Below, in pieces: positions 1 through 64,000 of a DNA stretch of 64,000 bases. Location of the stretch: assembly GCA_958295465.1 (NCBI GenBank), contig OY282353.1, positions 3,649,001 through 3,713,000 on the forward strand, in the 5' to 3' direction. Origin of the DNA: an uncultured Gammaproteobacteria bacterium (lineage in GTDB: Bacteria > Pseudomonadota > Gammaproteobacteria > HK1). The notes below the pieces were generated by a model that was not told the DNA's origin, searched no databases, and was given only the letters and a program-made list of their open reading frames with translations. How positions within the stretch are numbered: the first letter of the stretch is position 1; each line of letters begins with the position of its first letter. Made by a program: the position numbers and the translations under genes.

Positions 1-2
1 TG

Positions 3-3000
3 AGCGTGGCGGGCAGCGGCACGGCGACGGCGGTGGACTTCGCGGCGGTGGCGGACTTCGACATCGAGATCGCGGCGGGGGCGGCGAGCCGGGCCGGGAC
101 GTTCACGCTGACGCCGACGGACGACACGGAGGACGAGACGGACGAGACCATCACGGTGAGCGGCGCGTCGGGCGGCCTGATGGTGAACCCGGCCACGATC
201 AGCCTGACGGACAACGATGGCGCGCCGTCGCTGTCGATCGACTCGCCGAGCGTGACGGAGGGGGACAGCGGCTCGAAGAACCTGACGTTCACGGTGACCT
301 TGAGTCCGGCGAGCGGCCAGCAGGTGACGGTGGACTACGCCGACGCCGGGACCGGCACGGCCACTTCGGGGATGGACTACACGGCCATCACCGGCGACAC
401 CCTGACCTTCGCGGCGGGGACGACCAGCCGGACCTTCAACGTGTCGGTGACGGGCGACGTCCTGAACGAGGTGAATGAGACCGTCGTGGTGACCCTGAGC
501 GGCGCGACGAACGCGACGATCTCGACGGCGAGCGGGACGGGGACGGGGACGATCACGGACAATGACGGCGCGCCGACGCTGTCGATCGACTCGCCGAGCG
601 TGACGGAGGGGGACAGCGGCTCGAAGAACCTGGAGTTCACGGTGACCTTGAGCGCGGCGAGCGGCCGGCAAGTGACGGTGGCTTGGGCGGAGGGGACCGG
701 CGGCACGGCCACGTCCGGGACGGACTACACGGCCATCATCGGCGGGACATTGACCTTCACGGCGGGGACGACCAGCCGGACCTTCGACGTGTCGGTGACG
801 GGCGACGTCCTGGACGAGTCGAACGAAACCGTCGTGGTGACCCTGAGCGGCGCGACGAACGCGACGATCTCGACGGCGAGCGGGACGGGGACGATCACCG
901 ACGACGACGACGCCCCGACGCTGTCGATCGACTCGCCGAGCGTGACGGAGGGGGACAGTGGTTCGGCGAACCTGACGTTCACGGTGACGCTGAGCGCGGC
1001 GAGCGGCCGGCAGGCGACGGTGGACTGGGCGGAGGGGACGGGCGGCACCGCGACTTCGGGGACGGACTACACGGCGATCACCGGCGGCACGCTGACCTTC
1101 GCGGCGGGGACGACGAGCCGGACCTTCGACGTGTCGGTGACGGGCGACACGCTGGCCGAGTCGAACGAGACCGTCGTGGTGTCGCTGAGCAACGCGGCGA
1201 ACGCGACGATCTCGACGGCGACCGGGACGGGGACGATCACGAACGACGATGGGCCGGCGCTGTCGGTCGACTCGCCGAGCGTGACGGAGAGGGACAGTGG
1301 TTCGGCGAACCTGACGTTCACGGCGACGCTGAGCGCGGCGAGCGGCCAGCAGGTGACGGTGGACTGGGCGGAGGGGACCGGCGGCACCGCGACTTCCGGG
1401 ACGGACTACACGGCCATCACCGGCGGCACGCTGACGTTCGCGGCGGGGACGACGAGCCGGGCCTTCGACGTGTCGGTGACGGGCGACACCACGGACGAGG
1501 CGGACGAGACCGTCGTGGTGACGTTGAGCAACGCGGCGAACGCGATCATTGGGACGGCCACCGGCACGGGGACGATCACCGACGACGACGGGGCGCCGAC
1601 GGTTTCGATCGACTCACCGAGCGTGATGGAGGGGGACAGCGGTTCGGCGGACCTGACGTTCACGGTGACGCTGAGCGCGGCGAGCGGCAGGCAGGTGACG
1701 GTGGGCTACGCGGACGCGGGCACCGGCACCGCAACCTCGGGCGCCGACTACACGGCGATTCCCGCCGGGACGCTCACCTTCGCGCCGGGGACGACGAGCC
1801 AGACCATCGCCGTGACGGTGACCGGGGACGCGACGGACGAGGCGAACGAGACGGTGGTGGTGACGTTGAGCGCCCCGGTGAACGCGACCCTCGCCGCCGC
1901 CGCCGGGACGGGGACAGTGACCAACGACGATGCGGACCTGCGGGTGGAGACGACCGGGCCGGGCACCACCACCCGCACGGTGAACGGGCACACGGTGACG
2001 ATGGTGGTGGTGGACGGCGTGCCGGCGGGGGTGGTGGTCCTCCTCCCGGTCGCGCTCGACCGGGACGTGGCGCTGCGCTTCGCCCCGCCCGCCCCCGGCG
2101 TGCCCTTCGAGAGCACCCGCTTCGGGCTCGGGGAAGACCCCGACCGGCGCACGGTGGTGGACGTGACCGCGCAGCCGGTCCCGTCCGGGGGGCTGGAGCT
2201 CTGCTTGCCGGTGGCCGCGTCCTTGCGCGCGGAGGCCGGGGAGCGGGGGTTGCGGCTGCTGCACTACGGCGAGGCCGGCTGGGCGCCGGTGGCGCGCTCG
2301 CGCGACGACGCGGCCCGCGGTCTGGTGTGCGCTTCCGGAGTGGCCGCGCTCTCCCCGTTCGCGGTGGGCTACGGCGACCTGGAGCCCACCTTCGCCGATG
2401 CGGCGGTCGCACCGCAGCGCTACCGGGAAGGGACGGAGATTGCCCCCCTCGTCCTGCCGGCGGCCACCGGCGGCGACGGGCCGCTCGCCTATGCGCTCGC
2501 GCCGGCCTTGCCCGAGGGGCTCGAGTACACCGCCCCGGCTGATGCCACGAGCGGCGGCACCCTCACCGGCACCCCCACCGTGCCCGCGCAAGCCGCCGCC
2601 TGGACCCTGACCGCCACCGACGCCGACGGCGACACCAAGACGCTCACCTTCACCATCGAGGTGGCGCCGGACGTGTCGAACCTGATGCCGAGCTTCGGCG
2701 ATGCACAGGTGCCGCCGCAACGCTACGTGCAGGACCTGGAGATTGATCCTCTCGTCCTGCCTGCGGCCACCGGCGGCGACGGGCCGCTCGCCTATACGCT
2801 CGCGCCGGCCTTGCCCGATGGGCTCGAGTACACCGCCCCTGCCGATGCGAGGAGCGGCGGCACTCTCGCCGGCACGCCCACCGTGCCCGCGCAAGCCGCC
2901 GCCTGGACCCTGACCGCCACCGACGCCGACGGCGATACCGCGACGCTCACCTTCACCGTCGAAGTGGCGCCAGACCTGGCGCCGAGCTTCGGCGATGCAC

Positions 3001-5000
3001 AGGTGGCGCCGCAACGCTACGTGCAGGACCTGGAGATTGACCCCCTCGCCCTGCCGGCGGCGACGGGCGGCAACGGGCCGCTCGCCTATGCGCTCGCGCC
3101 GGCCTTGCCCGAGGGGCTCGAGTACACCGCCCCGACCGATGCCACGAGCGGCGGCGCCCTCGCCGGCACGCCCACCGTGCCCGCGCAAGCCGCCGCCTGG
3201 ACCCTGACCGCCACCGACGCCGACGGCGATACCGCGACGCTCACCTTCACCGTCGAAGTGGCGCCAGACCTGGCGCCGAGCTTCGGCGATGCACAGGTGG
3301 CGCCGCAACGCTACGTGCAGGACCTGGAGATTGACCCCCTCGTCCTGCCGGCGGCCACCGGCGGCGACGGGCCGCTCGCCTATGCGCTCGCGCCGGCCTG
3401 GCCCGAGGGGCTCGAGTACACCGCCCCGGCCGATGCGACGAGCGGCGGCACCCTCGCCGGCACGCCCACCGTGCCCGCGCAAGCCGCCGCCTGGACCCTG
3501 ACCGCCACCGACGCCGACGGCGATACCGCGACGCTCACCTTCACCGTCGAGGTGCTGGACCGCCTGCGGGTGCGCCTGAAGGGCGTCAACGAAGCCCTCC
3601 TGCCCGACCTCTCCCGGGCGATGACCGCGAGCACGATGGACGCGGTGAGCGGGCGCATCGGGCAGGCGCTCTCCGGGGACGGGGCCGGCGCCCACGGCGC
3701 GATGGCCCCCGCGGACGTGCTCACGGGGTTCGCCGGCCTCCTCCAGGCCAACGAGCAGGCCCTCGAGGACGGCACGTGGTCGTGGAAGCAGGGGCTCGCC
3801 GGGCGGCGCTTCGCCCTCGCGCTCTCCGGGGACGGCCCCGCCACGGGCGCCGGGGCGCGCGTGACCGCCTGGGGCGCGGGTGATTACCGGAGCCTGTCAG
3901 ACGGCGACGGTAGCGGGGTGGACTGGGACGGCCACCTGTTCGGCGCGCACCTGGGGATGGACACCCGCTTCGGGGCCGGGGGACTGGCCGGACTCGCACT
4001 CTCGGTGAGCAAGGGGCGCTTCGACTACACCGACACGTCCGCCGAAGCCCTCGGCAAGACGGTCAAGGGCGAGTACGAGAGCCGGATGACGAGCGCGCAT
4101 CCCTACGTGGGGTGGGCATGGCCGGCGGGGACGCACGCCTGGGCGTCGCTCGGCTACGGCCGGGGCGACGTCACCCTCACCGACGGCGAGGCGGGCCGGC
4201 ACACGAGCGACAGCACGTTGCGCAGCGCCGCGGCGGGCGGGAGCGTGCGGGTGCTCTCGGGCGAGGGGCCGGGGGTCTTCGGCCCGGTGACCGTGGACCT
4301 CAAGGGCGAGGCGTGGACGACGCGGCTCGCCGTCGAGGACAACGGCGAGCGCATCGCGGGGCTTGCGGTCAGGACCCACCGGCTGCGGGTGGCGGCCGAA
4401 GGCGCGCGGGCGTTCGCGTTGGGCGGGGGCGCGGCGTTCACGCCCTCGGTGGAACTGGGGATGCGCCTCGACGGGGGCGACGGCGAGACCGGGGCGGGGG
4501 TGGAGCTCGGGGGCGGGCTGGACTACGCGCACCCGGCCCTGGGCCTGAGCGCGGACGTGGCGGGCCGGGTGCTGCTCGCGCACGAGGGCGCGACGGAGGA
4601 CTGGAGCGTGGGCGGGGCGGTGCGGCTGGAACCGGCCTCGGGCCGGGGGCCGTCGTTGCGTCTGGCGCCCTCGTATGGGGACACCGGAAGCGGCCTCTCG
4701 CGGCTGTGGGAGGGCGCCGGGGCCGGGAGCGGCGCCGGGGTCACCGGAGCCGGAACCACCGGCGCATCCCCGACTGCACGGCTGGACACCGAGATGGGCT
4801 ACGGCCTGGCGGCGTTCGCCGGGGTGCTGACCCCCTACGGCGGCCTTGGACTGTCCGAGGGCGGTGCGCGCGGCTACCGGCTGGGGGCGCGCTTCCTGCT
4901 CGGTCCGGCGTTCGAGCTGGACCTCGAAGGCGAGCGCCGGGAGAGCCGCACCGAGCGCGCCGGGCACGGCCTGATGCTGCGCGGGCGGGTGCGCTGGTAG
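3..5000 (+). CDS. Calx-beta / Ig-like repeat autotransporter, 5'-truncated by window
   Basis: A cell-surface or secreted adhesin-like protein of the type V (autotransporter) class. The frame is open at the left edge, so the true start lies upstream. Five near-identical Calx-beta repeats (each about 114 residues, motif SIDSPSVTEGDSGS) fill roughly nt 215-1930. A spacer domain follows, then four Ig-like (He_PIG type) repeats of 98-101 residues at nt 2395-3555. The last ~480 residues form an autotransporter beta-barrel ending in an aromatic residue (RGRVRW), the usual outer-membrane insertion signal. Calx-beta and Ig-like repeats are known for Ca2+ binding and adhesion; the ligand here is unknown. 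A degenerate second copy of its 3' half lies at 8.1-11.7 kb. Confidence 0.85.
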   Translation, partial: SVAGSGTATAVDFAAVADFDIEIAAGAASRAGTFTLTPTDDTEDETDETITVSGASGGLMVNPATISLTDNDGAPSLSIDSPSVTEGDSGSKNLTFTVTLSPASGQQVTVDYADAGTGTATSGMDYTAITGDTLTFAAGTTSRTFNVSVTGDVLNEVNETVVVTLSGATNATISTASGTGTGTITDNDGAPTLSIDSPSVTEGDSGSKNLEFTVTLSAASGRQVTVAWAEGTGGTATSGTDYTAIIGGTLTFTAGTTSRTFDVSVTGDVLDESNETVVVTLSGATNATISTASGTGTITDDDDAPTLSIDSPSVTEGDSGSANLTFTVTLSAASGRQATVDWAEGTGGTATSGTDYTAITGGTLTFAAGTTSRTFDVSVTGDTLAESNETVVVSLSNAANATISTATGTGTITNDDGPALSVDSPSVTERDSGSANLTFTATLSAASGQQVTVDWAEGTGGTATSGTDYTAITGGTLTFAAGTTSRAFDVSVTGDTTDEADETVVVTLSNAANAIIGTATGTGTITDDDGAPTVSIDSPSVMEGDSGSADLTFTVTLSAASGRQVTVGYADAGTGTATSGADYTAIPAGTLTFAPGTTSQTIAVTVTGDATDEANETVVVTLSAPVNATLAAAAGTGTVTNDDADLRVETTGPGTTTRTVNGHTVTMVVVDGVPAGVVVLLPVALDRDVALRFAPPAPGVPFESTRFGLGEDPDRRTVVDVTAQPVPSGGLELCLPVAASLRAEAGERGLRLLHYGEAGWAPVARSRDDAARGLVCASGVAALSPFAVGYGDLEPTFADAAVAPQRYREGTEIAPLVLPAATGGDGPLAYALAPALPEGLEYTAPADATSGGTLTGTPTVPAQAAAWTLTATDADGDTKTLTFTIEVAPDVSNLMPSFGDAQVPPQRYVQDLEIDPLVLPAATGGDGPLAYTLAPALPDGLEYTAPADARSGGTLAGTPTVPAQAAAWTLTATDADGDTATLTFTVEVAPDLAPSFGDAQVAPQRYVQDLEIDPLALPAATGGNGPLAYALAPALPEGLEYTAPTDATSGGALAGTPTVPAQAAAWTLTATDADGDTATLTFTVEVAPDLAPSFGDAQVAPQRYVQDLEIDPLVLPAATGGDGPLAYALAPAWPEGLEYTAPADATSGGTLAGTPTVPAQAAAWTLTATDADGDTATLTFTVEVLDRLRVRLKGVNEALLPDLSRAMTASTMDAVSGRIGQALSGDGAGAHGAMAPADVLTGFAGLLQANEQALEDGTWSWKQGLAGRRFALALSGDGPATGAGARVTAWGAGDYRSLSDGDGSGVDWDGHLFGAHLGMDTRFGAGGLAGLALSVSKGRFDYTDTSAEALGKTVKGEYESRMTSAHPYVGWAWPAGTHAWASLGYGRGDVTLTDGEAGRHTSDSTLRSAAAGGSVRVLSGEGPGVFGPVTVDLKGEAWTTRLAVEDNGERIAGLAVRTHRLRVAAEGARAFALGGGAAFTPSVELGMRLDGGDGETGAGVELGGGLDYAHPALGLSADVAGRVLLAHEGATEDWSVGGAVRLEPASGRGPSLRLAPSYGDTGSGLSRLWEGAGAGSGAGVTGAGTTGASPTARLDTEMGYGLAAFAGVLTPYGGLGLSEGGARGYRLGARFLLGPAFELDLEGERRESRTERAGHGLMLRGRVRW
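215..1930 (+). repeat. Five tandem Calx-beta coding repeats (~339-348 bp)
   Basis: Units begin near 215, 563, 908, 1249 and 1588 and each encodes one Calx-beta domain. They are far more alike in DNA than needed to conserve the fold, which suggests recent homogenisation or expansion. Confidence 0.85.
2395..3555 (+). repeat. Four tandem Ig-like coding repeats (294 bp)
   Basis: Units start near 2398, 2701, 2995 and 3289; units 2-4 are spaced exactly 294 bp (98 codons) and the first is 9 bp longer. Each encodes an He_PIG-like domain with the shared segment PALPEGLEYTAP. Confidence 0.85.
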
Positions 5001-5111
5001 GCGGCCCGTCCCGGGGAGGCGCATCCTGACGGACGCGGGCGTCTCGCCCGGCGCGTCGGCGGCTGATTCGGGACCACTCCACCGGGTGATCGGCGCGGAC
5101 GGACCTTTCCC

Positions 5112-5276
5112 ATGAAGCAGATCGTTGCGACGAAGGAGCCCATCGCGGTCCGGCCGGATCTGCCGACCTTCAGCTCCAAGGGCTGCGACCTCCTGTCCCC
5201 GGTGTATCACGGGGTCGGGCGGTTGACCTCCAACATGTCGAAAAGATGGCGCTTTTCCCTCCGGGCTCGTCTTTGA
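5112..5276 (+). CDS. Possible 54-residue ORF of unknown function
   Basis: A short open frame starting MKQIVATKEP and ending just before the promoter of the next gene. There is no clear ribosome binding site and no recognised domain, and its end overlaps the -35 element of the downstream gene. It may be a remnant or non-coding. The rest of 5001-5272 holds nothing else I can support. Confidence 0.2.
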   Translation: MKQIVATKEPIAVRPDLPTFSSKGCDLLSPVYHGVGRLTSNMSKRWRFSLRARL

Positions 5277-5301
5277 CGGCCTCCGAGGCGGGGGCTATGG
5301 T
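5273..5301 (+). promoter_or_regulatory. Sigma-70-type promoter on the start of the AAA/nuclease gene
   Basis: TTGACG (5273-5278), 17-bp spacer, TATGGT (5296-5301). The expected transcription start falls at or next to the ATG at 5308, so the mRNA would be leaderless or nearly so. Confidence 0.55.
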
Positions 5302-5307
5302 GCGCCC

Positions 5308-6855
5308 ATGACGAGGCGCAAGCTGCCCATCGGTATCCAGACCTTCCGCACGATCCGTGAGGAAGGGTGTTACTACGTGGACAAGACAGCCTACGCACGG
5401 CGCCTGGTGGAGGAGGGCACCCACTATTTCCTGTCACGTCCGCGGCGTTTCGGCAAGAGCCTGTTCGTGGACACCCTGAAGGAGTTGTTCGAGGGTAACG
5501 AGCCGCTGTTCGAGGGATTGGACGTCCACGACCGCTGGGACTGGTCCGTCCGCCATCCGGTCGTGCGGCTCGACTTCAGCGCCGGTGACTTCAACGACCC
5601 GGACTACCTGCGCGAAGACGTGGGGGCGCAGCTCGATGCCGTCGAAGAAGGCGCCGGCATCGAATCCCGTTACTCCAGCGGCCCGGCCCGCTTCCGCCGC
5701 CTGCTCGCCACGCTGCACGAGCGTACGGGACAGCGGGTGGTGGTCCTGGTCGACGAGTACGACAGGCCGATCCTGGATGCCCTGGGGAAGCCGGAGCTGG
5801 CGCGCGCCAACCGTGACTCGCTACGCGGACTGTACTCGGCCATCAAGGCCAGCGACGCGCACGTCAGGTTCACGCTGCTCACGGGGGTGAGCAAGTTCTC
5901 CAAGGTGGGCATCTTCTCCGGCCTGAACAACCTCATCGACATTACGCTGGACCCGGCGTACTCCGCCATCTGCGGCTACACGGAACGGGACCTGGACACC
6001 GTGTTCGCGCCGGAGCTCCCGGGCCTGGATCGCGACGAGATCCGCCGTTGGTACAACGGCTATGGCTGGCGGGGCAAGGAGAAGGTCTACAACCCTTTCG
6101 ACATCCTGCTCCTCTTCCGGCAGCGCGAGTTCAAGGCCCACTGGTTCGAGACCGGGACGCCGAGGTTCCTCATCGACACCCTGCTGCGCCGCCGCGTCGC
6201 CTCCCCGGAGCTGGACGGCATGATGGGCACCGACGCCCTGCTGTCCGCCTTCGACGTGGACGAGATGGCCACCGAGGCGCTGCTGTTCCAGACCGGCTAC
6301 CTGACGATCGCCGGCGAAGAGGACTTCGACGGCGAGACCCTCTACCGGCTGGAGTATCCGAACCGCGAGGTGCGCCAGAGCCTGAACGGAAGCCTGCTCC
6401 GGGCCATGACGCCGGAGGGGTCGCACCGGACGAAGGACCACCTTCGCCTCCGCCAACTGCTGCGGGAGAACGATTTCGACGGGCTGGATGCACTGTTCCG
6501 GTCGTTCTTCGCCGGCATCCCCTACCAGTGGCATACGAAGAACGACATCGCCCGCTACGAGGGCTACTACGCGAGCGTGTTCTACTCCTGGTTCGCCGCC
6601 GCGGGTCTGGACGTGCGGGTGGAAGACAGCACCAGCCGCGGGCGGCTGGACATGGCGGTGTTATTCAATGATCAGGTCTACCTGTTCGAGCTCAAGACGG
6701 TGGGGAAGGAGCCGGAGGGGACCGCGATGGCGCAGCTCGAGGAGAAGGGCTATGCCGACAAGTACCGCCGTCTCGGGCAGCCGATCCATCTGGTCGGGGT
6801 GGAGTTCAGCCGGGAGGAACGCAACGTCGCCGCATTCGCGGCAGAGCGCGCCTGA
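5308..6855 (+). CDS. AAA-ATPase-like / PD-(D/E)XK nuclease fusion protein
   Basis: 515 residues with the usual two-domain order of this family: an N-terminal AAA-ATPase-like domain (PF09820 type) and a C-terminal PD-(D/E)XK nuclease-like domain (DUF1703/PDDEXK_9 type). The P-loop reads RPRRFGKS (Lys50) and the Walker B segment VVVLVDEYD lies near residue 144. The nuclease core shows GRLDMAVLF (about 444) followed by YLFELK (about 461). Members are abundant, often multicopy, in symbionts and repeat-rich genomes; their role is not established, with mobile-element or defence functions proposed. The ATG at 5308 directly follows a promoter. It has no operon partner. Confidence 0.85.
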   Translation: MTRRKLPIGIQTFRTIREEGCYYVDKTAYARRLVEEGTHYFLSRPRRFGKSLFVDTLKELFEGNEPLFEGLDVHDRWDWSVRHPVVRLDFSAGDFNDPDYLREDVGAQLDAVEEGAGIESRYSSGPARFRRLLATLHERTGQRVVVLVDEYDRPILDALGKPELARANRDSLRGLYSAIKASDAHVRFTLLTGVSKFSKVGIFSGLNNLIDITLDPAYSAICGYTERDLDTVFAPELPGLDRDEIRRWYNGYGWRGKEKVYNPFDILLLFRQREFKAHWFETGTPRFLIDTLLRRRVASPELDGMMGTDALLSAFDVDEMATEALLFQTGYLTIAGEEDFDGETLYRLEYPNREVRQSLNGSLLRAMTPEGSHRTKDHLRLRQLLRENDFDGLDALFRSFFAGIPYQWHTKNDIARYEGYYASVFYSWFAAAGLDVRVEDSTSRGRLDMAVLFNDQVYLFELKTVGKEPEGTAMAQLEEKGYADKYRRLGQPIHLVGVEFSREERNVAAFAAERA

Positions 6856-7129
6856 GCCTCGCCGCCGCCCCTCCTTGCCGCCGCGTTCCTTCCCGGGACG
6901 CTTGACCCCGGCGCAGCCTGCAACCGCCCATGCCATGAAATCGCGCAACTCGTCAATGGTGCGCAGCCGTTCGACGTCGAGTCTCGAGATCATCCTCCGA
7001 TGATCCCGAAACCCCCTCGGTCAGGCTCACCTCTGGTGGGATTCGCACCACCCCTTCAGGCTCATGTCTCATGGGACAAGACTGCCTGCGGTGTTATCCT
7101 CTCCAGAGCCCGCGCACCGGAGCGCCGCC
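6856..7129. other. Intergenic, no gene recognised
   Basis: About 270 bp. A minus-strand stretch around 6915-6993 reads MISRLDVERLRTIDELRDF and looks like a protein fragment, but I cannot assign a family. Nothing else is supported. Confidence 0.4.
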
Positions 7130-7330
7130 GTGACGTCCGATACGATTGCGCTTGTCATCACCATCATCGGCACGGGTATCGCGCTCGGTGTACTCATCGT
7201 CCCGAATCTGAGAGAGCTCCGCCGCGACATCGGCGGGATTCATCGCGACATCGGAGACCTTCGCGAGCGGATGGCCCGGCTGGAAGGGTTGTTCGAAGGC
7301 TTCACGCGCCGCGAGTCCCCGAACGCGTAG
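7130..7330 (+). CDS. Small single-pass membrane protein with coiled-coil tail, unknown function
   Basis: 66 residues from a GTG start at 7130 (VTSDTIALVITIIGTGIAL). An N-terminal transmembrane helix of about 20 residues is followed by an amphipathic, heptad-like segment (LRELRRDIGGIHRDIGDLRERMARLEGL). Short TM plus coiled-coil proteins of this layout are common hypothetical proteins. An upstream ATG at 7064 would add 22 non-hydrophobic residues and is less likely. No neighbour suggests a function. Confidence 0.5.
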   Translation: MTSDTIALVITIIGTGIALGVLIVPNLRELRRDIGGIHRDIGDLRERMARLEGLFEGFTRRESPNA

Positions 7331-7476
7331 CGCCCCTCGTCACCATCCTCCGAACAGATGCAGGGCGGAAGCGCGTGTTGCGGCGCTGGAGGCGTTCATC
7401 GGCGGGAAGCGGGGCTGAGGCAATTGCTTCGAGTCGCGCACCGTCGACGGAGTCCCGCAATGGCGCGGAAGCGCGG

Positions 7477-7581
7477 TTCCAGCGATGCCCCTCGACGGAC
7501 CGCCGCCGCTTCTCCGCCCGGCCTGCCGAATGACTGCTGCGTAAGTTCCAGTGATGCCCCTCGACGGACCGCCGCCGCTTC
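7477..7581. repeat. 36-bp direct repeat, two copies 69 bp apart
   Basis: 7477-7512 and 7546-7581 are identical except for one C/T difference (CCAGCGATGCCCC versus CCAGTGATGCCCC). The 33 bp between the copies are unrelated. Confidence 0.75.
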
Positions 7582-7679
7582 GGCTACCCCTTACGCGCCG
7601 GAGTACCGGCGCCCGCACTGGTCGGTCGTTGGATTGGCGCCGTACCGCGGTGTCGCCAAACACGGGGACATCACCGTCG

Positions 7680-7707
7680 GTAGGGGCGACGCATGCGTCG
7701 CCCCTAC
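7680..7707. repeat. 28-bp perfect palindrome (REP-like)
   Basis: GTAGGGGCGACGCA followed directly by its exact reverse complement. It can form a long cruciform or RNA hairpin. There is no T-run, so a REP/RAYT-type intergenic element is likelier than an intrinsic terminator. Confidence 0.6.
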
Positions 7708-7929
7708 AGCATCGTTCCGGGCCGGGCTATCTTTCTGCGGCGCAGACTCCCAGATCGGAAAACAAGTTAGCCCATCTTTACCACTGCGAGCCGCGATTGG
7801 GTGGGGATTCGTCGCGATTTCGCCGATTTTCGCGTGTAGGTGATTGATGTGTCGTCGAGGAAGCAGATGTAGTGCCATATAACGTATTTGATGTCTTGCG
7901 CCTGACCCGCCCCCCGCTACCGTGTGTGC

Positions 7930-8075
7930 ATGTTCATCCGGCGCACCCGTACCCGCAGCATCGGCGAGTCCTTCACCTTCCGCCTCGTGCGCTCCGAGCG
8001 CATCGGCTCGAAGGTGCGCCAACGCACCTTGCTCAACCTGGGACGACACTTCGACGTCGCACCAAGCGAATGGCC
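7930..8075 (+). pseudogene. IS1634-family transposase, N-terminal fragment
   Basis: About 48 residues starting MFIRRTRTRSIGESFTFRLV and containing KVRQRTLLNLGRHFDV, a hallmark opening of IS1634-type (IS4-superfamily) transposases. The reading frame then runs straight into autotransporter sequence near 8075, so all catalytic residues are missing. It marks the left border of the dead autotransporter copy. Confidence 0.65.
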
Positions 8076-8579
8076 GGCGACGCGCTCGACGAGGCGAACG
8101 AGACGGTGGTGGTGACGTTGAGCGCCCCGGTGAACGCGACCCTCGCCGCCGCGAGCGGGACCGGGACGATTGCCAACGACGACGATGCGGCCCTGCGGGT
8201 GGAGACGGGCGGGCCGGGCACCACCACGCGCACGGTGAACGGGCACACGGTGACGGTGGTGGTGGGCGACGGCGTGCCGGCGGGGGTGGTTGGTCATCCT
8301 CCCGGTCGCGCTCGACCGGGACTTGGTGCTGCGCTTCGCCTCGCCCGCCCCCGGCGTGCCCTTCGAGAGCGCCCGCTTCGGGCTCGGGGAAGACCCCGAC
8401 CGGCGCACGGTGGTGGACGTGGCCGCGCAGCCCGTCCCGTCCGGGGGCGTGGAGCTCTGCCTGCCGGTGGTCGCGGCCTTGCGCGCGGAGGCCGGGGAGC
8501 GGGGGCTGCGGCTGCTGCACTACGGCGCGAGCGGCTGGGCGGCGGTGGCGCGCTCGCGCGACGACGCGGCCCGCGGTCT
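8076..8579 (+). pseudogene. Autotransporter duplicate, 5' segment (frameshifted)
   Basis: Matches 1824-2327 of the intact gene: end of the last Calx-beta repeat plus the spacer domain. Relative to that copy there is one extra base near 8291 (GGTGGTTGGTC against GGTGGTGGTC), which splits the frame into 8076-8290 and 8290-8579. The segment ends at the IS66 insertion point. Together with 11109-11669 it is one broken gene. Confidence 0.8.
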
Positions 8580-8666
8580 GTAAGCGCCCGGAGAAGTACG
8601 TAATTCCATAGCTGTGTGGCTCGTGCCACGGTGCACCCTCCAATGTCCTGTGGGAGGGTGACAGTG

Positions 8667-9011
8667 ATGGCTCAGGCGAGAGCCCACTCAAGGGCGCGTC
8701 CCAAGGCGCGCGACCGATTCTGGCTCGACCATCTGCGCGCCTGTCGTGAACAACGACAGACGCTGAAAGCCTATGCACAGGAGCACGGGCTGTCGGTCAG
8801 CGCACTGTACAACGCGCACTCGACGCTCAAGCGCCGTGGTGTGCTTACCGAGCCGGCCCCGGCGGCGCCCACCTTCGTGCCGGTGCACCTGTCCACGGGC
8901 AGCGCCGCGTTTCGGGTGCATCTGCCCAACGGCGTCGTCGTCGAGGTCCCCGCCCACGCCGAGAACGCGGCCTGCGCCACGGTGCTCGATTGCGCGAGCC
9001 GGCTGTCATGA
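8667..9011 (+). CDS. tnpA: IS66 accessory protein TnpA
   Basis: 114 residues from ATG 8667, eight bases after GGAGGG; an in-frame start at 8616 has no such site. The N-terminal half has a helix-turn-helix-like segment typical of IS66 OrfA (FWLDHLRACREQRQTLKAYA, then GLSVSALYNAHSTLKRRG), which binds DNA. IS66 needs TnpA and TnpB with the transposase for efficient movement. Its stop overlaps the tnpB start in an ATGA. Confidence 0.85.
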   Translation: MAQARAHSRARPKARDRFWLDHLRACREQRQTLKAYAQEHGLSVSALYNAHSTLKRRGVLTEPAPAAPTFVPVHLSTGSAAFRVHLPNGVVVEVPAHAENAACATVLDCASRLS

Positions 9012-9364
9012 TTCGTCCGCCGAACGAGGGCATCGACGTGTGGCTGTGCGTCGAGCCGGTCGACTTCAGGAAGCAGATGACAGGACTCGCCGCGCTGGTG
9101 CAGGACACCTTGGCGATGGACCCGTTCTCGACCCAGTTGTTCGTGTTCACCAATCGCCGGCGCACCCAGTGCCGGATTCTGTATTGGGAGCGGTGCGGAT
9201 TCGTGCTGTGGCAAAAGCGCCTGGAACGTGCGCGCTTCGCCTGGCCGCGCCGCGCCGACGCGGTGGTCAGCCTCAGCGGGGCACAACTGAACTTCCTGCT
9301 CGACGGCTACGACCTGTGGCGCATGCGCCCGCATCAGCACTTGCACTACGCCTCAATGTACTGA
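9008..9364 (+). CDS. tnpB: IS66 Orf2-like protein TnpB
   Basis: 118 residues with the diagnostic IS66 Orf2 motifs: WLCVEPVDFRKQMTGLAALV near the N-terminus, then LFVFTNRRRTQCRILYWERCG and FVLWQKRLERARF. ATG 9008 overlaps the tnpA stop by 4 bp, so the two are translationally coupled. The molecular role is not defined, but the protein is required for IS66 transposition. Confidence 0.9.
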   Translation: MIRPPNEGIDVWLCVEPVDFRKQMTGLAALVQDTLAMDPFSTQLFVFTNRRRTQCRILYWERCGFVLWQKRLERARFAWPRRADAVVSLSGAQLNFLLDGYDLWRMRPHQHLHYASMY

Positions 9365-9440
9365 CGGTCATAAGGTGCACTGATCGCACCATAAGAACAT
9401 CTGATCACGCGACGTGTCGCGAGTCATTATTCTATGGTTC

Positions 9441-11087
9441 ATGAACACGCTCCCGGTCACCGCCCCGGTGTCGAACCTCGGGCAAGCGCTGCCCCACGAC
9501 ATCGGCTCGCTGCACACGCTGGTGCGTCGCTACGAATCCGCACTCACCGAGCGCGACGCGGCCATCGCACAGCGCGATGCGAGGATCGAGCACCTGGAAG
9601 CGCAGGTGCGCCTGCTGCTGGCCCGGCGCTTCGCACCGTCCTCGGAGAAGCTCCCCGACGGGCAGCTCGGGTTGTTCAACGAGGCCGAGGCCAGCGCGGC
9701 GCAGGAGCCCGAGAGCGCCCCGGGCACCGAGGTCGCCGCCCATCGGCGCGCCACACCGAAGCGCGCCCCGTTGCCTGACGCCCTACCGCGTATCGACATC
9801 GAGCATCCGTTGGCGCACGACGAGCGGACCTGCCCGCATCACGGGGTCGAGCTGGAACGCTTCGGCGAGGTGGTCAGCGAGCAGCTCGACATCATCCCCG
9901 CCCAGGTGCGGGTGCTGCGCCATGTCCGTGGCAAGTATCGCTGCCCGCACTGCGAGGGGCATCTGCGCACCGCCCCGATGCCCGCACAGCCGCTGCCCAG
10001 GAGCCTCGCCAGCCCCGGGTTGCTCGCCCACGTGGCCACCGCGAAGTACGCCGATGCGCTGCCGCTGTATCGCCAGCACCAGCAACTGAAGCGTCTCGGG
10101 GTCGACCTCTCGCGCACCACGCTGGCGACGTGGATGGTGCGCGCCGGCGCACTCGTGGTCCCTCTCATCAACCTGCTGCGCGATGAATTGCTCGACCGCC
10201 CCTACCTGCTGATGGACGAGACCACCGTGCAGGTGCTCAAAGAACCCGGCAAGGGCGCGCAATCGAAGTCCCAACTCTGGGCGCAGATGAGCGCCGGCCC
10301 CGAACCGCCCATCGTGCTGTTCGACTACGACCCCACCCGCGCCGGCGACGTCCCCAAACGCTTGCTTGCAGGGTTCACCGGCGCGCTGCACACCGACGGC
10401 TACAGCGGCTATGCCCCGGCGGTGCGCGAGCAGGGGCTGGTGCACCTGGCGTGCTGGGCCCATGCCCGGCGCGGGTTCACCGACACCCTCAAAAGCCTCG
10501 GCCTGAATCCGAACAAGCTGCCTCCGGCCCCACCCGCGAAGGCGCGCCGTGCCCTGAGCGTGCTGCACCGCATCCGCACCCTCTACGCCATCGAGCGCCG
10601 CATCCGCGACACCCCTCCCGACCAGCGCCACCGCGCCCGGCAGGCCGAGAGCGTCCCGGTGCTCAACGCCCTGCGCGCCTGGCTCGACGACACCCTGCCC
10701 AAGGTGCTGCCCTCCGGCCCCCTGGGCAAGGCCATGCGCTACCTCGACAACCAGTGGAACGCGCTGGTGCGCTTCTGTGACGACGGCCGCTACGGCATCG
10801 ACACCAACCCCGTCGAGAACGCCATCCGCCCGTTCTGCCTCGGAAGACGCAACTGGCTCTTCGCCGATACCGTGCCCGGCGCCAACGCCAGCGCCCGGCT
10901 CTACTCGCTGATCGAAACCGCCAAGGCCAACGCACTCGAACCCTACGCCTACCTGCGCCACGTGTTCACCGAACTGCCCAAGGCGCAATCACTCGCCGAG
11001 GTCGAAGCCCTGCTGCCCACCCGGCTCGACTCCGATACCCTCACTCGACACCCGCTCCAAGGCCCCCTTATCAATCCGCGTCAATAG
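9441..11087 (+). CDS. tnpC: IS66 transposase TnpC (DDE type)
   Basis: 548 residues from ATG 9441; an in-frame GTG at 9414 would add nine residues. The order is canonical: N-terminal coiled coil and leucine-rich segment (ERDAAIAQRDARIEHLEAQV), a zinc-binding domain (CPHHGVE then CPHCEG), and the RNase H-like DDE core. Likely catalytic residues are D in YLLMDETTV, D in LHTDGYSGY and E in NPVENAIRPF. The C-terminal FTELPKAQSLAEVEALLP is also typical. It appears full length and intact. Confidence 0.9.
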   Translation: MNTLPVTAPVSNLGQALPHDIGSLHTLVRRYESALTERDAAIAQRDARIEHLEAQVRLLLARRFAPSSEKLPDGQLGLFNEAEASAAQEPESAPGTEVAAHRRATPKRAPLPDALPRIDIEHPLAHDERTCPHHGVELERFGEVVSEQLDIIPAQVRVLRHVRGKYRCPHCEGHLRTAPMPAQPLPRSLASPGLLAHVATAKYADALPLYRQHQQLKRLGVDLSRTTLATWMVRAGALVVPLINLLRDELLDRPYLLMDETTVQVLKEPGKGAQSKSQLWAQMSAGPEPPIVLFDYDPTRAGDVPKRLLAGFTGALHTDGYSGYAPAVREQGLVHLACWAHARRGFTDTLKSLGLNPNKLPPAPPAKARRALSVLHRIRTLYAIERRIRDTPPDQRHRARQAESVPVLNALRAWLDDTLPKVLPSGPLGKAMRYLDNQWNALVRFCDDGRYGIDTNPVENAIRPFCLGRRNWLFADTVPGANASARLYSLIETAKANALEPYAYLRHVFTELPKAQSLAEVEALLPTRLDSDTLTRHPLQGPLINPRQ

Positions 11088-11108
11088 CGCCGTTCCCGGG
11101 GCGCTTAC

Positions 11109-11669
11109 CGCGGTCTGGTGTGCGCCTCCGGAGTGACCGCGCTCTCCCCGTTTGCGGTGGGCTACGAAGACCCGAGGCCCACCTTCGGCGAGGCGGCGGT
11201 CGCACCGCAGCGCTACGTGCAGGACCTGGAGATTGACCCCCTCGTCCTGCCGGCGGCCACCGGCGGCGACGGGCCGCTCGCCTATGCGCTCGCGCCGGCC
11301 TTGCCCGAGGGGCTCGGGTACACCGCCCCGGCCGATGCGAGGAGCAGCGGCACCCTCGCCGGCACCCCCACCGTGCCCGCGCAAGCCGCCGCCTGGACCC
11401 TGACCGCCACCGGCGCATCCGCGTCGAACGGCGCATTCCCGGCCGCGCGGCTGGACACCGAGATGGGCTATGGCCTGGCGGCGTTCGCCGGGGTGCTGAC
11501 CCCCTACGGCGGCCTTGGACTGTCCGAGGGCGGCGCGCGCGGCTACCGGCTGGGGGCGCGCTTCCTGCACGGCCCGGCGTTCGAGCTGGATCTCGAAGGC
11601 GAGCGCCGGGAGAGCCGCACCGAGCGCGCCGGGCACGGCCTGATGCTGCGCGGGCGGGTGCGCTGGTAG
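11109..11669 (+). pseudogene. Autotransporter duplicate, 3' segment with internal deletion
   Basis: Resumes after the IS66 target duplication and matches the intact gene from VCASG through one Ig-like repeat. It then jumps at a short shared CCACCGGCGCATCC to the final ~75 residues of the beta-barrel. About 1.3 kb (equivalent to nt 3515-4760 of the intact gene) and three Ig-like repeats are absent. It ends in the same RGRVRW terminus. Without a passenger start and with most barrel strands lost it cannot be functional. Confidence 0.85.
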
Positions 11670-11686
11670 GCGGCGCGCCCTGGGGA

Positions 11687-11706
11687 GGCGGGCAAGGCCG
11701 CCCGCC
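11687..11706 (+). terminator. Hairpin after the broken autotransporter
   Basis: GGCGGGC (11687-11693), 6-nt loop, GCCCGCC (11700-11706), 17 bp beyond the stop codon. There is no U-tract, so termination is uncertain. Confidence 0.3.
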
Positions 11707-12149
11707 GTTCGGCGTCACCTGGATGCGCTCCCTCAACCTGGGCACGGCGGGCGATCGGCACGGCGCGGAGCGAGGGTTTTCCTGCCCTGCAGGACACACG
11801 AACTCCGTCATATGGGGGGCTGTCCACGGAGCGAAGCGGAGTGGCGCGCACGTCATTCAACCCCACAGGGGTGCGGTCCAACTCATGAAGCACTCCTGAA
11901 ATCCACTGCCCGCGGCTTCACCGACGGCGCCCGGAAACCGGCGCTGGAACGCGACGTGAAGCTTGTCGACCGCGACCGGCTCGGTCTCTGGCCGAACCAT
12001 GTGCTCGGTTGAGGTATCTCCCCGGTAGCCGCAGGTGCGGCGCAAGTCACCGTGGACAGGGTTACGTACCGCTCGGGGACGGCCGGGCGATGGACGGGGA
12101 TCAGGTCGACCGCTACCCTCTTGCAGCCTTCCCGTGGACGATCGATCCG
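11707..12149. other. Intergenic, no gene recognised
   Basis: About 440 bp between the broken autotransporter and the TA pair. Several short frames are open on both strands, but none has a domain, codon pattern or ribosome binding site that I trust. Confidence 0.4.
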
Positions 12150-12440
12150 ATGAACTATCCTGTCGTCATCCGAGCGGAATCCGCACATCGATACGTGGCC
12201 CAACCCTTGGGCATCCCGGAAGCCAGGGTCGTGGCGGCCAGCCAGGAGGAAGCCGTTGCCCAGGTCACGGAGACCCTTGGGGACTGGCTTGCTGCCGCCA
12301 AGGTGATCCATGTGGCTGTCCCGGGCGAGGAGCCTGACAACCCCTGGCTCCGGACGTTCGGGCGTTCGGCTGCCGATCCGGACTTCCCCGAGTTCCTTGA
12401 AGAGCTTCGACGCCAGCGTGCTGACGATTCACCTGCATGA
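12150..12440 (+). CDS. HicB-like antitoxin of a PIN-toxin pair
   Basis: 96 residues from ATG 12150 (MNYPVVIRAESAHRYVAQPL). The N-terminus resembles the HicB fold (Y-x-V-V-I, then a segment with SQEEAVAQVTETLGDWL). The C-terminal tail is acidic and likely wraps the toxin (EFLEELRRQRADD). No ribbon-helix-helix or other DNA-binding domain is obvious, so autoregulation is unclear. Its stop overlaps the toxin start in an ATGA, the typical antitoxin-first, coupled layout. The family name is an inference from position and the short N-terminal motif. Confidence 0.65.
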   Translation: MNYPVVIRAESAHRYVAQPLGIPEARVVAASQEEAVAQVTETLGDWLAAAKVIHVAVPGEEPDNPWLRTFGRSAADPDFPEFLEELRRQRADDSPA

Positions 12441-12856
12441 TCCGTGTGCTCCTCGATACGGACCACGTGAGCTTGCATGAACGAGGGCATGGTCCGCTAC
12501 GCACCCGCTTGGCCTCCTTTGCCGCTGGGGAGGTAGCGGTGAGTGCCGTGACAGTGGAAGAAATGTTCCGTGGGCGCCTGGCCATGCTTGCTCGTCGTTC
12601 AGAAGGCGAGCGCCGCGTTCATGCTTATGAGAAATTGCTGGAAACAATGCGTTTCTTTGCCACCATTCCCGTCGTGCCGTTCGACATGGCATGTGAACGG
12701 CAATTTCAGGCTCTACGCGCGATGCGGCTGTGGGCGGGCAGTCGTGATCTCCGCATCGCTGCTACCGCACTGGTGCACGATGTCACTTTGGCCACACGAA
12801 GCACACAGGATTCCGATCAGGTGCCGGGGTTGTTGCTGGACGCTTGGTCCCGGTAA
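12437..12856 (+). CDS. vapC: PIN-domain ribonuclease toxin (VapC family)
   Basis: 139 residues, full length for VapC. The PIN acidic quartet is visible: Asp7 (LLDTDH), Glu41/42 (TVEEMFRGR), Asp103 (GSRDLRIAA) and Asp125/127 (TQDSDQVPGL). VapC toxins cleave tRNA or rRNA with Mg2+ and are held inactive by the cognate antitoxin. Here that is the 4-bp-overlapping upstream gene, which does not look like a classical AbrB or RHH VapB. It converges with the acyltransferase-hydrolase gene 75 bp downstream. Confidence 0.85.
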   Translation: MIRVLLDTDHVSLHERGHGPLRTRLASFAAGEVAVSAVTVEEMFRGRLAMLARRSEGERRVHAYEKLLETMRFFATIPVVPFDMACERQFQALRAMRLWAGSRDLRIAATALVHDVTLATRSTQDSDQVPGLLLDAWSR

Positions 12857-12931
12857 CCAGGACGGGTGCCGATATCTCCGGTTTTCCTCCTTGGCAGCGT
12901 TTCCCGCAACTACTCATTTCAGAAACCGTCA

Positions 12932-15214
12932 CTACGTCACGTCATCCCGCGCCCGATGCTCCAGCACCCGCCGCACGATGCACTCCTGCGTGCCGCCGAG
13001 GTCCTCGTTCACGATCCCGTGGCGGGCAGCCTTGATCATTCGAACCACCGGTTCGGTGCCTTCGAGCCTCTCGGCGATGCGGTACACACTCTCGGGGACC
13101 ACCACCGGGTCCCGGTTCGCCTGCATCAGATCGACCGGGCATTGGACCGCGGACAACCGCTGCTCCAGCTCGGCGACCATACGGGTCAGCTCGAACAGCC
13201 CGTGCACCGGCATGTGGTGGTAGTTGATGTGCGGGTGCTCGGACTTGTTCGCCCGGAAGGGCATCACCCCCTCGAACGACGATACCCACTGCACCAGACG
13301 GTTGGCGCGATGCACCAGGGGAACGAACTTCATGTTCGGGTTCCGGAAGTACAGCGGCACGTTGACCGCGATCACCCCCGCGAGCTTCCCGGGATGCTCG
13401 GCGGCAAGCAGTAGCGCGAGTGCGCCGCCGCTGGAGAACCCGACCACGCAGACCCGCTGCGCCAGCGCGGACATGATCGCGTACCCGCGCCGTACCGAGT
13501 CCAGCCAGTCTTCACAGCTACGCTCGCGCAGATCCCAGGGCGAGGTCCCGTGCCCTTTGAGGCGCACGCCGACCACGGGGAGGTCATGCGCGCCGAGCCG
13601 CCGGCCGAGCCCGTACATCTCCACCGGCGAGGCGAGGAAGCCATGCACCGCCACGACCCCGAGCGGGGCCGGCAGGTCCGCGGGCAGGAACAGGAAGGGT
13701 TCGCCCGGTTCGGTGGCGGTCTCCTTCGCATTCAGCTCGGAATGGCGCTCGCGGGAGAACGCCTCACGATCCCAGGCCCATTCGAGGCGTTCGTCGTCGA
13801 AGCGCAGCTTCGCGATCTCTCCGTCGTCGGGCCGTGTACTGTCGGCGTGGGCGCGCCGTATCGCATCGCGCACGCCGAGGATCGGCGCTACTTCGTTGGC
13901 GTAGACCAGCACCGGGTTCTCGAGTCGCACCTCGTCGAACCCGGATTCCTCGCGCAGCTTCGGAAGGAAGTGGTAACTTCCGTTCGACCGCTCCACCAGG
14001 GCGCTGTTGCGCGTCGTTCTCAGGAAGCGCGCGAGGCCCCGCGAACGGCCCTCAGGCAGGCCGCCGTACGACTCGGGGTTGCGCAGGCTGCGGTGCAGGC
14101 GCACGCCGCTTTCGTGCTGCGCGTGCTTCACCGCCAGATAGAGAAGCCGGTGGAAGTACGCGCACGGGATTTCGCGCTCGCCGGCCTCGATCCGCTCGAA
14201 GATCAGGCGGGATGCGAGGTGGCTCAGGTTTACGGTCACGCCCTCGTACATCCGTCGCATGCACTCGTCGCGGGCTTGCCGTGCGTATCCACGCATGAGC
14301 CGTCCCAGCACGTGGCTCGTCCAGTGCCGGCCGGGCGCATCGAGCGCGAAGCAGTCGTCGATGGCGGTGATCTCCGGCAGCACGCGTTCGCCCAGGTGCC
14401 GTTCCATCCAGCCCCGGAAGTACTCCATGCGCAACGGCATTCCGAAGCGGATGTCCATGTCGGTGTGCTTGAGCAGGAGATTGCCCTCGATCAGCAGCTC
14501 CTCGGAAAGCCGCCGGGTCAGCCGCCCGCGCGCGAGCATGTCCGCGCCCCTGCGCAGCAGGTTGTCCCCGATGCGCACCGGCCAGAAGGTGATGTTCGCG
14601 GGCACGATGCAGGTGGGCTTGCGCGCCGCGGCGAGCAGCGATCCGGTGTCCGGCATCCCGAACCCCTCGGCCCAGGCTTCGAGCTGCCGCGAGCGTCCGG
14701 CATCGGCCGCGGTGCATACCGCGTGCTTGAACGTATCGAGGGCGAGCCCGAGCACCGCCGCACCGGTGTGGTGCCGGCGCCACTCCCGAGCCTTGCGCGA
14801 GTACACGCTGAAGTCGCCGTCCTCGCCGAGCACCCGCCGGTCCTTCACCATGCCGCCCTCGGGGAAGATCACCACCTTGCGCCCGCGCAGGATCTCCCCC
14901 GCGAGGAAGGGCAGCAGGCGCGGGTGCCGGTTGGAGACGGCGCCCACCTCGGCGAGGTAGTTGGAGAAGGGGTCGTCCTCGACGAAGAAGTCGGCTCCGG
15001 CCACCGAGCGGCAGTACGCGCCGGTCTCGACGTAGATGAAGTACTGGGGGATGAAGGTCTCGAATCGCGCGAAGTGGTTGAAGAGGAAGATGTCGCCCTC
15101 GGCGAGCTTGTCGCCGACCTCGTGCAGCTTCAGGTTGATCCTGAAGAGGCGGCGCAGCATCGAGAACAGCCGGACCGACCATCGGTACGTCGCGGGGTTG
15201 ATCTCGAAGTCCAT
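12932..15214 (-). CDS. PlsC-type acyltransferase fused to alpha/beta hydrolase
   Basis: About 760 residues. The N-terminal half is a 1-acyl-glycerol-3-phosphate acyltransferase-like domain with an NHFARFET box (in place of canonical NH-x4-D) and FPEGG further on. The C-terminal third is an alpha/beta hydrolase with VHGFLASP (oxyanion region), nucleophile elbow GFSSGG, a likely acid in QANRDPVV and a likely His in AARHGIV. A lipid acyl-transfer/ester-hydrolysis role at the membrane is inferred. The chosen start (MDFEINPATYRW) opens the recognisable domain; the frame stays open to 15349, with an alternative ATG at 15280. The Glu replacing the catalytic Asp of the acyltransferase box should be checked. 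Confidence 0.7.
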   Translation of the reverse strand: MDFEINPATYRWSVRLFSMLRRLFRINLKLHEVGDKLAEGDIFLFNHFARFETFIPQYFIYVETGAYCRSVAGADFFVEDDPFSNYLAEVGAVSNRHPRLLPFLAGEILRGRKVVIFPEGGMVKDRRVLGEDGDFSVYSRKAREWRRHHTGAAVLGLALDTFKHAVCTAADAGRSRQLEAWAEGFGMPDTGSLLAAARKPTCIVPANITFWPVRIGDNLLRRGADMLARGRLTRRLSEELLIEGNLLLKHTDMDIRFGMPLRMEYFRGWMERHLGERVLPEITAIDDCFALDAPGRHWTSHVLGRLMRGYARQARDECMRRMYEGVTVNLSHLASRLIFERIEAGEREIPCAYFHRLLYLAVKHAQHESGVRLHRSLRNPESYGGLPEGRSRGLARFLRTTRNSALVERSNGSYHFLPKLREESGFDEVRLENPVLVYANEVAPILGVRDAIRRAHADSTRPDDGEIAKLRFDDERLEWAWDREAFSRERHSELNAKETATEPGEPFLFLPADLPAPLGVVAVHGFLASPVEMYGLGRRLGAHDLPVVGVRLKGHGTSPWDLRERSCEDWLDSVRRGYAIMSALAQRVCVVGFSSGGALALLLAAEHPGKLAGVIAVNVPLYFRNPNMKFVPLVHRANRLVQWVSSFEGVMPFRANKSEHPHINYHHMPVHGLFELTRMVAELEQRLSAVQCPVDLMQANRDPVVVPESVYRIAERLEGTEPVVRMIKAARHGIVNEDLGGTQECIVRRVLEHRARDDVT

Positions 15215-15362
15215 CACCGTTCGAACTCGCGCGCGATCAACGGGCAGGATGATGATAAGCGATCGAGGTTGCGACTTCATGCGCAGGCCTTGGCGGGGCC
15301 GCGGGTGTTCAGGCACCGGCGAGAGACCTCGGCTCCCGGTCCTTGCCATCGACGAAGCCCGA

Positions 15363-15406
15363 CTGAACCGCCCTGGGAATCCCGGAGGATGACTTGCTCG
15401 GCTCAG
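15363..15406. mobile_element. IS3-family terminal inverted-repeat relic
   Basis: TGAACCGCCCTGGGAATCCC and the following ~24 bp match, at about three quarters of positions, the segment at 33318-33361, which adjoins an IS3-type transposase remnant. No transposase coding sequence accompanies this copy. Confidence 0.35.
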
Positions 15407-15521
15407 GCCACCCGAGCACCGCAGCCGCGCGCGAGCACGCGCCCGTGACCCAGGTGAATGCGAGCGACCCTGCCGTCCGCCGGTCGCAACCCTCCCGAGC
15501 GCCGACGGGATGAATTCACCG

Positions 15522-16555
<1,034 letters not shown>

Positions 16556-16568
<13 letters not shown>

Positions 16569-17977
16569 GTCGTTTCCACTTCTTCTATCTTCGATTTGAG
16601 AATACATTCAAATTCCGGGTATTGGTGCGGCATGTTCCCCCATAGCAACTCCGATCTGGCGAAGGACGTGAAATTCCCTTCGGCCAACAGCGGTTCGAGG
16701 GTGGGCATTCTCGCTTCGACGTAGTTGCAGGGCAGCTTTCCGCTCAGAACCCTTCGCGCAAAGACGTACCAGCTCGCTACCGATCGGATTCCGCGATGCG
16801 GCCTTCGTCCCGCGGCAAAACACCCTTCAAGCGTCGGCCTGATGAAAATCGAGAATTTCGCGAAGCCGTCCGCACAAATGCGCTCGAGGGAATCGCCTAT
16901 ATTCCGGTTGCGGAATCGGGCGACGATTTTTCCCAGGTAATCTTCCTTGTCGAAGGGCAGGTGCATGTCCAATGCTGGAAGCACTTCTTCGGTCTCGTAT
17001 CCCCAGAAATGATCGAACAGCTCGGGATCCGCAATCGCCTGGTCGAAGGTATGGTGGCCCGACAGCGCTCCAAGGTAGGCAAGGCAGGAGTGTCCGCCGT
17101 TGAGTATGCGGATCTTGGCTTCTTCGTACGGGTCCACGTTCCCGGTCAGGGTGACGCCGACCTTCTCCAGTTGCGGCCGAGGCCCGGCAAAATCGTCCTC
17201 CAGCACCCATTGGGTGAAATCCTCCGCCATCACCGTTCGTCCGCTCTGCCAGGAGAACAACTTCCGTGTCTCCTCGGTATGTTCGAGCTTGGGCTTGGGG
17301 GTGATCCGATCGACCATCGAACATGGAAAGCTGGCGTTGGTGGCAAGCCAATGGGCCAGGTCGCCGTCTCCGAGCGCGCGCACGTAGGACATCAGATTCA
17401 TCCGAAGCATCCTGCCGTTGCGGCGGATGTTGTCGCAACAAAGAACCGAAACGGAACCGGCGCCTGCATTCATCCGTCGCCTGAGGCCGATGGACAGGTA
17501 GGCATAGACGGATCTGGGATTCCGCCCTGACAGCTCCTCTGCGATCACGGGATCCCTTCTGTCCAGATTCCCTTCATCATCAAGATGGTAGCCGCTTTCC
17601 GTGACCGTGATCGTCACCATGCGCACACTGGTTTCCGCCAATATCCGCTCCGCCCGCGACGAGTCGTTCGACCAGTCCACAAAATCGACATGTGAGCGGA
17701 CAACCTGAAACCCGGTTTCCCCTGTTGACGATATCGTCTTGAGGACATAGCCTCTGGGGGCGTCCACGTCGCGGACAAAGTTCCGGGAGTCGCACGGGCG
17801 CAGGTTGATTGCAGCGATACCCCATCGCAGATCGCCGGTTTCCTGCATGTAACGGTCGACGTAGACAGCCTGGTGAGACCGGTGGAATGCGCCGAATCCC
17901 AAGTGCACGATGCCGGTATTGCAGTCGGACCGGTCATAGGTCGAGCTCTTCAACCGATACGCCGATCCTGAATTCAT
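16556..17977 (-). CDS. Mannitol dehydrogenase-family polyol dehydrogenase
   Basis: 473 residues, normal for long-chain NAD-dependent mannitol, arabinitol or fructuronate dehydrogenases. The N-terminus carries the nucleotide-binding [11 protein letters not shown]. The catalytic helix shows [16 protein letters not shown] near residue 290, matching the K-x4-N-x2-H pattern of Pseudomonas mannitol 2-dehydrogenase, and VDRITPKP precedes it. It oxidises the imported polyol to a ketose in the cytoplasm; D-mannitol, D-arabinitol and D-sorbitol are all plausible. ATG overlaps the AraC-gene stop by 4 bp. Confidence 0.85.
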
Positions 17978-18894
17978 CGGACGACTCTGCCCGATTCCGC
18001 TGGATCAGAAACCAGTTCGCGGCGGGCGATCCTCCTGTACTCGGTCGGAGTCATTCCCTTCATCTTGAGGAATTGCCGGTTGAAGTTGGCCAGATTTTGA
18101 AAGCCGACCTTGTAGCAGATCGCAGATATCTGATCGTCGGTCGCGTAGATCATGCCGCAGGCCTGACCGACACGGACGCGGTTGACGAACTCCACGAACT
18201 TGTTCCCGGTCGTCGTTTGGAAGTTCCTTGAGAAAGTGGACAGGCTCATGCCCGCCATTTGCGCGGCTTCCTCCAGAGAAATCTCTTCGACATAGTGATG
18301 GACGATGTGATCGACCACTTTGCCAATCCTTGCCTGCCTGCTGTTGCGGTTCGGTTGCGATGATTTCAACACCGACAAGGTCTTTTTTGAATCGTGCGCA
18401 TTGATGGCGTTCAAAAAGGAAAGGAAGGCGATGATCCGCTCGGCCCCGTGCGCGTCCCGGATACCGGCCATTCGGGACTGAGCCTCGGTCGGGTCGAAAC
18501 CGATGAACTCGATGCCCGATTTCGACATGTCCAGCATCGGCCATAGCTCGCTGAACTCGGGAAACGCCGCGATCAATTCCCGCAGACTCTTGTTGTTGAA
18601 TTGAACAAGCATGTCTCTGATCTCGACCGGGGGCGTTTTGATGTCGTGGGTGATCCAGTTGTGGGGAAGATTCGGGCCCGTCAGGAAAAGGCTCCCCGGC
18701 GAGAACTCTCCGATGTAATCGCCGACGAATGCCTTGCCTCGCGTCCGCACGACCAGATGGAGCTCGTACTCCTCGTGGGCATGCCAGCGGCAGAGATCGG
18801 TGGGCCATCCATGTTCGAGATAGCGGATGCTTTCGGTTGCCCGGTCGACGACTTCGATTTCGGCCTGAATGATCGGCATCGCCTGCCTCGACAT
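17974..18894 (-). CDS. AraC-family transcriptional regulator of the polyol operon
   Basis: About 306 residues from MSRQAMPIIQAEIEVV. The N-terminal cupin-like sensor (HAHEEYELHLVVRTRGKAFVG) is followed by a C-terminal double helix-turn-helix (EEISLEEAAQMAGMSLSTFSR, then ISAICYKVGFQNLANFNRQF). Upstream in-frame starts exist to 18969 (a TTG), so the exact N-terminus is uncertain. Lying inside the operon between the permease and dehydrogenase genes, it probably activates the operon in response to the polyol and so gives positive feedback. Confidence 0.85.
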   Translation of the reverse strand: MSRQAMPIIQAEIEVVDRATESIRYLEHGWPTDLCRWHAHEEYELHLVVRTRGKAFVGDYIGEFSPGSLFLTGPNLPHNWITHDIKTPPVEIRDMLVQFNNKSLRELIAAFPEFSELWPMLDMSKSGIEFIGFDPTEAQSRMAGIRDAHGAERIIAFLSFLNAINAHDSKKTLSVLKSSQPNRNSRQARIGKVVDHIVHHYVEEISLEEAAQMAGMSLSTFSRNFQTTTGNKFVEFVNRVRVGQACGMIYATDDQISAICYKVGFQNLANFNRQFLKMKGMTPTEYRRIARRELVSDPAESGRVVR

Positions 18895-18973
18895 GTCACA
18901 GCCGTCGCCGCCGATGGTCGATGCGTTCATGCGGCCGGAGCAGTCACCGGCTGCAAGGGTGCTCCACAAGATC

Positions 18974-19804
18974 TCATTTGACTGCTCCGAACGTCAGGCC
19001 CTGAACCAGTTGCTTCTGGCAGAACCAGCCAAGAACGACGATCGGAGCACATGCGGCCGTCGAAACCGCCGAAAGCTTGGACCAGAACAGGCCCTCCGGA
19101 CTGGAAAAAGACGCGACCAGGGCCGTCAGGGTTCCCGCATCGGAAGAGGTCAGGTTGATCGACCAGAATGCTTCGTTCCACAGAAGCACGATACTGAGCA
19201 GGGCCGTTGAAGCGACACCGCCCCAGCTCAGCGGTATCACGATTTCGACGATTTCATTGAAGGTCGATGTGCCGTCCATTCGACTGGCTTCAAGAATTTC
19301 TTTCGGAATTTCCCGAAAGTAGGTGAACAGGAGCCAGATCACGATGGGAAGATTGATCATTGCATAGATTACCACCAGAACAATGCGCGTATCCAGCAGG
19401 CCGAGCTTCTGGCTGATCAGGTAAATCGGCATCAGTACGCCGACGGCCGGCAGCATCTTGGTCGAAAGCATCCAAAGCAGAACATCCTTGGTGCGGCGAC
19501 CCGGAAAGAATGCCATCGCATACGCCGCGGGTACCGCTATTGCCATCGCCAACGCCGTCCCGCCAACGCTGGTGATGATCGAGTTCCAGGCGAATCCGGT
19601 GTAGTCGGTCCGCTCCTGAATCAGCGAGAAGTTCTCCAGCGTCGGATCGAAGATGATGGTCGGCGGCACCGCGATGGCTTCGAGCTCGGTCTTGAAGCTC
19701 GTCAGGGCCATCCAGAAGATGGGGAAGAACATCAGGATGCCGGCGACCCAGGCCGCCGTGATCGCGGCACGTTCGGACCAGAGAGCCCTTTGTGTATCGT
19801 TCAT
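18974..19804 (-). CDS. ABC transporter permease, MalG type
   Basis: 276 residues with six predicted membrane segments. The cytoplasmic EAA loop reads EILEASRMDGTSTFNEIVEI, where the ATPase docks. Starts MNDTQRALW four bases after the stop of the partner permease. With the 19809-20669 protein it forms the inner-membrane channel of the polyol importer. Confidence 0.9.
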   Translation of the reverse strand: MNDTQRALWSERAAITAAWVAGILMFFPIFWMALTSFKTELEAIAVPPTIIFDPTLENFSLIQERTDYTGFAWNSIITSVGGTALAMAIAVPAAYAMAFFPGRRTKDVLLWMLSTKMLPAVGVLMPIYLISQKLGLLDTRIVLVVIYAMINLPIVIWLLFTYFREIPKEILEASRMDGTSTFNEIVEIVIPLSWGGVASTALLSIVLLWNEAFWSINLTSSDAGTLTALVASFSSPEGLFWSKLSAVSTAACAPIVVLGWFCQKQLVQGLTFGAVK

Positions 19805-19808
19805 CTGC

Positions 19809-20669
19809 TCAGACCACCAGATTCTTGCCGATCATCCGGATCAGGAAGACCGCAACGATATTGGCCAGAATGATCGCGAACACCCCGCCTGCCGAGGCCA
19901 CTCCAATGTCGAATTGCAGAAGCGCCTGACTGAAAATCATGAAAGTGAGGTTCGTGCTTTCGGTTCCGGGCCCACCTCCGGTGGTGACGAATATCTCGGC
20001 GAAAATGGACAGATGGAAGATCATCTGGATCATGAGAACGACGGCGATCGGACGAGCCAGATGCGGCAGTGTCAGCATCCAGAACCGCGCCCAGAACCCG
20101 GCACCGTCAAGAAGTGCCGCTTCTTTCTGCTCGGTGTCCTGGCTTTGCAATGAAGTGATGAAGATCAGGATCGCGAACGGCGTCCACTGCCAGCTCACGA
20201 TGATGATGATCGACAACAGCGGGTAGTCGGCCAGCCAGTTCACCGGTTCCAGTCCGAACACCCTCGCAACCACCGCCAGGAGGCCGTAAATGGGATTCAT
20301 CATCATGTTCTTCCACAGCAATGCATTCACGGTCGGCATGATGAAGAAGGGTGATATCAGCATGACCCGGACAATGCCGCGTCCACGGAAGGGACGGTCC
20401 ACCAGGATGGAGATCGCCAGCCCGAGAACGACGGAGATGACCAGGACGGATCCGACCAGGCCGAGCGTATTGCCCAAGGCGGGCCAGAATGCCGGATCGG
20501 TTCCGAAGAACTCGTAATTGTCGAACCCCATGAAGCCGGTTCGTTCGGGATAAAGCAGGTGATAGCGGATCGTCGAGAAATAGAGCGTCATGCTCAGAGG
20601 CACAATCATCCACAACGCGAGAAGGACGATGCCCGGCGCCTGAAGCCATCTGGCCAAGGCCCGGTTCAT
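19809..20669 (-). CDS. ABC transporter permease, MalF type
   Basis: 286 residues from ATG 20669, preceded by GGAGG at 20676-20680; the longer open frame to 20735 lacks this signal. Six membrane segments and an EAA loop beginning KEAALLDGAGFWARFWML. It pairs with the MalG-type permease and belongs to the CUT1 carbohydrate uptake class. Confidence 0.9.
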   Translation of the reverse strand: MNRALARWLQAPGIVLLALWMIVPLSMTLYFSTIRYHLLYPERTGFMGFDNYEFFGTDPAFWPALGNTLGLVGSVLVISVVLGLAISILVDRPFRGRGIVRVMLISPFFIMPTVNALLWKNMMMNPIYGLLAVVARVFGLEPVNWLADYPLLSIIIIVSWQWTPFAILIFITSLQSQDTEQKEAALLDGAGFWARFWMLTLPHLARPIAVVLMIQMIFHLSIFAEIFVTTGGGPGTESTNLTFMIFSQALLQFDIGVASAGGVFAIILANIVAVFLIRMIGKNLVV

Positions 20670-20891
20670 TGACGTCCTCCGGAAGCGATGCCCCGGTGCG
20701 CATGTCGGGTGGGGGGGCGGCAAGGACACGTACACGGCAGCGGTACTGTGCGATGCGCCGGAGGATCGAGTCGAATTTTCAGAACGTCAAGGATGTGCGT
20801 TGATGGAGACGTATGCGCGGGTCTCATGGAGCAACGGCCTTGTCGGGGGACGTTCGGTCCCATCCGGAGATGAAACGGGGGAGCGGATGAC

Positions 20892-20917
20892 GCCCCGGGG
20901 TCGAGCGATCCCGGGGC
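20892..20917 (-). promoter_or_regulatory. Intercistronic hairpin after the binding-protein gene
   Basis: GCCCCGGG (20892-20899) and CCCGGGGC (20910-20917) form an 8-bp GC stem with a 10-nt loop, 39 bp downstream of the binding-protein stop. No U-tract follows on the minus strand. It could protect the upstream mRNA and raise binding protein over permeases, as in mal-type operons. The rest of 20670-20956 holds no gene. Confidence 0.45.
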
Positions 20918-20956
20918 AATGATGGGATGTGCGGCTGCCGAGCCGGGTACGGCGAT

Positions 20957-22264
20957 TCAGTAGTAGCCCGCCTTGCGCATCTCGCGATCCGCGATGTCTT
21001 GAGCGTTTTCCAATGCCTCCGCAACCGATACCTTCCCGGCCAGAGCCGCGGTCATTTGCTGACCTACGGCGATGCCGATCGCCTGAAACTCCGGTATCGC
21101 AGCAAACTGGACGCCGGTGTAGGGAGTCGGATCCTGCGTGGAGTTCGATGGGTCCGCCGAAAGGATTGCCTTCAGCTCGGCCTCGGCAAAGAGCGCCGCA
21201 TCCAGGAAATTCCGATTCTCGTAGGTCGAGGTTCGGGTGCCGGTCGGAACCGATCCCCAACCATTGGTGGCGGCCACAAGCTCGATGTACTCCCGCGAGG
21301 TCGCCCATTCGATGAACGTCTTTGCTTCGTCCGCCTGGTTGGTCCCCGACGGCACTGCCAATGCCCAGGCCCAAAGCCAGTTGGCGCCGCGGGAAGTCAC
21401 GGCAACAGGGGACTGCGCGAAAGCGATCTTGTCGGCGACCTTCGACTGACCGGGGTCGGTGACGAAGCTGGCCGCGATGGTGGCGTCGATCCACATTCCG
21501 CACTTGCCTTCGTTCATGAGCGCGAGGATCTCGTTGAAGCTGTTGGCCTCCGATCCCGGAGGGCCATGGTTGGTGAGCAGATCGACGTAGAAGCTCACCG
21601 CATGGTTCCAGGCGGGACTATCCAGTTGCGGTCGCCACTGTTCGTCGAACCAGCGGGCGCCGAAGGAGTTCGCCATCGTGGTCAGGAAGGCCATGTTGTC
21701 GCCCCAGCCCGGCTTTCCGCGCAAACAGATGCCGTAAACGCCGTTGTCGCGATCCGTCATGGCGGCCGCCGCATCCTGCACATGGCCCCAGGTCGGATTG
21801 TCCGGCATGTCCATCCCCGCCGCGTCCAGAAGATCCTTGCGATACATGACCATCGAGCTTTCGCCATAAAACGGCGCCGCATACAGCGTGCCGTCGTGGG
21901 ACAACCCGCCCCTCATCGCCGGCAGGATGTCGTCGACACCGTAGTCGGCACCGAATTCCAGCGGTTCGAGCCAGCCGCGCTCGCCCCAGATCGGGGCCTC
22001 GTACATGCCGATGGTCATGACGTCGAACTGGCCGCCCTTCGTCGAAATGTCGGTGGTCACGCGCTGGCGAAGGACGCCTTCCTCCAACGTCACCCACTTC
22101 ACGGTGATGCCCGGGTTGGCTTCTTCGAACACGGACGTCAATTTCTGCATTTCGATCATGTGGCCGTTGTTCACGGTCGCGATGGTCAGCTCGCCGGCTG
22201 CCGTTGTCGCCGCGCCGCCGAGGCCGATGGCCAGACCGAGCGCAATACTGCGAAGCGATTTCAT
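20957..22264 (-). CDS. Periplasmic polyol-binding protein of ABC importer
   Basis: 435 residues from ATG 22264, with GAGGAGG seven bases upstream. A Sec signal peptide (MKSLRSIALGLAIGLGGAAT, cleavage near TTAAG) precedes a family-1 extracellular solute-binding fold (ELTIATVNNGHMIEMQKL; WTLEEG-like first lobe; SPVAVTSRGANWLWAWALAV hinge region). The pattern resembles SmoE/MtlE sorbitol-mannitol binding proteins. No lipobox cysteine, so it is a soluble periplasmic protein. First gene of the operon. Confidence 0.88.
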   Translation of the reverse strand: MKSLRSIALGLAIGLGGAATTAAGELTIATVNNGHMIEMQKLTSVFEEANPGITVKWVTLEEGVLRQRVTTDISTKGGQFDVMTIGMYEAPIWGERGWLEPLEFGADYGVDDILPAMRGGLSHDGTLYAAPFYGESSMVMYRKDLLDAAGMDMPDNPTWGHVQDAAAAMTDRDNGVYGICLRGKPGWGDNMAFLTTMANSFGARWFDEQWRPQLDSPAWNHAVSFYVDLLTNHGPPGSEANSFNEILALMNEGKCGMWIDATIAASFVTDPGQSKVADKIAFAQSPVAVTSRGANWLWAWALAVPSGTNQADEAKTFIEWATSREYIELVAATNGWGSVPTGTRTSTYENRNFLDAALFAEAELKAILSADPSNSTQDPTPYTGVQFAAIPEFQAIGIAVGQQMTAALAGKVSVAEALENAQDIADREMRKAGYY

Positions 22265-22556
22265 GTTTTCCTCCTCGGGAATGTGTGACTTTTCGGTCAC
22301 TTGCCCGATGAGCATAGATAGTCAAATGACATCTTGTTGATACGATTCATCCAATCTAACATACTTTTTCTCCACATTTCATAGGCAATTGCGCGTATAC
22401 GGGTCGTGTACTCATCACCGATCATCGTAAGGGTGCGGGCGTGCAGGCGAGGCGCTTCCTGAAGCACATCCTTTCGTGTCGGACCCGGTCGAACGCGACG
22501 AGCAGCATCGACGTCGGCATCTCCCGAATCGTCCGCGTCCTGTGATGCAGGTTTGC
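22265..22556 (-). promoter_or_regulatory. Control region of the polyol operon
   Basis: About 290 bp between the binding-protein start and the Uma2 gene. An unusually AT-rich patch at 22320-22400 is the most likely promoter and AraC-binding area. I cannot pin a convincing -35/-10 pair, which fits an activator-dependent promoter. Confidence 0.4.
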
Positions 22557-23339
22557 TCATCCAGGAGTCACGTCGCTCTCCGCCTGGAAGGGATGCGCGG
22601 GATACGGCGCTCGCTCCTCGCGCACCTGCACGCTGGCGCGTTGCCGGCGGCGCACGATCCGGGCCACCGCCTCCATCCGCTCGGCGAGGGTTGGACTGAG
22701 CCGCACCCCTTCCACCGCATCGCATACGTCGTCCGGCGTGAGTCCCGGGAGGACTTCCGAGGCGGCGAGATTGCGCGGCGCGCTCCCGGGACCCAGGGCG
22801 AGGAACTCCGCCCGCAACTCCCTCGTGCCCTTGCGGCCGTGCAGCCGCCACAGCTCCCGTACCTCCATCTCCCCGTAGCGCTCGGCCTTGCCCGCGTCGG
22901 CGCTCGTGATTTCGACCTCGACCACCAGATCGGGCGCGGTGCGCTCGATGAAGGCTTCGGCCGCCGCTTCCCCCCCTTCGGTCAGGGCCGCGAGATAACC
23001 TCTGGCGCGCTTGCCGACGTAGAACGCGCAGTCGGGCTCCATCCCTGTGCCGGGCGGCTCGCCTCGTCCGCGAAGTCGGGGACTGCGGAGCCCCTTCGAC
23101 GCACCGGCGAGGGTGCTCCCCGCGGCGTCCACGATGTCATCGAAGATCTTGGTCAGGTCCTCGTGGAGGTTCGAGGGCGCCGTCAGGGCGATGACCCCGC
23201 GCACCGGGTCGAGGCAGACCCGGCGGAAGCAGCGGTCCCAGTCGATGGCGGCGAGCTCGGCGATGGTCCCGGCATCGGCGCGCAGGACATGGATGGTGGA
23301 GCCGAGAGGCCCGACGTGCGTCGTGGCGGGTTGGTGCAT
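22557..23339 (-). CDS. Uma2-family PD-(D/E)XK endonuclease-like protein
   Basis: 260 residues from MHQPATTHVGPLG, with AAGGAG upstream. The Uma2 (DUF820) core is visible: EPDCAFYVG, then APDLVVEVEITSAD with the Asp/Glu-x-Glu of the restriction-nuclease fold, followed by MEVRELWRLHG. The usual Lys of the motif is replaced by Thr, so nuclease activity is doubtful. Uma2 proteins are multicopy and of unknown role in cyanobacteria and repeat-rich genomes. It lies downstream of hyuA on the same strand, in the slot hyuB normally takes. Confidence 0.7.
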   Translation of the reverse strand: MHQPATTHVGPLGSTIHVLRADAGTIAELAAIDWDRCFRRVCLDPVRGVIALTAPSNLHEDLTKIFDDIVDAAGSTLAGASKGLRSPRLRGRGEPPGTGMEPDCAFYVGKRARGYLAALTEGGEAAAEAFIERTAPDLVVEVEITSADAGKAERYGEMEVRELWRLHGRKGTRELRAEFLALGPGSAPRNLAASEVLPGLTPDDVCDAVEGVRLSPTLAERMEAVARIVRRRQRASVQVREERAPYPAHPFQAESDVTPG

Positions 23340-23485
23340 GACGGTCGTTCTCCTTGCGCGGGACGAAGCAGTGTACTCCCGGTATGCCTTCGCCCGACCG
23401 GCCTCTCGGAGGGACGCCTTCGCAATTCGAGACGGGTGGCGGATGCGGCGCCGTTTCATGGCGGTCGTTCCGTATCGGTCACCGC

Positions 23486-25636
23486 TCACGGGGCCGGGAC
23501 GTGGATGATCAGGTTGCCGGCGTCATCGACGGCAGCGCGAAAGCCGGGCGGCAGCACGGTTGTCGTATCGAGCTGCTCGATGACCGCCGGTCCTTCCAGG
23601 GCGTGGCCTGGGCCGAGGGATTCGCGCCGGAGGATCGGGGTCTCGTGGCGCCCGTCCGGGAACAGGACGTCGCGCCGCTCCACAGCCTCCCGGCCGGCGC
23701 CGTGCCCCTCGGGCGGCGGCGCGTGTGCTCCATTTGCCGGTTGTCCGGCTTCGTGCCCGGCGTCGCGCCTGCCGGCCGCTTGCACACCCCTGGATCTCCC
23801 GGCCTCGTCCCTCGCGCCTCCCCCGCCGGCCAGCGCCGCGAGCGTGATGCCGGGGCGGCGCCCGAGCACCGCCGTGTGCAGGTTCACCAGTACCGCACGG
23901 ATCTCCGGAAGCTCGACCTCGAAGCGTTTCCAGTAGGCCCGCTCGAAGAGTGCTTGCAGCTCGTCGAGGGCCGGCGTCGCCGTCGCCAGCGGCACGCCGA
24001 GGATGTGGCTCTGCCCCTGGAACTGCATGTCCGCGGCGTGGATTACGCGCACCGAATCGAAGGGGACGCGCTCGCGCGCGAGCATCTCGCTTCCGTGCCG
24101 GATCTGCCCGGCGAGGATCTCGTGGACGGTCTCGACGTCCAGGGCGGCCAGCGGCGTGTTGACCGTGCGCACATAGTCGTGGCGCAGATCCGCGACCATG
24201 CACCCGAGCGCGTTCGTGATTCCGGGACGGGCAGGGACGATCACCTTGGGGATCCCCAGCTCCTGCGCCAACTCGGCGGCGTGCAGCGGGCCGGCGCCAC
24301 CGAACGCGAACAGCGCGAAGTCGCGCGGATCGTGTCCGCGCGCGAGCGACACCATGCGCAACGCCCCCGCCATGCGGTCGTTGGCGATGCGCAGCACCGC
24401 CGCCGCGGCCTCCTCCGCTCCGATCCCGAGCACCGCGCCGATCTGCACCTCGAACCGCGTTGCGATCGCGTCGAGCGGAACCGGCCGCTCCACCGACAGC
24501 AGCGTGCGGGGGTTGAGCCGGCCGAGAAGGAGGTTGGCGTCGGTGATGGTGACCCGCTCGCCGCCGCGGCCGAAGCAGATCGGCCCTGGCGAGGCGCCGG
24601 CGCTCTCCGGCCCCACCTGCACGAGCCCCGCCTCGTTGACGAAGGCGATGGAGCCGCCGCCCGCGCCGATGCTGTGCACGTCCACCATCGGCACGTGGAT
24701 GGGCACCGCGTATTCCACCTCCAGCTCCGAGCTGACCGCCGGCACGCCTTCGCGGATGAGTCCCACGTCGCAGCTCGTGCCGCCCATGTCGCAGGTGATC
24801 ACGTTCTCGAAGCCCGCTTCGGCCGCGGTGCGGGCGGCGGCGATCACGCCCGAGGCGGGGCCGGACATGACCGTGTTCACGGCGCTGTCCGCGGCCACCC
24901 GTGCCGAGACGGTGCCGCCGTTGCCCCGCATGACCAGGACGTCGCGCCGGTACGAGCGGGTCGCGAGCTCCTCGACCAGGCGCGAGAGGTAGCGCGCGAG
25001 GATCGGCTGCACGCAGGCGTTGACCGCGGCGGCGGTGCCGCGTTCGTACTCGCGGTATTCGGAGAGGATCTCGTGGCCGGCGGTGATGTATTCGTTGGGC
25101 CAGAGCGCCGTCACGATCCGCTTCGCCCGCCGCTCGTGCTCGGGGTTGCGGTAGGCGTGCAGGAAGTGGATCACCACCGATTCGCATCCCCGCGCGAGCA
25201 GCTCGTGCGCCGTATGGGCCACCGCCTCCTCGTCCAGGGGGACCACCACGCGGCCCTCCGCGTCCATGCGTTCGGCCACTTCCAGGCGCAGTTCGCGGGG
25301 GATGAGGGGCTCGAACCATCCGGTCAGCCCGTAGGGTTTCGGCCGGGTGCGGCGGCCCAGCTCCAGCACGTCGCGGAACCCGCGGGTGGTGATCAGGCCG
25401 GTCGGCGCGAGCTTGCGCTCCAGCAGGGCGTTGGTGGTGGTGGTGGTGCCGTGCACCAGCAGGTCCAGGGACGCGAGATCCACCCCGGCCCGGTCCAGCG
25501 CTTCCAGCACCCCGAACGCCTGGTTGCCGGTGGTGGTCGGGACCTTGGCGAGCCGTACCTCGCCCGATGATTCGTCCAGGTACAGCAGATCGGTGAACGT
25601 ACCGCCCACGTCCACGCCGGCGAGACGGTGGCTCAT
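23486..25636 (-). CDS. hyuA: Hydantoinase/oxoprolinase A subunit (HyuA)
   Basis: 716 residues, full length. The actin-like ATPase phosphate loop opens the protein (GVDVGGTFTDLLYLDE); VHGTTTTTNALLERK, MRGNGGTVSA, TCDMGGTSCDVGLI and HSIGAGGGSIA follow in normal family order. HyuA proteins pair with HyuB for ATP-dependent opening of hydantoin-like rings or 5-oxoproline. No hyuB gene is visible in the window. A low-complexity Gly/Ala/Arg segment near residues 610-640 (AGGGGARDEAGRSRG) looks like one more local expansion. Starts at ATG 25636 next to a 116-bp repeat array. Confidence 0.88.
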   Translation of the reverse strand: MSHRLAGVDVGGTFTDLLYLDESSGEVRLAKVPTTTGNQAFGVLEALDRAGVDLASLDLLVHGTTTTTNALLERKLAPTGLITTRGFRDVLELGRRTRPKPYGLTGWFEPLIPRELRLEVAERMDAEGRVVVPLDEEAVAHTAHELLARGCESVVIHFLHAYRNPEHERRAKRIVTALWPNEYITAGHEILSEYREYERGTAAAVNACVQPILARYLSRLVEELATRSYRRDVLVMRGNGGTVSARVAADSAVNTVMSGPASGVIAAARTAAEAGFENVITCDMGGTSCDVGLIREGVPAVSSELEVEYAVPIHVPMVDVHSIGAGGGSIAFVNEAGLVQVGPESAGASPGPICFGRGGERVTITDANLLLGRLNPRTLLSVERPVPLDAIATRFEVQIGAVLGIGAEEAAAAVLRIANDRMAGALRMVSLARGHDPRDFALFAFGGAGPLHAAELAQELGIPKVIVPARPGITNALGCMVADLRHDYVRTVNTPLAALDVETVHEILAGQIRHGSEMLARERVPFDSVRVIHAADMQFQGQSHILGVPLATATPALDELQALFERAYWKRFEVELPEIRAVLVNLHTAVLGRRPGITLAALAGGGGARDEAGRSRGVQAAGRRDAGHEAGQPANGAHAPPPEGHGAGREAVERRDVLFPDGRHETPILRRESLGPGHALEGPAVIEQLDTTTVLPPGFRAAVDDAGNLIIHVPAP

Positions 25637-25644
25637 GGGCGTGC

Positions 25645-26062
25645 CTTGGTGATGGCCGGCCGGTGTACGCGGGCCGGCGGCGCTTCGGGTGTCGGGGCCG
25701 CCGGGGCGGGCAGGTCGGGCACGAGCCGATGTCCGGAACGGTGGTTCATGCGAGGGTCCCGGCCACCATGGCCGGCCGGTGGGTGGGGGCCGGTGGCGCT
25801 TCGGGTGCCGGGATCGCCGGGGCGGGCAGGTCGGGCACGGACCGATGTCCGGAACGGTGGTTCATGCGAGGGTCCCGGCCACCATGGCCGATCGGTGTAC
25901 GCGGGCCGGCGGCGCTTCGGGTGCCGGGGCCGCCGGGGCGGGCAGGTCGGGCACGGACCGATGTCCGGAACGGTGGTTCATGCGAGGGTCCCGGCCACCA
26001 TGGCCGATCGGTGTACGCGGGCCGGCGGCGCTTCGGGTGCCGGGGCCGCCAGGCCGGGCATG
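25645..26062. repeat. 116-bp tandem array of the UPF0280/hyuA junction (~3.6 copies)
   Basis: The phrase ATGGCCG recurs at 25652, 25768, 25884 and 26000, and GTCCGGAACG at 25731, 25847 and 25963, always 116 bp apart. Read on the minus strand each unit contains the last ~27 codons of the UPF0280 gene with its stop (RSAMVAGTLA, then TGA) followed by ATGAACCACCGT, which resembles the hyuA start ATGAGCCACCGT. The array thus repeats a gene-gene junction. Confidence 0.85.
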
Positions 26063-26952
26063 TCGAGCACGCGCCAGCGTCCCTGCACGGTGAGCGCTGC
26101 CCCTTCGATGACGTCCCGGTCCCGCAGCGCGCCGGCCTTGCGAGCCCCGGCAGCGAGCGCCGCGCCGATCGTCTCCGCGTCCAGCTCGGGCACCGCCACC
26201 GTGACCAGGCGGTCGCCGAGGTCGCTGTCTTCGTCGAGGGTGCGGGCCGGCACGCGGCGGATGCCGGGATGATCGGCGTCCACCGCGTTCGCGATCAGGG
26301 TGGCGGCGGCGTCGGCCAGCGCGGCGCTGCGCGCGAGCACGGTGACCGCATCCGCGATCCCGAGCGAGTGCGATCGGCCCTGCCATCCGCTGGTCGCCAC
26401 GCCGCGCACGGCGGAATCGTATGCGATCTCGACGCGCGCGCGGGGAGCCGCCTCGCGCAACGACGGCACCACGCCGACCGACAGGCGCGCTCCGGGGCCG
26501 AGGTACAGGGCGACGTCTCCGCCGTTGTTCACGTACGCCCGCTCGATCCCCGGCCGCGCCGCGAGCACCGCCACCGCCTCGTCGGCCACCGCCCCGGCCA
26601 CCGCCGCCATCGGAGTGGCGAACCCGCTCGTGCAGGCCCGTACCGCGGCGGTCATGCGACGCGCGATCGTTCCGGCCGGCGGCGCAAGGCGTGCGGACTC
26701 GGGGCTGCGCAGGCGCGGCAGCTCCTCGACCAGCGCGCCGAGCCAGCCGGGGAAGGCGTCGATCAGTGCGCGGTATGCGCTCTCGACCGCCCTCGCGGCA
26801 CCATCGGCGTAAACGACCAGGTTGATCGGCCCGTGCTGCAGGAAGAGGCGGTCGCCGTCCAGCCGTGACGCGGTCGCGCCGTCGGCGAGCGCGGATACGT
26901 GCGAGCCGGCTCGTGCTGCCGCATCGGCGCCGGCGCTGCTGATGAGTTCCAC
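25978..26952 (-). CDS. UPF0280 (ApbE-like fold) family protein
   Basis: 324 residues from a GTG start at 26952 (GTGGAACTCATCAGC). The body matches UPF0280, proteins with an ApbE-like fold: LFLQHGPINLVVYAD, SGFATPMAAVAGAVADEAV, ERAYVNNGGDVALYL and the C-terminal ANAVDADHPGIRRVPA. The biochemical role is not known, but family members frequently neighbour 6-hydroxynicotinate-reductase-like and amidohydrolase genes. The last ~25 residues (APAPEAPPARVHRSAMVAGTLA) come from the 116-bp repeat unit and are probably not native. Transcribed toward hyuA. Confidence 0.75.
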   Translation of the reverse strand: MELISSAGADAAARAGSHVSALADGATASRLDGDRLFLQHGPINLVVYADGAARAVESAYRALIDAFPGWLGALVEELPRLRSPESARLAPPAGTIARRMTAAVRACTSGFATPMAAVAGAVADEAVAVLAARPGIERAYVNNGGDVALYLGPGARLSVGVVPSLREAAPRARVEIAYDSAVRGVATSGWQGRSHSLGIADAVTVLARSAALADAAATLIANAVDADHPGIRRVPARTLDEDSDLGDRLVTVAVPELDAETIGAALAAGARKAGALRDRDVIEGAALTVQGRWRVLDMPGLAAPAPEAPPARVHRSAMVAGTLA

Positions 26953-26959
26953 CGTGAAC

Positions 26960-27525
26960 CGCCCCCCTCATTTCGCACGCGACCGCACCACCGCCCCGAT
27001 CGTGTACGGCAAGCTGCGCATGATGAGTTCCACCGTGAACCGTTCCTCGTCATTTCGTACACGACTGCACCACCACACCGATCGTGTACGGCAGGCCGCG
27101 CACGGTGCAACGCCGGGAGCGGAGGTCCGCGTCGAGATGCCGGGCACGGGTGAGGGCGCCTTCTCCGAATTTTGCATACGACCGCACCACCACACCGATC
27201 GTGTACGGCAGGCCGCGCACGGTGCAATGCCTGGAGCGGAGGTCCGCGTCGAGATGCCGGGCACGGGCGAGGACGCCCTCCGAATTTCGCACGCGACCGC
27301 ACCACCGCCCCGATCGTGTACGGCCAGCCGCGCACGGTTCAACGCCTGGAGCGGAGGTCCGCGTCGAGATGCCGGGCACGGGCGAGGACGCCTTCTCCGA
27401 ATTTCGCACGCGACCGCACCACCGCCCCGATCGTGTACGGCAGGCCGCGCACGGTTCAACGCCGGGGGCGGAGGTCCGCGTCGAGGTGCCGGGCACGGGT
27501 GAGGGCGCCCTCCCCGAAGCGCTCG
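26960..27525. repeat. 115-117-bp tandem array of the dinB 3' end (~4.5 copies)
   Basis: GTGTACGG recurs at 27002, 27084, 27201, 27316 and 27433 (spacings 82, 117, 115, 117). On the minus strand each full unit contains the dinB C-terminal codons (FGEGALTRARHLDADLR) and then a stretch reading VRGLPYTIGAVVRSRAK. The last, shortened copies also carry GTGGAACTCATC, which is the start of the UPF0280 gene, so the array links two gene ends. Confidence 0.85.
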
Positions 27526-28652
27526 TGCACCACGTCGAGGGTCCGGTCGAGCCGCTCGTCGTGCTCCCGGCGCGGGGCGTCGAACAGATCGAGCTGATGG
27601 ATGTGGCCGCCGTCCCCCTCCCGGAGGTCGAACGCGGCGACGCCCACGAGGCGCACCGGCGCGCCGAGGTCGAACTCGCGCAGCAACGACTCCGCCGCTT
27701 CGACGATCGGCCGCGTGGCGTGGGTCGCGCCGGGGAGGACGGTTTGCCGCGTATGCAGCCGGAAATCCGACGTGCGCAGCTTTACCCGGACCCCCGCCGC
27801 CTTCAGTCCCTCGCCGCGCAGCCGGCGCGCGACGGTGTCCGCGGCCCGCAGCAGCCAGGGGCGGATGGCGGCCTCCCCGATGACGTCCGCGTCCAGCGTG
27901 TTCTCCGAGCCGATGCTCTTCGCGTCCCGCTCCGGGATCACCGCACGGTCGTCGCGTCCGTGTGCGAGGGCGTGCACGTGGGCGCCGAGGCTGCCCAGCC
28001 AGCGCTCCAGGGTATCGAGCGGGGTCGCCGCGACGTCGCCGATGGTGTCCAGCCCCCGCGCCTTGAGCCGCGAGCGCGTGCGCGGCCCCACCCCCCAGAG
28101 CCGATCGATCGGCAATGGATGGAGAAAGTCGATCACCTCGTCCGGGCCGATCACGGTCATTCCGTCGGGCTTGCGGTGATCGCTGGCGACCTTCGCGACG
28201 TACTTGGTGGTGGAGGCTCCGACCGAGACGGTGAGCTTCGTGGCCTCGAAGACCGCGCGGCGCACCGCCTCGCCCATCGCCCGCGGCTCGCCGAACAACG
28301 CCCCGCATCCGGTCATCTCCACGAACGCCTCGTCGAGGCTCAGGGGTTCGACGAGCGGCGAGAAGTTGCCGAGGGTGCGCATCACCGTCCTCGAGACCGC
28401 CTGGTAGCGCTCGAAGCGGGGCGGGAGCACGATCGCGTGCGGACAGCGCCGCCGCGCGACGGCCATGGGCATCGCGCTGCCGACCCCGAACGGGCGCGCC
28501 TCGTAGCTCGCCGTGGACACCACCCCGCGCGGTCCCGTCCCTCCGATCAGCAGCGCCTTGCCGCGCAGCTCCGGCCGGTCGAGCTGCTCGACCGCCGCGT
28601 AGAATGCGTCCATGTCGGCGTGCAGGACGATGCGTGGCCAGGCCGGGGTCAT
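27456..28652 (-). CDS. dinB: DNA polymerase IV (Y family)
   Basis: 398 residues from ATG 28652. The palm carries HADMDAFYAAVEQ and PLSLDEAFVE, supplying the three catalytic acids; KYVAKVASDHRKPDG, helix-hairpin-helix GVGPRTRSRLKARGLDTIGD and the little-finger domain follow. It performs error-prone translesion and stress-induced synthesis. The very end (GEGALTRARHLDADLRPRR) is the unit amplified in the adjacent array; no clear beta-clamp motif is left at the terminus, although HQLDLF sits ~30 residues earlier and may serve. No LexA box seen. Confidence 0.9.
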   Translation of the reverse strand: MTPAWPRIVLHADMDAFYAAVEQLDRPELRGKALLIGGTGPRGVVSTASYEARPFGVGSAMPMAVARRRCPHAIVLPPRFERYQAVSRTVMRTLGNFSPLVEPLSLDEAFVEMTGCGALFGEPRAMGEAVRRAVFEATKLTVSVGASTTKYVAKVASDHRKPDGMTVIGPDEVIDFLHPLPIDRLWGVGPRTRSRLKARGLDTIGDVAATPLDTLERWLGSLGAHVHALAHGRDDRAVIPERDAKSIGSENTLDADVIGEAAIRPWLLRAADTVARRLRGEGLKAAGVRVKLRTSDFRLHTRQTVLPGATHATRPIVEAAESLLREFDLGAPVRLVGVAAFDLREGDGGHIHQLDLFDAPRREHDERLDRTLDVVHERFGEGALTRARHLDADLRPRR

Positions 28653-28671
28653 GATCCGAGGGTACCGGCAC

Positions 28672-28730
28672 GCCGGGCCGCGGCGCGAGGGCTCACCGCC
28701 CCGCCACCGGTTTCCACGGCCAGGGGCTCG
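28672..28730 (-). pseudogene. Scrap of the 6-hydroxynicotinate-reductase-like 3' end
   Basis: About 45 bp here match the stop-proximal part of the gene at 30927 (coding PWPWKPV) and also the copy at 29870-29940. Copies at 28672 and 29870 share an extra GCCGCGGCGCGAGGGCTCA beyond the gene end, so they derive from one another rather than independently from the intact gene. Confidence 0.6.
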
Positions 28731-28858
28731 CCGTGTCGCTGCGGATGATTGAGAGAGCGGCCCGGTGACGAAGGCGCGGTCCCTCTTGAAAGCCCCGCCG
28801 TCCCGGACGGCGAAGGACCCGCCCGCGAGCTCTTCGTCCGGCGTTCGTTTCGCATCCA

Positions 28859-28965
28859 GGCCGAGGCGAAGACAGCGCGGTCCGATTTCATCGAACGCCG
28901 GCACGACCCGGCCCGTCGGCATGCCGCCCTGGGCTATCTCGGCCCCGATGACTTCGAGCGCGTCG
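28859..28965 (+). pseudogene. IS3-family transposase, C-terminal fragment
   Basis: A frame reading DFIERRHDPARRHAALGY followed by LGPDDFE matches the conserved end of IS3 OrfB (N-x-R-R-H-x-A-L-G-Y-L-x-P-x-x-F-E). Nothing of the DDE core remains. The remainder of 28731-29045 has no supported gene. Confidence 0.6.
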
Positions 28966-29045
28966 CGAACACTGTCCCGCTGCGGCGTTCACGACCGCGC
29001 CGCGGGCCGTCAAGCCATGCCCATGGGCGCGGATCTGCACGGTGC

Positions 29046-29408
29046 TCACGATTCGCGGAATATGCCCAGAACCGCCAGCAGGCTCTGTTCAACCTGCCGG
29101 ATTTCGTCTGCTGAAAGTTCCGTCAGAGGGCCGTCGCCAATCCTTGCGCGATCGAGCGTACGGGGTTGCTCCACGAGAACATGTGAATCCTCACGCAAAC
29201 CGTCGCGCGATCGGATTCTGACGCGGAGTGGTTCCGTCTCGGGACGGACGCCGGTAGTGAGTGGGAGGACGACCACCGTGCGCGACTGGGCCTCGCTCAA
29301 CCAGTCTCCCTGGATGATCAGCACCGGGCGGATCTTGCCGGCCTCGGCGCTACGACTGGGATTCAGGTTCGCGACCCACACTTGCCCTCTCTTGATTGGC
29401 CTCGTCAC
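29046..29408 (-). CDS. MazF/PemK-family endoribonuclease toxin
   Basis: 120 residues, full length. Starts MTRPIKRGQVWVANLNPSRS, then GKIRPVLIIQ and TVVVLPLTTG, the three conserved beta-strand blocks of the MazF/PemK barrel; LVEQPRTLDRARIG precedes the C-terminal helix. Such toxins cut mRNA at short motifs. ATG overlaps the antitoxin stop by 4 bp. Confidence 0.88.
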   Translation of the reverse strand: MTRPIKRGQVWVANLNPSRSAEAGKIRPVLIIQGDWLSEAQSRTVVVLPLTTGVRPETEPLRVRIRSRDGLREDSHVLVEQPRTLDRARIGDGPLTELSADEIRQVEQSLLAVLGIFRES

Positions 29409-29686
29409 TTCGAAACCCGTTTATCCGACGGATTCGGACGTTCGGTCAGGTCCAGGGCTTCATTGTCCAAGGGCAAGGCCTCGGCCGCGACCTCCAGCGC
29501 CTCGCCGGCATCCAGCACCCGAGCCGCCCGGGTCAGTCCGGCCAGGAAGCGCTCACGTTTTCGCCGGATCAGGAACTGCTCCAGGGCTTGGCGCACCAGA
29601 AAGGACTTCGGTTGGCCGGCGGACCTGGATTCCGCGTTCAGCCGGGCATCGAGCTCATCGGAAAGCCGAATGCTGAGCATCGTCAT
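29405..29686 (-). CDS. Ribbon-helix-helix antitoxin for the MazF/PemK toxin
   Basis: 93 residues from MTMLSIRLSDELDARL. The first ~45 residues are a ribbon-helix-helix DNA-binding domain (SIRLSDELDARLNAESRSAG, then KSFLVRQALEQFL), and the rest is an acidic, probably unstructured toxin-neutralising tail. It likely represses its own operon. The longer frame to 29740 is not needed for the domain. Confidence 0.82.
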   Translation of the reverse strand: MTMLSIRLSDELDARLNAESRSAGQPKSFLVRQALEQFLIRRKRERFLAGLTRAARVLDAGEALEVAAEALPLDNEALDLTERPNPSDKRVSK

Positions 29687-29899
29687 CGAAGTGCTTCTCG
29701 CATTGCTTATTGGAGTGTGAATCGTGGCACAAAATGTCATGCACCCGCCATCCCGCCTTGAGATTCATAGAAGGCGCCGTGGTAGCGGGTGAGGTGGGCG
29801 CGCGGTCGTGGAACGAGGGCGGCGAGTCGAGCGATGAAATCGAATGAGGGGGGCGCCGGCACCGTATCCGCCCGGCGTGCCGGGCCGCGGCGCGAGGGC
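29687..29899. other. Antitoxin upstream region
   Basis: Lower-GC 210 bp containing the presumed TA promoter (CAATAAGCAATG on the minus strand near 29700) and then the border of the duplicated reductase fragment. No gene seen. Confidence 0.35.
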
Positions 29900-30056
29900 T
29901 CAGCGCTGCGTCACCGGCTTCCACGGCCAGGGGTTCGCGCCGTTCCAGGGACGCACGTCGGCCTCCCCGCCGGTTTCCGGAAGCACCTCCGAGAACGGGA
30001 TCGCGTGGTCCAGGTGCCCGCCGAGCGCCTCGTAGTCGGCGAGCGCCAGCGTGAAG
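29900..30056 (-). pseudogene. Duplicated C-terminus of the 6-hydroxynicotinate-reductase-like gene
   Basis: Encodes FTLALADYEALGGHLDHA through NPWPWKPV, almost identical to the last 50 codons of the gene at 30927-32540, then ends after TQR. There is no start or Fe-S domain. It sits immediately behind the broken RES-like frame, so its arrival probably truncated that gene. Confidence 0.8.
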
Positions 30057-30104
30057 CTGGCGAACCAACGGGAGCGGAGGACATTTATCGGCCTGTCCAA
30101 TAAT

Positions 30105-30239
30105 CGGGGTCCACTTCTGTACGGCAATGGTGTCAAGCGGGCGGTCGCCGTGCTTGCGGTGGATCAGGCGATACATCCGCTCGACCCGGACTGCCCGAAG
30201 CCGCTTTCGGATGCGGGCCGGATCGTAGCCGGTGTTCAC
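30105..30239 (-). pseudogene. Possible truncated RES-type toxin
   Basis: From a GTG at 30239 overlapping the antitoxin stop by 4 bp, reads NTGYDPARIRKRLRAV then YRLIHRKHGDRPLDT. The YR-x2-H-x2-H opening and the position directly after a ParS/MbcA-like antitoxin suggest the start of a RES-domain toxin. All catalytic residues beyond the first strand are lost, and the frame runs into foreign sequence (IAVQKWTPIIG). Confidence 0.4.
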
Positions 30240-30883
30240 GCAAAGTCGCCCTGAACATCTCCTTCGACGGCGGCCGTCACCCGATCGATCTCTCCTCTGC
30301 GCAGCAAAGCGATCGGTTTTGCCCCGTCAAGAGAAGGGCGCGGGGTCGTCAGCCAGCCCCACGCCGCATGGCCGTCGTCGAAGTATGGAATGATCCTGTC
30401 GAGTCCTTTCAGCGGACGACCGTGTCGATCGAGCTGTGCGGCCGGGAACACATGTCCGCGTTTCGCTCCCTGCCACCCGATGATCCTGCCCCGCTTCAGC
30501 CAGTCGTGAACTGACTGACGGGTCTTGAGCCCGACCCGGGCGGCAAGCTCGTCCGAGGTCAACAGCTTTCCCTCCCCGCCAGGCCGGGTTCGCACCAGGA
30601 TCCGCCGATTGGCTTCCTTGGCGTCAACAACCACCGGCGCTTCCGCGTCCCCGATGATCTCGGCTTCCTGCTCGTCTTCGTCCCTTGCGGACTTCACGGA
30701 GAGTGAATCCGCCGCGACGGCCAAGGCCGACCGCACGGCATCCGGATGCGCCACCAATACAGCCACTGCGCGGGCGCTCAGGCCCTCGGCGGCGTCATGC
30801 ACCAAGGCTGTCAGTTCCCCGATGTTCCGGTTTTTCACGAGCATCACAATCTCCTCTCGCGATGGCGCACTCTCGTCGGGCAA
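30236..30883 (-). CDS. ParS/MbcA-like (Xre/RES type) antitoxin, apparently orphaned
   Basis: 215 residues, a plausible length for the family. A helix-turn-helix-like segment (DELAARVGLKTRQSVHDWLK) is followed by RGHVFPAAQLDRHGRPLKGL and the C-terminal toxin-binding DUF2384 domain (AAWGWLTTPRPSLDGAKPIA then LLRRGE). In this family the antitoxin neutralises a RES toxin that degrades NAD+. Here the partner downstream is broken, so the antitoxin may survive as an orphan regulator. An Ala-rich N-terminal helix region precedes the HTH. Confidence 0.72.
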   Translation of the reverse strand: MPDESAPSREEIVMLVKNRNIGELTALVHDAAEGLSARAVAVLVAHPDAVRSALAVAADSLSVKSARDEDEQEAEIIGDAEAPVVVDAKEANRRILVRTRPGGEGKLLTSDELAARVGLKTRQSVHDWLKRGRIIGWQGAKRGHVFPAAQLDRHGRPLKGLDRIIPYFDDGHAAWGWLTTPRPSLDGAKPIALLRRGEIDRVTAAVEGDVQGDFA

Positions 30884-30926
30884 GTCTTGTCTATTCAGTC
30901 TATTTCGTCAAGTACCAATCCATTCC

Positions 30927-32540
30927 TCACCGCCCCGCCACCGGCTTCCACGGCCAGGGGTTCGCGCCGTTCCAGGGTCGCACGTCGGCCTCCCCGCCGG
31001 TTTCCGGAAGCACCTCCGAGAACGGGATCGCGTGGTCCAGGTGCCCACCGAGCGCCTCGTAGTCGGCGAGCGCCAGCGTGAATTCGATCGGCGCCACGAT
31101 GGCCGGGGTCGGCACGTAGCCGAAGGCGTTGGCGGGCAGGCGGGTGACGTCGACCAGCACGGTGATGCCGCCCCCCGGCCAGACGTAGACCGGCGCGCCG
31201 CCCATGGTCACCCGCGCCGCCGAGGACTTGATGGAATCGGTCAGCCGGATGGGGTTCTCGGTGACCCCGGCCCGCAACGATCCACCCGCCCCGGCCATGA
31301 ACAGCACCGAGCACAGCGACGGCTCGCAGTTCTCCCCGATGCGCTCGACCACCCGGCGCACCGCATCCGGGACCGGCGCGGGCTGCAAGGTCTTCCGGTC
31401 CTCGTCGAGGAGGCAGTACAGGCTGTCCTCGCCGGTGGTGGTGGTCAGCAGCACCCGCATCCCCGGCCATGCCACCGCCGGGTCGATGCGCCGGATGATG
31501 GACAGCGGCTCGGTCACGTCCGTCCCGCCCCAGCCGGTGCCGGGGCGCGCCACCTGGAAGTAGCGGCCCGGTGTGGACTTGCGTCCCCGCACCCGGACGC
31601 CGGCCGGCGCCATGCCCAGACAGGCCCCGGCCTGGTGCTCGGTCAGCACCCCGGTGATGTGGTCGTCCACCACGATCACCTCGTCCACGTGCCCGTGCCA
31701 CTGCCGGGCGAACATGCCGATGGTCGCCGAGCCGCAGCCGGCCCTCATGCGCCGCTCCTCGACGCCGTTCACCAGCGGCGCGCGCCCGGCCTGCGCCACC
31801 ACCGTGGCCCCGCCGTCGATGGCCAGCTCCACCGCCTCGCGGTTGCACAGCGCGAGCAGCGTCTCGCAGGTGATCCGCCCGGCCTTGCGGGTGCCGCCGG
31901 TGAGCTGGTTCACCCCGCCGATGGCGAGCATCTGCGAGCCGTATTCGGCGGTGGTGACGTGCCCGACCGGCTCGCCCTCGGCGCGGATGGTGGCGCATTC
32001 GGGGCCGAGATGGCGGTCGGTGTCGATTTTCACCTTCGCGCCGCAGTAGGAGAAGATGCCCTCGGAGACTACGGTGACCGTGTCCACGCCTTCGTACTCG
32101 GCGGCGACGATGAACGGTGCCGGCTTGTAGTCGGGGTAGGTGGTGCCCGAGCCGATGCCGGTGACGAAGGTGCGGTCGCTGGTGAAGGCCCTGCCGTCCC
32201 AGTCGGCGATGGCCTCGCCCGCGAAGGGCACCACCGGGGCGCCCGCGTCGAGCGCCCGCTCGGTCAGCACCAGGGGATCGGTGCGCACCAGGCTGCCGTT
32301 CTCGTTGGCGTAGCGGTCGCAGGCGCCGAGCTTTCCGGGCTTGATGCGGCACAGGATGGGGCAGGCGTCGCAGCGCACGATCCCGGATTCCTCGCGGGCG
32401 CCGAACTTGCCGGTGCGGTCGGTGCGAGCGGTGGTCGGAGCGGAGCGGTCGGTGAGGCCAGTGGATGGGTTGGTGCCGGTGAGGCCGGGATCGCCGCGGT
32501 GGGTACGGCCGTCGCGTCCGGTCGCCGGGGTTTCAGCCAC
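30927..32540 (-). CDS. 6-hydroxynicotinate reductase-like Fe-S protein
   Basis: 537 residues from GTG 32540 (VAETPATGRDGR). A low-complexity Thr/Arg/Gly N-terminal tail (about 45 residues) precedes a cysteine cluster C-x2-C-x3-C-x9-C (CDACPILC, then GACDRY) that should bind [4Fe-4S]. The rest (TYPDYKPAPFIV, GIFSYCGAKVKIDTDRH, CGSATIGMFARQWHGHVDEV, FMAGAGGSLRAG, WPGGGITVLVDVTR) matches proteins annotated as 6-hydroxynicotinate reductase, the ferredoxin-dependent ring-reducing enzyme of Eubacterium barkeri. That function is by family only. The GTG lies inside a duplicated 3' scrap of the upstream molybdenum-hydroxylase gene, showing the two were once directly coupled. Confidence 0.75.
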   Translation of the reverse strand: MAETPATGRDGRTHRGDPGLTGTNPSTGLTDRSAPTTARTDRTGKFGAREESGIVRCDACPILCRIKPGKLGACDRYANENGSLVRTDPLVLTERALDAGAPVVPFAGEAIADWDGRAFTSDRTFVTGIGSGTTYPDYKPAPFIVAAEYEGVDTVTVVSEGIFSYCGAKVKIDTDRHLGPECATIRAEGEPVGHVTTAEYGSQMLAIGGVNQLTGGTRKAGRITCETLLALCNREAVELAIDGGATVVAQAGRAPLVNGVEERRMRAGCGSATIGMFARQWHGHVDEVIVVDDHITGVLTEHQAGACLGMAPAGVRVRGRKSTPGRYFQVARPGTGWGGTDVTEPLSIIRRIDPAVAWPGMRVLLTTTTGEDSLYCLLDEDRKTLQPAPVPDAVRRVVERIGENCEPSLCSVLFMAGAGGSLRAGVTENPIRLTDSIKSSAARVTMGGAPVYVWPGGGITVLVDVTRLPANAFGYVPTPAIVAPIEFTLALADYEALGGHLDHAIPFSEVLPETGGEADVRPWNGANPWPWKPVAGR

Positions 32541-32591
32541 GACGGCCTCCCGCTTCAAGGCCTTCGCGCACGCGGTGCGGAAGGATGAGTC
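32533..32591 (-). pseudogene. Duplicated 3' end of the molybdenum hydroxylase gene
   Basis: Encodes LILPHRVREGLEAGGRRG and a TGA, against LPILPHRVRAALEAGGRHG at the end of the intact gene (33550-33605). It overlaps the reductase GTG exactly as the intact copy overlaps a duplicate ATG. Confidence 0.75.
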
Positions 32592-32594
32592 GAT

Positions 32595-32912
32595 TCAAGA
32601 AGATTCATCCTCTCCATCATCGGTCAGCCGCAGTCTGCGTTCGCTACGCCATACCCGCACGACCCGCACGGCGTCCGGGTCGCGCCGATAGACGATCCTG
32701 AACGGAGGATGGATGAGTTCCCGGAGCGAAACTTGCCCGAATTCCGGTACGACGCGCCCGATGTCGGGGTGGGACGCGAGGTGCTCGATGCGCTCCATGA
32801 TTGCACGTGTCACACGAAGTCCCACACTTGGCACTCCTTCGCTGACATACCATTCCCGGATATCTGCGAGGTCGGCCAGTGCTGAGCCTGCAAAGCGGAT
32901 TCTTGCCGGCAC
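32595..32912 (-). CDS. ParE/RelE-superfamily toxin
   Basis: 105 residues. Starts MPARIRFAGSALADLADIRE; the helical hairpin (RAIMERIEHLASHPDIGRVV) and beta-sheet end (LRELIHPPFRIVYRRDPDAV then RVVRVWRSERR) match ParE/RelE. Either gyrase poisoning (ParE) or ribosome-dependent mRNA cleavage (RelE) is possible. It follows its antitoxin by 3 bp and sits between the two copies of a duplicated gene junction. Confidence 0.87.
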   Translation of the reverse strand: MPARIRFAGSALADLADIREWYVSEGVPSVGLRVTRAIMERIEHLASHPDIGRVVPEFGQVSLRELIHPPFRIVYRRDPDAVRVVRVWRSERRLRLTDDGEDESS

Positions 32913-32915
32913 GAC

Positions 32916-33191
32916 TTATTCGAGACCGAGCCGGGACTTGACCTCAGCCAGCGAGAATTCGCGACCTTCTTCGATATCGGACAACCCCGCGATGACCGCG
33001 CGCATGAAAGCGCGTTCGTCCTCGGCCGCCTCGAACTCCGTGACGGACTGCATGACCGCAACGCCACGCCCACGACTGGTGACCAGTACCGGGCGACGTG
33101 ATTCCGCAGCATGTTTCACGACGCGACCGGGATTGGTCTTCAGATCCGTCAGCGGAATAATGTCCTGGGAGAACTTCACGAGCATCGGCAT
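32916..33191 (-). CDS. Phd/YefM-family antitoxin
   Basis: 91 residues from MPMLVKFSQDIIPLTDLKTN. The Phd/YefM DNA-binding fold is evident (SQDIIPLTDLKTNPGRVVKH, then RPVLVTSRGRGVAVMQSVTEF), followed by a toxin-binding tail (DIEEGREFSLAEVKSRLGLE). Expected to repress the pair. The longer open frame to 33251 is unlikely to be used. Confidence 0.87.
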   Translation of the reverse strand: MPMLVKFSQDIIPLTDLKTNPGRVVKHAAESRRPVLVTSRGRGVAVMQSVTEFEAAEDERAFMRAVIAGLSDIEEGREFSLAEVKSRLGLE

Positions 33192-33317
33192 GGCCTCATG
33201 CAGAGTGTCGTCGATGGTGCGGAAAATAGGGGCTCTCTGATGGGCTGTCAATCGTGCTGTGAGCCGGAATCAAAAACCGCTCTTGCCGATAAGCGCCTTG
33301 GTTTCTGTCGTTCTGTC

Positions 33318-33345
33318 TGAACCGCCCCGGGTTTCCCGGAGAGTG
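33318..33345. mobile_element. IS3-family terminal inverted repeat
   Basis: TGAACCGCCCCGGGTTTCCC followed by GGAGAGTG lies 12 bp beyond the stop of an IS3-type transposase remnant on the minus strand, where the right end of such an element should be. A related solo copy lies at 15363. Confidence 0.45.
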
Positions 33346-33356
33346 ATTTGCTTGAG

Positions 33357-33557
33357 TCAAGTCGCGATGGTCGGCTCATGCAGTTGGTCGAAGTAGTACG
33401 CCTCCTTTTCCGCCGGAGGCAGGTATGCGATCGGCTCCAGGAGCCGGTGGTGGTTGTACCAGTGGGTCCAGTCGAGGGTGGCGAACTTGCCGGTGCAGTC
33501 GGTGCAGTCGGTGCAGTCGGTGCGGCCGGTGGGGCCGCTACGCGGGGTCTCAGCCAT
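33357..33557 (-). pseudogene. Chimera: 5' end of reductase gene fused to IS3 transposase tail
   Basis: ATG 33557 starts MAETPRSGPTGRTDCTDCTD and GKFA, a repeat-expanded duplicate of the reductase N-terminus (9-bp units GGTGCAGTC on the plus strand). It then switches to TLDWTHWYNHHRLLEPIAYL and PPAEKEAYY, the C-terminus of an IS3-family OrfB. The first 8 bp overlap the end of the molybdenum hydroxylase gene. The IS has replaced everything after reductase codon ~22. Confidence 0.78.
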
Positions 33558-36500
33558 GCCGGCCTCCTGCTTCGAGGGCCGCGCGCACACGGTGCGGCAG
33601 GATCGGCAGCCGGCGCAGGCGCACCCCGGTGGCGTGGTGGACCGCGTTGAGGATCGCGGGCGCGGTGGGGATCAGCGCGGGCTCGCCGATCCCCTTGGCG
33701 CCGTAGGGGCCGAGCGGCTCGGGGTCCTCGACGAGCAGGCATTCGATCTCCGGCACGTCGCCGATCGAGGGGAACAGGTAGTCGTGCAGGTTCTCGGTGC
33801 GCCCCGGCACGTACTCCTCCATCAGGGCGAGTCCGATCCCCTGAGCGATCCCGCCCTCGATCTGTCCTTCGACGAGCGTTGGGTTCACGGCGGCGCCGAC
33901 GTCGTGGGCGGCGACGATGCGGCGTAGCGCCACCGTGCCGAGCTCCGGATCCACCTCCACGCTGGCGATCTGCGCGGCGAAGCCGTAGGTCGCGTACGGG
34001 ATCCCCTGGCCGTTCTCGTCGAGGGGGGTGGTGGGCGGATCGAACACGCCCCGGCCTTCGAGAACGACGTCCTCGCCCTCGACGGCCGGCAAGCGCCCGA
34101 GTGCGACGGTATGTTCGACACCGTTCCCGCCGGTGATGCGCAACTCCCTGCCGTCGAGCCGGAGGCTCGCATCCGGCCCGGCGTTGACCAGGGCCAGGGC
34201 CTTCGCACGCAGGTCGGCGCCCGCGCGTTGGGCCGCGCGGCCGGAGACGAAGGTCTGGCGCGAGGCCGAAGACTTCCCCGCATCCTCGGTCAGATCGGTG
34301 TCCGAGACCACCATGTCGATCTGCTCGATGGGCAGGCCCAGGGCCTCGGCCATGATCTGGAGCATGACCGTGGATGAGCCCTGCCCGACGTCCTGCGCCC
34401 CGTTGTAGAACACCACCTGCCCGTCCCGGGAGAGCGTCACGCGCATCGAGGAGGGGTTCGACATCGAGGTGTTGCCGCAGCCGTACCACATGCACGCGAT
34501 GCCGACGCCGTGGCGCCGGTGCGGGCGGCGCGGACCGGCCGCGGTCGCGGTGGTGGTGGAGGCTGCGGCCGGTGTCGATGCAGACACGGAGGCGGAGGCG
34601 GCGGAGACCGAGGCCGGGGTCGATGCGGACATCGAGGTGGCGACGGAATCTGCGATCGGTGTCGATGCGGGCATTGAGGTGGAGGCGGAATCTGCGGTCG
34701 GTGTCGATGCGGGCATCGAGGTGGGGGCGGAATCTGCGGTCGGTGTCGATACGGGCATCGAGGTGGGGGCGGAATCTGCGGTCGGTGTCGATGCGGGCAT
34801 CGAGGTAGCGGTGGAATCTGCGGTCGGTGTCGATGCGGGCATCGAGGTGGCAACGGAATCTGCGGTCGGTGTCGATGCTGGCATTGAGGTGGCGGCGGAA
34901 TCTGCGATCGGTATCGATGCGGACACCGAGGTGGGGGCGGAAACCGCGGCCGATGCCGAGGCGTTGAACGCATCCGCCTCCCGGCGCAACGCCTCCCAGC
35001 GCGGGCGTAGCGCGTCGAGGCAGGCGACGAGCCCCGCGCTCGCCTCCAGCACCTGGCCGGTGGCGGTACGGTCTCCGGCCTGCAGCGCGTTGCGGCGCCG
35101 GAATTCGAGCGGATCGATCCCGCACGCGACCGCCAGCTCGTCGATCAGGGTCTCGTGCGCGATCGCGGCCTGGGGCACGCCGAAGCCGCGGAAAGCGCCC
35201 GCCGGCGGCGAATGCGTGAAGATCGCGCGCGCCTCCGCACGCACGTTCGGCACGCGGTACGGACCCATGCAGTGCACCGGGACCCGCCCGGCCACGGTGG
35301 GACCCCAGGAGGCGTAGGCCCCGGTGTCGAAGTCCCCGTCGAACTCGTATCCGAGCAGGCGCCCACCGGGCTCGGCCACCGCGCGGGCGCGAATGCGCGA
35401 AGGGTGCCGCTTGGTGGTGGCGGCCATCGACTCGGGGCGCGTGTAGGTGCAGCACACCGGCTTGTCCAGCAGCCACGCCGCCAGCGCCACCAGGGGCTGG
35501 ACGGACTGGTCGAGCTTGCCGCCGAAACCGCCCCCGCAGGCCGATGGGCGGATGCGCACCTGCCCGGGCGCGATGCCGAGCACGTTCGCCACCTCGTCCC
35601 GGTCCATGTAGGGGGTCTGCGTGCACGCCGTCACCTCGATGCGGCCGCCCTCGATCCGCCGCGCCCAGCCCGCCTCCGGCTCGATGTAGGCGTGCTCGAT
35701 AAAAGGGGTCTCGAACTCGCCGCTCGCCTCGATCAGGTCCCCGCTGGCCGGCGGGCCACCGACCAGCAGGCCGCCGGCTGACGGGCTGACGGCTGGCGAG
35801 GCCCTGCCTGGCGGATCGTCATCCGGCGAGCCGCTGCCCGGTGAACCGTCGCCAGGCGGGCCATTGCCCATTGAACCGCCGCCATCATCCGGCGGACCGT
35901 TGCCTGGGGAATCGCCACCTGGAGCATCGCTGCTCAGTGAACTGCCGCCACTTGGCGGACCGCTGCCGGGCGAACCGGCATCCGGCGAGCCGCTACCCGG
36001 TGAACCGCCACCTGGAGAATCGCTGTTCAGCGAACCTTCACTTTGCGGGCCGGCATCCGGCGAGCCGTCACCCGGCGGGCGACTGCCCGGTGAACTGCCT
36101 CCACCTGGCAGAGCGCTGCCAGGCGAACCGTCATTCGGCAAGCCCTTGCCCGGTGAGCCCCTGCCTGGCGGACCCCCACCCGGCGGCGGCACTTCCCCGG
36201 CGTGCACGCGCCCGCGGGCGAGCACGTTGTCCGGCCGGTCCGGGTTGACGGGCGGAGCGCCGACCGCGAGCGCGTCGCGCGGGTCGGAGACGGCCGGGAG
36301 AGGTTCCCATTGGATGGGAAGCCGATCGTCGGTCAGCCGGGCGAGGGTGTCCGCGTCGCCGACCAGCGCGAACATCGCCTCGCCGCGGTAGCGCACGATG
36401 CCGGGCGCGAGCACCGGCTGATCCTTGACCTCCGGGTAGATGCCGAACCCGTTGACGCCCGGGACGTCGGCGGCGGTGAGGATGCGGGCGAGTCCGGGAT

Positions 36501-37584
36501 GGCGCTCGTGCAGCGCGGCGCAGTCGCCGAGGGTGAAGCGCGCGTACGCGTGGGGGGAGCGCACCACCCGCAGCCGGAGCGCACCGGCGGGTGCACCGTC
36601 CGCGCCGAAGACCGCCCGGCCCGTGACCTTGCCGGGACCGTCCACGCTCGGGAGCCGGCAGCCCACGTACCGTTTGACGTCCGCGTCTTGCGCACCGGGG
36701 TTCGTGCCCGCCCGGCCGTCAACGGCGGGCGGCGGCGGATCTGCGTTCCGAGCTCGAAGATCGCATGAAGTCCATGATGAGGGCTGTTCGCCATCGGCGA
36801 GCGGTGCCGAGTCCGTCTCTTGCGGGTCGGACCCCGGCCGAAGCGAGGTGGACTCGGGTACGCCGCCCGAAACCCTTTCCCGTGCAACGGTCGACCCCGG
36901 CCCCGGATCGGGGATGCTTCCACCGTCCGAACCCGTGTCCCGCGGGACGGATCGCTGGTCGTGGGCTCCCGGACGCCGGTGGGATTCCGATTCCGCGTCG
37001 GCCGGGGCGGTTGTCACATCGCCCGTCGCATCGCCCGTCGCACCGCCTATCGCGCCGTCCGCCGCATCGCCCGTAGCACCGTCCACCGCATCACCTGTCG
37101 CACCGTCCACCGCATCACCCGTCGTGCCGTCCACCGCCGCGAGCACCGCACGCACGATCTTCCGGTAGCCCGTGCACCGGCACAGCACGCCGCCGAGCGC
37201 GTCGAGCACCTCCGGCTCGGAGGGCGGCCGCAGGCGTCCGAGCAGGGTGCTCGCCGCCATCAGCATGCCCGGCGTGCAGATCCCGCATTGCGCCGCGCCG
37301 TGTTCGTGGAACGCCCGTTGCAGCCGGCTCAGGCCGCCGTTCCCGGCCAGCCCTTCGACGGTGGTGACCGAGCGGCCCCGCACCTGGCCGAGCGGCACCA
37401 GGCAGGCGCAGACCTGCTCGCCGTCCAGCAGCACCGTGCAGGTGCCGCAGTCCCCCGCGTCGCAGCCGACCTTGGTGCCGGTCAGTCCCAGATGCTCGCG
37501 GAGCACGCGCGTGAGCCGGGAAGCGGGCGCGGCGGCGACCTCGACCGCCCGCCCGTTGACGTGAAAGCGGTGCGATTCGGTCAT
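33550..37584 (-). CDS. Molybdenum hydroxylase, fused Fe-S and Mo-binding subunits with repeat insertions
   Basis: 1344 residues from MTESHRFHVNGRAVEV. Residues 1-150 are the small subunit with both [2Fe-2S] sites (Cys41, 46, 49, 61; Cys100, 103, 135, 137). From about 305 comes the xanthine-dehydrogenase-type Mo subunit: ACGGGFGGK (~685), GAFRGFGVPQ, GAQDVGQGSS and GAKGIGEPALIP (~1296), the last with the catalytic Glu. Three low-complexity tracts interrupt it: Asp-Gly-Ala-Thr 8-mers at ~152-190 in the interdomain linker, Pro/Gly/Ser-rich ~465-605, and 14-residue repeats ~871-1005. The FAD subunit is encoded just upstream. The substrate is probably an N-heterocycle such as a purine or nicotinate derivative. 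Confidence 0.85.
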   Translation of the reverse strand: MTESHRFHVNGRAVEVAAAPASRLTRVLREHLGLTGTKVGCDAGDCGTCTVLLDGEQVCACLVPLGQVRGRSVTTVEGLAGNGGLSRLQRAFHEHGAAQCGICTPGMLMAASTLLGRLRPPSEPEVLDALGGVLCRCTGYRKIVRAVLAAVDGTTGDAVDGATGDAVDGATGDAADGAIGGATGDATGDVTTAPADAESESHRRPGAHDQRSVPRDTGSDGGSIPDPGPGSTVARERVSGGVPESTSLRPGSDPQETDSAPLADGEQPSSWTSCDLRARNADPPPPAVDGRAGTNPGAQDADVKRYVGCRLPSVDGPGKVTGRAVFGADGAPAGALRLRVVRSPHAYARFTLGDCAALHERHPGLARILTAADVPGVNGFGIYPEVKDQPVLAPGIVRYRGEAMFALVGDADTLARLTDDRLPIQWEPLPAVSDPRDALAVGAPPVNPDRPDNVLARGRVHAGEVPPPGGGPPGRGSPGKGLPNDGSPGSALPGGGSSPGSRPPGDGSPDAGPQSEGSLNSDSPGGGSPGSGSPDAGSPGSGPPSGGSSLSSDAPGGDSPGNGPPDDGGGSMGNGPPGDGSPGSGSPDDDPPGRASPAVSPSAGGLLVGGPPASGDLIEASGEFETPFIEHAYIEPEAGWARRIEGGRIEVTACTQTPYMDRDEVANVLGIAPGQVRIRPSACGGGFGGKLDQSVQPLVALAAWLLDKPVCCTYTRPESMAATTKRHPSRIRARAVAEPGGRLLGYEFDGDFDTGAYASWGPTVAGRVPVHCMGPYRVPNVRAEARAIFTHSPPAGAFRGFGVPQAAIAHETLIDELAVACGIDPLEFRRRNALQAGDRTATGQVLEASAGLVACLDALRPRWEALRREADAFNASASAAVSAPTSVSASIPIADSAATSMPASTPTADSVATSMPASTPTADSTATSMPASTPTADSAPTSMPVSTPTADSAPTSMPASTPTADSASTSMPASTPIADSVATSMSASTPASVSAASASVSASTPAAASTTTATAAGPRRPHRRHGVGIACMWYGCGNTSMSNPSSMRVTLSRDGQVVFYNGAQDVGQGSSTVMLQIMAEALGLPIEQIDMVVSDTDLTEDAGKSSASRQTFVSGRAAQRAGADLRAKALALVNAGPDASLRLDGRELRITGGNGVEHTVALGRLPAVEGEDVVLEGRGVFDPPTTPLDENGQGIPYATYGFAAQIASVEVDPELGTVALRRIVAAHDVGAAVNPTLVEGQIEGGIAQGIGLALMEEYVPGRTENLHDYLFPSIGDVPEIECLLVEDPEPLGPYGAKGIGEPALIPTAPAILNAVHHATGVRLRRLPILPHRVRAALEAGGRHG
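34560..34965. repeat. 42-bp in-frame repeat array in the molybdenum hydroxylase
   Basis: About eight copies spaced 42 bp (for example GTCGATGCGG at 34661 and GTCGATGC at 34703) encode the 14-mer TSMPASTPTADSAA on the minus strand, inside the Mo-binding domain. Confidence 0.85.
35770..36190. repeat. Pro/Gly/Ser-coding low-complexity tract in the molybdenum hydroxylase
   Basis: About 140 codons of degenerate units such as GDGSPGSGSP and PPGGGSPG on the minus strand, inserted between AGEVPPPGGG and LLVGGPPASGDLIEAS. Periods are irregular but always preserve frame. Confidence 0.75.
37000..37140. repeat. 24-bp in-frame repeats in the Fe-S/Mo linker
   Basis: Units of the type GCACCGTCCACCGCATCAC recur every 24 bp and encode the 8-mer DGATGDAV on the minus strand, immediately after the Fe-S domain. 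Confidence 0.75.
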
Positions 37585-37628
37585 GCTCCCGTCGGCAGGG
37601 AAAGGATCCGGTCCGGTCACGCGCCCGG

Positions 37629-39089
37629 TCATCGTCCTGTGCCTTCGGAGCGGGCGGGTGCACCAAGCGTTTGGCGTCCCGCGCCTTCGGAGCGGGCGGG
37701 TGCACCAAGCGCCTGGCGTCCCGCGCCTTCGGAACGGGCGGGTGCACCAAGCGCCTGGCGTCCCGCACCTTCGGAGCGGGCGAGTGCACCAAGCGCTTGG
37801 CGTTCCGCGTCTTCGGAGCGGGCGGGTGCACCAAGCGCTTGGCGTTCCGCGTCTTCGGAGCGGGCGGGTGCACCAAGCGCTTGGCGTTCCGCGCCTTCGG
37901 AACGGGCCGGTGCACCAAGCGCTTGGCGTTCCGCGCCCTCGGAACGGGCCGGTGCACCAAGCGCCTGGCGTCCCGCGCCTTCGGAACGGGCCGGTGCATC
38001 CGGCGCTTGGCGTTCCGCGTCTTCGGGATGGGCTGGCTCGCCAAGCGCCCGGCATCCCGTGTCTTCGGGGCCGCCCGGCGCACCTGGTCCCCGGCCCCCT
38101 GCTTCTTCGGATCGGCCCGGTGTATCAAGCCTCCGGCGTCTCGCCGTTTCGGAGCAGGTCAGCGCATCCAGCGCCCGGCGCACCAGGACCTGCGCGCCGT
38201 ACCGGCGGTACGAGGCGGAGGCACGCACGTCGTCGATGGGAGAGAGGGACGCGAAGTCCTCGTCCCGCACCATGTCCGGCGCCTCGACCGCGGGTACGCC
38301 CTGAAGGCGGGCTTCCAGGCCCTTCAAGCGTTGCGCGACCTCGGAGCATGCTCCGACGGCGAGGCGCGCGTCGCGGATGCGCCCCTCCTTCAGTTCCAGG
38401 CAGGCCGCGACCATCGCGATGGAGATCACGAGGTAGCGCCGCGCGCCGAGCTTGAGAAACGTGGAACGCGCATCCGCGGCGGGGGAGGGGATGATGATTG
38501 CGGTCATCAGCTCGTCGGACCGCAGGCGGGTGCGGCGGTTACCGGTGATGAACCCTTCGAGCGGCGACCGTTGGCGCGGAATCGCGGGTGCCCCGGCCAG
38601 CGCCGTAGACGGACGAGGAGCGGTCTTGTTCCGTACAAGCGGGAGTTCACGGGAGCCGCTGCGGCTTTGCAGGCGCACGTGCGCGTCCAGGATGAGCAGG
38701 GCGGGCACGCCGTCCGCCGCCGGCGATGCGTTGCAGAGGTTGCCGGCCAGCGTGCCGCGGTTCTGGATCTGCCGCCCGCCGACCTCCCGGGCGGCCAGGC
38801 GCACGCCGTCGAACCACGCCGGCAGATCGGATTCGATCGCTTCGGTCCAGGTGACGAGGGCGCCGATCTCGACCCGGTCCGGAAAGCGGCGGATGCCCGA
38901 GAGCGCGTCGAGGGCGCTGACGTCCAGGATCGGCAGGGTGTCCGGGTGATCGATGCCCGGCTTCCCCCATCCGACCGCGGCGGCATCGGCCGGATATACG
39001 TCGGTACCGCCCGCGAGTATTCGATACGGTCGCTCGCTCAGGCTCGCAAGTGCGTCTTCCAGGTTCTCCGGGCGGAGACAGGCGCTCAC
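37629..39089 (-). CDS. Molybdenum hydroxylase FAD-binding subunit with repeat tail
   Basis: 486 residues; the family norm is near 290. FAD-binding motifs are ILAGGTDVYPAD (~24) and GGRQIQNRGTLAGNLCNASP (~105), with the CO-dehydrogenase flavoprotein C-terminal domain (FLKLGARRYLVISIAMVAAC). An insertion after ELPLVRNKT carries a palindromic-element copy. Beyond ~310 the tail consists of degenerate and then about nine regular 14-residue repeats (APARSEGAERQALG). It passes electrons from the Fe-S/Mo protein encoded 44 bp downstream to NAD+ or another acceptor. Confidence 0.85.
   Translation of the reverse strand: MSACLRPENLEDALASLSERPYRILAGGTDVYPADAAAVGWGKPGIDHPDTLPILDVSALDALSGIRRFPDRVEIGALVTWTEAIESDLPAWFDGVRLAAREVGGRQIQNRGTLAGNLCNASPAADGVPALLILDAHVRLQSRSGSRELPLVRNKTAPRPSTALAGAPAIPRQRSPLEGFITGNRRTRLRSDELMTAIIIPSPAADARSTFLKLGARRYLVISIAMVAACLELKEGRIRDARLAVGACSEVAQRLKGLEARLQGVPAVEAPDMVRDEDFASLSPIDDVRASASYRRYGAQVLVRRALDALTCSETARRRRLDTPGRSEEAGGRGPGAPGGPEDTGCRALGEPAHPEDAERQAPDAPARSEGAGRQALGAPARSEGAERQALGAPARSEGAERQALGAPARSEDAERQALGAPARSEDAERQALGALARSEGAGRQALGAPARSEGAGRQALGAPARSEGAGRQTLGAPARSEGTGR
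37640..38110. repeat. 42-bp in-frame repeat array at the 3' end of the FAD-subunit gene
   Basis: CACCAAGCG recurs at 37661, 37703, 37745, 37787 and onward, every 42 bp, for about nine good copies plus two or three degenerate ones toward 38110. The unit differs in sequence from the 42-bp unit in the neighbouring gene but has the same length. Confidence 0.88.
38560..38604 (+). repeat. Palindrome-type coding insertion, copy 1 (core deleted)
   Basis: AGCGGCGACCGTTGGCGCGG joined to AATCGCGGGTGCCCCGGCCA. Same flanks as the xdhC copy at 58212-58280 but missing its central ~24 bp palindrome. It is read antisense here, within the FAD-subunit gene. Confidence 0.6.
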
Positions 39090-39544
39090 CGGTGCATCCT
39101 CCGCACATGCCTCCGCGGCGTGCGGGTCTCAGGCCGGCCCAGGAGAGTGAGATACATATGCGCGCGGATGATGAGTCCGCGTCCCGGTCGAGGCAAGTGA
39201 CGTATTCCTCCGATGTCCGTATTCCTTACCCTGATGAATGGCGGTCGAGCGCGTGGCCGGGTAGCCGAGCCGTTACATTATCGCTCATGCTCGGCAAGGG
39301 GCTTCCGTATGGCTCGCAGGGACGTTTCATCCGCATCCGGGACGTGCGCCGGATGCGTCCGGAAGGCGATCTCGGGCAAATCAGGCCCGAAGGTGCGGAT
39401 TCGACGAACCATGCGGTACGGATCGAGACGTGGCGACAGCGACGGCGGGCGGCTGGTCGCGATCGGCGACGATGATTCCGGCCGGGCGGCCTGGTCCATG
39501 ATGCATCTCACACCTCTCCGGCGCCGAACCCGCGGCCCCGCGCG
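39090..39544. other. Divergent intergenic region
   Basis: About 450 bp between the minus-strand FAD-subunit gene and the plus-strand EamA gene. It should hold both promoters. I see no convincing operator, RNA or gene. Confidence 0.4.
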
Positions 39545-40456
39545 ATGACCGCGACGCATACGGCCCGCCCCGCCCCCGATGCGCCCGGGGCGCAGCACCG
39601 GCGGATCGGCATCGCGATGGTCGTGCTCGCCGGCGTGTTCTGGAGCCTGCAAGGGCCGGCGGTGCGGATGATCGAGGCCGCGAGCGGCCCGCAGATCATC
39701 TTCTGGCGCAGCATCGGCCAGCTCGTGGTGATGCTGGGGGTGGTGGCGGTCGTCAGCCGGGGCCGGGTGATGAGCGCGTTCCGGCTCGCCGGCTACCGGG
39801 CGGTCGCGGGCGCCCTCTGCCATGCGGCGGCGGGCACCTGCTTCGTGCTCGCGGTGCTCCATACCACGGTCGCGAACGTGGTGTTCATCATGGCCTCCGC
39901 GCCGCTCGTCGCCGCGGCCGGCGCCTGGCTGCTGCTGCGCGAGCGGATCGAGACGCGCACCCTCGGTGCGATGCTCGCGGCGGTGGTCGGCGTCGCGGTG
40001 ATGATGTCGGAAGGATTGGCCGGCGGCGACGTGACCGGCACGCTGTTTGCCCTGGTGACGACCTTCGGTTTTGCCGGGATCGCGGTGGTCGCGCGCTGGG
40101 GCGGTGGTCTCAACATGCTGCCGGCGGTGTGCCTGGGAGCGGCGCTCACCATCGCCGCCGGCTGGACGATGGCCGATGGGAACGTGGCGGTCACTGCCCC
40201 GGACCGGCTCTACGCGCTTGCCTCCGGCGGCCTGCTCACCGCCGCCGGTGCGACCCTGTTCCTCAACGGCGCCAAGTTCGTCCCGGCCGGCGTACTCGTC
40301 TTCCTCACCCTGACCGAGGTGGTCCTCGCCCCGGTCTGGGTCTGGGCCGCCTTCGACGAAGTGCCGAGCGCGTACACGCTGGCCGGGGGCGCGATCGTGC
40401 TGGGCGCGATCTGCATCGAGGCGGTGCTGCGGGTGCGCCACGTCGATCGGCCCTGA
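39545..40456 (+). CDS. EamA-family (DMT superfamily) transporter
   Basis: 303 residues with about ten hydrophobic segments in two EamA repeats (IAMVVLAGVFWSLQGPAVRM opening the first; GTLFALVTTFGFAGIAVVAR opening the second; LTEVVLAPVWVWAAFDEVPS near the end). DMT proteins usually export metabolites by proton exchange. Placed between the molybdenum hydroxylase genes and xdhB, it may move a heterocycle or product. It occupies the spot where xdhA normally precedes xdhB. Confidence 0.85.
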   Translation: MTATHTARPAPDAPGAQHRRIGIAMVVLAGVFWSLQGPAVRMIEAASGPQIIFWRSIGQLVVMLGVVAVVSRGRVMSAFRLAGYRAVAGALCHAAAGTCFVLAVLHTTVANVVFIMASAPLVAAAGAWLLLRERIETRTLGAMLAAVVGVAVMMSEGLAGGDVTGTLFALVTTFGFAGIAVVARWGGGLNMLPAVCLGAALTIAAGWTMADGNVAVTAPDRLYALASGGLLTAAGATLFLNGAKFVPAGVLVFLTLTEVVLAPVWVWAAFDEVPSAYTLAGGAIVLGAICIEAVLRVRHVDRP

Positions 40457-40631
40457 TCGCACGGAACAGAGGAGTGGTCGTGGTTCATGGAGGACGGAAG
40501 TTGCGAATCGGGAACACACGCGCAATCATCGACGGACAGTTGGCCCGGATGGTTCGGACCCGGCGCGAGGCCGGCGTGGCACGCTCCGAGGTCGTGAACG
40601 AACGCATCGAATCCACATACGCAGACCGCCG

Positions 40632-43010
40632 ATGATGCCGCGACCGCCGATCACCAACGCCGCGCTCGCAGACCGGCCGGACCTCGGCGCGGGCGCAAGC
40701 GTCGGTCTCGCCCTTCCCCATGACAGCGCCACGCGCCACGTGCAGGGGACCGCTTTCTACATCGACGACCTGCCCGAACCCGCGGGCACGGTGCACGTGG
40801 CCCCCGGCTCCGTCCCTGCCGCCGCCCCCGCGCGCGGCGCCATCCGCTCCCTCGATCTCGACGCGGTGCGCGCCTCCCCCGGAGTGCTGGCGGTGCTGAC
40901 CGCGGCCGACGTGCCCGGGACGAACGATTGCAGCCCCGCGGCCGGCGACGATCCGATCCTCGCGGCCGGCGAGATCCTCTTTCACGGGCAGGTGGTGTTC
41001 GCAGTGGTCGCCGAGACCCGGGACGCGGCCCGCCGCGCCGCGCGCCGCGCCCGTATCGAGATCGATGCCCGTCCCCCCGCCGTCACCGTGGACCAGGGCC
41101 TTGCCGCCGGGGCCGAGATGCTGCCGCCCTACGAGTTCCGGCGCGGGGAGCCGGCGCCCGCCATCGCCGCCGCCCCGCACCGGCTCGAAGGCCGCGTGCG
41201 CATCGGCGGCCAGGAGCACTTCTATCTTGAAGGCCAGGCCGCTCTCGCCATTCCCGGCGAGGACGACGAGATGCGGGTCTTCTCCTCGACCCAGCATCCT
41301 TCCGAGGTGCAGCACCTCGTGGCCGCCATGCTCGGCGCACCCAACGCCGCGGTGGTCTGCGAATGCCGGCGGATGGGCGGCGCGTTCGGCGGCAAGGAGT
41401 CGCAGGCGGCGCAGTGGGCCTGCCTCGCCGCGCTGGCCGCGCACGTGACCGGCCGTCCGGCGAAGCTCCGTCTCGACCGTGACGACGACATGACGATGAC
41501 CGGCAAGCGCCACGACTTTCGCGTGGACTGGCGCTGCGGCTTCGACCGCGAAGGCGTGCTCGAAGGCGTCGACGTCGAGTTGAACGCCCGCTGCGGTTGC
41601 TCGGCCGACCTCTCGCTTGGCGTGAACGACCGGGCCATGTTCCACGCCGACAACACCTACCACTACCCGGCGGCGCGGATCCACTCGCGGCGGGTGCGCA
41701 CCGACACGGTGTCGAACACCGCGTTCCGGGGATTCGGCGGACCGCAGGGGGTCCTGTTCGCGGAGCGGATGATGGACGCGGTGGCGATCACCCTCGGGCT
41801 GGACCCGCTGCTGGTGCGCAAGCGCAACCTCTACGCGCCGGGGCGGGACGTTACCCCGTACGGAATGCGTGTGGAAGAACATGGCCTCATCCGCCGCCTC
41901 GTCCGGCAGCTCGAGCGCACCAGCGGCTACGCGCAGCGGCGGCGGGCGATCGCGCGGTTCAATGCCCGGGCGCAACGCGGGGCGCGCGGCGGGACCTTGC
42001 GCAAGGGGATCGCGCTCACCCCGGTCAAGTTCGGGATCTCGTTCACCTTGAAGCATCTCAACCAGGCCGGCGCCCTGGTCCACGTCTTCACCGACGGCTC
42101 GGTGCAGGTCAACCACGGCGGCACGGAGATGGGGCAGGGGCTCTACGTCAAGGTCGCGCAGGTGGTGGCCGAGGAGCTCGGCATCGGGGCCGATCGGGTG
42201 CGGATCACCGCGACCCGCACCGACAAGGTGCCGAACACCGCGGCCACCGCCGCCTCGGCCGGCTCCGATCTGAACGGCATGGCCGCGCGCCACGCCGCGC
42301 GCACCATCCGGGGCCGTCTCGCCGGGCTGGCCGCGCGCCTGTACCAGGTGCGCGAGGCCGACGTCGTGTTCAGAAGCGGCATGGTGCGGGTCGGCGCGGA
42401 GTCGGTCCCCTTCGAGCGGCTTGCCGGCCTCGCGTTCACCGAGCGCGTGTCGCTGTCCTCCACCGGCTACTACGCGACCCCGAAGATCTCCTGGGATCGC
42501 GACACTGCGAGCGGGCGCCCCTTCCTCTACTTCGCCTGCGGCGCCGCGTGCTCCGAGGTGACCGTCGATACCGCCACCGGCGAGATGCGCGTCGATCGGG
42601 TGGACGTCCTCCACGACGCCGGGCGCTCGCTGAACCCGGCCATCGACATGGGGCAGATCGAGGGGGGGTTCGTGCAGGGGATGGGATGGCTGACGACCGA
42701 GGAGCTGGTGTTCGGCGAGGACGGCCGGCTGCTCACCCACGCCCCCTCGACCTACAAGATCCCGACCTGCTCGGACGTGCCGGCCGACTTCCGCGTCTCC
42801 CTGTTCGAGTCCGGGCGCAACCGCGAGCCCACCATCCACCGCTCCAAGGCGGTCGGCGAGCCGCCGCTGATGCTCGCGCTCTCGGTGTTCTCCGCCGTCA
42901 CCCACGCGCTCGCGAGCCTCGCCCCGGGGCGCGTGCCGCCCCTCGACGCCCCGGCCACGCCGGAGGCGATCCTGCGCGCGGCGGACGCGATGTGGCCCGA
43001 TCGGGCCTGA
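40632..43010 (+). CDS. xdhB: Xanthine dehydrogenase molybdenum-binding subunit
   Basis: 792 residues, full length for XdhB. Substrate and cofactor motifs: HFYLEGQAALAIPGEDDEM, MGGAFGGKES (~250), TAFRGFGGPQG (~363, with the substrate-orienting Arg), MGQGLYVKVAQ and SKAVGEPPLM (~739, catalytic Glu). This is the hypoxanthine/xanthine-oxidising type, cytoplasmic. No xdhA (Fe-S/FAD subunit) adjoins; the only candidate partners are the redox subunits at 33.5-39 kb. Tandem ATGs at 40632 and 40635. Unlike its neighbours it has no low-complexity insertions. Confidence 0.9.
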   Translation: MMPRPPITNAALADRPDLGAGASVGLALPHDSATRHVQGTAFYIDDLPEPAGTVHVAPGSVPAAAPARGAIRSLDLDAVRASPGVLAVLTAADVPGTNDCSPAAGDDPILAAGEILFHGQVVFAVVAETRDAARRAARRARIEIDARPPAVTVDQGLAAGAEMLPPYEFRRGEPAPAIAAAPHRLEGRVRIGGQEHFYLEGQAALAIPGEDDEMRVFSSTQHPSEVQHLVAAMLGAPNAAVVCECRRMGGAFGGKESQAAQWACLAALAAHVTGRPAKLRLDRDDDMTMTGKRHDFRVDWRCGFDREGVLEGVDVELNARCGCSADLSLGVNDRAMFHADNTYHYPAARIHSRRVRTDTVSNTAFRGFGGPQGVLFAERMMDAVAITLGLDPLLVRKRNLYAPGRDVTPYGMRVEEHGLIRRLVRQLERTSGYAQRRRAIARFNARAQRGARGGTLRKGIALTPVKFGISFTLKHLNQAGALVHVFTDGSVQVNHGGTEMGQGLYVKVAQVVAEELGIGADRVRITATRTDKVPNTAATAASAGSDLNGMAARHAARTIRGRLAGLAARLYQVREADVVFRSGMVRVGAESVPFERLAGLAFTERVSLSSTGYYATPKISWDRDTASGRPFLYFACGAACSEVTVDTATGEMRVDRVDVLHDAGRSLNPAIDMGQIEGGFVQGMGWLTTEELVFGEDGRLLTHAPSTYKIPTCSDVPADFRVSLFESGRNREPTIHRSKAVGEPPLMLALSVFSAVTHALASLAPGRVPPLDAPATPEAILRAADAMWPDRA

Positions 43011-43118
43011 TGTGGAAGACTTGGACCGTGATCGGCGCCGGGTCCGCGATCCTGATCGCGATCGCGGCTTCCAGTCGCCGGCTTTGTCGAGATGCGCGGG
43101 CTGCACCATGGACCTCGA

Positions 43119-43364
43119 ATGACCGGCGACCGGGACATCGAGCTGCGCGCCTTTGTCGAAGCGTGGCAAGTAGCCGCCGCGAGGCTCGAGGCCCTTCGAC
43201 GCGAAGGTCTCTGCAACGTCGAGGTGGCTGACCACATCAAGGCCCTGAACGGCGCATTCGAGGCCATGCTCGCACGCCCGGCAAAGAGCAGCTCCGGGCT
43301 GGTGGAGCAGCAGGCGATCTTCGCCCGGAAGAGAAATGCAGGATCTGTTCCTCCTGGCAGATGA
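43119..43364 (+). CDS. Small protein upstream of nucleotidyltransferase, possible antitoxin
   Basis: 81 residues from MTGDRDIELRAFVEAWQVAA. Mostly helical; no domain recognised. It ends 29 bp inside the following nucleotidyltransferase gene, an overlap typical of a coupled pair. Similar small helical proteins often precede AbiEii-like nucleotidyltransferases in presumed TA modules. Function inferred from position only. Confidence 0.5.
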   Translation: MTGDRDIELRAFVEAWQVAAARLEALRREGLCNVEVADHIKALNGAFEAMLARPAKSSSGLVEQQAIFARKRNAGSVPPGR

Positions 43365-43899
43365 AATCCAGTCGTTCTGCCAGGTTCGAGGGTGGAGGTT
43401 CTGCTTCATCGGCGGCATCGCTTTGCAGCGCTGGGGGGAGCCCCGGCTCACCGGAGACGTCGGTCTCACCATCCTGGCCGGCCTCGGCCGCGAGGCAGAC
43501 TACATCGAAGAGCTCTGCGGCGCGTTTGCCGGGCGCATCCCCGATGCCGCCGAGTTCGCCCACCGGAGCAGGGTGCTCCTTCTCCAGTCGGAGCGAGGCA
43601 TTCCGATCGACATCTCGCTCGGTGCGCTGCCGTTCGAAGAGCGCGTGATCGAGCGTGCGACCTTCTATCGATTCCTGGCCAACGTACGTCTGAACACCTG
43701 CTCGGCGGAAGATCTGATCGTGCTCAAGGCATTTGCCGATCGCTCCCGCGACTGGAGCGACATCGAGGGGGTGTTGCTTCGCACCGGTCACCGGCTTGTC
43801 TGGGAGACGGTTGAAACCGAGCTTCCGCCGCTATGTGAAGCGAAGGAAGCGCCGCATATCATGCCTCGATTGGGAGCGCTACGGGGCTCGCTCGGATAG
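43336..43899 (+). CDS. AbiEii/MNT-like nucleotidyltransferase
   Basis: 187 residues. The active-site strand reads FIGGIALQRWGEPRLTGDVG then LTIL, matching the GG-x-A-x4-G-x2-R-x-T-x-D-x-D pattern except that the final Asp is Gly. A later acidic strand (IPIDISLGALPFEERVIE) and SAEDLIVLKAFADRSRDWSD fit the family. Such proteins are toxins or modifiers of tRNA/partners in abortive-infection systems; the altered metal-binding residue may make this one inactive or antitoxin-like. Confidence 0.65.
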   Translation: MQDLFLLADEIQSFCQVRGWRFCFIGGIALQRWGEPRLTGDVGLTILAGLGREADYIEELCGAFAGRIPDAAEFAHRSRVLLLQSERGIPIDISLGALPFEERVIERATFYRFLANVRLNTCSAEDLIVLKAFADRSRDWSDIEGVLLRTGHRLVWETVETELPPLCEAKEAPHIMPRLGALRGSLG

Positions 43900-44004
43900 C
43901 GCTTCCCGGCGATGGCGGCAAATCGACGTCGCAGAGCATGGCGCATGAAATGCATCTTTCAGTCACCGTCGAAGTTGTCGCCGCGGCCCCGGTGCGGACC
44001 GGAG

Positions 44005-44111
44005 GCTGAGCGGCGCCGGCTGGCGCGGTCGCCGCGGTCCGCGGCTCCGCGCCACGCCCCCGCCGGAGGCGATCCTGCGCGCGGCAGATGCGATGTGGGC
44101 CGGGGGCTGAG
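44005..44111 (+). pseudogene. Mosaic scrap: xdhC-like, palindromic-element and xdhB 3'-end sequences
   Basis: GAGGCGATCCTGCGCGCGGC and the following ATGCGATGTGGGCC closely match the last ~50 bp of xdhB (42961-43010), ending in TGA. The preceding GCGGTCCGCGGCTCCGCGCC matches the xdhC segment at 57826-57845 (coding AVRGSAP), and AGCGGCGCCGGCTGGCGCGG resembles the element at 58212. No function is possible. Confidence 0.6.
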
Positions 44112-44146
44112 CGGGTACGGATTTTCCGGAGTCGGCGATCGCCGGC

Positions 44147-45355
44147 TCATGGGAGGATGGAACGGCGGCCGGGCCGGGCGGAGGCGTCGCGCTCCTTTCC
44201 CACGCCGAGCGACCTCGCGAGCTCCGGGACGCCGGCGATCGGCAGCACCGATATCCTGTCATCCAGCGGATACGCCTCGTCTCCGGGATACACCACCCAG
44301 AGATGCGCAAGCTCCAGGTCGTTCAGAGACACCCGCATGGAGCGCGTCGTGCCCGGGGCGTCGGAGAGCTTGCATTCGAAGCCGTAGCGCTTGCCGCCAC
44401 GCATGATGAGCAGGTCGAGCTCGGCCCCGCCATGCGTCGCCCAGAAACAGGCTCCCGCGACCTCGAATGCGCTCACGATCTGCTCGACCGCGAATCCCTC
44501 GAAAGAGGCGCCGACCTTCGGGTGGCCGGCAATCTCATCGCCCGTTTCCAGGGTGAGGAGGGTATGCAGCAGCCCGGTGTCGCGAATGTAGATACGGGGC
44601 GACTTGACCTGACGCTTCCTGACGTTCGCGAACCAGGGAGGGAGGGCCCGCACCATGAAGGCGCCGGTCAGGATGTCGAGATACCTCCGCGCCGTGCCTT
44701 CGTTCGCGCCGAGGGCGCGGGCGAACTCCGCAGCGTTCCATATCTGGCCGTGGTAATGAGCCATCATCGTCCAGAACCGGTGAAGCGTCTCCGCGGGGAC
44801 CGTGATGCCGAGCTGGGGGATGTCGCGTTCGAGGAACGTCCGGACGAAGCTCTGTCTCCACAGGGAAGAAGCCCGATCGTGCGGCGCCAGGTATGCGCGA
44901 GGGAAGCCGCCCCGGATCCAGAGGGTTCGCCACGCTCCCGACCCGATCTCCGAGAGACCGAAGCCCGACAGATCGACTAGGCCCACACGACCGGCGAGGG
45001 ATTCCGAGACCTCGCGCACGAGCGAAGGAGACGCGCTGCCGAGCACGAGGAACCGGGCTGGATTGCCGGCGCGGTCGATCAGTACGCGAAGGGTTTCGAA
45101 CAGCGCCGGCTCGCGCTGTATCTCGTCGATGATCACGAGACCGGACAAGCCGGCCAACGCCTGCTCCGGGGCCTGTAGCCGCCGCCGGTCCACCGCGCTT
45201 TCGAGATCGAGGAACGTGCTTCCGGGGGTGTCGGCCGCGATGGCCCGCGCGAGCGTGGTCTTGCCGCACTGGCGCGGCCCGGTGAGGGCGACCGCCGGGT
45301 GGACGGAGAACGCTTCACGAATGCGCGCGAGAGCGACGGGGCGATCAATGGCCAT
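44147..45355 (-). CDS. AAA ATPase with DUF4143 (DEXX-box-like) domain
   Basis: 402 residues from MAIDRPVALARIREAF. Walker A is GPRQCGKTTLA and Walker B LVIIDEIQREP; the arginine-sensor strand FLVLGSASPSLV follows. After a winged-helix-like segment (NAAEFARALGANEGTARRYL) the C-terminal DUF4143 region is nuclease-like (GAELDLLIMRGGKRYGFECK, a D-x18-E-x-K arrangement). The family is widespread and multicopy, of unknown role. Its start sits on a well-defined promoter with an overlapping inverted repeat. Confidence 0.87.
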   Translation of the reverse strand: MAIDRPVALARIREAFSVHPAVALTGPRQCGKTTLARAIAADTPGSTFLDLESAVDRRRLQAPEQALAGLSGLVIIDEIQREPALFETLRVLIDRAGNPARFLVLGSASPSLVREVSESLAGRVGLVDLSGFGLSEIGSGAWRTLWIRGGFPRAYLAPHDRASSLWRQSFVRTFLERDIPQLGITVPAETLHRFWTMMAHYHGQIWNAAEFARALGANEGTARRYLDILTGAFMVRALPPWFANVRKRQVKSPRIYIRDTGLLHTLLTLETGDEIAGHPKVGASFEGFAVEQIVSAFEVAGACFWATHGGAELDLLIMRGGKRYGFECKLSDAPGTTRSMRVSLNDLELAHLWVVYPGDEAYPLDDRISVLPIAGVPELARSLGVGKERDASARPGRRSILP

Positions 45356-45360
45356 ATGTC

Positions 45361-45404
45361 ATCGTATTCCTTGAAAATCCGTATTTCAAATGTGGATTTT
45401 CAAG
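45361..45404 (-). promoter_or_regulatory. Promoter with overlapping inverted-repeat operator for the DUF4143 ATPase
   Basis: On the minus strand TTGAAA (45389-45384), 17-bp spacer, TACGAT (45366-45361), five bases before the ATG, so transcription should start at the start codon. An 11-bp perfect inverted repeat, CTTGAAAATCC (45370-45380) and GGATTTTCAAG (45394-45404), brackets the -35 box. Its AT-rich sequence contrasts strongly with the surroundings. Confidence 0.65.
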
Positions 45405-45540
45405 AAAAAATACAATTCTGTGGCCTGTACTGCCGGCGAGGAGGCTCGTTTTCCGGATCCGGCGGCCAAAGGGACGAAGCGTCGGGGCTGATCCTCGCCT
45501 GTGTGACGCAGGGTCCCGCCCACGATGGATTATGGAATCT

Positions 45541-46287
45541 TCACAGGCGATTCATCCGCTTGAACAGGCGCTCCGGGACAGCACGCAGGACGAACATGAT
45601 CGGACGCCAGACCCGGCGCACGTAGATCACATCGCGGGGCCGGTGAACCGCCGCGACGACCGCGTCGGCGACCTCCTCGGGAGTCGCGGTCAGCCGTGCC
45701 GGCAGGTCCATCCCGTCGGTCATGCGGGTGCGCACGAAGCCCGGCTTGACCGTCACCACGCGGGCGCCGGAGGCGGCCAGTCGGCTGCGCAGACCGGAGA
45801 GGAACGCGGTGAACCCTGCCTTGGCCGAGCCATAGACGTAGTTCGTGGCCCGTCCCCGTTCGCCGGCCACCGAGCTGACGCCGACCAGGACGCCGCCGCC
45901 GCGCCGCTCGAAGCGCTCGGCCAGCGCCCCCATCAGCAGCGCGGGGCCGACATAGTTGGTGCGCATCACCCGTTCCGCGGCGGCACCGTCGCGCTGGCTT
46001 TCCGCCTGGTCGCCGAGCCGCCCGACGACGCACACAACCACATCGGGCAAGGGATCGAGTGTGTCGAGCAACGAGACGCCACCGTCTTCATCGAGCACGT
46101 CGCACCGGTGCGCGGTCACCGCGACCCCGGTGCGCACCCGGAGGTCCCGCGTCTCTCTTTCCAACCGCACCGGGTCGCGGGCCGCGAGCTGCAACGCGCA
46201 GCCGTCCTCCGCCAGCGCGTGCGCGACGGCGCGGCCGATGTCCGAGGTGGCGCCGATCACCAGCGCCGTTTGGACCCCGCCGTTCAC
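45541..46287 (-). CDS. DprE2-like short-chain dehydrogenase
   Basis: 248 residues. NAD(P)-binding [15 protein letters not shown], catalytic Ser in [10 protein letters not shown] and Tyr-x3-Lys in YVYGSAKAG; the C-terminal basic helix [20 protein letters not shown] suggests membrane association. In mycobacteria DprE2 reduces the 2-keto intermediate made by DprE1 to give decaprenylphosphoryl arabinose. Co-occurrence with the FAD oxidase at 53624 supports the same job here, though the substrate lipid is inferred. Last gene of the operon; ATG overlaps the upstream stop by 4 bp. Confidence 0.78.
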
Positions 46288-48395
46288 GGTACGGCTTTCC
46301 CGTCATCCTCCGGCTCGACAACCTCGAAGCGGCCCTCCCAGATCCGGCCCTCGCCGGTGAACTGGCCGGTGCGGAGCGCGGCGATGGCGTAATCAGGCAG
46401 CTCCCGTACCGCTACGCAGACTTCTCCCTTGATGGGAATACGGTGATTCCCGAAAGCGAAGTCCAGGTTGTCGAAGCCGTACTGCTTGCGGTGGCTGGGG
46501 AGGTCGTTCACATCGACCGGGTCCAAGTGGACGAAGAACGTCGGTTCAGCATCCTCCGGGGTACACTGCTCCTTCTTGTAGATGAGACTGTTCTCGACGA
46601 GATACACATCCCAATCGGACCGGACTGCCGGTTGGTTGTCTCCGAGCAGCTCTGCCCAGTAATCGTGGTCGAACACCCGCAAGTCTCGTCCGGCAAAACG
46701 GTCTAAGACCCACTGCCGGTCGGGAGTGTTAAAGGGCATCCACAGAGCCGGGCCGACCTTTAGGGCGTACTCCGCGCGGCCAAGCGCTTGGCGTCTGCTG
46801 GTTGCCGGCGGGTGTATCGTGAAGTTGACGCCCCGCTGCTCAAGGTATCCTACCGGCGGGCGACGGTCGTGGGCCATGTAGCGCTGGTGGTTGGGTTTTT
46901 CGACCGGGTTGCGCGCCACCGTCGCGTCGGTCAAGCCACAGAAGTCGATGACCTTCAGGTCGGGAAGATAATAGAAGCGGATTCCGATCGAACAGCCAAC
47001 CATCAGCGCATCATCGGGAATCACTCCGTTCTCCATGTTCTCGTAGGGTTTCCATGTCCGCAATTGCCGGTTGGCGAACTCGCGGTGTTCCGCGAAAGGC
47101 GAAGCGACTCCCTGTGGGGCAAGTTGGCGGCGCAGGTCGTTGGAGATGGCGACGAGCATCGGCATCCCCGGCGCGGCAAGTAACCATCCCGCATTGCCGT
47201 CGTTGAGTTCTATGTGCAGCCTCCTGATGCGTTCGCGTATTGCGGCCCCCTCGAACAACAAGGTGCCCTGAATCGTGCTGGTGTAGAACAACACCGGTAC
47301 GAAGAGAACAAACGCGCACGTTCGCGCACCCACTGCCAACCGGGGGGAGAATCGTCGCAACCACCGGCGGTTGGCAATCCGCGAGCCGAGGTACACGATT
47401 CCCATGGACGCGGGAACCGCCAGCAGCGGCCAGTAGAAGTCCAGCGGACGGTACTCGAAATGGTCGCCCCCGATGCGCATCACATAGGCCATGTGGACGC
47501 CGACCAGGAGCAGCACCAGCGCCCATATGCCGTCCTGGGATGCTCGCCAGCGACTCCGCATGGCGACCGCGGCCAGGGGGATCAGCAGATACAACCCGGT
47601 CTCCAGCGCCGCCGCCCACAGGTAGCGAAAGCCCGACTCGTACCAGGGCCGCACATGCTTGGCGTACCAGGTGTTGGGCAGCCATTCGCCGTAATAGGCG
47701 TAGCGCCACAGGAAATGGGCGCCGACCAGGACGACAACGGGCGCCGCCAACCAGAGCAACCGCCACCAGTCCGGATTCCGACGCCCGGTGTCCGCCATCC
47801 GCTGGATGACGAACCAGCCGCAGCACAACGCCGCCAACAGCGGGCCTTCGGGCCGCGTCAAGGCGGCAGCGGCCAAGCTCAACGACGCCACCAGCAGGCC
47901 CCGGCGGCGGTCTCTGTAAAGGCTCAGGCACATCACGGCCAGGACGACGAAGAAGGTGAACTGCCGCGTCTCCAGTCCGCCGCCGGACGTCCACACCGCG
48001 AAGGTGGCGCTGGCGCACACGAGCCCCTGGGCCATCCATGCGACCAGCCCCCGGTGACGCAGCAACGGCAGGCGTGCGATCCACCACATCATCGCGGCGA
48101 TGGTGCCGGCGGTAAAAGCGACCGACAGCCACGGCGCTGCTCGCTCCGGCGCCACTCCCGACAATCCCCATATCGCTGCCAGCTCCAGCACCCACAGGAA
48201 ATTGGAATAGCCCTCGACATGTTCGCCGGGGTTGAACACCAGGCCGTGGCCGTCGAGCAGGTTACGGACGTAGCGGAAGCTGATGAACGCGTCGTCGCAC
48301 AGGAACCACGCAACCGAGGAGAACCATCCCAGCAGTACCAACCACGGCAAATGCAGCAGAACTACTCGCGCGTTGCGGAGGGCATGCTCCTTCAT
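46284..48395 (-). CDS. AftB-like GT-C membrane glycosyltransferase
   Basis: 703 residues. The N-terminal membrane half contains the GT-C acidic motif and following loop ([20 protein letters not shown], then [16 protein letters not shown]), close to mycobacterial AftB, a beta-1,2-arabinofuranosyltransferase that uses a polyprenyl-phosphate donor. A periplasmic portion follows, and the last ~115 residues are the domain shared with the two GT-C proteins upstream ([19 protein letters not shown] through [13 protein letters not shown]). ATG 48395 overlaps the preceding stop by 4 bp. The arabinosyl donor is inferred from context. Confidence 0.75.
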
Positions 48396-51274
48396 TTTGG
48401 ATCCTCCACGTGTAGTGCCTCCGATTTATCGGACAGAGAGTTGTAGGTGAAGCTGCCGTTCCAAATTTGGCCTTCGCCGGGGACGAACTGGCCGGTGCGG
48501 ATCGCGGCGATGGCGTAATCAGGCAGCTCCCGTATCGCTATGCAGACTTCTCCCTCGATGGGAATACGGTGATCCCTGAAAGCGAAATCCAGGTTGTCGA
48601 AGTCGTACTGCTCGCGATGGCTAGGAAGGTCGTTCATGTCAACCGGGTCCAGGTGGAGGAAGAACATTGGTTCAGCATCCTCCGGGCTGCATTGGTCCTT
48701 GGCGTAGATGAGGCGGTTTTCAACGAGATACACATCCCAGTCGGAGCGGATGATCGGCCGGCCACCACCCAGCAGCCCCGACACCCAATCGCTTACTGAC
48801 ATTGATTCAACCCTGACCGGCGGGAGTGCATTGTAGGTGAAGCTGCCGTTCCAAATTTGGCCTTCGCCGGGGACGAACTGGCCGGTGCGGATCGCGGCGA
48901 TGGCGTAATCAGGCAGCTCCCGTATCGCTATGCAGACTTCTCCCTCGATGGGAATACGGTGATCCCTGAAAGCGAAGTCCAGGTTGTCGAAGTCGTACTG
49001 CTCGCGATGGCTAGGAAGGTCGTTCATGTCAACCGGGTCCAGGTGGAGGAAGAACATTGGTTCAGCATCCTCCGGGCTGCATTGGTCCTTGGCGTAGATG
49101 AGGCGGTTTTCAACGAGATACACATCCCAGTCGGAGCGGATGATCGGCCGGCCACCACCCAGCAGCCCCGACACCCAATCGCTTACTGACATTGATTCAA
49201 CCCTGACCGGCGGGAGTGCATTGTGGGGCAGCACGCGCACGACCACACACAACCCCGTTTGCGTTTGCGTCCAGGAATCGACGGCTGTTTCATCTCCCTG
49301 GCCGACCCAGGACCACACTGCCAGCTCGTCCGGCATGCAATCTCTGACGAACGCCTGTGCCATCCGTCCGTCCACAATCAGCCCGACGCCATCCGACCGG
49401 TGGTCGAAGTGCGGTGCCATCCGCTGCCAGAACCACTCGGAACGATTGGTCCCGCCTGATGACATGTCCGGCGGCTCGGGGGTCAGGAGCCTGAATTGAC
49501 GTTTGTGCGGTGCGTTCGGTCTTTTATGGGGATAGGGCGGGCCTTCGAACAGGATCACGCCCACGCTCGGGCGCTCTCGACGTTTTCGAACCAGGTAATC
49601 CCGTACTGCCGGCAGAACGTGGGCCTCGGTTCCTTCCAGAGTGGCCCAGATGTTGGCGAAACGGGTGATCCCGTATCGCGGGTAGAACGTGACCTCGGTT
49701 CCTTCCCTTTGGGCGCGCAGGTAGCCGTAGGAATTGGCCAGACCGTCCAGGTTCACCACCGGATAGCGAGAGAAATACCCGATGACGCCGGCGTCCCACG
49801 ACCCGACCACGCTGTCCTCGGGCAGCACACGGTTCATCACCTGCACACCCATATGAGAATTGTCCCCCCAGGCGCGGCGGGTTGACTCGCCGGAACGGTC
49901 AACAAACTGGAACGGCCCCGTGAAGTCCGCCTTTGTAAACAGGAAAGCCGTTCCGACAACGACGATGCCCATGCGGAGGAGGTTGGCTGCCTGGGGCGAC
50001 CTCGGGTCGAGGAAACGGCGGATGAAGTGGATGGCGACATAGCACCTTGCGGGAATGACAAGCGTCTTCAACAGGTATGCCGGAACGAAGTACCAGACAT
50101 CACTCCCCCAGTTGGGATGCACCGTGAGAACGGTCTGTGCGAACTTGGCGAGGTGGCCGACCGCCAGGCCGAACACGCACACCAGGAAGGCCAACAGCAG
50201 CCGGTCTGTCCGGCCCCTGGAACGGCGGGTGAACCACCAGACCAGAACGACGTAGGCGCAGATCTCCAGCGCGACCAGCAGCTCGTAGCCGAAGGCGGGA
50301 ATCCGCAGTACGTCCCGGAAGTTCTGAACGAAGCGGTATCCGCCTTCCTGCTCCCATAACCATTGCGACCACATCAGCTTGGTCGCGCCGCTCACCGGCG
50401 TCACGCCCCCGAAGACGATACCGTTGTATGCGAAGTACACGAGGATGCCGGCGACCGCGCCCAGCAGTGGCGCGACGGTGTGCATCGCGAGCACGGAACA
50501 GGCCAACCCCCTCTCCGGGGTGCCGAGGTCCTCCTCTCCCTCGACGGGAAAGGGGGAGGGTGATTCCCGCCTCGACCACTCGATCAGGCACAGCGCGGCG
50601 GTTGCCGCCAAGGATATGGCGATGTACTCCAGGCGCACCCAGGGCAGGGCGAAAGCCACCGCGGCCAGCGGCCACTTCCACCGAGCCGGGCTTCGCGCGA
50701 AGAGGCAGGCGGTCAGAATGAACAGGCTCAGCATGAACAGCGCCGCCGCCGCTTCCATCCCCAGAAGCAGCGCGCGTTGCTGGTAGAGCATCGGCAGCGC
50801 GGCGAACATCAGAACCCACGGCAGGCACGCCAGCCGGGCGGCCGCGGTGACGAGCGCCACGCCGCCGGCGACGAGCATGATCTCGAACGCCTTGATGGCG
50901 AACAGCGCCGCTTCCTTGTCGAATATCCAGTAGAACGGCGTGATCAGAAACAGCCAGAGGGGGTGGTATCCGTTGGTGCGCGTGATGCCGCCGTCGAAGG
51001 TGGAGAACTTCCCATCGGCCAGGTTGCGGGCGATCTGGAAGTAATAGAAGGCGTCGTCGGTGCTCACGTCGCGGATCAGGTTGATGAGATCGAAGCGGGC
51101 GAGCATGTGCCAGGCGAACCCGGCCCCGTAGGCCAGGATGCCCGCGATGAACAGGACGAACAGCGCGTTGCGCGGCCGGGAAGGCAGAGTCCCCCCAAAT
51201 TCAGGCGGCGGGCGACCAGAGCGCACCAGCGACCCACCGGCGCGGCGCTGTTTACGGTGCGGCGTTCCCGTCAT
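48392..51274 (-). CDS. GT-C membrane glycosyltransferase with duplicated C-terminal domain
   Basis: About 960 residues from ATG 51274, overlapping the upstream gene by 23 bp (the frame is open to 51424). The membrane region has [20 protein letters not shown] and [17 protein letters not shown], a GT-C acidic-loop signature, and is a paralogue of the next gene upstream. A large periplasmic part ([30 protein letters not shown]) precedes two consecutive copies of the shared C-terminal domain encoded by a 390-bp near-perfect duplication. Probably transfers a sugar from a polyprenyl-phosphate donor in the periplasm. Confidence 0.75.
48441..49220. repeat. 390-bp in-frame tandem duplication encoding a C-terminal domain
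   Basis: 48441-48830 and 48831-49220 differ at a single base that I can find (GCGAAATCC versus GCGAAGTCC). Each encodes 130 residues beginning within [20 protein letters not shown] and ending in [10 protein letters not shown]. The duplication is very recent or maintained by conversion. Confidence 0.92.
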
Positions 51275-53612
51275 CCGCCGGCTCGACAACATCGAAGCTG
51301 CCCTCCCAGATCCGGCCCTCACCGGTGTACTGGCCGGTGCGGATCGCGGCGATGGCGTAATCAGGCAGCTCCCGTATCGCTGCGCAGACTTCTCCCTCGA
51401 TGGGACGGTGATCCCTGAAAGCAAAGTCGAGGTTGTCGAAGCCGTACTGCTTGCGGTGGTCGGGGAGGTCGTTCATGTCAACCGGGTCCAGGTGGAGGAA
51501 GAACATTGGTTCAGCATCCTCCGGGCTGCATTGGTCCTTGGCGTAGATGAGGCGGTCTTCGACGAGATACACATCCCAGTCGGAGCGGATTGCCGGCGGG
51601 CTGTCTCCGAGCAGTCTTGCCAGATGATCGCCCAGAGGGACATCCGTTATTTCTACGCTGACCCGTGGGTGCGCATTGTGGGGCAGCACGAACGCGGCCA
51701 CGCACAGCCCAGTTTGCGGCCAGCCTGTGGCGACCGTTTCCTCTCCTAGGCCAACCCAGGACAACACTGCCAACTCGTTCGACGCACAATTCCTGACGAA
51801 CGCCAGCGCCAGCCGGCCGTCCACGATCAGCCCGACGCCATCCGACTGATGGTCGAAGTGGGGTTCAATCCTCTCCCAAGTCCTGGCGACGGCATTTTCA
51901 TCTGCCGGCAAACCGACGGGCCATAGTTGGAGCTCCCATCTATTGAGGATATTTAGTAGTGAACCTTCAAAGCGCGTAATTTTGGCAAAATGAGTTATCC
52001 CGAATTCTCGATAGAGAGGAGCATATCCGTCTCTAGCCCGGTTGCGTGCGTGGAAATAGTCGTAGGAGTTGACTAGGCCATCCAAGTTCACCACTGGAAA
52101 GCGCGAGAAGTACCCGATGACGCCGGCCTCCCACGCCCCGACCACGCTGTCCTCGGGAAGCACGCGATTCATAAGCTGCGTACCCCCATAAACAGCTTCA
52201 GTCCATTCGTTGTAAGAAACGGCTTTAATCCACATGTCGTCAGTTCCGGTTGAGGCACTAGTCGCTTCAACACGCTGAAATGGATCGGTGAAATCGGCCT
52301 TGATAAACAGGAAGGCCGCGCCCGTAAGGACGATGCCCAAACTCAGGATGTTGGCCGCGTGCTGCGACTTCGACCCGATGAACCGGCGAATGAAGTAAAT
52401 GGCGACGTAACATCGTACGGGAACAATCAGCACCGTCATCAGGTACGCCGGGACAAAATACCAAGGCCAAGGCCCCAAGGAAGGGTGAATCGTGAGAACA
52501 GTCTGTGCGAATTTGGCCAGATGGCCGGCCGCCAAACTGAACACGCCCACCAGAAAGGCCAACAGCAGCCAGTCCTGCCGACTCCGGGAGCGGCGGGCGA
52601 ACCACCAGACCAGCAGCAAATAGGCGCAAACCTCCAGCGCAACCAGCAGCTCATGGTCAAAGACAGAAATCTGCAGTACATCCTGGAAATTCTGCGCCAG
52701 ACTGTAACCGCCTTCCTGTTCCCATCTGAACCGTGACCGGGCAGCCTTGGTCGCGGCGCTCACCGGCACGATGCCGCCGAACACGAGCCAGTTGTAGGTG
52801 AAATACACCAGGATGCCGGCACCGGCGGCGAGAAACGGGACGACCGCCTTCACGGAGCGCGCGGAACGAGCCCGCTCTCCGAGTGACGCGCTGGGCGCTC
52901 GTTCCTGCCACGACCACTCAATCAGGCACAGCGCGGCAGTCGCCGCCAACGATATGGCGATGTACTCCAGGCGCACCCAGGGCAGGGCAAAGGCGGTCGC
53001 GGCCAGCGGCCACTTCCACCGCGCCGGGCTGCGCGCGAAGAGGCAGGCGGTCAGAATGAACAGGCCCAGCATGAACAGCGCCGCCGCTGCTTCCAGTCCT
53101 GCAATCAAGAAGGGGATGTGGTAGAGCATCGGTAGCGCGGCGAACATCAGAACCCACGGCAGGCGCGCCAGCCGGGCGGCCGCGGTGACGAGGGCCACGC
53201 CGCCGGCCACGAGCATGATCTCGAACGCCTTGATGGCGAACAGGGCCCGTTCGGGGTCGAACACCCAGTAGAAGGGCGTGATCAGAAACAGCCAGAGGGG
53301 GTGGTAGCCGTTGGTGCGCGTGATGCCGCCGTCGAAGGTGGAGAACCTCCCCTCGGCCAGGTTGCGGGCGATCTGGAAGTAGTAGAAGGCGTCGTCGTGC
53401 GTGTTGGAGATAAGGTTGATGAGGTCGAAACGGTCGAGCATGGTCCAGGCGAACCCGGCCCCGTAGGCGAGGATCCCCCCGATGAACAGGACGAACAGCG
53501 CGTTGCGCAGCCGGGAGGACAGAGTTACCCCCGGCGGATTCAGGCAGCGGGCGGCCAGGACGCGCCAGCGACCCATCGGCGTGGCGACGTCCGGCGTGGT
53601 CATCTTGTTCAT
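51252..53612 (-). CDS. GT-C membrane glycosyltransferase (paralogue A)
   Basis: 786 residues from ATG 53612 (MNKMTTPDVATPMG) with a GAGGGAGAGGG ribosome-binding region; the frame is open far upstream but inside the DprE1-like gene. [20 protein letters not shown] and [17 protein letters not shown] mark the GT-C fold; the middle has [20 protein letters not shown]. It carries one copy of the shared C-terminal domain ([19 protein letters not shown] through [12 protein letters not shown]). Sequence near-identity with the next gene over the membrane half indicates a tandem gene duplication. Confidence 0.78.
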   Translation of the reverse strand: MNKMTTPDVATPMGRWRVLAARCLNPPGVTLSSRLRNALFVLFIGGILAYGAGFAWTMLDRFDLINLISNTHDDAFYYFQIARNLAEGRFSTFDGGITRTNGYHPLWLFLITPFYWVFDPERALFAIKAFEIMLVAGGVALVTAAARLARLPWVLMFAALPMLYHIPFLIAGLEAAAALFMLGLFILTACLFARSPARWKWPLAATAFALPWVRLEYIAISLAATAALCLIEWSWQERAPSASLGERARSARSVKAVVPFLAAGAGILVYFTYNWLVFGGIVPVSAATKAARSRFRWEQEGGYSLAQNFQDVLQISVFDHELLVALEVCAYLLLVWWFARRSRSRQDWLLLAFLVGVFSLAAGHLAKFAQTVLTIHPSLGPWPWYFVPAYLMTVLIVPVRCYVAIYFIRRFIGSKSQHAANILSLGIVLTGAAFLFIKADFTDPFQRVEATSASTGTDDMWIKAVSYNEWTEAVYGGTQLMNRVLPEDSVVGAWEAGVIGYFSRFPVVNLDGLVNSYDYFHARNRARDGYAPLYREFGITHFAKITRFEGSLLNILNRWELQLWPVGLPADENAVARTWERIEPHFDHQSDGVGLIVDGRLALAFVRNCASNELAVLSWVGLGEETVATGWPQTGLCVAAFVLPHNAHPRVSVEITDVPLGDHLARLLGDSPPAIRSDWDVYLVEDRLIYAKDQCSPEDAEPMFFLHLDPVDMNDLPDHRKQYGFDNLDFAFRDHRPIEGEVCAAIRELPDYAIAAIRTGQYTGEGRIWEGSFDVVEPADDGNAAP

Positions 53613-53623
53613 GTCCCTCTCCC

Positions 53624-54961
53624 TCACAACGCAAGCCTCCGCGAGAGAGCGGAGGCGAACCTGGGCGGCGCCCCCGCCGCCTCGGCGCGGACCGCCTCGA
53701 AGGCGCCGAGGCGAGGATAGCCTTCGCGCATCCGTGCCGGCGCGCAGCAGGCGTCCTTGGCGAGATAGACGCGACCGCCGTGCCGGTGGGTGATCTCGTC
53801 GAGCCCGTCGAGCAGCGCCGCGGCGCCGCTTCGCACCGGAAAGTCGAGCGCCAGCGTGTAGCCCTCCATGGGGAACGATATCAGCCCCTCCCCGGCGGGG
53901 CCGAACAGCTTGAGCACCCCGAGGAACGAGCCTTGTCCGGCCGCGGCGGCGCGCTCCAGCAGAGCGGCGACCCCGGCCTCGCTCTCGCCCTTGGGCAGCA
54001 CGCACTGGTACTGGACGAACCCCCGCCGCCCGTAGAGACGGTTCCACGCCTCGATCCGGTCGAGGGGAAAGAAGAAGCGGTCGAAATGGACCGGCCGCGC
54101 CCCGGACCGCGCTCGTCCCCGTCCGCGCCGGTAGCAGAGCGCGTTGAAGAGGCCGATCGAGACCCGGTTGAGCAGGGCGGACGGCACATCGGCGGGCACC
54201 CGGAGCTTGCCCTCGGGGGGCGGGCGCAAGGGGTCGGATGCCAGGCGCGGCGGCAGTGCGCCGCGCTCCATGAACGCGCCGCGCGTCATCACCGCACGGC
54301 CCAGCCCCGCGCCCCGCGCCAGGCAGTCGATCCAGGCCACGCTGTGGGGCCAGTCGCGGGAGGCCTCGAACAGGGCCATCGTCTCGTCGAGGTCGCGCGC
54401 GGCCCGGGTCTCCGCCATCACGAAGGCGGTCTCGATCGGCCGCAGGCGGAAGCGCGCCGACAGGATCACCCCGGTCAGCCCCATCCCGCCGAGGGTGGCG
54501 CGGAAGAGGTCGGCGTTCTCCTCGCGGCTGCATTCCCGTATCGCGCCATCCGCGCCCGCCAAGGTCAGCGATTCCACGTGCGCGCCGAAGGTCCCGTCAC
54601 GGTGATGGTTCTTGCCGTGCACGTCCGCCGCGATCATGCCGCCGACGGTGACGAGCCGGGTCCCCGGCACCACCGGCGGGAACCAGCCGCGCGGCACGAA
54701 GGTCTCCAGGAGGTCCGCGAGCAGCACGCCGGCCTCGCAGTCGAGCAGGCCGGTCCCGGCGTCGAACGCCCGCATCCGGTCCATCGTCAGCATCGACAGC
54801 GTCAGGTTCGGGTTGAGCGCGGCGTCGCCGTAGGACCGCCCGTTGCCGCGGGCGATCAGCGTCGTGCCGCGATGCAGCAGACCGGGCAGGTCCTCGCGCC
54901 GGCGCAGGCGCTCCAGCCGGCAATCGAGGGCCGGATACCGGCCCCAGCCCGAGAGCATCAT
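53624..54961 (-). CDS. DprE1-like FAD-dependent oxidoreductase
   Basis: 445 residues from the first ATG of an ATGATG that overlaps the stop of the GtrA-like gene. FAD-binding loop GNGRSYGDAALNPN, then VTVGGMIAADVHGKNHHRDG and FGAHVESLTL; the C-terminal ALO-type domain ends with RVYLAKDACCAPARMREGYP, as in decaprenylphosphoryl-ribose 2'-oxidase DprE1. With the DprE2-like SDR it would epimerise polyprenylphosphoryl ribose to arabinose at the membrane. In DprE1 a Cys near the active site is the benzothiazinone target; whether the equivalent Cys is kept needs alignment. Confidence 0.8.
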   Translation of the reverse strand: MMLSGWGRYPALDCRLERLRRREDLPGLLHRGTTLIARGNGRSYGDAALNPNLTLSMLTMDRMRAFDAGTGLLDCEAGVLLADLLETFVPRGWFPPVVPGTRLVTVGGMIAADVHGKNHHRDGTFGAHVESLTLAGADGAIRECSREENADLFRATLGGMGLTGVILSARFRLRPIETAFVMAETRAARDLDETMALFEASRDWPHSVAWIDCLARGAGLGRAVMTRGAFMERGALPPRLASDPLRPPPEGKLRVPADVPSALLNRVSIGLFNALCYRRGRGRARSGARPVHFDRFFFPLDRIEAWNRLYGRRGFVQYQCVLPKGESEAGVAALLERAAAAGQGSFLGVLKLFGPAGEGLISFPMEGYTLALDFPVRSGAAALLDGLDEITHRHGGRVYLAKDACCAPARMREGYPRLGAFEAVRAEAAGAPPRFASALSRRLAL

Positions 54962-55164
54962 GCGGCCCGCTCCCGGAACACGAAACGCAGGGCGAGAACG
55001 TACTTGGCGATCAGCCCGGCGAGGGTTCCCGCCGCCATGGCCGCGTACAGCTCGCAACGGCCGGTGTACAGGGTACTGCTGACGTACCGGGTTGCGACGT
55101 TGGCCGCCGTCGCGACCGCGGCAAAGGCGGCATGGCGCAGGGCGAAGAACGTGGGCGGCACCAT
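54958..55164 (-). CDS. Short GtrA-like membrane protein (half-length)
   Basis: 68 residues from MVPPTFFALRHAAFAAVATA. Two membrane helices and a closing RFVF motif (KYVLALRFVFRERA) match one half of the four-helix GtrA family, whose members (including mycobacterial Rv3789) assist polyprenyl-linked sugar transfer or anchoring. Full GtrA is about 120-130 residues, so it is either a minimal version working as a dimer or a truncated gene. Its stop overlaps the DprE1-like start. Confidence 0.6.
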   Translation of the reverse strand: MVPPTFFALRHAAFAAVATAANVATRYVSSTLYTGRCELYAAMAAGTLAGLIAKYVLALRFVFRERAA

Positions 55165-55171
55165 GCGCGCG

Positions 55172-56656
55172 TCACAGTGCGGCCGCGAACGCGGCCAGGA
55201 CGCCGAGGCCGACCAGCCAGCTCGTCCGGTCCCGCAGCGAGAAGACCAGCGGGTCGTCGTTATCCGGTAGCCGTTTGGAGTCATCCTCCCCGCGACCGGC
55301 GAGGAGCGCCAAGCGCCCCAGCCAGTAGAGCAGCAGCGGACAGATCAGCCACAGGAGCTCCGGGCGGGCATAGCGCGCCCCTGTCTCCGGGCTCTGGATG
55401 TAGAGGGTCAGAATCACCACCGAAGCGAAGCCGCTCGCCGCGCCCAGCGCCACCACTACCGGGAAGTCTTCGGCAAGATAGGCCCGACCGCCGGAGGCGG
55501 GCCGGCCGGACCCGCGCAGCGTGCGCAGCTCGCCTTGGCGCTTGACGATGGCCAAAGCGAGGAACAGGAACAGGAAGAAGGCGAGCAGCCAGGGCGACAG
55601 CGGAACCGACACCGCCGCCGCGCCGGCCAGCACCCGGACCGCATAGAGTATGGCGAGGGCGGTCACGTCGATGAAGATCTTGCGCTTCAGCGATAGCGAG
55701 TAGGCGCAGGTCACGGCCAGATACGCGAGAACCCAGAGCCCCGCCGCGGCGGACAGCCAGAACGCCAGGGCGAGCCCGCCGGCCGCCAGCGCGGCGCCGA
55801 GGCCGATCATCGGCAGCAGCGGCGCCTTCCCCGCCGCCATCGGGCGGTGGCGCTTGGCGGGGTGCCCGCGGTCGTGCGGGAGATCGAGCAGATCGTTCAG
55901 CAGGTAGGCGCCCGAGGCCACCGCCGACAGCGCCACGAACACCCCGGCGGCCACCAGATACGGCCCCGCGCCGGTCTCGTGCGCCGCGGCGAGGGGAACG
56001 AACACGAGCACGTTCTTCACCCACTGGTGCGGGCGCAACGCCCGGAACCAGTCGCGCGGGCCGCCGCCGAGCCCGGGCAGGAACCGGGCCTCGCCGTCCA
56101 GCGCTCGCACCTCGCGCGCGAGGTCCGCCCCAAGACCGACCCCGATGGCGCGCCGCGCCCGTTTCCAGACCGCCAGATCGCGCCGCTCGTTGCCGATGTA
56201 ATCGAACCCGCGCTCGCCGAAGCGCGCGGCCAGAGCGGCCGCCTTGGCCTCGCCCGCCAGGTTGGTGCGCCCGTCCGAGGCGAGGTAGCCCGCCGCCCCC
56301 ACCGTCTCGGCGAGCGGCGAGACCGCACGCGCATCAGAGGCGGAGGCCAGCCACACCGAGCGTCCCGCGGCCTGCGCGTCGGCAATCTCCTCCAGCACGG
56401 CCGGGTTCCACGCCAGAGTGTCGGGGGGCAACGAAACCGCCTCCGCGATCCTGCGCTTCAGTCCGGCACGTCCCCTCACCATGGCCGCGGCCAGCCGGAA
56501 CGGCAGGGCGAACAGGCTGAGCGGCGAGACCGAGAGCAGCCGGGCGATCCCCTCGATCAGCAGATCCCCGCCGATCAGCGAGCCGTCGACGTCGACGACC
56601 AACGGCGGCTCGGCAGGTGGCTCGTCGGCCGTCCGGCAAGCTCGCTCACGCTGCAT
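55172..56656 (-). CDS. HAD phosphatase-UbiA prenyltransferase fusion (DPPR synthase-like)
   Basis: 494 residues. The N-terminal ~190 residues are a HAD-type hydrolase (VDVDGSLIGGDLLIEG, Asp nucleophile; WLASASDARAV; YIGNERRDLAVW). The rest is a UbiA integral membrane prenyltransferase with GAYLLNDLLDLPHDRGHPAK (NDxxDxxxD) and a second Asp loop around SLKRKIFIDVTALAILYAV. Such fusions make polyprenylphosphoryl-5-phosphoribose from PRPP and remove the phosphate, the first committed steps to polyprenyl-phosphate arabinose. First gene of the seven-gene operon. Confidence 0.82.
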   Translation of the reverse strand: MQRERACRTADEPPAEPPLVVDVDGSLIGGDLLIEGIARLLSVSPLSLFALPFRLAAAMVRGRAGLKRRIAEAVSLPPDTLAWNPAVLEEIADAQAAGRSVWLASASDARAVSPLAETVGAAGYLASDGRTNLAGEAKAAALAARFGERGFDYIGNERRDLAVWKRARRAIGVGLGADLAREVRALDGEARFLPGLGGGPRDWFRALRPHQWVKNVLVFVPLAAAHETGAGPYLVAAGVFVALSAVASGAYLLNDLLDLPHDRGHPAKRHRPMAAGKAPLLPMIGLGAALAAGGLALAFWLSAAAGLWVLAYLAVTCAYSLSLKRKIFIDVTALAILYAVRVLAGAAAVSVPLSPWLLAFFLFLFLALAIVKRQGELRTLRGSGRPASGGRAYLAEDFPVVVALGAASGFASVVILTLYIQSPETGARYARPELLWLICPLLLYWLGRLALLAGRGEDDSKRLPDNDDPLVFSLRDRTSWLVGLGVLAAFAAAL

Positions 56657-56726
56657 GGCTTTGCGTCGGAGGCTCTGGAAGAAATGGCCGCCGCAGACTC
56701 CATCGCAGCAACGAACCGTTCACGCG

Positions 56727-56732
56727 ATCATA
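56727..56732 (-). promoter_or_regulatory. Candidate -10 box for the arabinose-lipid operon
   Basis: TATGAT on the minus strand, about 70 bp upstream of the UbiA-HAD ATG. The best -35 (TTGCCG) is 20 bp away, so support is weak. 56657-56860 contains no gene. Confidence 0.3.
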
Positions 56733-56860
56733 CACAATTGGTACGCGGAGCTCGGCAACGAGCGCTGGTGGATGGCTGTGCCGGTGTGGCTGCCCCGGCG
56801 GCGGGCGGGCTGGTGCTTCGCGCGCCAGCTTCGGGGGTGTGTTCGAGTCCTTGAGCTTCC

Positions 56861-57436
56861 TCAGCCTTCCTGACGCGCCCCCAGATACGCGCTGTTCCTG
56901 ATGTGCTGGTAGAGGGCTCGGAATTCGCGATCGACGGTCGGTCCGAAGACGGGATCGGCCTGTGCCTCGAATGTCTGCATGATCACCGGCCAGTCCGCGT
57001 CGCCAAGCAGCATCTCGGCTTCGGCGAAGACCGCCTCTTCTTCCAGGCGGGCGTGGTATCGCAGGAATTCCACGTAGTCGCGGCCAGCCGCGAGCAGCTC
57101 CTGCCGCTCGACCATCGCTCCGTCGACCACCCGGCGCAGTACATCGTGGAATGCCTCGCCCTTCTTCGCGAGCGCGCCGTGCTCCCGGAGCAGCGCCGCG
57201 ATGGTGTCCTCGGTTGCCGATACGACTCCGCGGGCGCGCATCCGTTGGAACATCAGGTCATCCTTCGGATGGTGTGTATGGTCGGGGTAGCGGGTCATAT
57301 AGGTCATGATGTCCCGCATCAGCTCGAAGTTGCCGTTGCTCTCGTCCTCGACCACGTCGAGTTCGCGCGCGAGCAGATCGAGCAGTTGGTTGATGTTGCG
57401 GTGATCTTCGTGAAGAGCGCCCAGTACCGTGGACAT
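56861..57436 (-). CDS. Hemerythrin HHE-domain protein
   Basis: 191 residues from MSTVLGALHEDHRNINQLLD. The helical-bundle iron ligands are in place: LHEDH, HTHHPKDDLMF, REHGALAKKGE and FLRYHARLEEEAVF. Bacterial hemerythrin-like proteins bind O2 or NO or help repair Fe-S clusters. It follows the ccoS remnant on the same strand, so it may once have belonged to a cbb3-oxidase locus. Confidence 0.87.
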   Translation of the reverse strand: MSTVLGALHEDHRNINQLLDLLARELDVVEDESNGNFELMRDIMTYMTRYPDHTHHPKDDLMFQRMRARGVVSATEDTIAALLREHGALAKKGEAFHDVLRRVVDGAMVERQELLAAGRDYVEFLRYHARLEEEAVFAEAEMLLGDADWPVIMQTFEAQADPVFGPTVDREFRALYQHIRNSAYLGARQEG

Positions 57437-57518
57437 GCCGCAGCCTCCCGTGCGGATGATCCCGCGTCGCATCCGCATCCATCAGACCATGAGAGCGCGG
57501 CGCCCCGTTTGATCCCGA

Positions 57519-57668
57519 TCAATCCGCCGGGGATCTCTCGTCTTCGTCGTCGTCGGAGAGAATCCGCACCGCCGGGGTGTCGAGGTCGTCGAGCTGCCCG
57601 GACCGAACCGCCCATACGAAGATCCCGGCGACCGCTACGGCGACAACGGCCCGGTTTTGTCCTCCCGT
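57519..57668 (-). pseudogene. ccoS: ccoS remnant (cbb3 oxidase maturation protein), 5'-truncated
   Basis: Encodes [20 protein letters not shown] then [17 protein letters not shown], the diagnostic CcoS core (WAVRSGQFDDLxxPAxRILxDD). The conserved N-terminal start (M-x-x-L-Y-x-L-I-P) is missing and no in-frame ATG, GTG or TTG lies near, so the gene lost its 5' end where xdhC sequence begins on the other strand. It could only be alive if an upstream fusion start were used. Confidence 0.65.
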
Positions 57669-57755
57669 TTTGCCCTCCCATGGTTCGCGGTCGGTCCGCT
57701 TCCTGCAACTTCTGTAGAATCCGACGCCTGCTGCGTCGTGGTGGAGATCGAGCCG

Positions 57756-58862
57756 ATGCGGATCTGGCCGAGGGTCGCGGAGATGGTCGGCTCGCACGGG
57801 CGTTGCGCGCTGGTGACGGTCGCGGCGGTCCGTGGCTCCGCGCCACGCGAGCCCGGAGCGCGCATGGTGATCGCGCCGGACGGCGGCTTCCATGGAACGA
57901 TCGGGGGCGGCGAGCTCGAATGGCGGGCCATCGGTGCGGCGCGCGACGCGCTTTCACGAAATGCACCGGCGGCGACCCTCGACCGGTTCACCCTGGGTCC
58001 CGATCTCGGCCAGTGCTGCGGCGGAAGCGTGCGGCTGCTCACCGAGGTCTTCGATCGTGACCGGCTCGATGAAATCCGGACCCTCGCCGCGCGTGAAGCC
58101 GCCGGACCCTTCGTGACCCGCGGGCGGATCGGTCCGCGGGCGGTCGAACGCATCGTCATCGACGACGCCGGGCACGAGAGGGGTGAGGCGCGTGAGGCGT
58201 CCAGCCCTGCAAGCGGCGACCGCTGGCGCGGTCGCTTGGCGATTCCGCGCAGCGGAATCGCGGGTGCCTCGACCAACGCCACTCCTGCCCCTGCCGAGCG
58301 CGTCCTCGGCGGAGTCGTTCCGCACGAGGTTCCTCCCGTCGTGATCGAGGACGACGGCGCCATCGTCGAGCGGTTCCGCAACCCCCGGCGCCCGCTCTGG
58401 CTGTTCGGCGCCGGCCATGTCGGCCGTGCCCTGATGCTCGCCCTCGCCCCGCTGCCCTTCGATGTCACCTGGATCGACGAGCGCGAGGACGTTTTCCCCG
58501 CCGTGGTTCCTGCCAGCGTGCGCCCGTTGCGAAGCGCCGATCCCGCGGGCGAGCTTGCCCATGCCCCCGACGGCGCCTTCGTGGTGGTGATGACCCACAA
58601 CCATCCGCTCGATCTGGCCATCGTCCACGCGGCGCTCGCGGCCGCGCCGCCGGGGGCGGCGGGGCGCTTCGGCTACGTGGGGCTCATCGGATCGGCCAGC
58701 AAGCGGGCGAGGTTCGCGCGCAGGCTGCGCGAGGCCGGTATCGCGGAGGATCGGATCGCGGGGCTCGTCTGTCCCATCGGCATGACCTCGATCCGCTCGA
58801 AGCACCCGGCGGCCATCGCGGCCGGCATCGTCGCGCAGCTCCTCGAACGGGCGGGTGCGTGA
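57756..58862 (+). CDS. xdhC: Xanthine dehydrogenase accessory/maturation protein XdhC
   Basis: 368 residues from [15 protein letters not shown]; earlier in-frame starts to 57657 are less likely. N-terminal XdhC motif [30 protein letters not shown] and [10 protein letters not shown] (~85, Moco-binding Cys pair); C-terminal Rossmann domain [14 protein letters not shown] (~215) and [20 protein letters not shown]. XdhC sulfurates molybdopterin and loads it into XdhB. It lies 14.7 kb from xdhB, which it normally follows. A ~45-residue insertion at ~148-190 ([18 protein letters not shown] onward) contains a palindromic element. Confidence 0.88.
58212..58280 (+). repeat. Palindrome-type coding insertion, copy 2 (complete)
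   Basis: Begins AGCGGCGACCGCTGGCGCGG, contains a perfect stem CGATTCCGC / GCGGAATCG with a 3-nt loop (58240-58260), and ends GGGTGCCTCGACCAACGCC. It is read in frame in xdhC between otherwise contiguous conserved blocks. A core-deleted copy is at 38560 and a partial one at 44011. Confidence 0.65.
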
Positions 58863-59079
58863 GCGCCTGCGCCCGTGCAGGCATGGATTCGACCGTGCGT
58901 CGGATCCCTCCGATGCGCCCGAACCGCCGGCCCGCCCCGGAGCCGAGGGTTTCGTGTGTTCGGCGCTGTCAACGGCAAGGGCGAGGCCGGCCCGGAGCAC
59001 TTGGGCGGCCTGAGCGCGGCGGCTTCGATATGCGTCCGGAGTGGGAGATCGGGCTCGGCGCGAGGGATGGGAGGGTGCC

Positions 59080-60651
59080 ATGAGCGAGCCGTCGTCCGGG
59101 ATGAATGGGCCGCCGTCCGGAAACGGGGAGTACCTGCTCGAAGCGCTGGACGTCGTGAAGCGCTTCGGCGACTTCACCGCGAATGATCGGGTGACCCTGC
59201 GTCTGCGCCCGGGGGAGATCCACGCGCTGCTCGGCGAGAACGGCGCCGGCAAGTCCACGCTCGTCAAGATCGTCTACGGCGCGCTCCAGCCCACGGAAGG
59301 GCGCCTGCGCTGGCGCGGCGAGCCGGTGACGGTCGCGAATCCCGCCGCCGCCCGGCGGCTGGGGATCGGCATGGTCTTCCAGCACTTCTCGCTGTTCGAA
59401 GCGCTCTCCGTGGCGGAGAACATCGCGCTCGCGCTGCCCCCCGGCCCGTTCGACCTGCGGGCGCTGGGCGCGCGCATCGCGCAGGTCTCGGCGGAGTACG
59501 GTCTGCCGCTGGAGCCGACCGCCCTGGTCGCGGACCTGTCCGTCGGGGAGCGCCAGCGCATCGAGATCGTGCGCTGCCTCCTCCAGGAACCGCGCCTGCT
59601 GATCATGGACGAGCCGACCGCGGTGCTCACCCCGCAGGAAGCCGAGCAGCTCTTCGTCACGCTGCGCCGGCTCGCGGACGACGGCTGCTCGGTGCTGTAC
59701 ATCTCGCATCGGCTGGCGGAAGTGCAGCGGCTCTGCCACGACGCGACGATCCTGCGCCACGGCAAGGTGGTGGCGAACGTCGATCCGCAAGCCGAGACGG
59801 CCGGCTCGCTCGCCCGGCTGATGGTCGGCGCGCACGTGCATACGGTGAGCATGGAGGCGCGCGCAGGCGACGGACCGGTGATGCTTGCCGTCTCCGGCCT
59901 GACCCTCCCCGCCGGCGGTCCGTTCGGCGTGCCGTTGCGCAGCGTCTCGATCGAGGTCCGGGCCGGAGAGGTGGTCGCGATCGCGGGGGTGGCGGGCAAC
60001 GGACAGTCCGAGCTCTTCGAGGCGTTGTCGGGTGAACGGCTCGCGCCGTCGCCGGAGGCCATCGCCGTGGCCGGCGTCCCCTGCGGGACGCAGGGGGTCA
60101 CTGCGCGCCGCCGGCTCGGCGCCGCCTTCGTGCCGGAGGAGCGGCTCGGGCACAGCGCGGTTCCCGGCTTCGTGCTCTCGGAGAACGTGCTCCTCACCCA
60201 GCACGCCTGCGGCCGCGGGATGGTGCGCGCGGGGTTCGTCATCCGGCCCGAGACCCGGACGGTTGCGCATCGCGTCAACACCCGCTTCGACGTGCGCACG
60301 AGCCACGAGAATCCGGAGGCGAGCGCGCTCTCCGGCGGCAATCTCCAGAAGTTCGTGGTCGGGCGCGAGCTCGACCGCGACCCGAGGGTGGTGGTGATCG
60401 ACCAGCCGACCTGGGGGGTGGACGCGGGCGCCGCCGCGCTCATCCGCCAAGCGCTCGTGGACATGGCGCGGGCCGGCGTCGCGGTGCTGGTGGTGAGCCA
60501 GGATCTGGACGAGATCTTCGAGATCGCGGATCGCATCGCGGTGATCTCGCGCGGGGAGCTGTCCGAGGCATATCCGGCGGACACGATCGACCGCGAGCGC
60601 ATCGGCCTGCTGATGGCCGGAGCGCACGAGACCGGCGCCGCTACACCGTAA
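59080..60651 (+). CDS. Nucleoside/simple-sugar ABC transporter ATPase (double ABC)
   Basis: 523 residues from ATG 59080, directly after GGGAGGG. Two ABC domains: the first has GENGAGKST, LSVGERQRIEIV and LLIMDEPT; the second has a degenerate P-loop GVAGNGQSE and LSGGNLQKFVVGREL, the usual asymmetry of the BMP-type nucleoside (YufO/NupO) and sugar (RbsA) families. EERLGHSAVPGFVLSENVLL favours the BMP nucleoside/purine group. No permease or BMP lipoprotein gene follows, so it is an orphan in this window. It lies 217 bp after xdhC, consistent with purine uptake. 58863-59079 shows no gene. Confidence 0.87.
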   Translation: MSEPSSGMNGPPSGNGEYLLEALDVVKRFGDFTANDRVTLRLRPGEIHALLGENGAGKSTLVKIVYGALQPTEGRLRWRGEPVTVANPAAARRLGIGMVFQHFSLFEALSVAENIALALPPGPFDLRALGARIAQVSAEYGLPLEPTALVADLSVGERQRIEIVRCLLQEPRLLIMDEPTAVLTPQEAEQLFVTLRRLADDGCSVLYISHRLAEVQRLCHDATILRHGKVVANVDPQAETAGSLARLMVGAHVHTVSMEARAGDGPVMLAVSGLTLPAGGPFGVPLRSVSIEVRAGEVVAIAGVAGNGQSELFEALSGERLAPSPEAIAVAGVPCGTQGVTARRRLGAAFVPEERLGHSAVPGFVLSENVLLTQHACGRGMVRAGFVIRPETRTVAHRVNTRFDVRTSHENPEASALSGGNLQKFVVGRELDRDPRVVVIDQPTWGVDAGAAALIRQALVDMARAGVAVLVVSQDLDEIFEIADRIAVISRGELSEAYPADTIDRERIGLLMAGAHETGAATP

Positions 60652-60741
60652 TCCGTAGCTGCATTCCCAACGCCCGCGTGATCCACATCACCGTAGTGAA
60701 GGTGGGGTTGCCGTCCTCGGACAACGCCTTGTAAGGAGCGC
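60641..60741 (-). pseudogene. HigA-like addiction-module antidote, C-terminal fragment
   Basis: Reads YKALSEDGNPTFTTVMWITR then ALGMQLRITV and stop, the conserved end of the putative addiction-module antidote family (YRALSPDGNP-x-F-x-T-V-x-K-V-x-R-A-L-G-L-x-L). The N-terminal helix-turn-helix and the partner toxin are absent. Its last codons overlap the end of the ABC gene on the other strand. Confidence 0.6.
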
Positions 60742-60797
60742 CCGCACCCGACGCCGGCGGGTCGTACCGGCCGCGAACGAGGCACTGGTATCGCTAC

Positions 60798-63700
60798 ATG
60801 AGTATCGGGGAAGTCTTTCGGGGCCGCCTGTTCGCAGAGGATTTCCTCGCCGAATCCATTGTCCGCTCGGCCGACTGGTCGGAGCTCGACGATGCGGCGC
60901 TCGACGACCTCGAAGCCGCACTCCGGACGATACTCGATCGCTTCCCGATCGCGGGCTCTCCCAACGAGAGCCAGACCGAGGACGACCTGATCTGGCCGGT
61001 CCTGCATTGCCTCGGCTGGACGGCGAGCCTGCGCCAACAGAACCTCACACCCCGGGGCCGGGGCGACGTTCCCGACGGGCTGCTGTTCGCCGACGACGCT
61101 GCGAAGGATCGGGCCAACCGATTCCGGGAGGAGTGGAGGCGTTACGCGCTCGGGGTCGCGGTGGTCGAGTCCAAGCGCTGGCTCCGGCCCGTCGACCGCC
61201 GCTCCGGGGACAAAGAGGAGGGGACCGCGCCCTCGACCCAGATGCTCCGCTATCTCCGGCGCGTGGACGACCTGACCTCCGGAGGGCTTCGCTGGGGCAT
61301 CCTGACGAACGGCGCGCGCTGGCGGCTGTACTACCAGGGAGCCCGGTCCGTCTCCGAGCAGTTCTTCGAAATCGACCTCGCGGCCGTTCTCGATCTCCCC
61401 GGCCACAACGACGGCCTCTTCGCGCTCTCCGAGTCCGAACGCCGCCACGGCCTCAAGCTGTTCGTCCTCTTCTTCCGCCGGGAAGCCTTCCTCCCCGGCG
61501 CCGCCGACTCGCGCACCCTCCACCGGCGGGCGCTCGACGAGGGCCGATTCCACCAGGAGCGGGTTGCCGCCAACCTGTCCAACCTGGTCTTCGGCCGCGT
61601 CTTTCCCGAGCTGGCCGGCGCCATCGCCGCCGCTGCGCCGGATGCGCCCCTTGGAGAGGTGCGCGATGGCGCCCTCGTCGTCCTCTATCGCCTGCTGTTC
61701 ATCCTGTACGCCGAGGATCGCGATCTGCTGCCGGTGCGCGACGCGCGCTACGACGACTACGGCCTCCGCGACAAGGTGCGCGGCGACGTGGGGAAGCGCA
61801 AGGACCGCGGCGATACCTTCTCGGAGACCGCCGCCCGCTACTGGTCGGCCATCGACGACCTTTGCCGAATGGTTGACGAGGGCGACGCCTCGATCGGCCT
61901 TCCGCCCTACAACGGCGGTCTCTTCGACCGCGCGTGCGCTCCGCTCCTCGCCCGGATCCGGCTGGGCGATCGGGTCATGGCCGACGTCATCGACGCGCTG
62001 TCGTTCGAGGCCGGGCCGGAAGGTCGTCGCTACATCAACTACCGCGATCTGAGCGTCCAGCAGCTCGGCTCGATATACGAGCGGCTCCTGGAACACGAAA
62101 TCGTTCGCGACGGAGACGGAATCGTCGTCCGCCCGAACGTCTTTGCGCGCAAGGGATCGGGCAGCTACTACACCCCCGACGAGCTGGTGAGCCTGATCAT
62201 CGAGGAGACCATCGGGCCGCTGGTGAGATTCCGGCTCGACGCGTTTGCCGCCGAGGCGGCGAGACTGAGGAAGAGCCGGCGGCCCGGTCCGGTCAGGCTC
62301 GACGAGCTGAAACGCCTCGATCCGGCCATGAAGCTGCTCGAACTCAAGGTCTGCGACCCGGCCATGGGATCGGGACACTTCCTGGTCGGCTTCGTGGACT
62401 ACCTGGCCGACCGGGTGATTGCGTCCATGGCCGAGGCGGAGGCGGCGATGGAGGGGTACGTTTCACCGCTTGTCGAAGACATAGACACCGTTCGTGACAC
62501 GGTCCTCGGCAACGCCGGCGAGCGAGGCTGGACCATTCGACCGGAGCAGCTCGACGATCGTCACGTCGTCCGGCGCATGGTGCTCAAGCGCTGCGTGTAC
62601 GGCGTGGACAAGAATCCGATGGCGGTGGAGCTGGCCAAGGTATCGCTGTGGCTGCATACCTTCACCGTTGGTGCGCCGCTCGGCTTCCTCGATCACCACC
62701 TGCGTTGCGGCGACAGCCTGTTCGGCTGCTGGGTGCGACAAGGATTCGACCGTGCGGAGGAAGGAGGCCGTCTTTATCTGCATGAACCTTTGAACTGGGC
62801 GATGCAGGCGACCCGTTCGATGCAGGTGGTCGAGATGTTGAGCGACGCGGCGATTGACGAGGCCCATCATTCGGCCGGGGTGTTCGCCGGCGTTCAAAGG
62901 CAGACCGCGCCCCTCGACGCCTTCCTGTCGCTCGTCCACGCTTTCGAGTGGCTGAACGTATGCGATGGGGAGGACGAGGCCGCCCTCCAGTCCTTCTTCA
63001 TCGGCGCCTTCGGCGATCCGGTGGACATCGCGATGGGGCCGGCTCCGGTTGCGGACAGGACGCCGGGTTTGGTGGAGAACGAAACGTCAGGGTCCGAGGC
63101 GAGTGAAACGGCAGAGCTGGTAGCGAGCAGCGCACCGGAACCCGGGGCAGGCGAGGCGTCGGAGCGGGAAGCGACCGAAGCACCGGAACCGGGGACGAAG
63201 GAGACGGCGCGCTCGCAGCGGTTCGACTCGTTGCTCGAACGCACCCGGGGGCTCATCGCGCGTGCCCGGGCACTGGCCGCAGAGGAACGATTCCTCAACT
63301 GGCAGGTCGCCTTCCCCGGCGTGTGGTCGGATTGGGATTCGAATGAACGGTACGGCGGCTTCGACGCGGTGATTGGCAACCCGCCCTGGGATCGGATGAA
63401 GCTGCAACAGGTGGAGTGGTTCGCCGTGCGCCGTCCCGAGATCGCCCGCGCCCAGCGCGCCGCCGATCGCAAGCGCATGATCGAGGCGTTACGAGACGGC
63501 GGGGACCCGCTCGCCGCCGACTTCGAGCGGGCGAACGAGCGGGCCGAGTCCGCCCTCCGGGTCGCGCGGACCAGCGGCGATTATCCCTGGCTGGCTCGTG
63601 GCGACGTGAACCTCTATTCCCTGTTCGTGGAGCGGGCGATGGCGCTCGTCAGCCCGTGCGGGGTGGTGGGTCTGCTGACCCCGTCCGGCATCGCCTCCGA

Positions 63701-64000
63701 CAAGACCGCTGCCCCTTTCTTCCGTTCAGTCGCGGCCGAAGGTCGCTTGCGGGCGTTGTACGACTTCGAGAACCGCCGTACTCGTTACGACTTGCCGCCG
63801 TACTTCCCGAACGTGGACAGCCGCTTCAAGTTCTGCGCCTTCGTCGCGGGGCGGTCTCCGGCCGCCGCGCCGGCCCACTGCGCATTCTTCCTTCAAGCTG
63901 TCGAGGAGTTGCAAGACCCCGACCACCGCTTCCCGCTGGCGGCGGAGGACTTCGTCGCGGTCAACCCGAACACCGGCACCGCCCCGATCTTCCGCACTCG
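60798..64000 (+). CDS. Eco57I-type (type IIG) restriction-modification enzyme, 3'-truncated by window
   Basis: At least 1067 residues from MSIGEVFRGRLFAEDF, open to the right edge. The N-terminal part has a PD-(D/E)XK-like arrangement (GRGDVPDGLLFADD near 89, AVVESKRW near 122). The adenine methyltransferase follows: motif X GSGSYYTPDELVS (~455), motif I VCDPAMGSGHFLV (~520), GVDKNPMAVELAKVSLWL and motif IV VIGNPPWDRM (~861). A Glu/Ala/Thr/Pro-rich insertion at ~748-804 (NETSGSEASETAEL onward) sits between motifs. One polypeptide would methylate and cut; the target recognition domain lies beyond the window. Confidence 0.85.
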   Translation, partial: MSIGEVFRGRLFAEDFLAESIVRSADWSELDDAALDDLEAALRTILDRFPIAGSPNESQTEDDLIWPVLHCLGWTASLRQQNLTPRGRGDVPDGLLFADDAAKDRANRFREEWRRYALGVAVVESKRWLRPVDRRSGDKEEGTAPSTQMLRYLRRVDDLTSGGLRWGILTNGARWRLYYQGARSVSEQFFEIDLAAVLDLPGHNDGLFALSESERRHGLKLFVLFFRREAFLPGAADSRTLHRRALDEGRFHQERVAANLSNLVFGRVFPELAGAIAAAAPDAPLGEVRDGALVVLYRLLFILYAEDRDLLPVRDARYDDYGLRDKVRGDVGKRKDRGDTFSETAARYWSAIDDLCRMVDEGDASIGLPPYNGGLFDRACAPLLARIRLGDRVMADVIDALSFEAGPEGRRYINYRDLSVQQLGSIYERLLEHEIVRDGDGIVVRPNVFARKGSGSYYTPDELVSLIIEETIGPLVRFRLDAFAAEAARLRKSRRPGPVRLDELKRLDPAMKLLELKVCDPAMGSGHFLVGFVDYLADRVIASMAEAEAAMEGYVSPLVEDIDTVRDTVLGNAGERGWTIRPEQLDDRHVVRRMVLKRCVYGVDKNPMAVELAKVSLWLHTFTVGAPLGFLDHHLRCGDSLFGCWVRQGFDRAEEGGRLYLHEPLNWAMQATRSMQVVEMLSDAAIDEAHHSAGVFAGVQRQTAPLDAFLSLVHAFEWLNVCDGEDEAALQSFFIGAFGDPVDIAMGPAPVADRTPGLVENETSGSEASETAELVASSAPEPGAGEASEREATEAPEPGTKETARSQRFDSLLERTRGLIARARALAAEERFLNWQVAFPGVWSDWDSNERYGGFDAVIGNPPWDRMKLQQVEWFAVRRPEIARAQRAADRKRMIEALRDGGDPLAADFERANERAESALRVARTSGDYPWLARGDVNLYSLFVERAMALVSPCGVVGLLTPSGIASDKTAAPFFRSVAAEGRLRALYDFENRRTRYDLPPYFPNVDSRFKFCAFVAGRSPAAAPAHCAFFLQAVEELQDPDHRFPLAAEDFVAVNPNTGTAPIFRT

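Follow-up and report, generated by a model that had tools for sequence, protein, structure and literature searches.

An uncultured gammaproteobacterium carries, between its UPF0280 gene and hyuA, a tandem array whose spare units form a chain of short coupled ORFs without a break, with an NTGA-type stop/start overlap (ATGA) at all four hops. Other arrays of local origin and unrelated sequence sit at close same-strand junctions of the same genome, and all of them, the first included, probably arose by ordinary tandem duplication of local sequence, with selection for translational coupling acting as a filter.

Genomes and gene order

The window, i.e., the whole stretch of 64,000 nucleotides analyzed, spans positions 3,649,001 to 3,713,000 of the single contig (C1, 5.68 Mb) that makes up the genome, hereafter G000. 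The sister genome G002 (OY282378.1, also from an uncultured gammaproteobacterium) is a separate single-contig assembly, and its UPF0280 protein is 96% identical. Over the 0.4 Mb compared, one 26-kb block aligns between the two and no more, and we compared them through single junctions, not long synteny blocks. The remaining relatives that share these genes are MAGs from gammaproteobacteria, one of which carries the label Thiotrichales. On the minus strand, the genes follow the order 543-aa gene (which matched no family), toxin-antitoxin-like genes, dinB, UPF0280 (PRK04334) and hyuA (Table 1).

Table 1. Genes, arrays and relay ORFs of the dinB-UPF0280-hyuA region (window positions)
Feature	Positions	Strand	Basis and remarks
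hyuA-like gene (hydantoinase/oxoprolinase A), downstream of A1	23,486-25,636	-	Pfam PF01968/PF05378; ATG at 25,636; ATGA overlap with relay ORF 3
Relay ORF 3, 38 codons	25,633-25,749	-	Stop overlaps hyuA ATG (-4); unit of 113 bp, still 2 mod 3
Relay ORF 2, 39 codons	25,746-25,865	-	-4 overlap with relay ORF 1
Relay ORF 1, 39 codons	25,862-25,981	-	ATG overlaps UPF0280 stop (-4)
Array A1, 116-bp units: UPF0280 C-terminal tail, ATGA and first ~12 nt of hyuA	25,652-26,071	-	TRF; units read; one unit fewer in sister
UPF0280 / PRK04334 (ApbE-like), tail is the template of A1	25,978-26,952	-	NCBIfam NF003322, E=1.6e-104; Pfam ApbE below cut-off
82-bp repeat, two copies, with one spare UPF0280 start (GTGGAACTCATCA)	26,940-27,102	-	TRF, sequence
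Array A2, four units of ~117 bp: dinB tail, TGA (lost in 2/3 spare copies) and ~90 nt	27,052-27,518	-	TRF, sequence; chain broken
dinB (DNA polymerase IV family), template of A2	27,456-28,652	-	Pfam IMS, IMS_C; gene call

Two arrays of different fate

Tandem repeat analysis (TRF) recovered both arrays noticed in the first-pass annotation, and they are indeed unrelated in sequence to each other. In A1 (116 bp x 3.6, 92% matches), the unit read in gene orientation consists of the UPF0280 tail ending in GTGGCCGGGACCCTCGC, the ATGA and then ACCACCGT, while hyuA proper begins ATGAGCCACCGT. Its limits are a CACCGT within UPF0280 and the CACCGT of hyuA, and successive copies of this motif are 117, 116, 116 and 113 bp apart. 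Since 116 equals 3x39-1, the frame opened by the ATG of each ATGA crosses the copy of the UPF0280 tail that follows and is closed by the subsequent ATGA, so that each spare unit is a 38-39-codon relay ORF whose start sits in the ATGA ending the previous one. The three ATGA junctions described earlier as spare copies ahead of hyuA are thus present and more than spare, each being in frame with the next, and the path runs from UPF0280 through ORFs of 39, 39 and 38 codons to hyuA. The chain is unbroken both in G000 (units of 116, 116 and 113 bp) and in G002 (116 and 113 bp, relays of 39 and 38 codons), and the copy number differs (3.6 against 2.7 units, i.e., three against two spare units). The A1 sequence has a single match, its own locus, across the whole 5.68-Mb genome, and a search of 2 Mb of G000 found no distant copies of the spacer.

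The variable sites among the relay copies of A1 are spread evenly over the three codon positions (7/8/7), which indicates that the frame is kept and the peptide is not. The relay ORFs suggest that coupling has been maintained, rather than the expression of hyuA tuned. The even spread of the variable sites also bears on the idea that small proteins with a function are made from the mini-ORFs. In favor of it, these are open frames contiguous with operons, but the lack of codon-position bias, together with a relay of unrelated sequence and length at the same junction in the relative G004, makes it hardly probable at all.

A2 behaves differently. TRF describes it as 117 bp x 4.0 (91%), the units actually measuring 117, 115 and 117 bp, and the 82-bp repeat that overlaps it as x 2.0 (86%), the A2 region as a whole extending over 26,940-27,518. 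The earlier statement that every unit carries the 3' end of the upstream gene with its stop holds for A1 and fails for A2, where the stop is retained by one spare dinB tail and has changed from TGA to TGC in the other two. Likewise, the start of UPF0280 is copied, as had been said of the last units of this array, only it lies within the 82-bp repeat and not in the 117-bp unit. We found no relay chain at this junction in G000 or in any other species examined. Under the explanation that we favor, A2, located at a junction uncoupled in every species examined, would be drifting freely.

The nearly equal unit size of the two arrays (116 and ~117 bp), which had been given significance, is probably a coincidence: the A2 units are not constant, and the periods of other G000 arrays are spread, mostly from ~40 to 230 bp. 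Equal size as the mark of one shared process was ruled out by how widely array periods vary genome-wide. An assembly artefact is unlikely, given that the copies have diverged by 8-10% and that the separate assembly of G002 has A1 with its own copy number and A2 with four units, as in G000.

There are other repeats in the window. Direct repeats of 157 bp (96%), derived from the 3' end of the 543-aa gene, lie at 29,899-30,055 and 30,926-31,082 and enclose a gene for a Xre/MbcA/ParS-like antitoxin (30,236-30,883); G002 has one copy and no insert. Repeats of 67 bp (88%; 28,665-28,731 and 29,872-29,938) surround a stretch that lies between dinB and the 543-aa gene and carries genes for a PemK-like toxin and a ribbon-helix-helix protein; in a relative (L012), about 15 bp separate dinB from the 543-aa gene. 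These duplications flanking two insertions of toxin-antitoxin type, upstream of the arrays, hint at a possible capture by staggered breaks or end joining. A 390-bp tandem duplication (99%) at 48,441-49,224 has related sequences near 46.3 and 51.3 kb.

Spare gene ends concentrate at close junctions

We surveyed 2.0 Mb of G000, 0.4 Mb of G002, 0.4 Mb of G005 (another genus of the family) and 1.3 Mb of control loci dominated by alphaproteobacteria. Genes were called with a self-trained, home-made hexamer caller, applied to 2.0 of the 5.68 Mb of G000, and some starts are uncertain; one such case is the locus at 372,368, where the chain was not seen in relatives. We counted as a spare tail any copy of the 3' end of a gene lying no more than 400 bp downstream of it (local score at least 24). 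Spare tails were found for 35 of 1081 genes in G000 and 5 of 220 in G002, against 0/245 in G005 and 0/791 in the alphaproteobacterial set (0/1036 for the pooled controls); searches against reversed targets gave none. The excess is real and, among the sets compared, seen in this genus only.

Arrays with a period that is not a multiple of three were never found inside called genes, and 31 of 38 are in same-strand gaps. They are densest at overlapping junctions, with 28 per 100 kb, and thin out to about 0.5 per 100 kb where the gap exceeds 600 bp, the gaps being binned by collapsed length, i.e., with the extra copies removed; a null based on uncollapsed gaps overstated the enrichment because long "gaps" probably hold missed genes. 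Spare tails accompany 17 of 128 near-overlapping same-strand pairs and 25 of 657 elsewhere (Fisher p=1e-4; odds ratio 3.9). Arrays are thus concentrated around gene termini, most of all where two genes on the same strand lie close together, the point on which the first-pass annotation had asked for a check. Its premise that gene ends are not copied by ordinary repeats is not supported, since a unit longer than the spacer must take in a terminus, and repeat density is about equal on the start-side and stop-side flanks.

The annotation had raised the idea of a new process that preferentially copies these junctions. Duplication there could be actively favored, for example by fork arrest or breaks at sites of coupled translation, or by positive selection on the expression ratio of the two genes. 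The 3.9-fold enrichment of spare tails at near-overlapping junctions, the number of units spanning stop and start in short gaps (10 observed, 3.4 expected) and the different copy numbers in sister species are all consistent with such a process or advantage. However, the breakpoints resemble ordinary microhomology, repeat density is symmetric about starts and stops, and the enrichment may also derive from longer retention of constrained relays or from unannotated genes diluting the long gaps. We consider this reading unlikely, and a junction-aimed process seems unneeded when the A1 unit is bounded by CACCGT microhomologies and frame-compatible survival would explain most of the pattern. Selection acting purely as a filter, however, predicts fewer duplications at coupled junctions, and yet they are ~3-4x commoner per pair, so that a formation bias or longer retention has to be added; the surplus may stem from biased formation, from positive selection or from constrained relays being retained for longer.

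Most arrays at close junctions keep the frame

Spare tails were present in 58 genes over 2.4 Mb, 48 of them with a same-strand neighbor. We defined a chain as a series of ORFs each starting from -11 to +9 nt from the previous stop, the last one ending at the downstream start, and applied it to the 19 scanned junctions that collapse to a stop/start distance of 12 nt or less once the extra copies are removed. Seven of these collapse to -4, as does A1, three to -1, two to -8 and the rest to between +1 and +8. The chain was unbroken at 18 of the 19, against 4.65 in versions of the same sequences frame-shifted by deleting 1 or 2 nt per unit, a control internal to each locus for a set that was itself defined after the pattern had been seen in A1. 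Even at a chance of 1/3 per locus, the binomial P is about 3e-8, and with the sister's A1 added, the count becomes 19/20. Arrays on other same-strand junctions had a chain in 8 of 25 cases, near the background of unaffected same-strand gaps of 60-400 bp (76/384). A period of 2 mod 3 as the sole criterion was dropped in favor of the chain test because junctions at +1 or -8 need another residue and several steps may sum.

These counts also bear on neutrality. Neutral intergenic minisatellites would include gene ends simply because their units outsize the spacer, and continuity of frame would be due to chance in a G+C-rich, stop-poor genome. Repeats do occur at starts as often as at stops, A2 has no chain, and a G+C content of 67% often leaves single frames open. 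Nevertheless, the frame-shifted versions of the same sequences fall far below 18/19, arrays at uncoupled junctions show no such effect (8/25), and several orthologous expansions of differing lengths are again frame-compatible. This explanation is already disfavored, and we regard it as quite unlikely.

The same junctions in related species

Direct overlaps of -4 or -1 are found in relatives at several of the expanded junctions. At locus 3,745,792, G001 and G003 have a direct GTGA, G002 an expansion of 3x64-4 bp (three units), G000 one of 5x64-4 bp (five units) and G004 a separate 92-bp relay, and every expansion carries a chain. At 1,248,784, between a response regulator and a histidine kinase, the direct ATGA of G001 corresponds to relays of 8, 15, 38 and 35 codons in G003, G004, G002 and G000, respectively. 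At 1,530,231, where the genes of G002, G003 and G004 overlap directly by -4, G000 has an expansion of 209 bp that holds a 70-codon relay; at 3,825,886, G003 has a direct TGATG and both G002 and G000 a 134-bp relay. Locus 4,705,815 is at +1 in G003, with expansions of 100 bp in G002 and 2x112 bp in G000 (1 mod 3, the residue required at a +1 junction). At 3,541,635, the overlap is -4 in G003, while G002 has an in-frame step of 81 bp, G000 has steps of 81+81+80 bp and G004 no chain; the coded test scored G002 as lacking a chain since the downstream gene's own frame stays open to the -4 start. At 4,523,745, the G000 relay exceeds that of G002 by 75 bp, a multiple of three, and the orthologous junction in G004 has no chain.

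The A1 junction has a relay across the spacer in all four species, that of G004 being a 132-codon ORF; in two more distant relatives, no tandem array was found at the A1 or A2 junctions. Some relatives are multi-contig assemblies in which repeats are possibly collapsed, but differences at several loci are seen even between G000 and G002, each of them a single contig. Almost every derived state is frame-compatible, and the frame-keeping expansions differ by species. The direct overlap (-4 or -1), being found in outgroups, is likely the ancestral state at several loci.

Relays beyond the detected duplications

In gaps of 90-160 bp, strict relays are in general excess in G000, with 29 in 98 (9.8 expected) and still 23 in 90 (7.7 expected) once pairs with spare tails are removed; the alphaproteobacterial controls show some excess too, at 30-90 bp (8 versus 1.5). 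Over 2 Mb, we counted 63 relays, roughly half of which (30/63) could be due to chance by the frame-shifted controls. Most are at -4 at both ends, 21 have a local duplicate, about nine have several dispersed copies, and most others match nothing elsewhere in the 2 Mb. The relay at G000:4,523,513-4,523,744 (L191:3513-3744) consists of two copies of a dispersed repeat with 72 distant matches in 2 Mb, and the one at 424,864-425,011 (locus 425,012; 39 distant matches) holds a stretch similar to it.

These last two loci are in line with a mobile, dispersed element inserting at NTGA junctions with its own ORF, and the -4 spacing at both ends of most relays is like that of the mycobacterial MIRUs (PMC12548453). 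They are, however, a minority: A1 is unique in its genome, 21 of the 63 relays are built from the ends of the neighboring genes, and most of the remainder have no match, which makes a mobile origin highly improbable. Pairs overlapping by -4 amount to 48 of 642 same-strand pairs in G000 (7.5%), 14 of 159 in G005 and 172 of 560 in the alphaproteobacterial sample (31%). A broader proposal, which we put forward only tentatively, is that operon evolution throughout the genus has involved the repeated expansion of overlapping junctions into relay chains, by duplication or insertion and more often at coupled junctions, with relays partly replacing direct overlaps.

A model for the relay chains

The explanation that we favor, local duplication filtered by selection for coupling, could work as follows. 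Duplications, which are common in this genus, would arise at short microhomologies and expand through slippage or unequal crossing-over. One that covers a gene junction leaves both genes intact and would therefore survive. At coupled junctions (4- or 1-nt overlap), only duplications of a length that places spare start and spare stop in one frame would persist. Each extra unit would then act as a short relay ORF, taking the ribosome that terminates upstream and passing it to the next overlapping start, and by this handing on, coupling would be maintained across the spacer. Selection may act on coupling itself or against untranslated, Rho-sensitive mRNA.

If so, comparing these junctions offers evidence from nature that selection can act on translational coupling itself, with various lengths and sequences at one junction nearly all keeping the ribosome path open. 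The natural variants with 0, 1, 2, 3 and 5 units could serve to gauge how far coupling can be relayed. There is also a risk for annotation, as relay mini-ORFs may be missed or misnamed and nearby gene starts misplaced.

Comparison with known systems

Overlapping genes are coupled by termination-reinitiation at -4 (NTGA) or -1 (TGATG). A1 copies precisely such an ATGA, and the junctions of the survey are at -4, -1 and, in a few cases, -8; the difference is that here repeated copies of the overlap form a series of short ORFs separating the two genes. As in minisatellites or VNTRs born by local tandem duplication, A1 consists of polymorphic, head-to-tail local copies with microhomology at the ends. 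At rnc-fpg1 of Mycobacterium tuberculosis, repeats replace a spacer of a few base pairs between two operon genes, and their length correlates with fpg1 expression (PMC2734929), so that tuning by such arrays is conceivable. That array begins 40 bp past the stop, and the part of the account available to us (PMC2734929) reports no coupling chain. In a literature judged by title and abstract, with subscription papers mostly outside coverage, we found no description of locally born relay ORFs.

The closest parallel is with MIRUs, which are said to insert at start codons, with an ORF coupled at -4 spacing and a likely minimal impact on expression (PMC12548453). Three 77-bp units lie in senX3-regX3 of strain H37Rv (PMC4213456), and G000:1,248,684-1,248,783 (L152:8684-8783), where four species have four differing relay ORFs, has a similar position. 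In both systems, repeats arranged in tandem and variable in copy number lie between genes of operons, a two-component pair among them, and the unit has an ORF coupled at -4; the relays of A1 overlap the adjacent stop and start by -4 (all ATGA), which is not so in A2, and copy number differs between close relatives (three against two spare units of A1 in G000 and G002). However, MIRUs are mycobacterial units of 40-100 bp, whereas those described here measure 116 and 117 bp, with a length that varies by locus, and occur in gammaproteobacteria. MIRUs form one named family over 41 places (PMC2734929), while A1 has no homologous units dispersed in its genome and each array is built locally, unrelated to the others. 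The comparison suggests that no mobile family is needed for MIRU-like intercistronic ORFs, which may originate in any local duplication.
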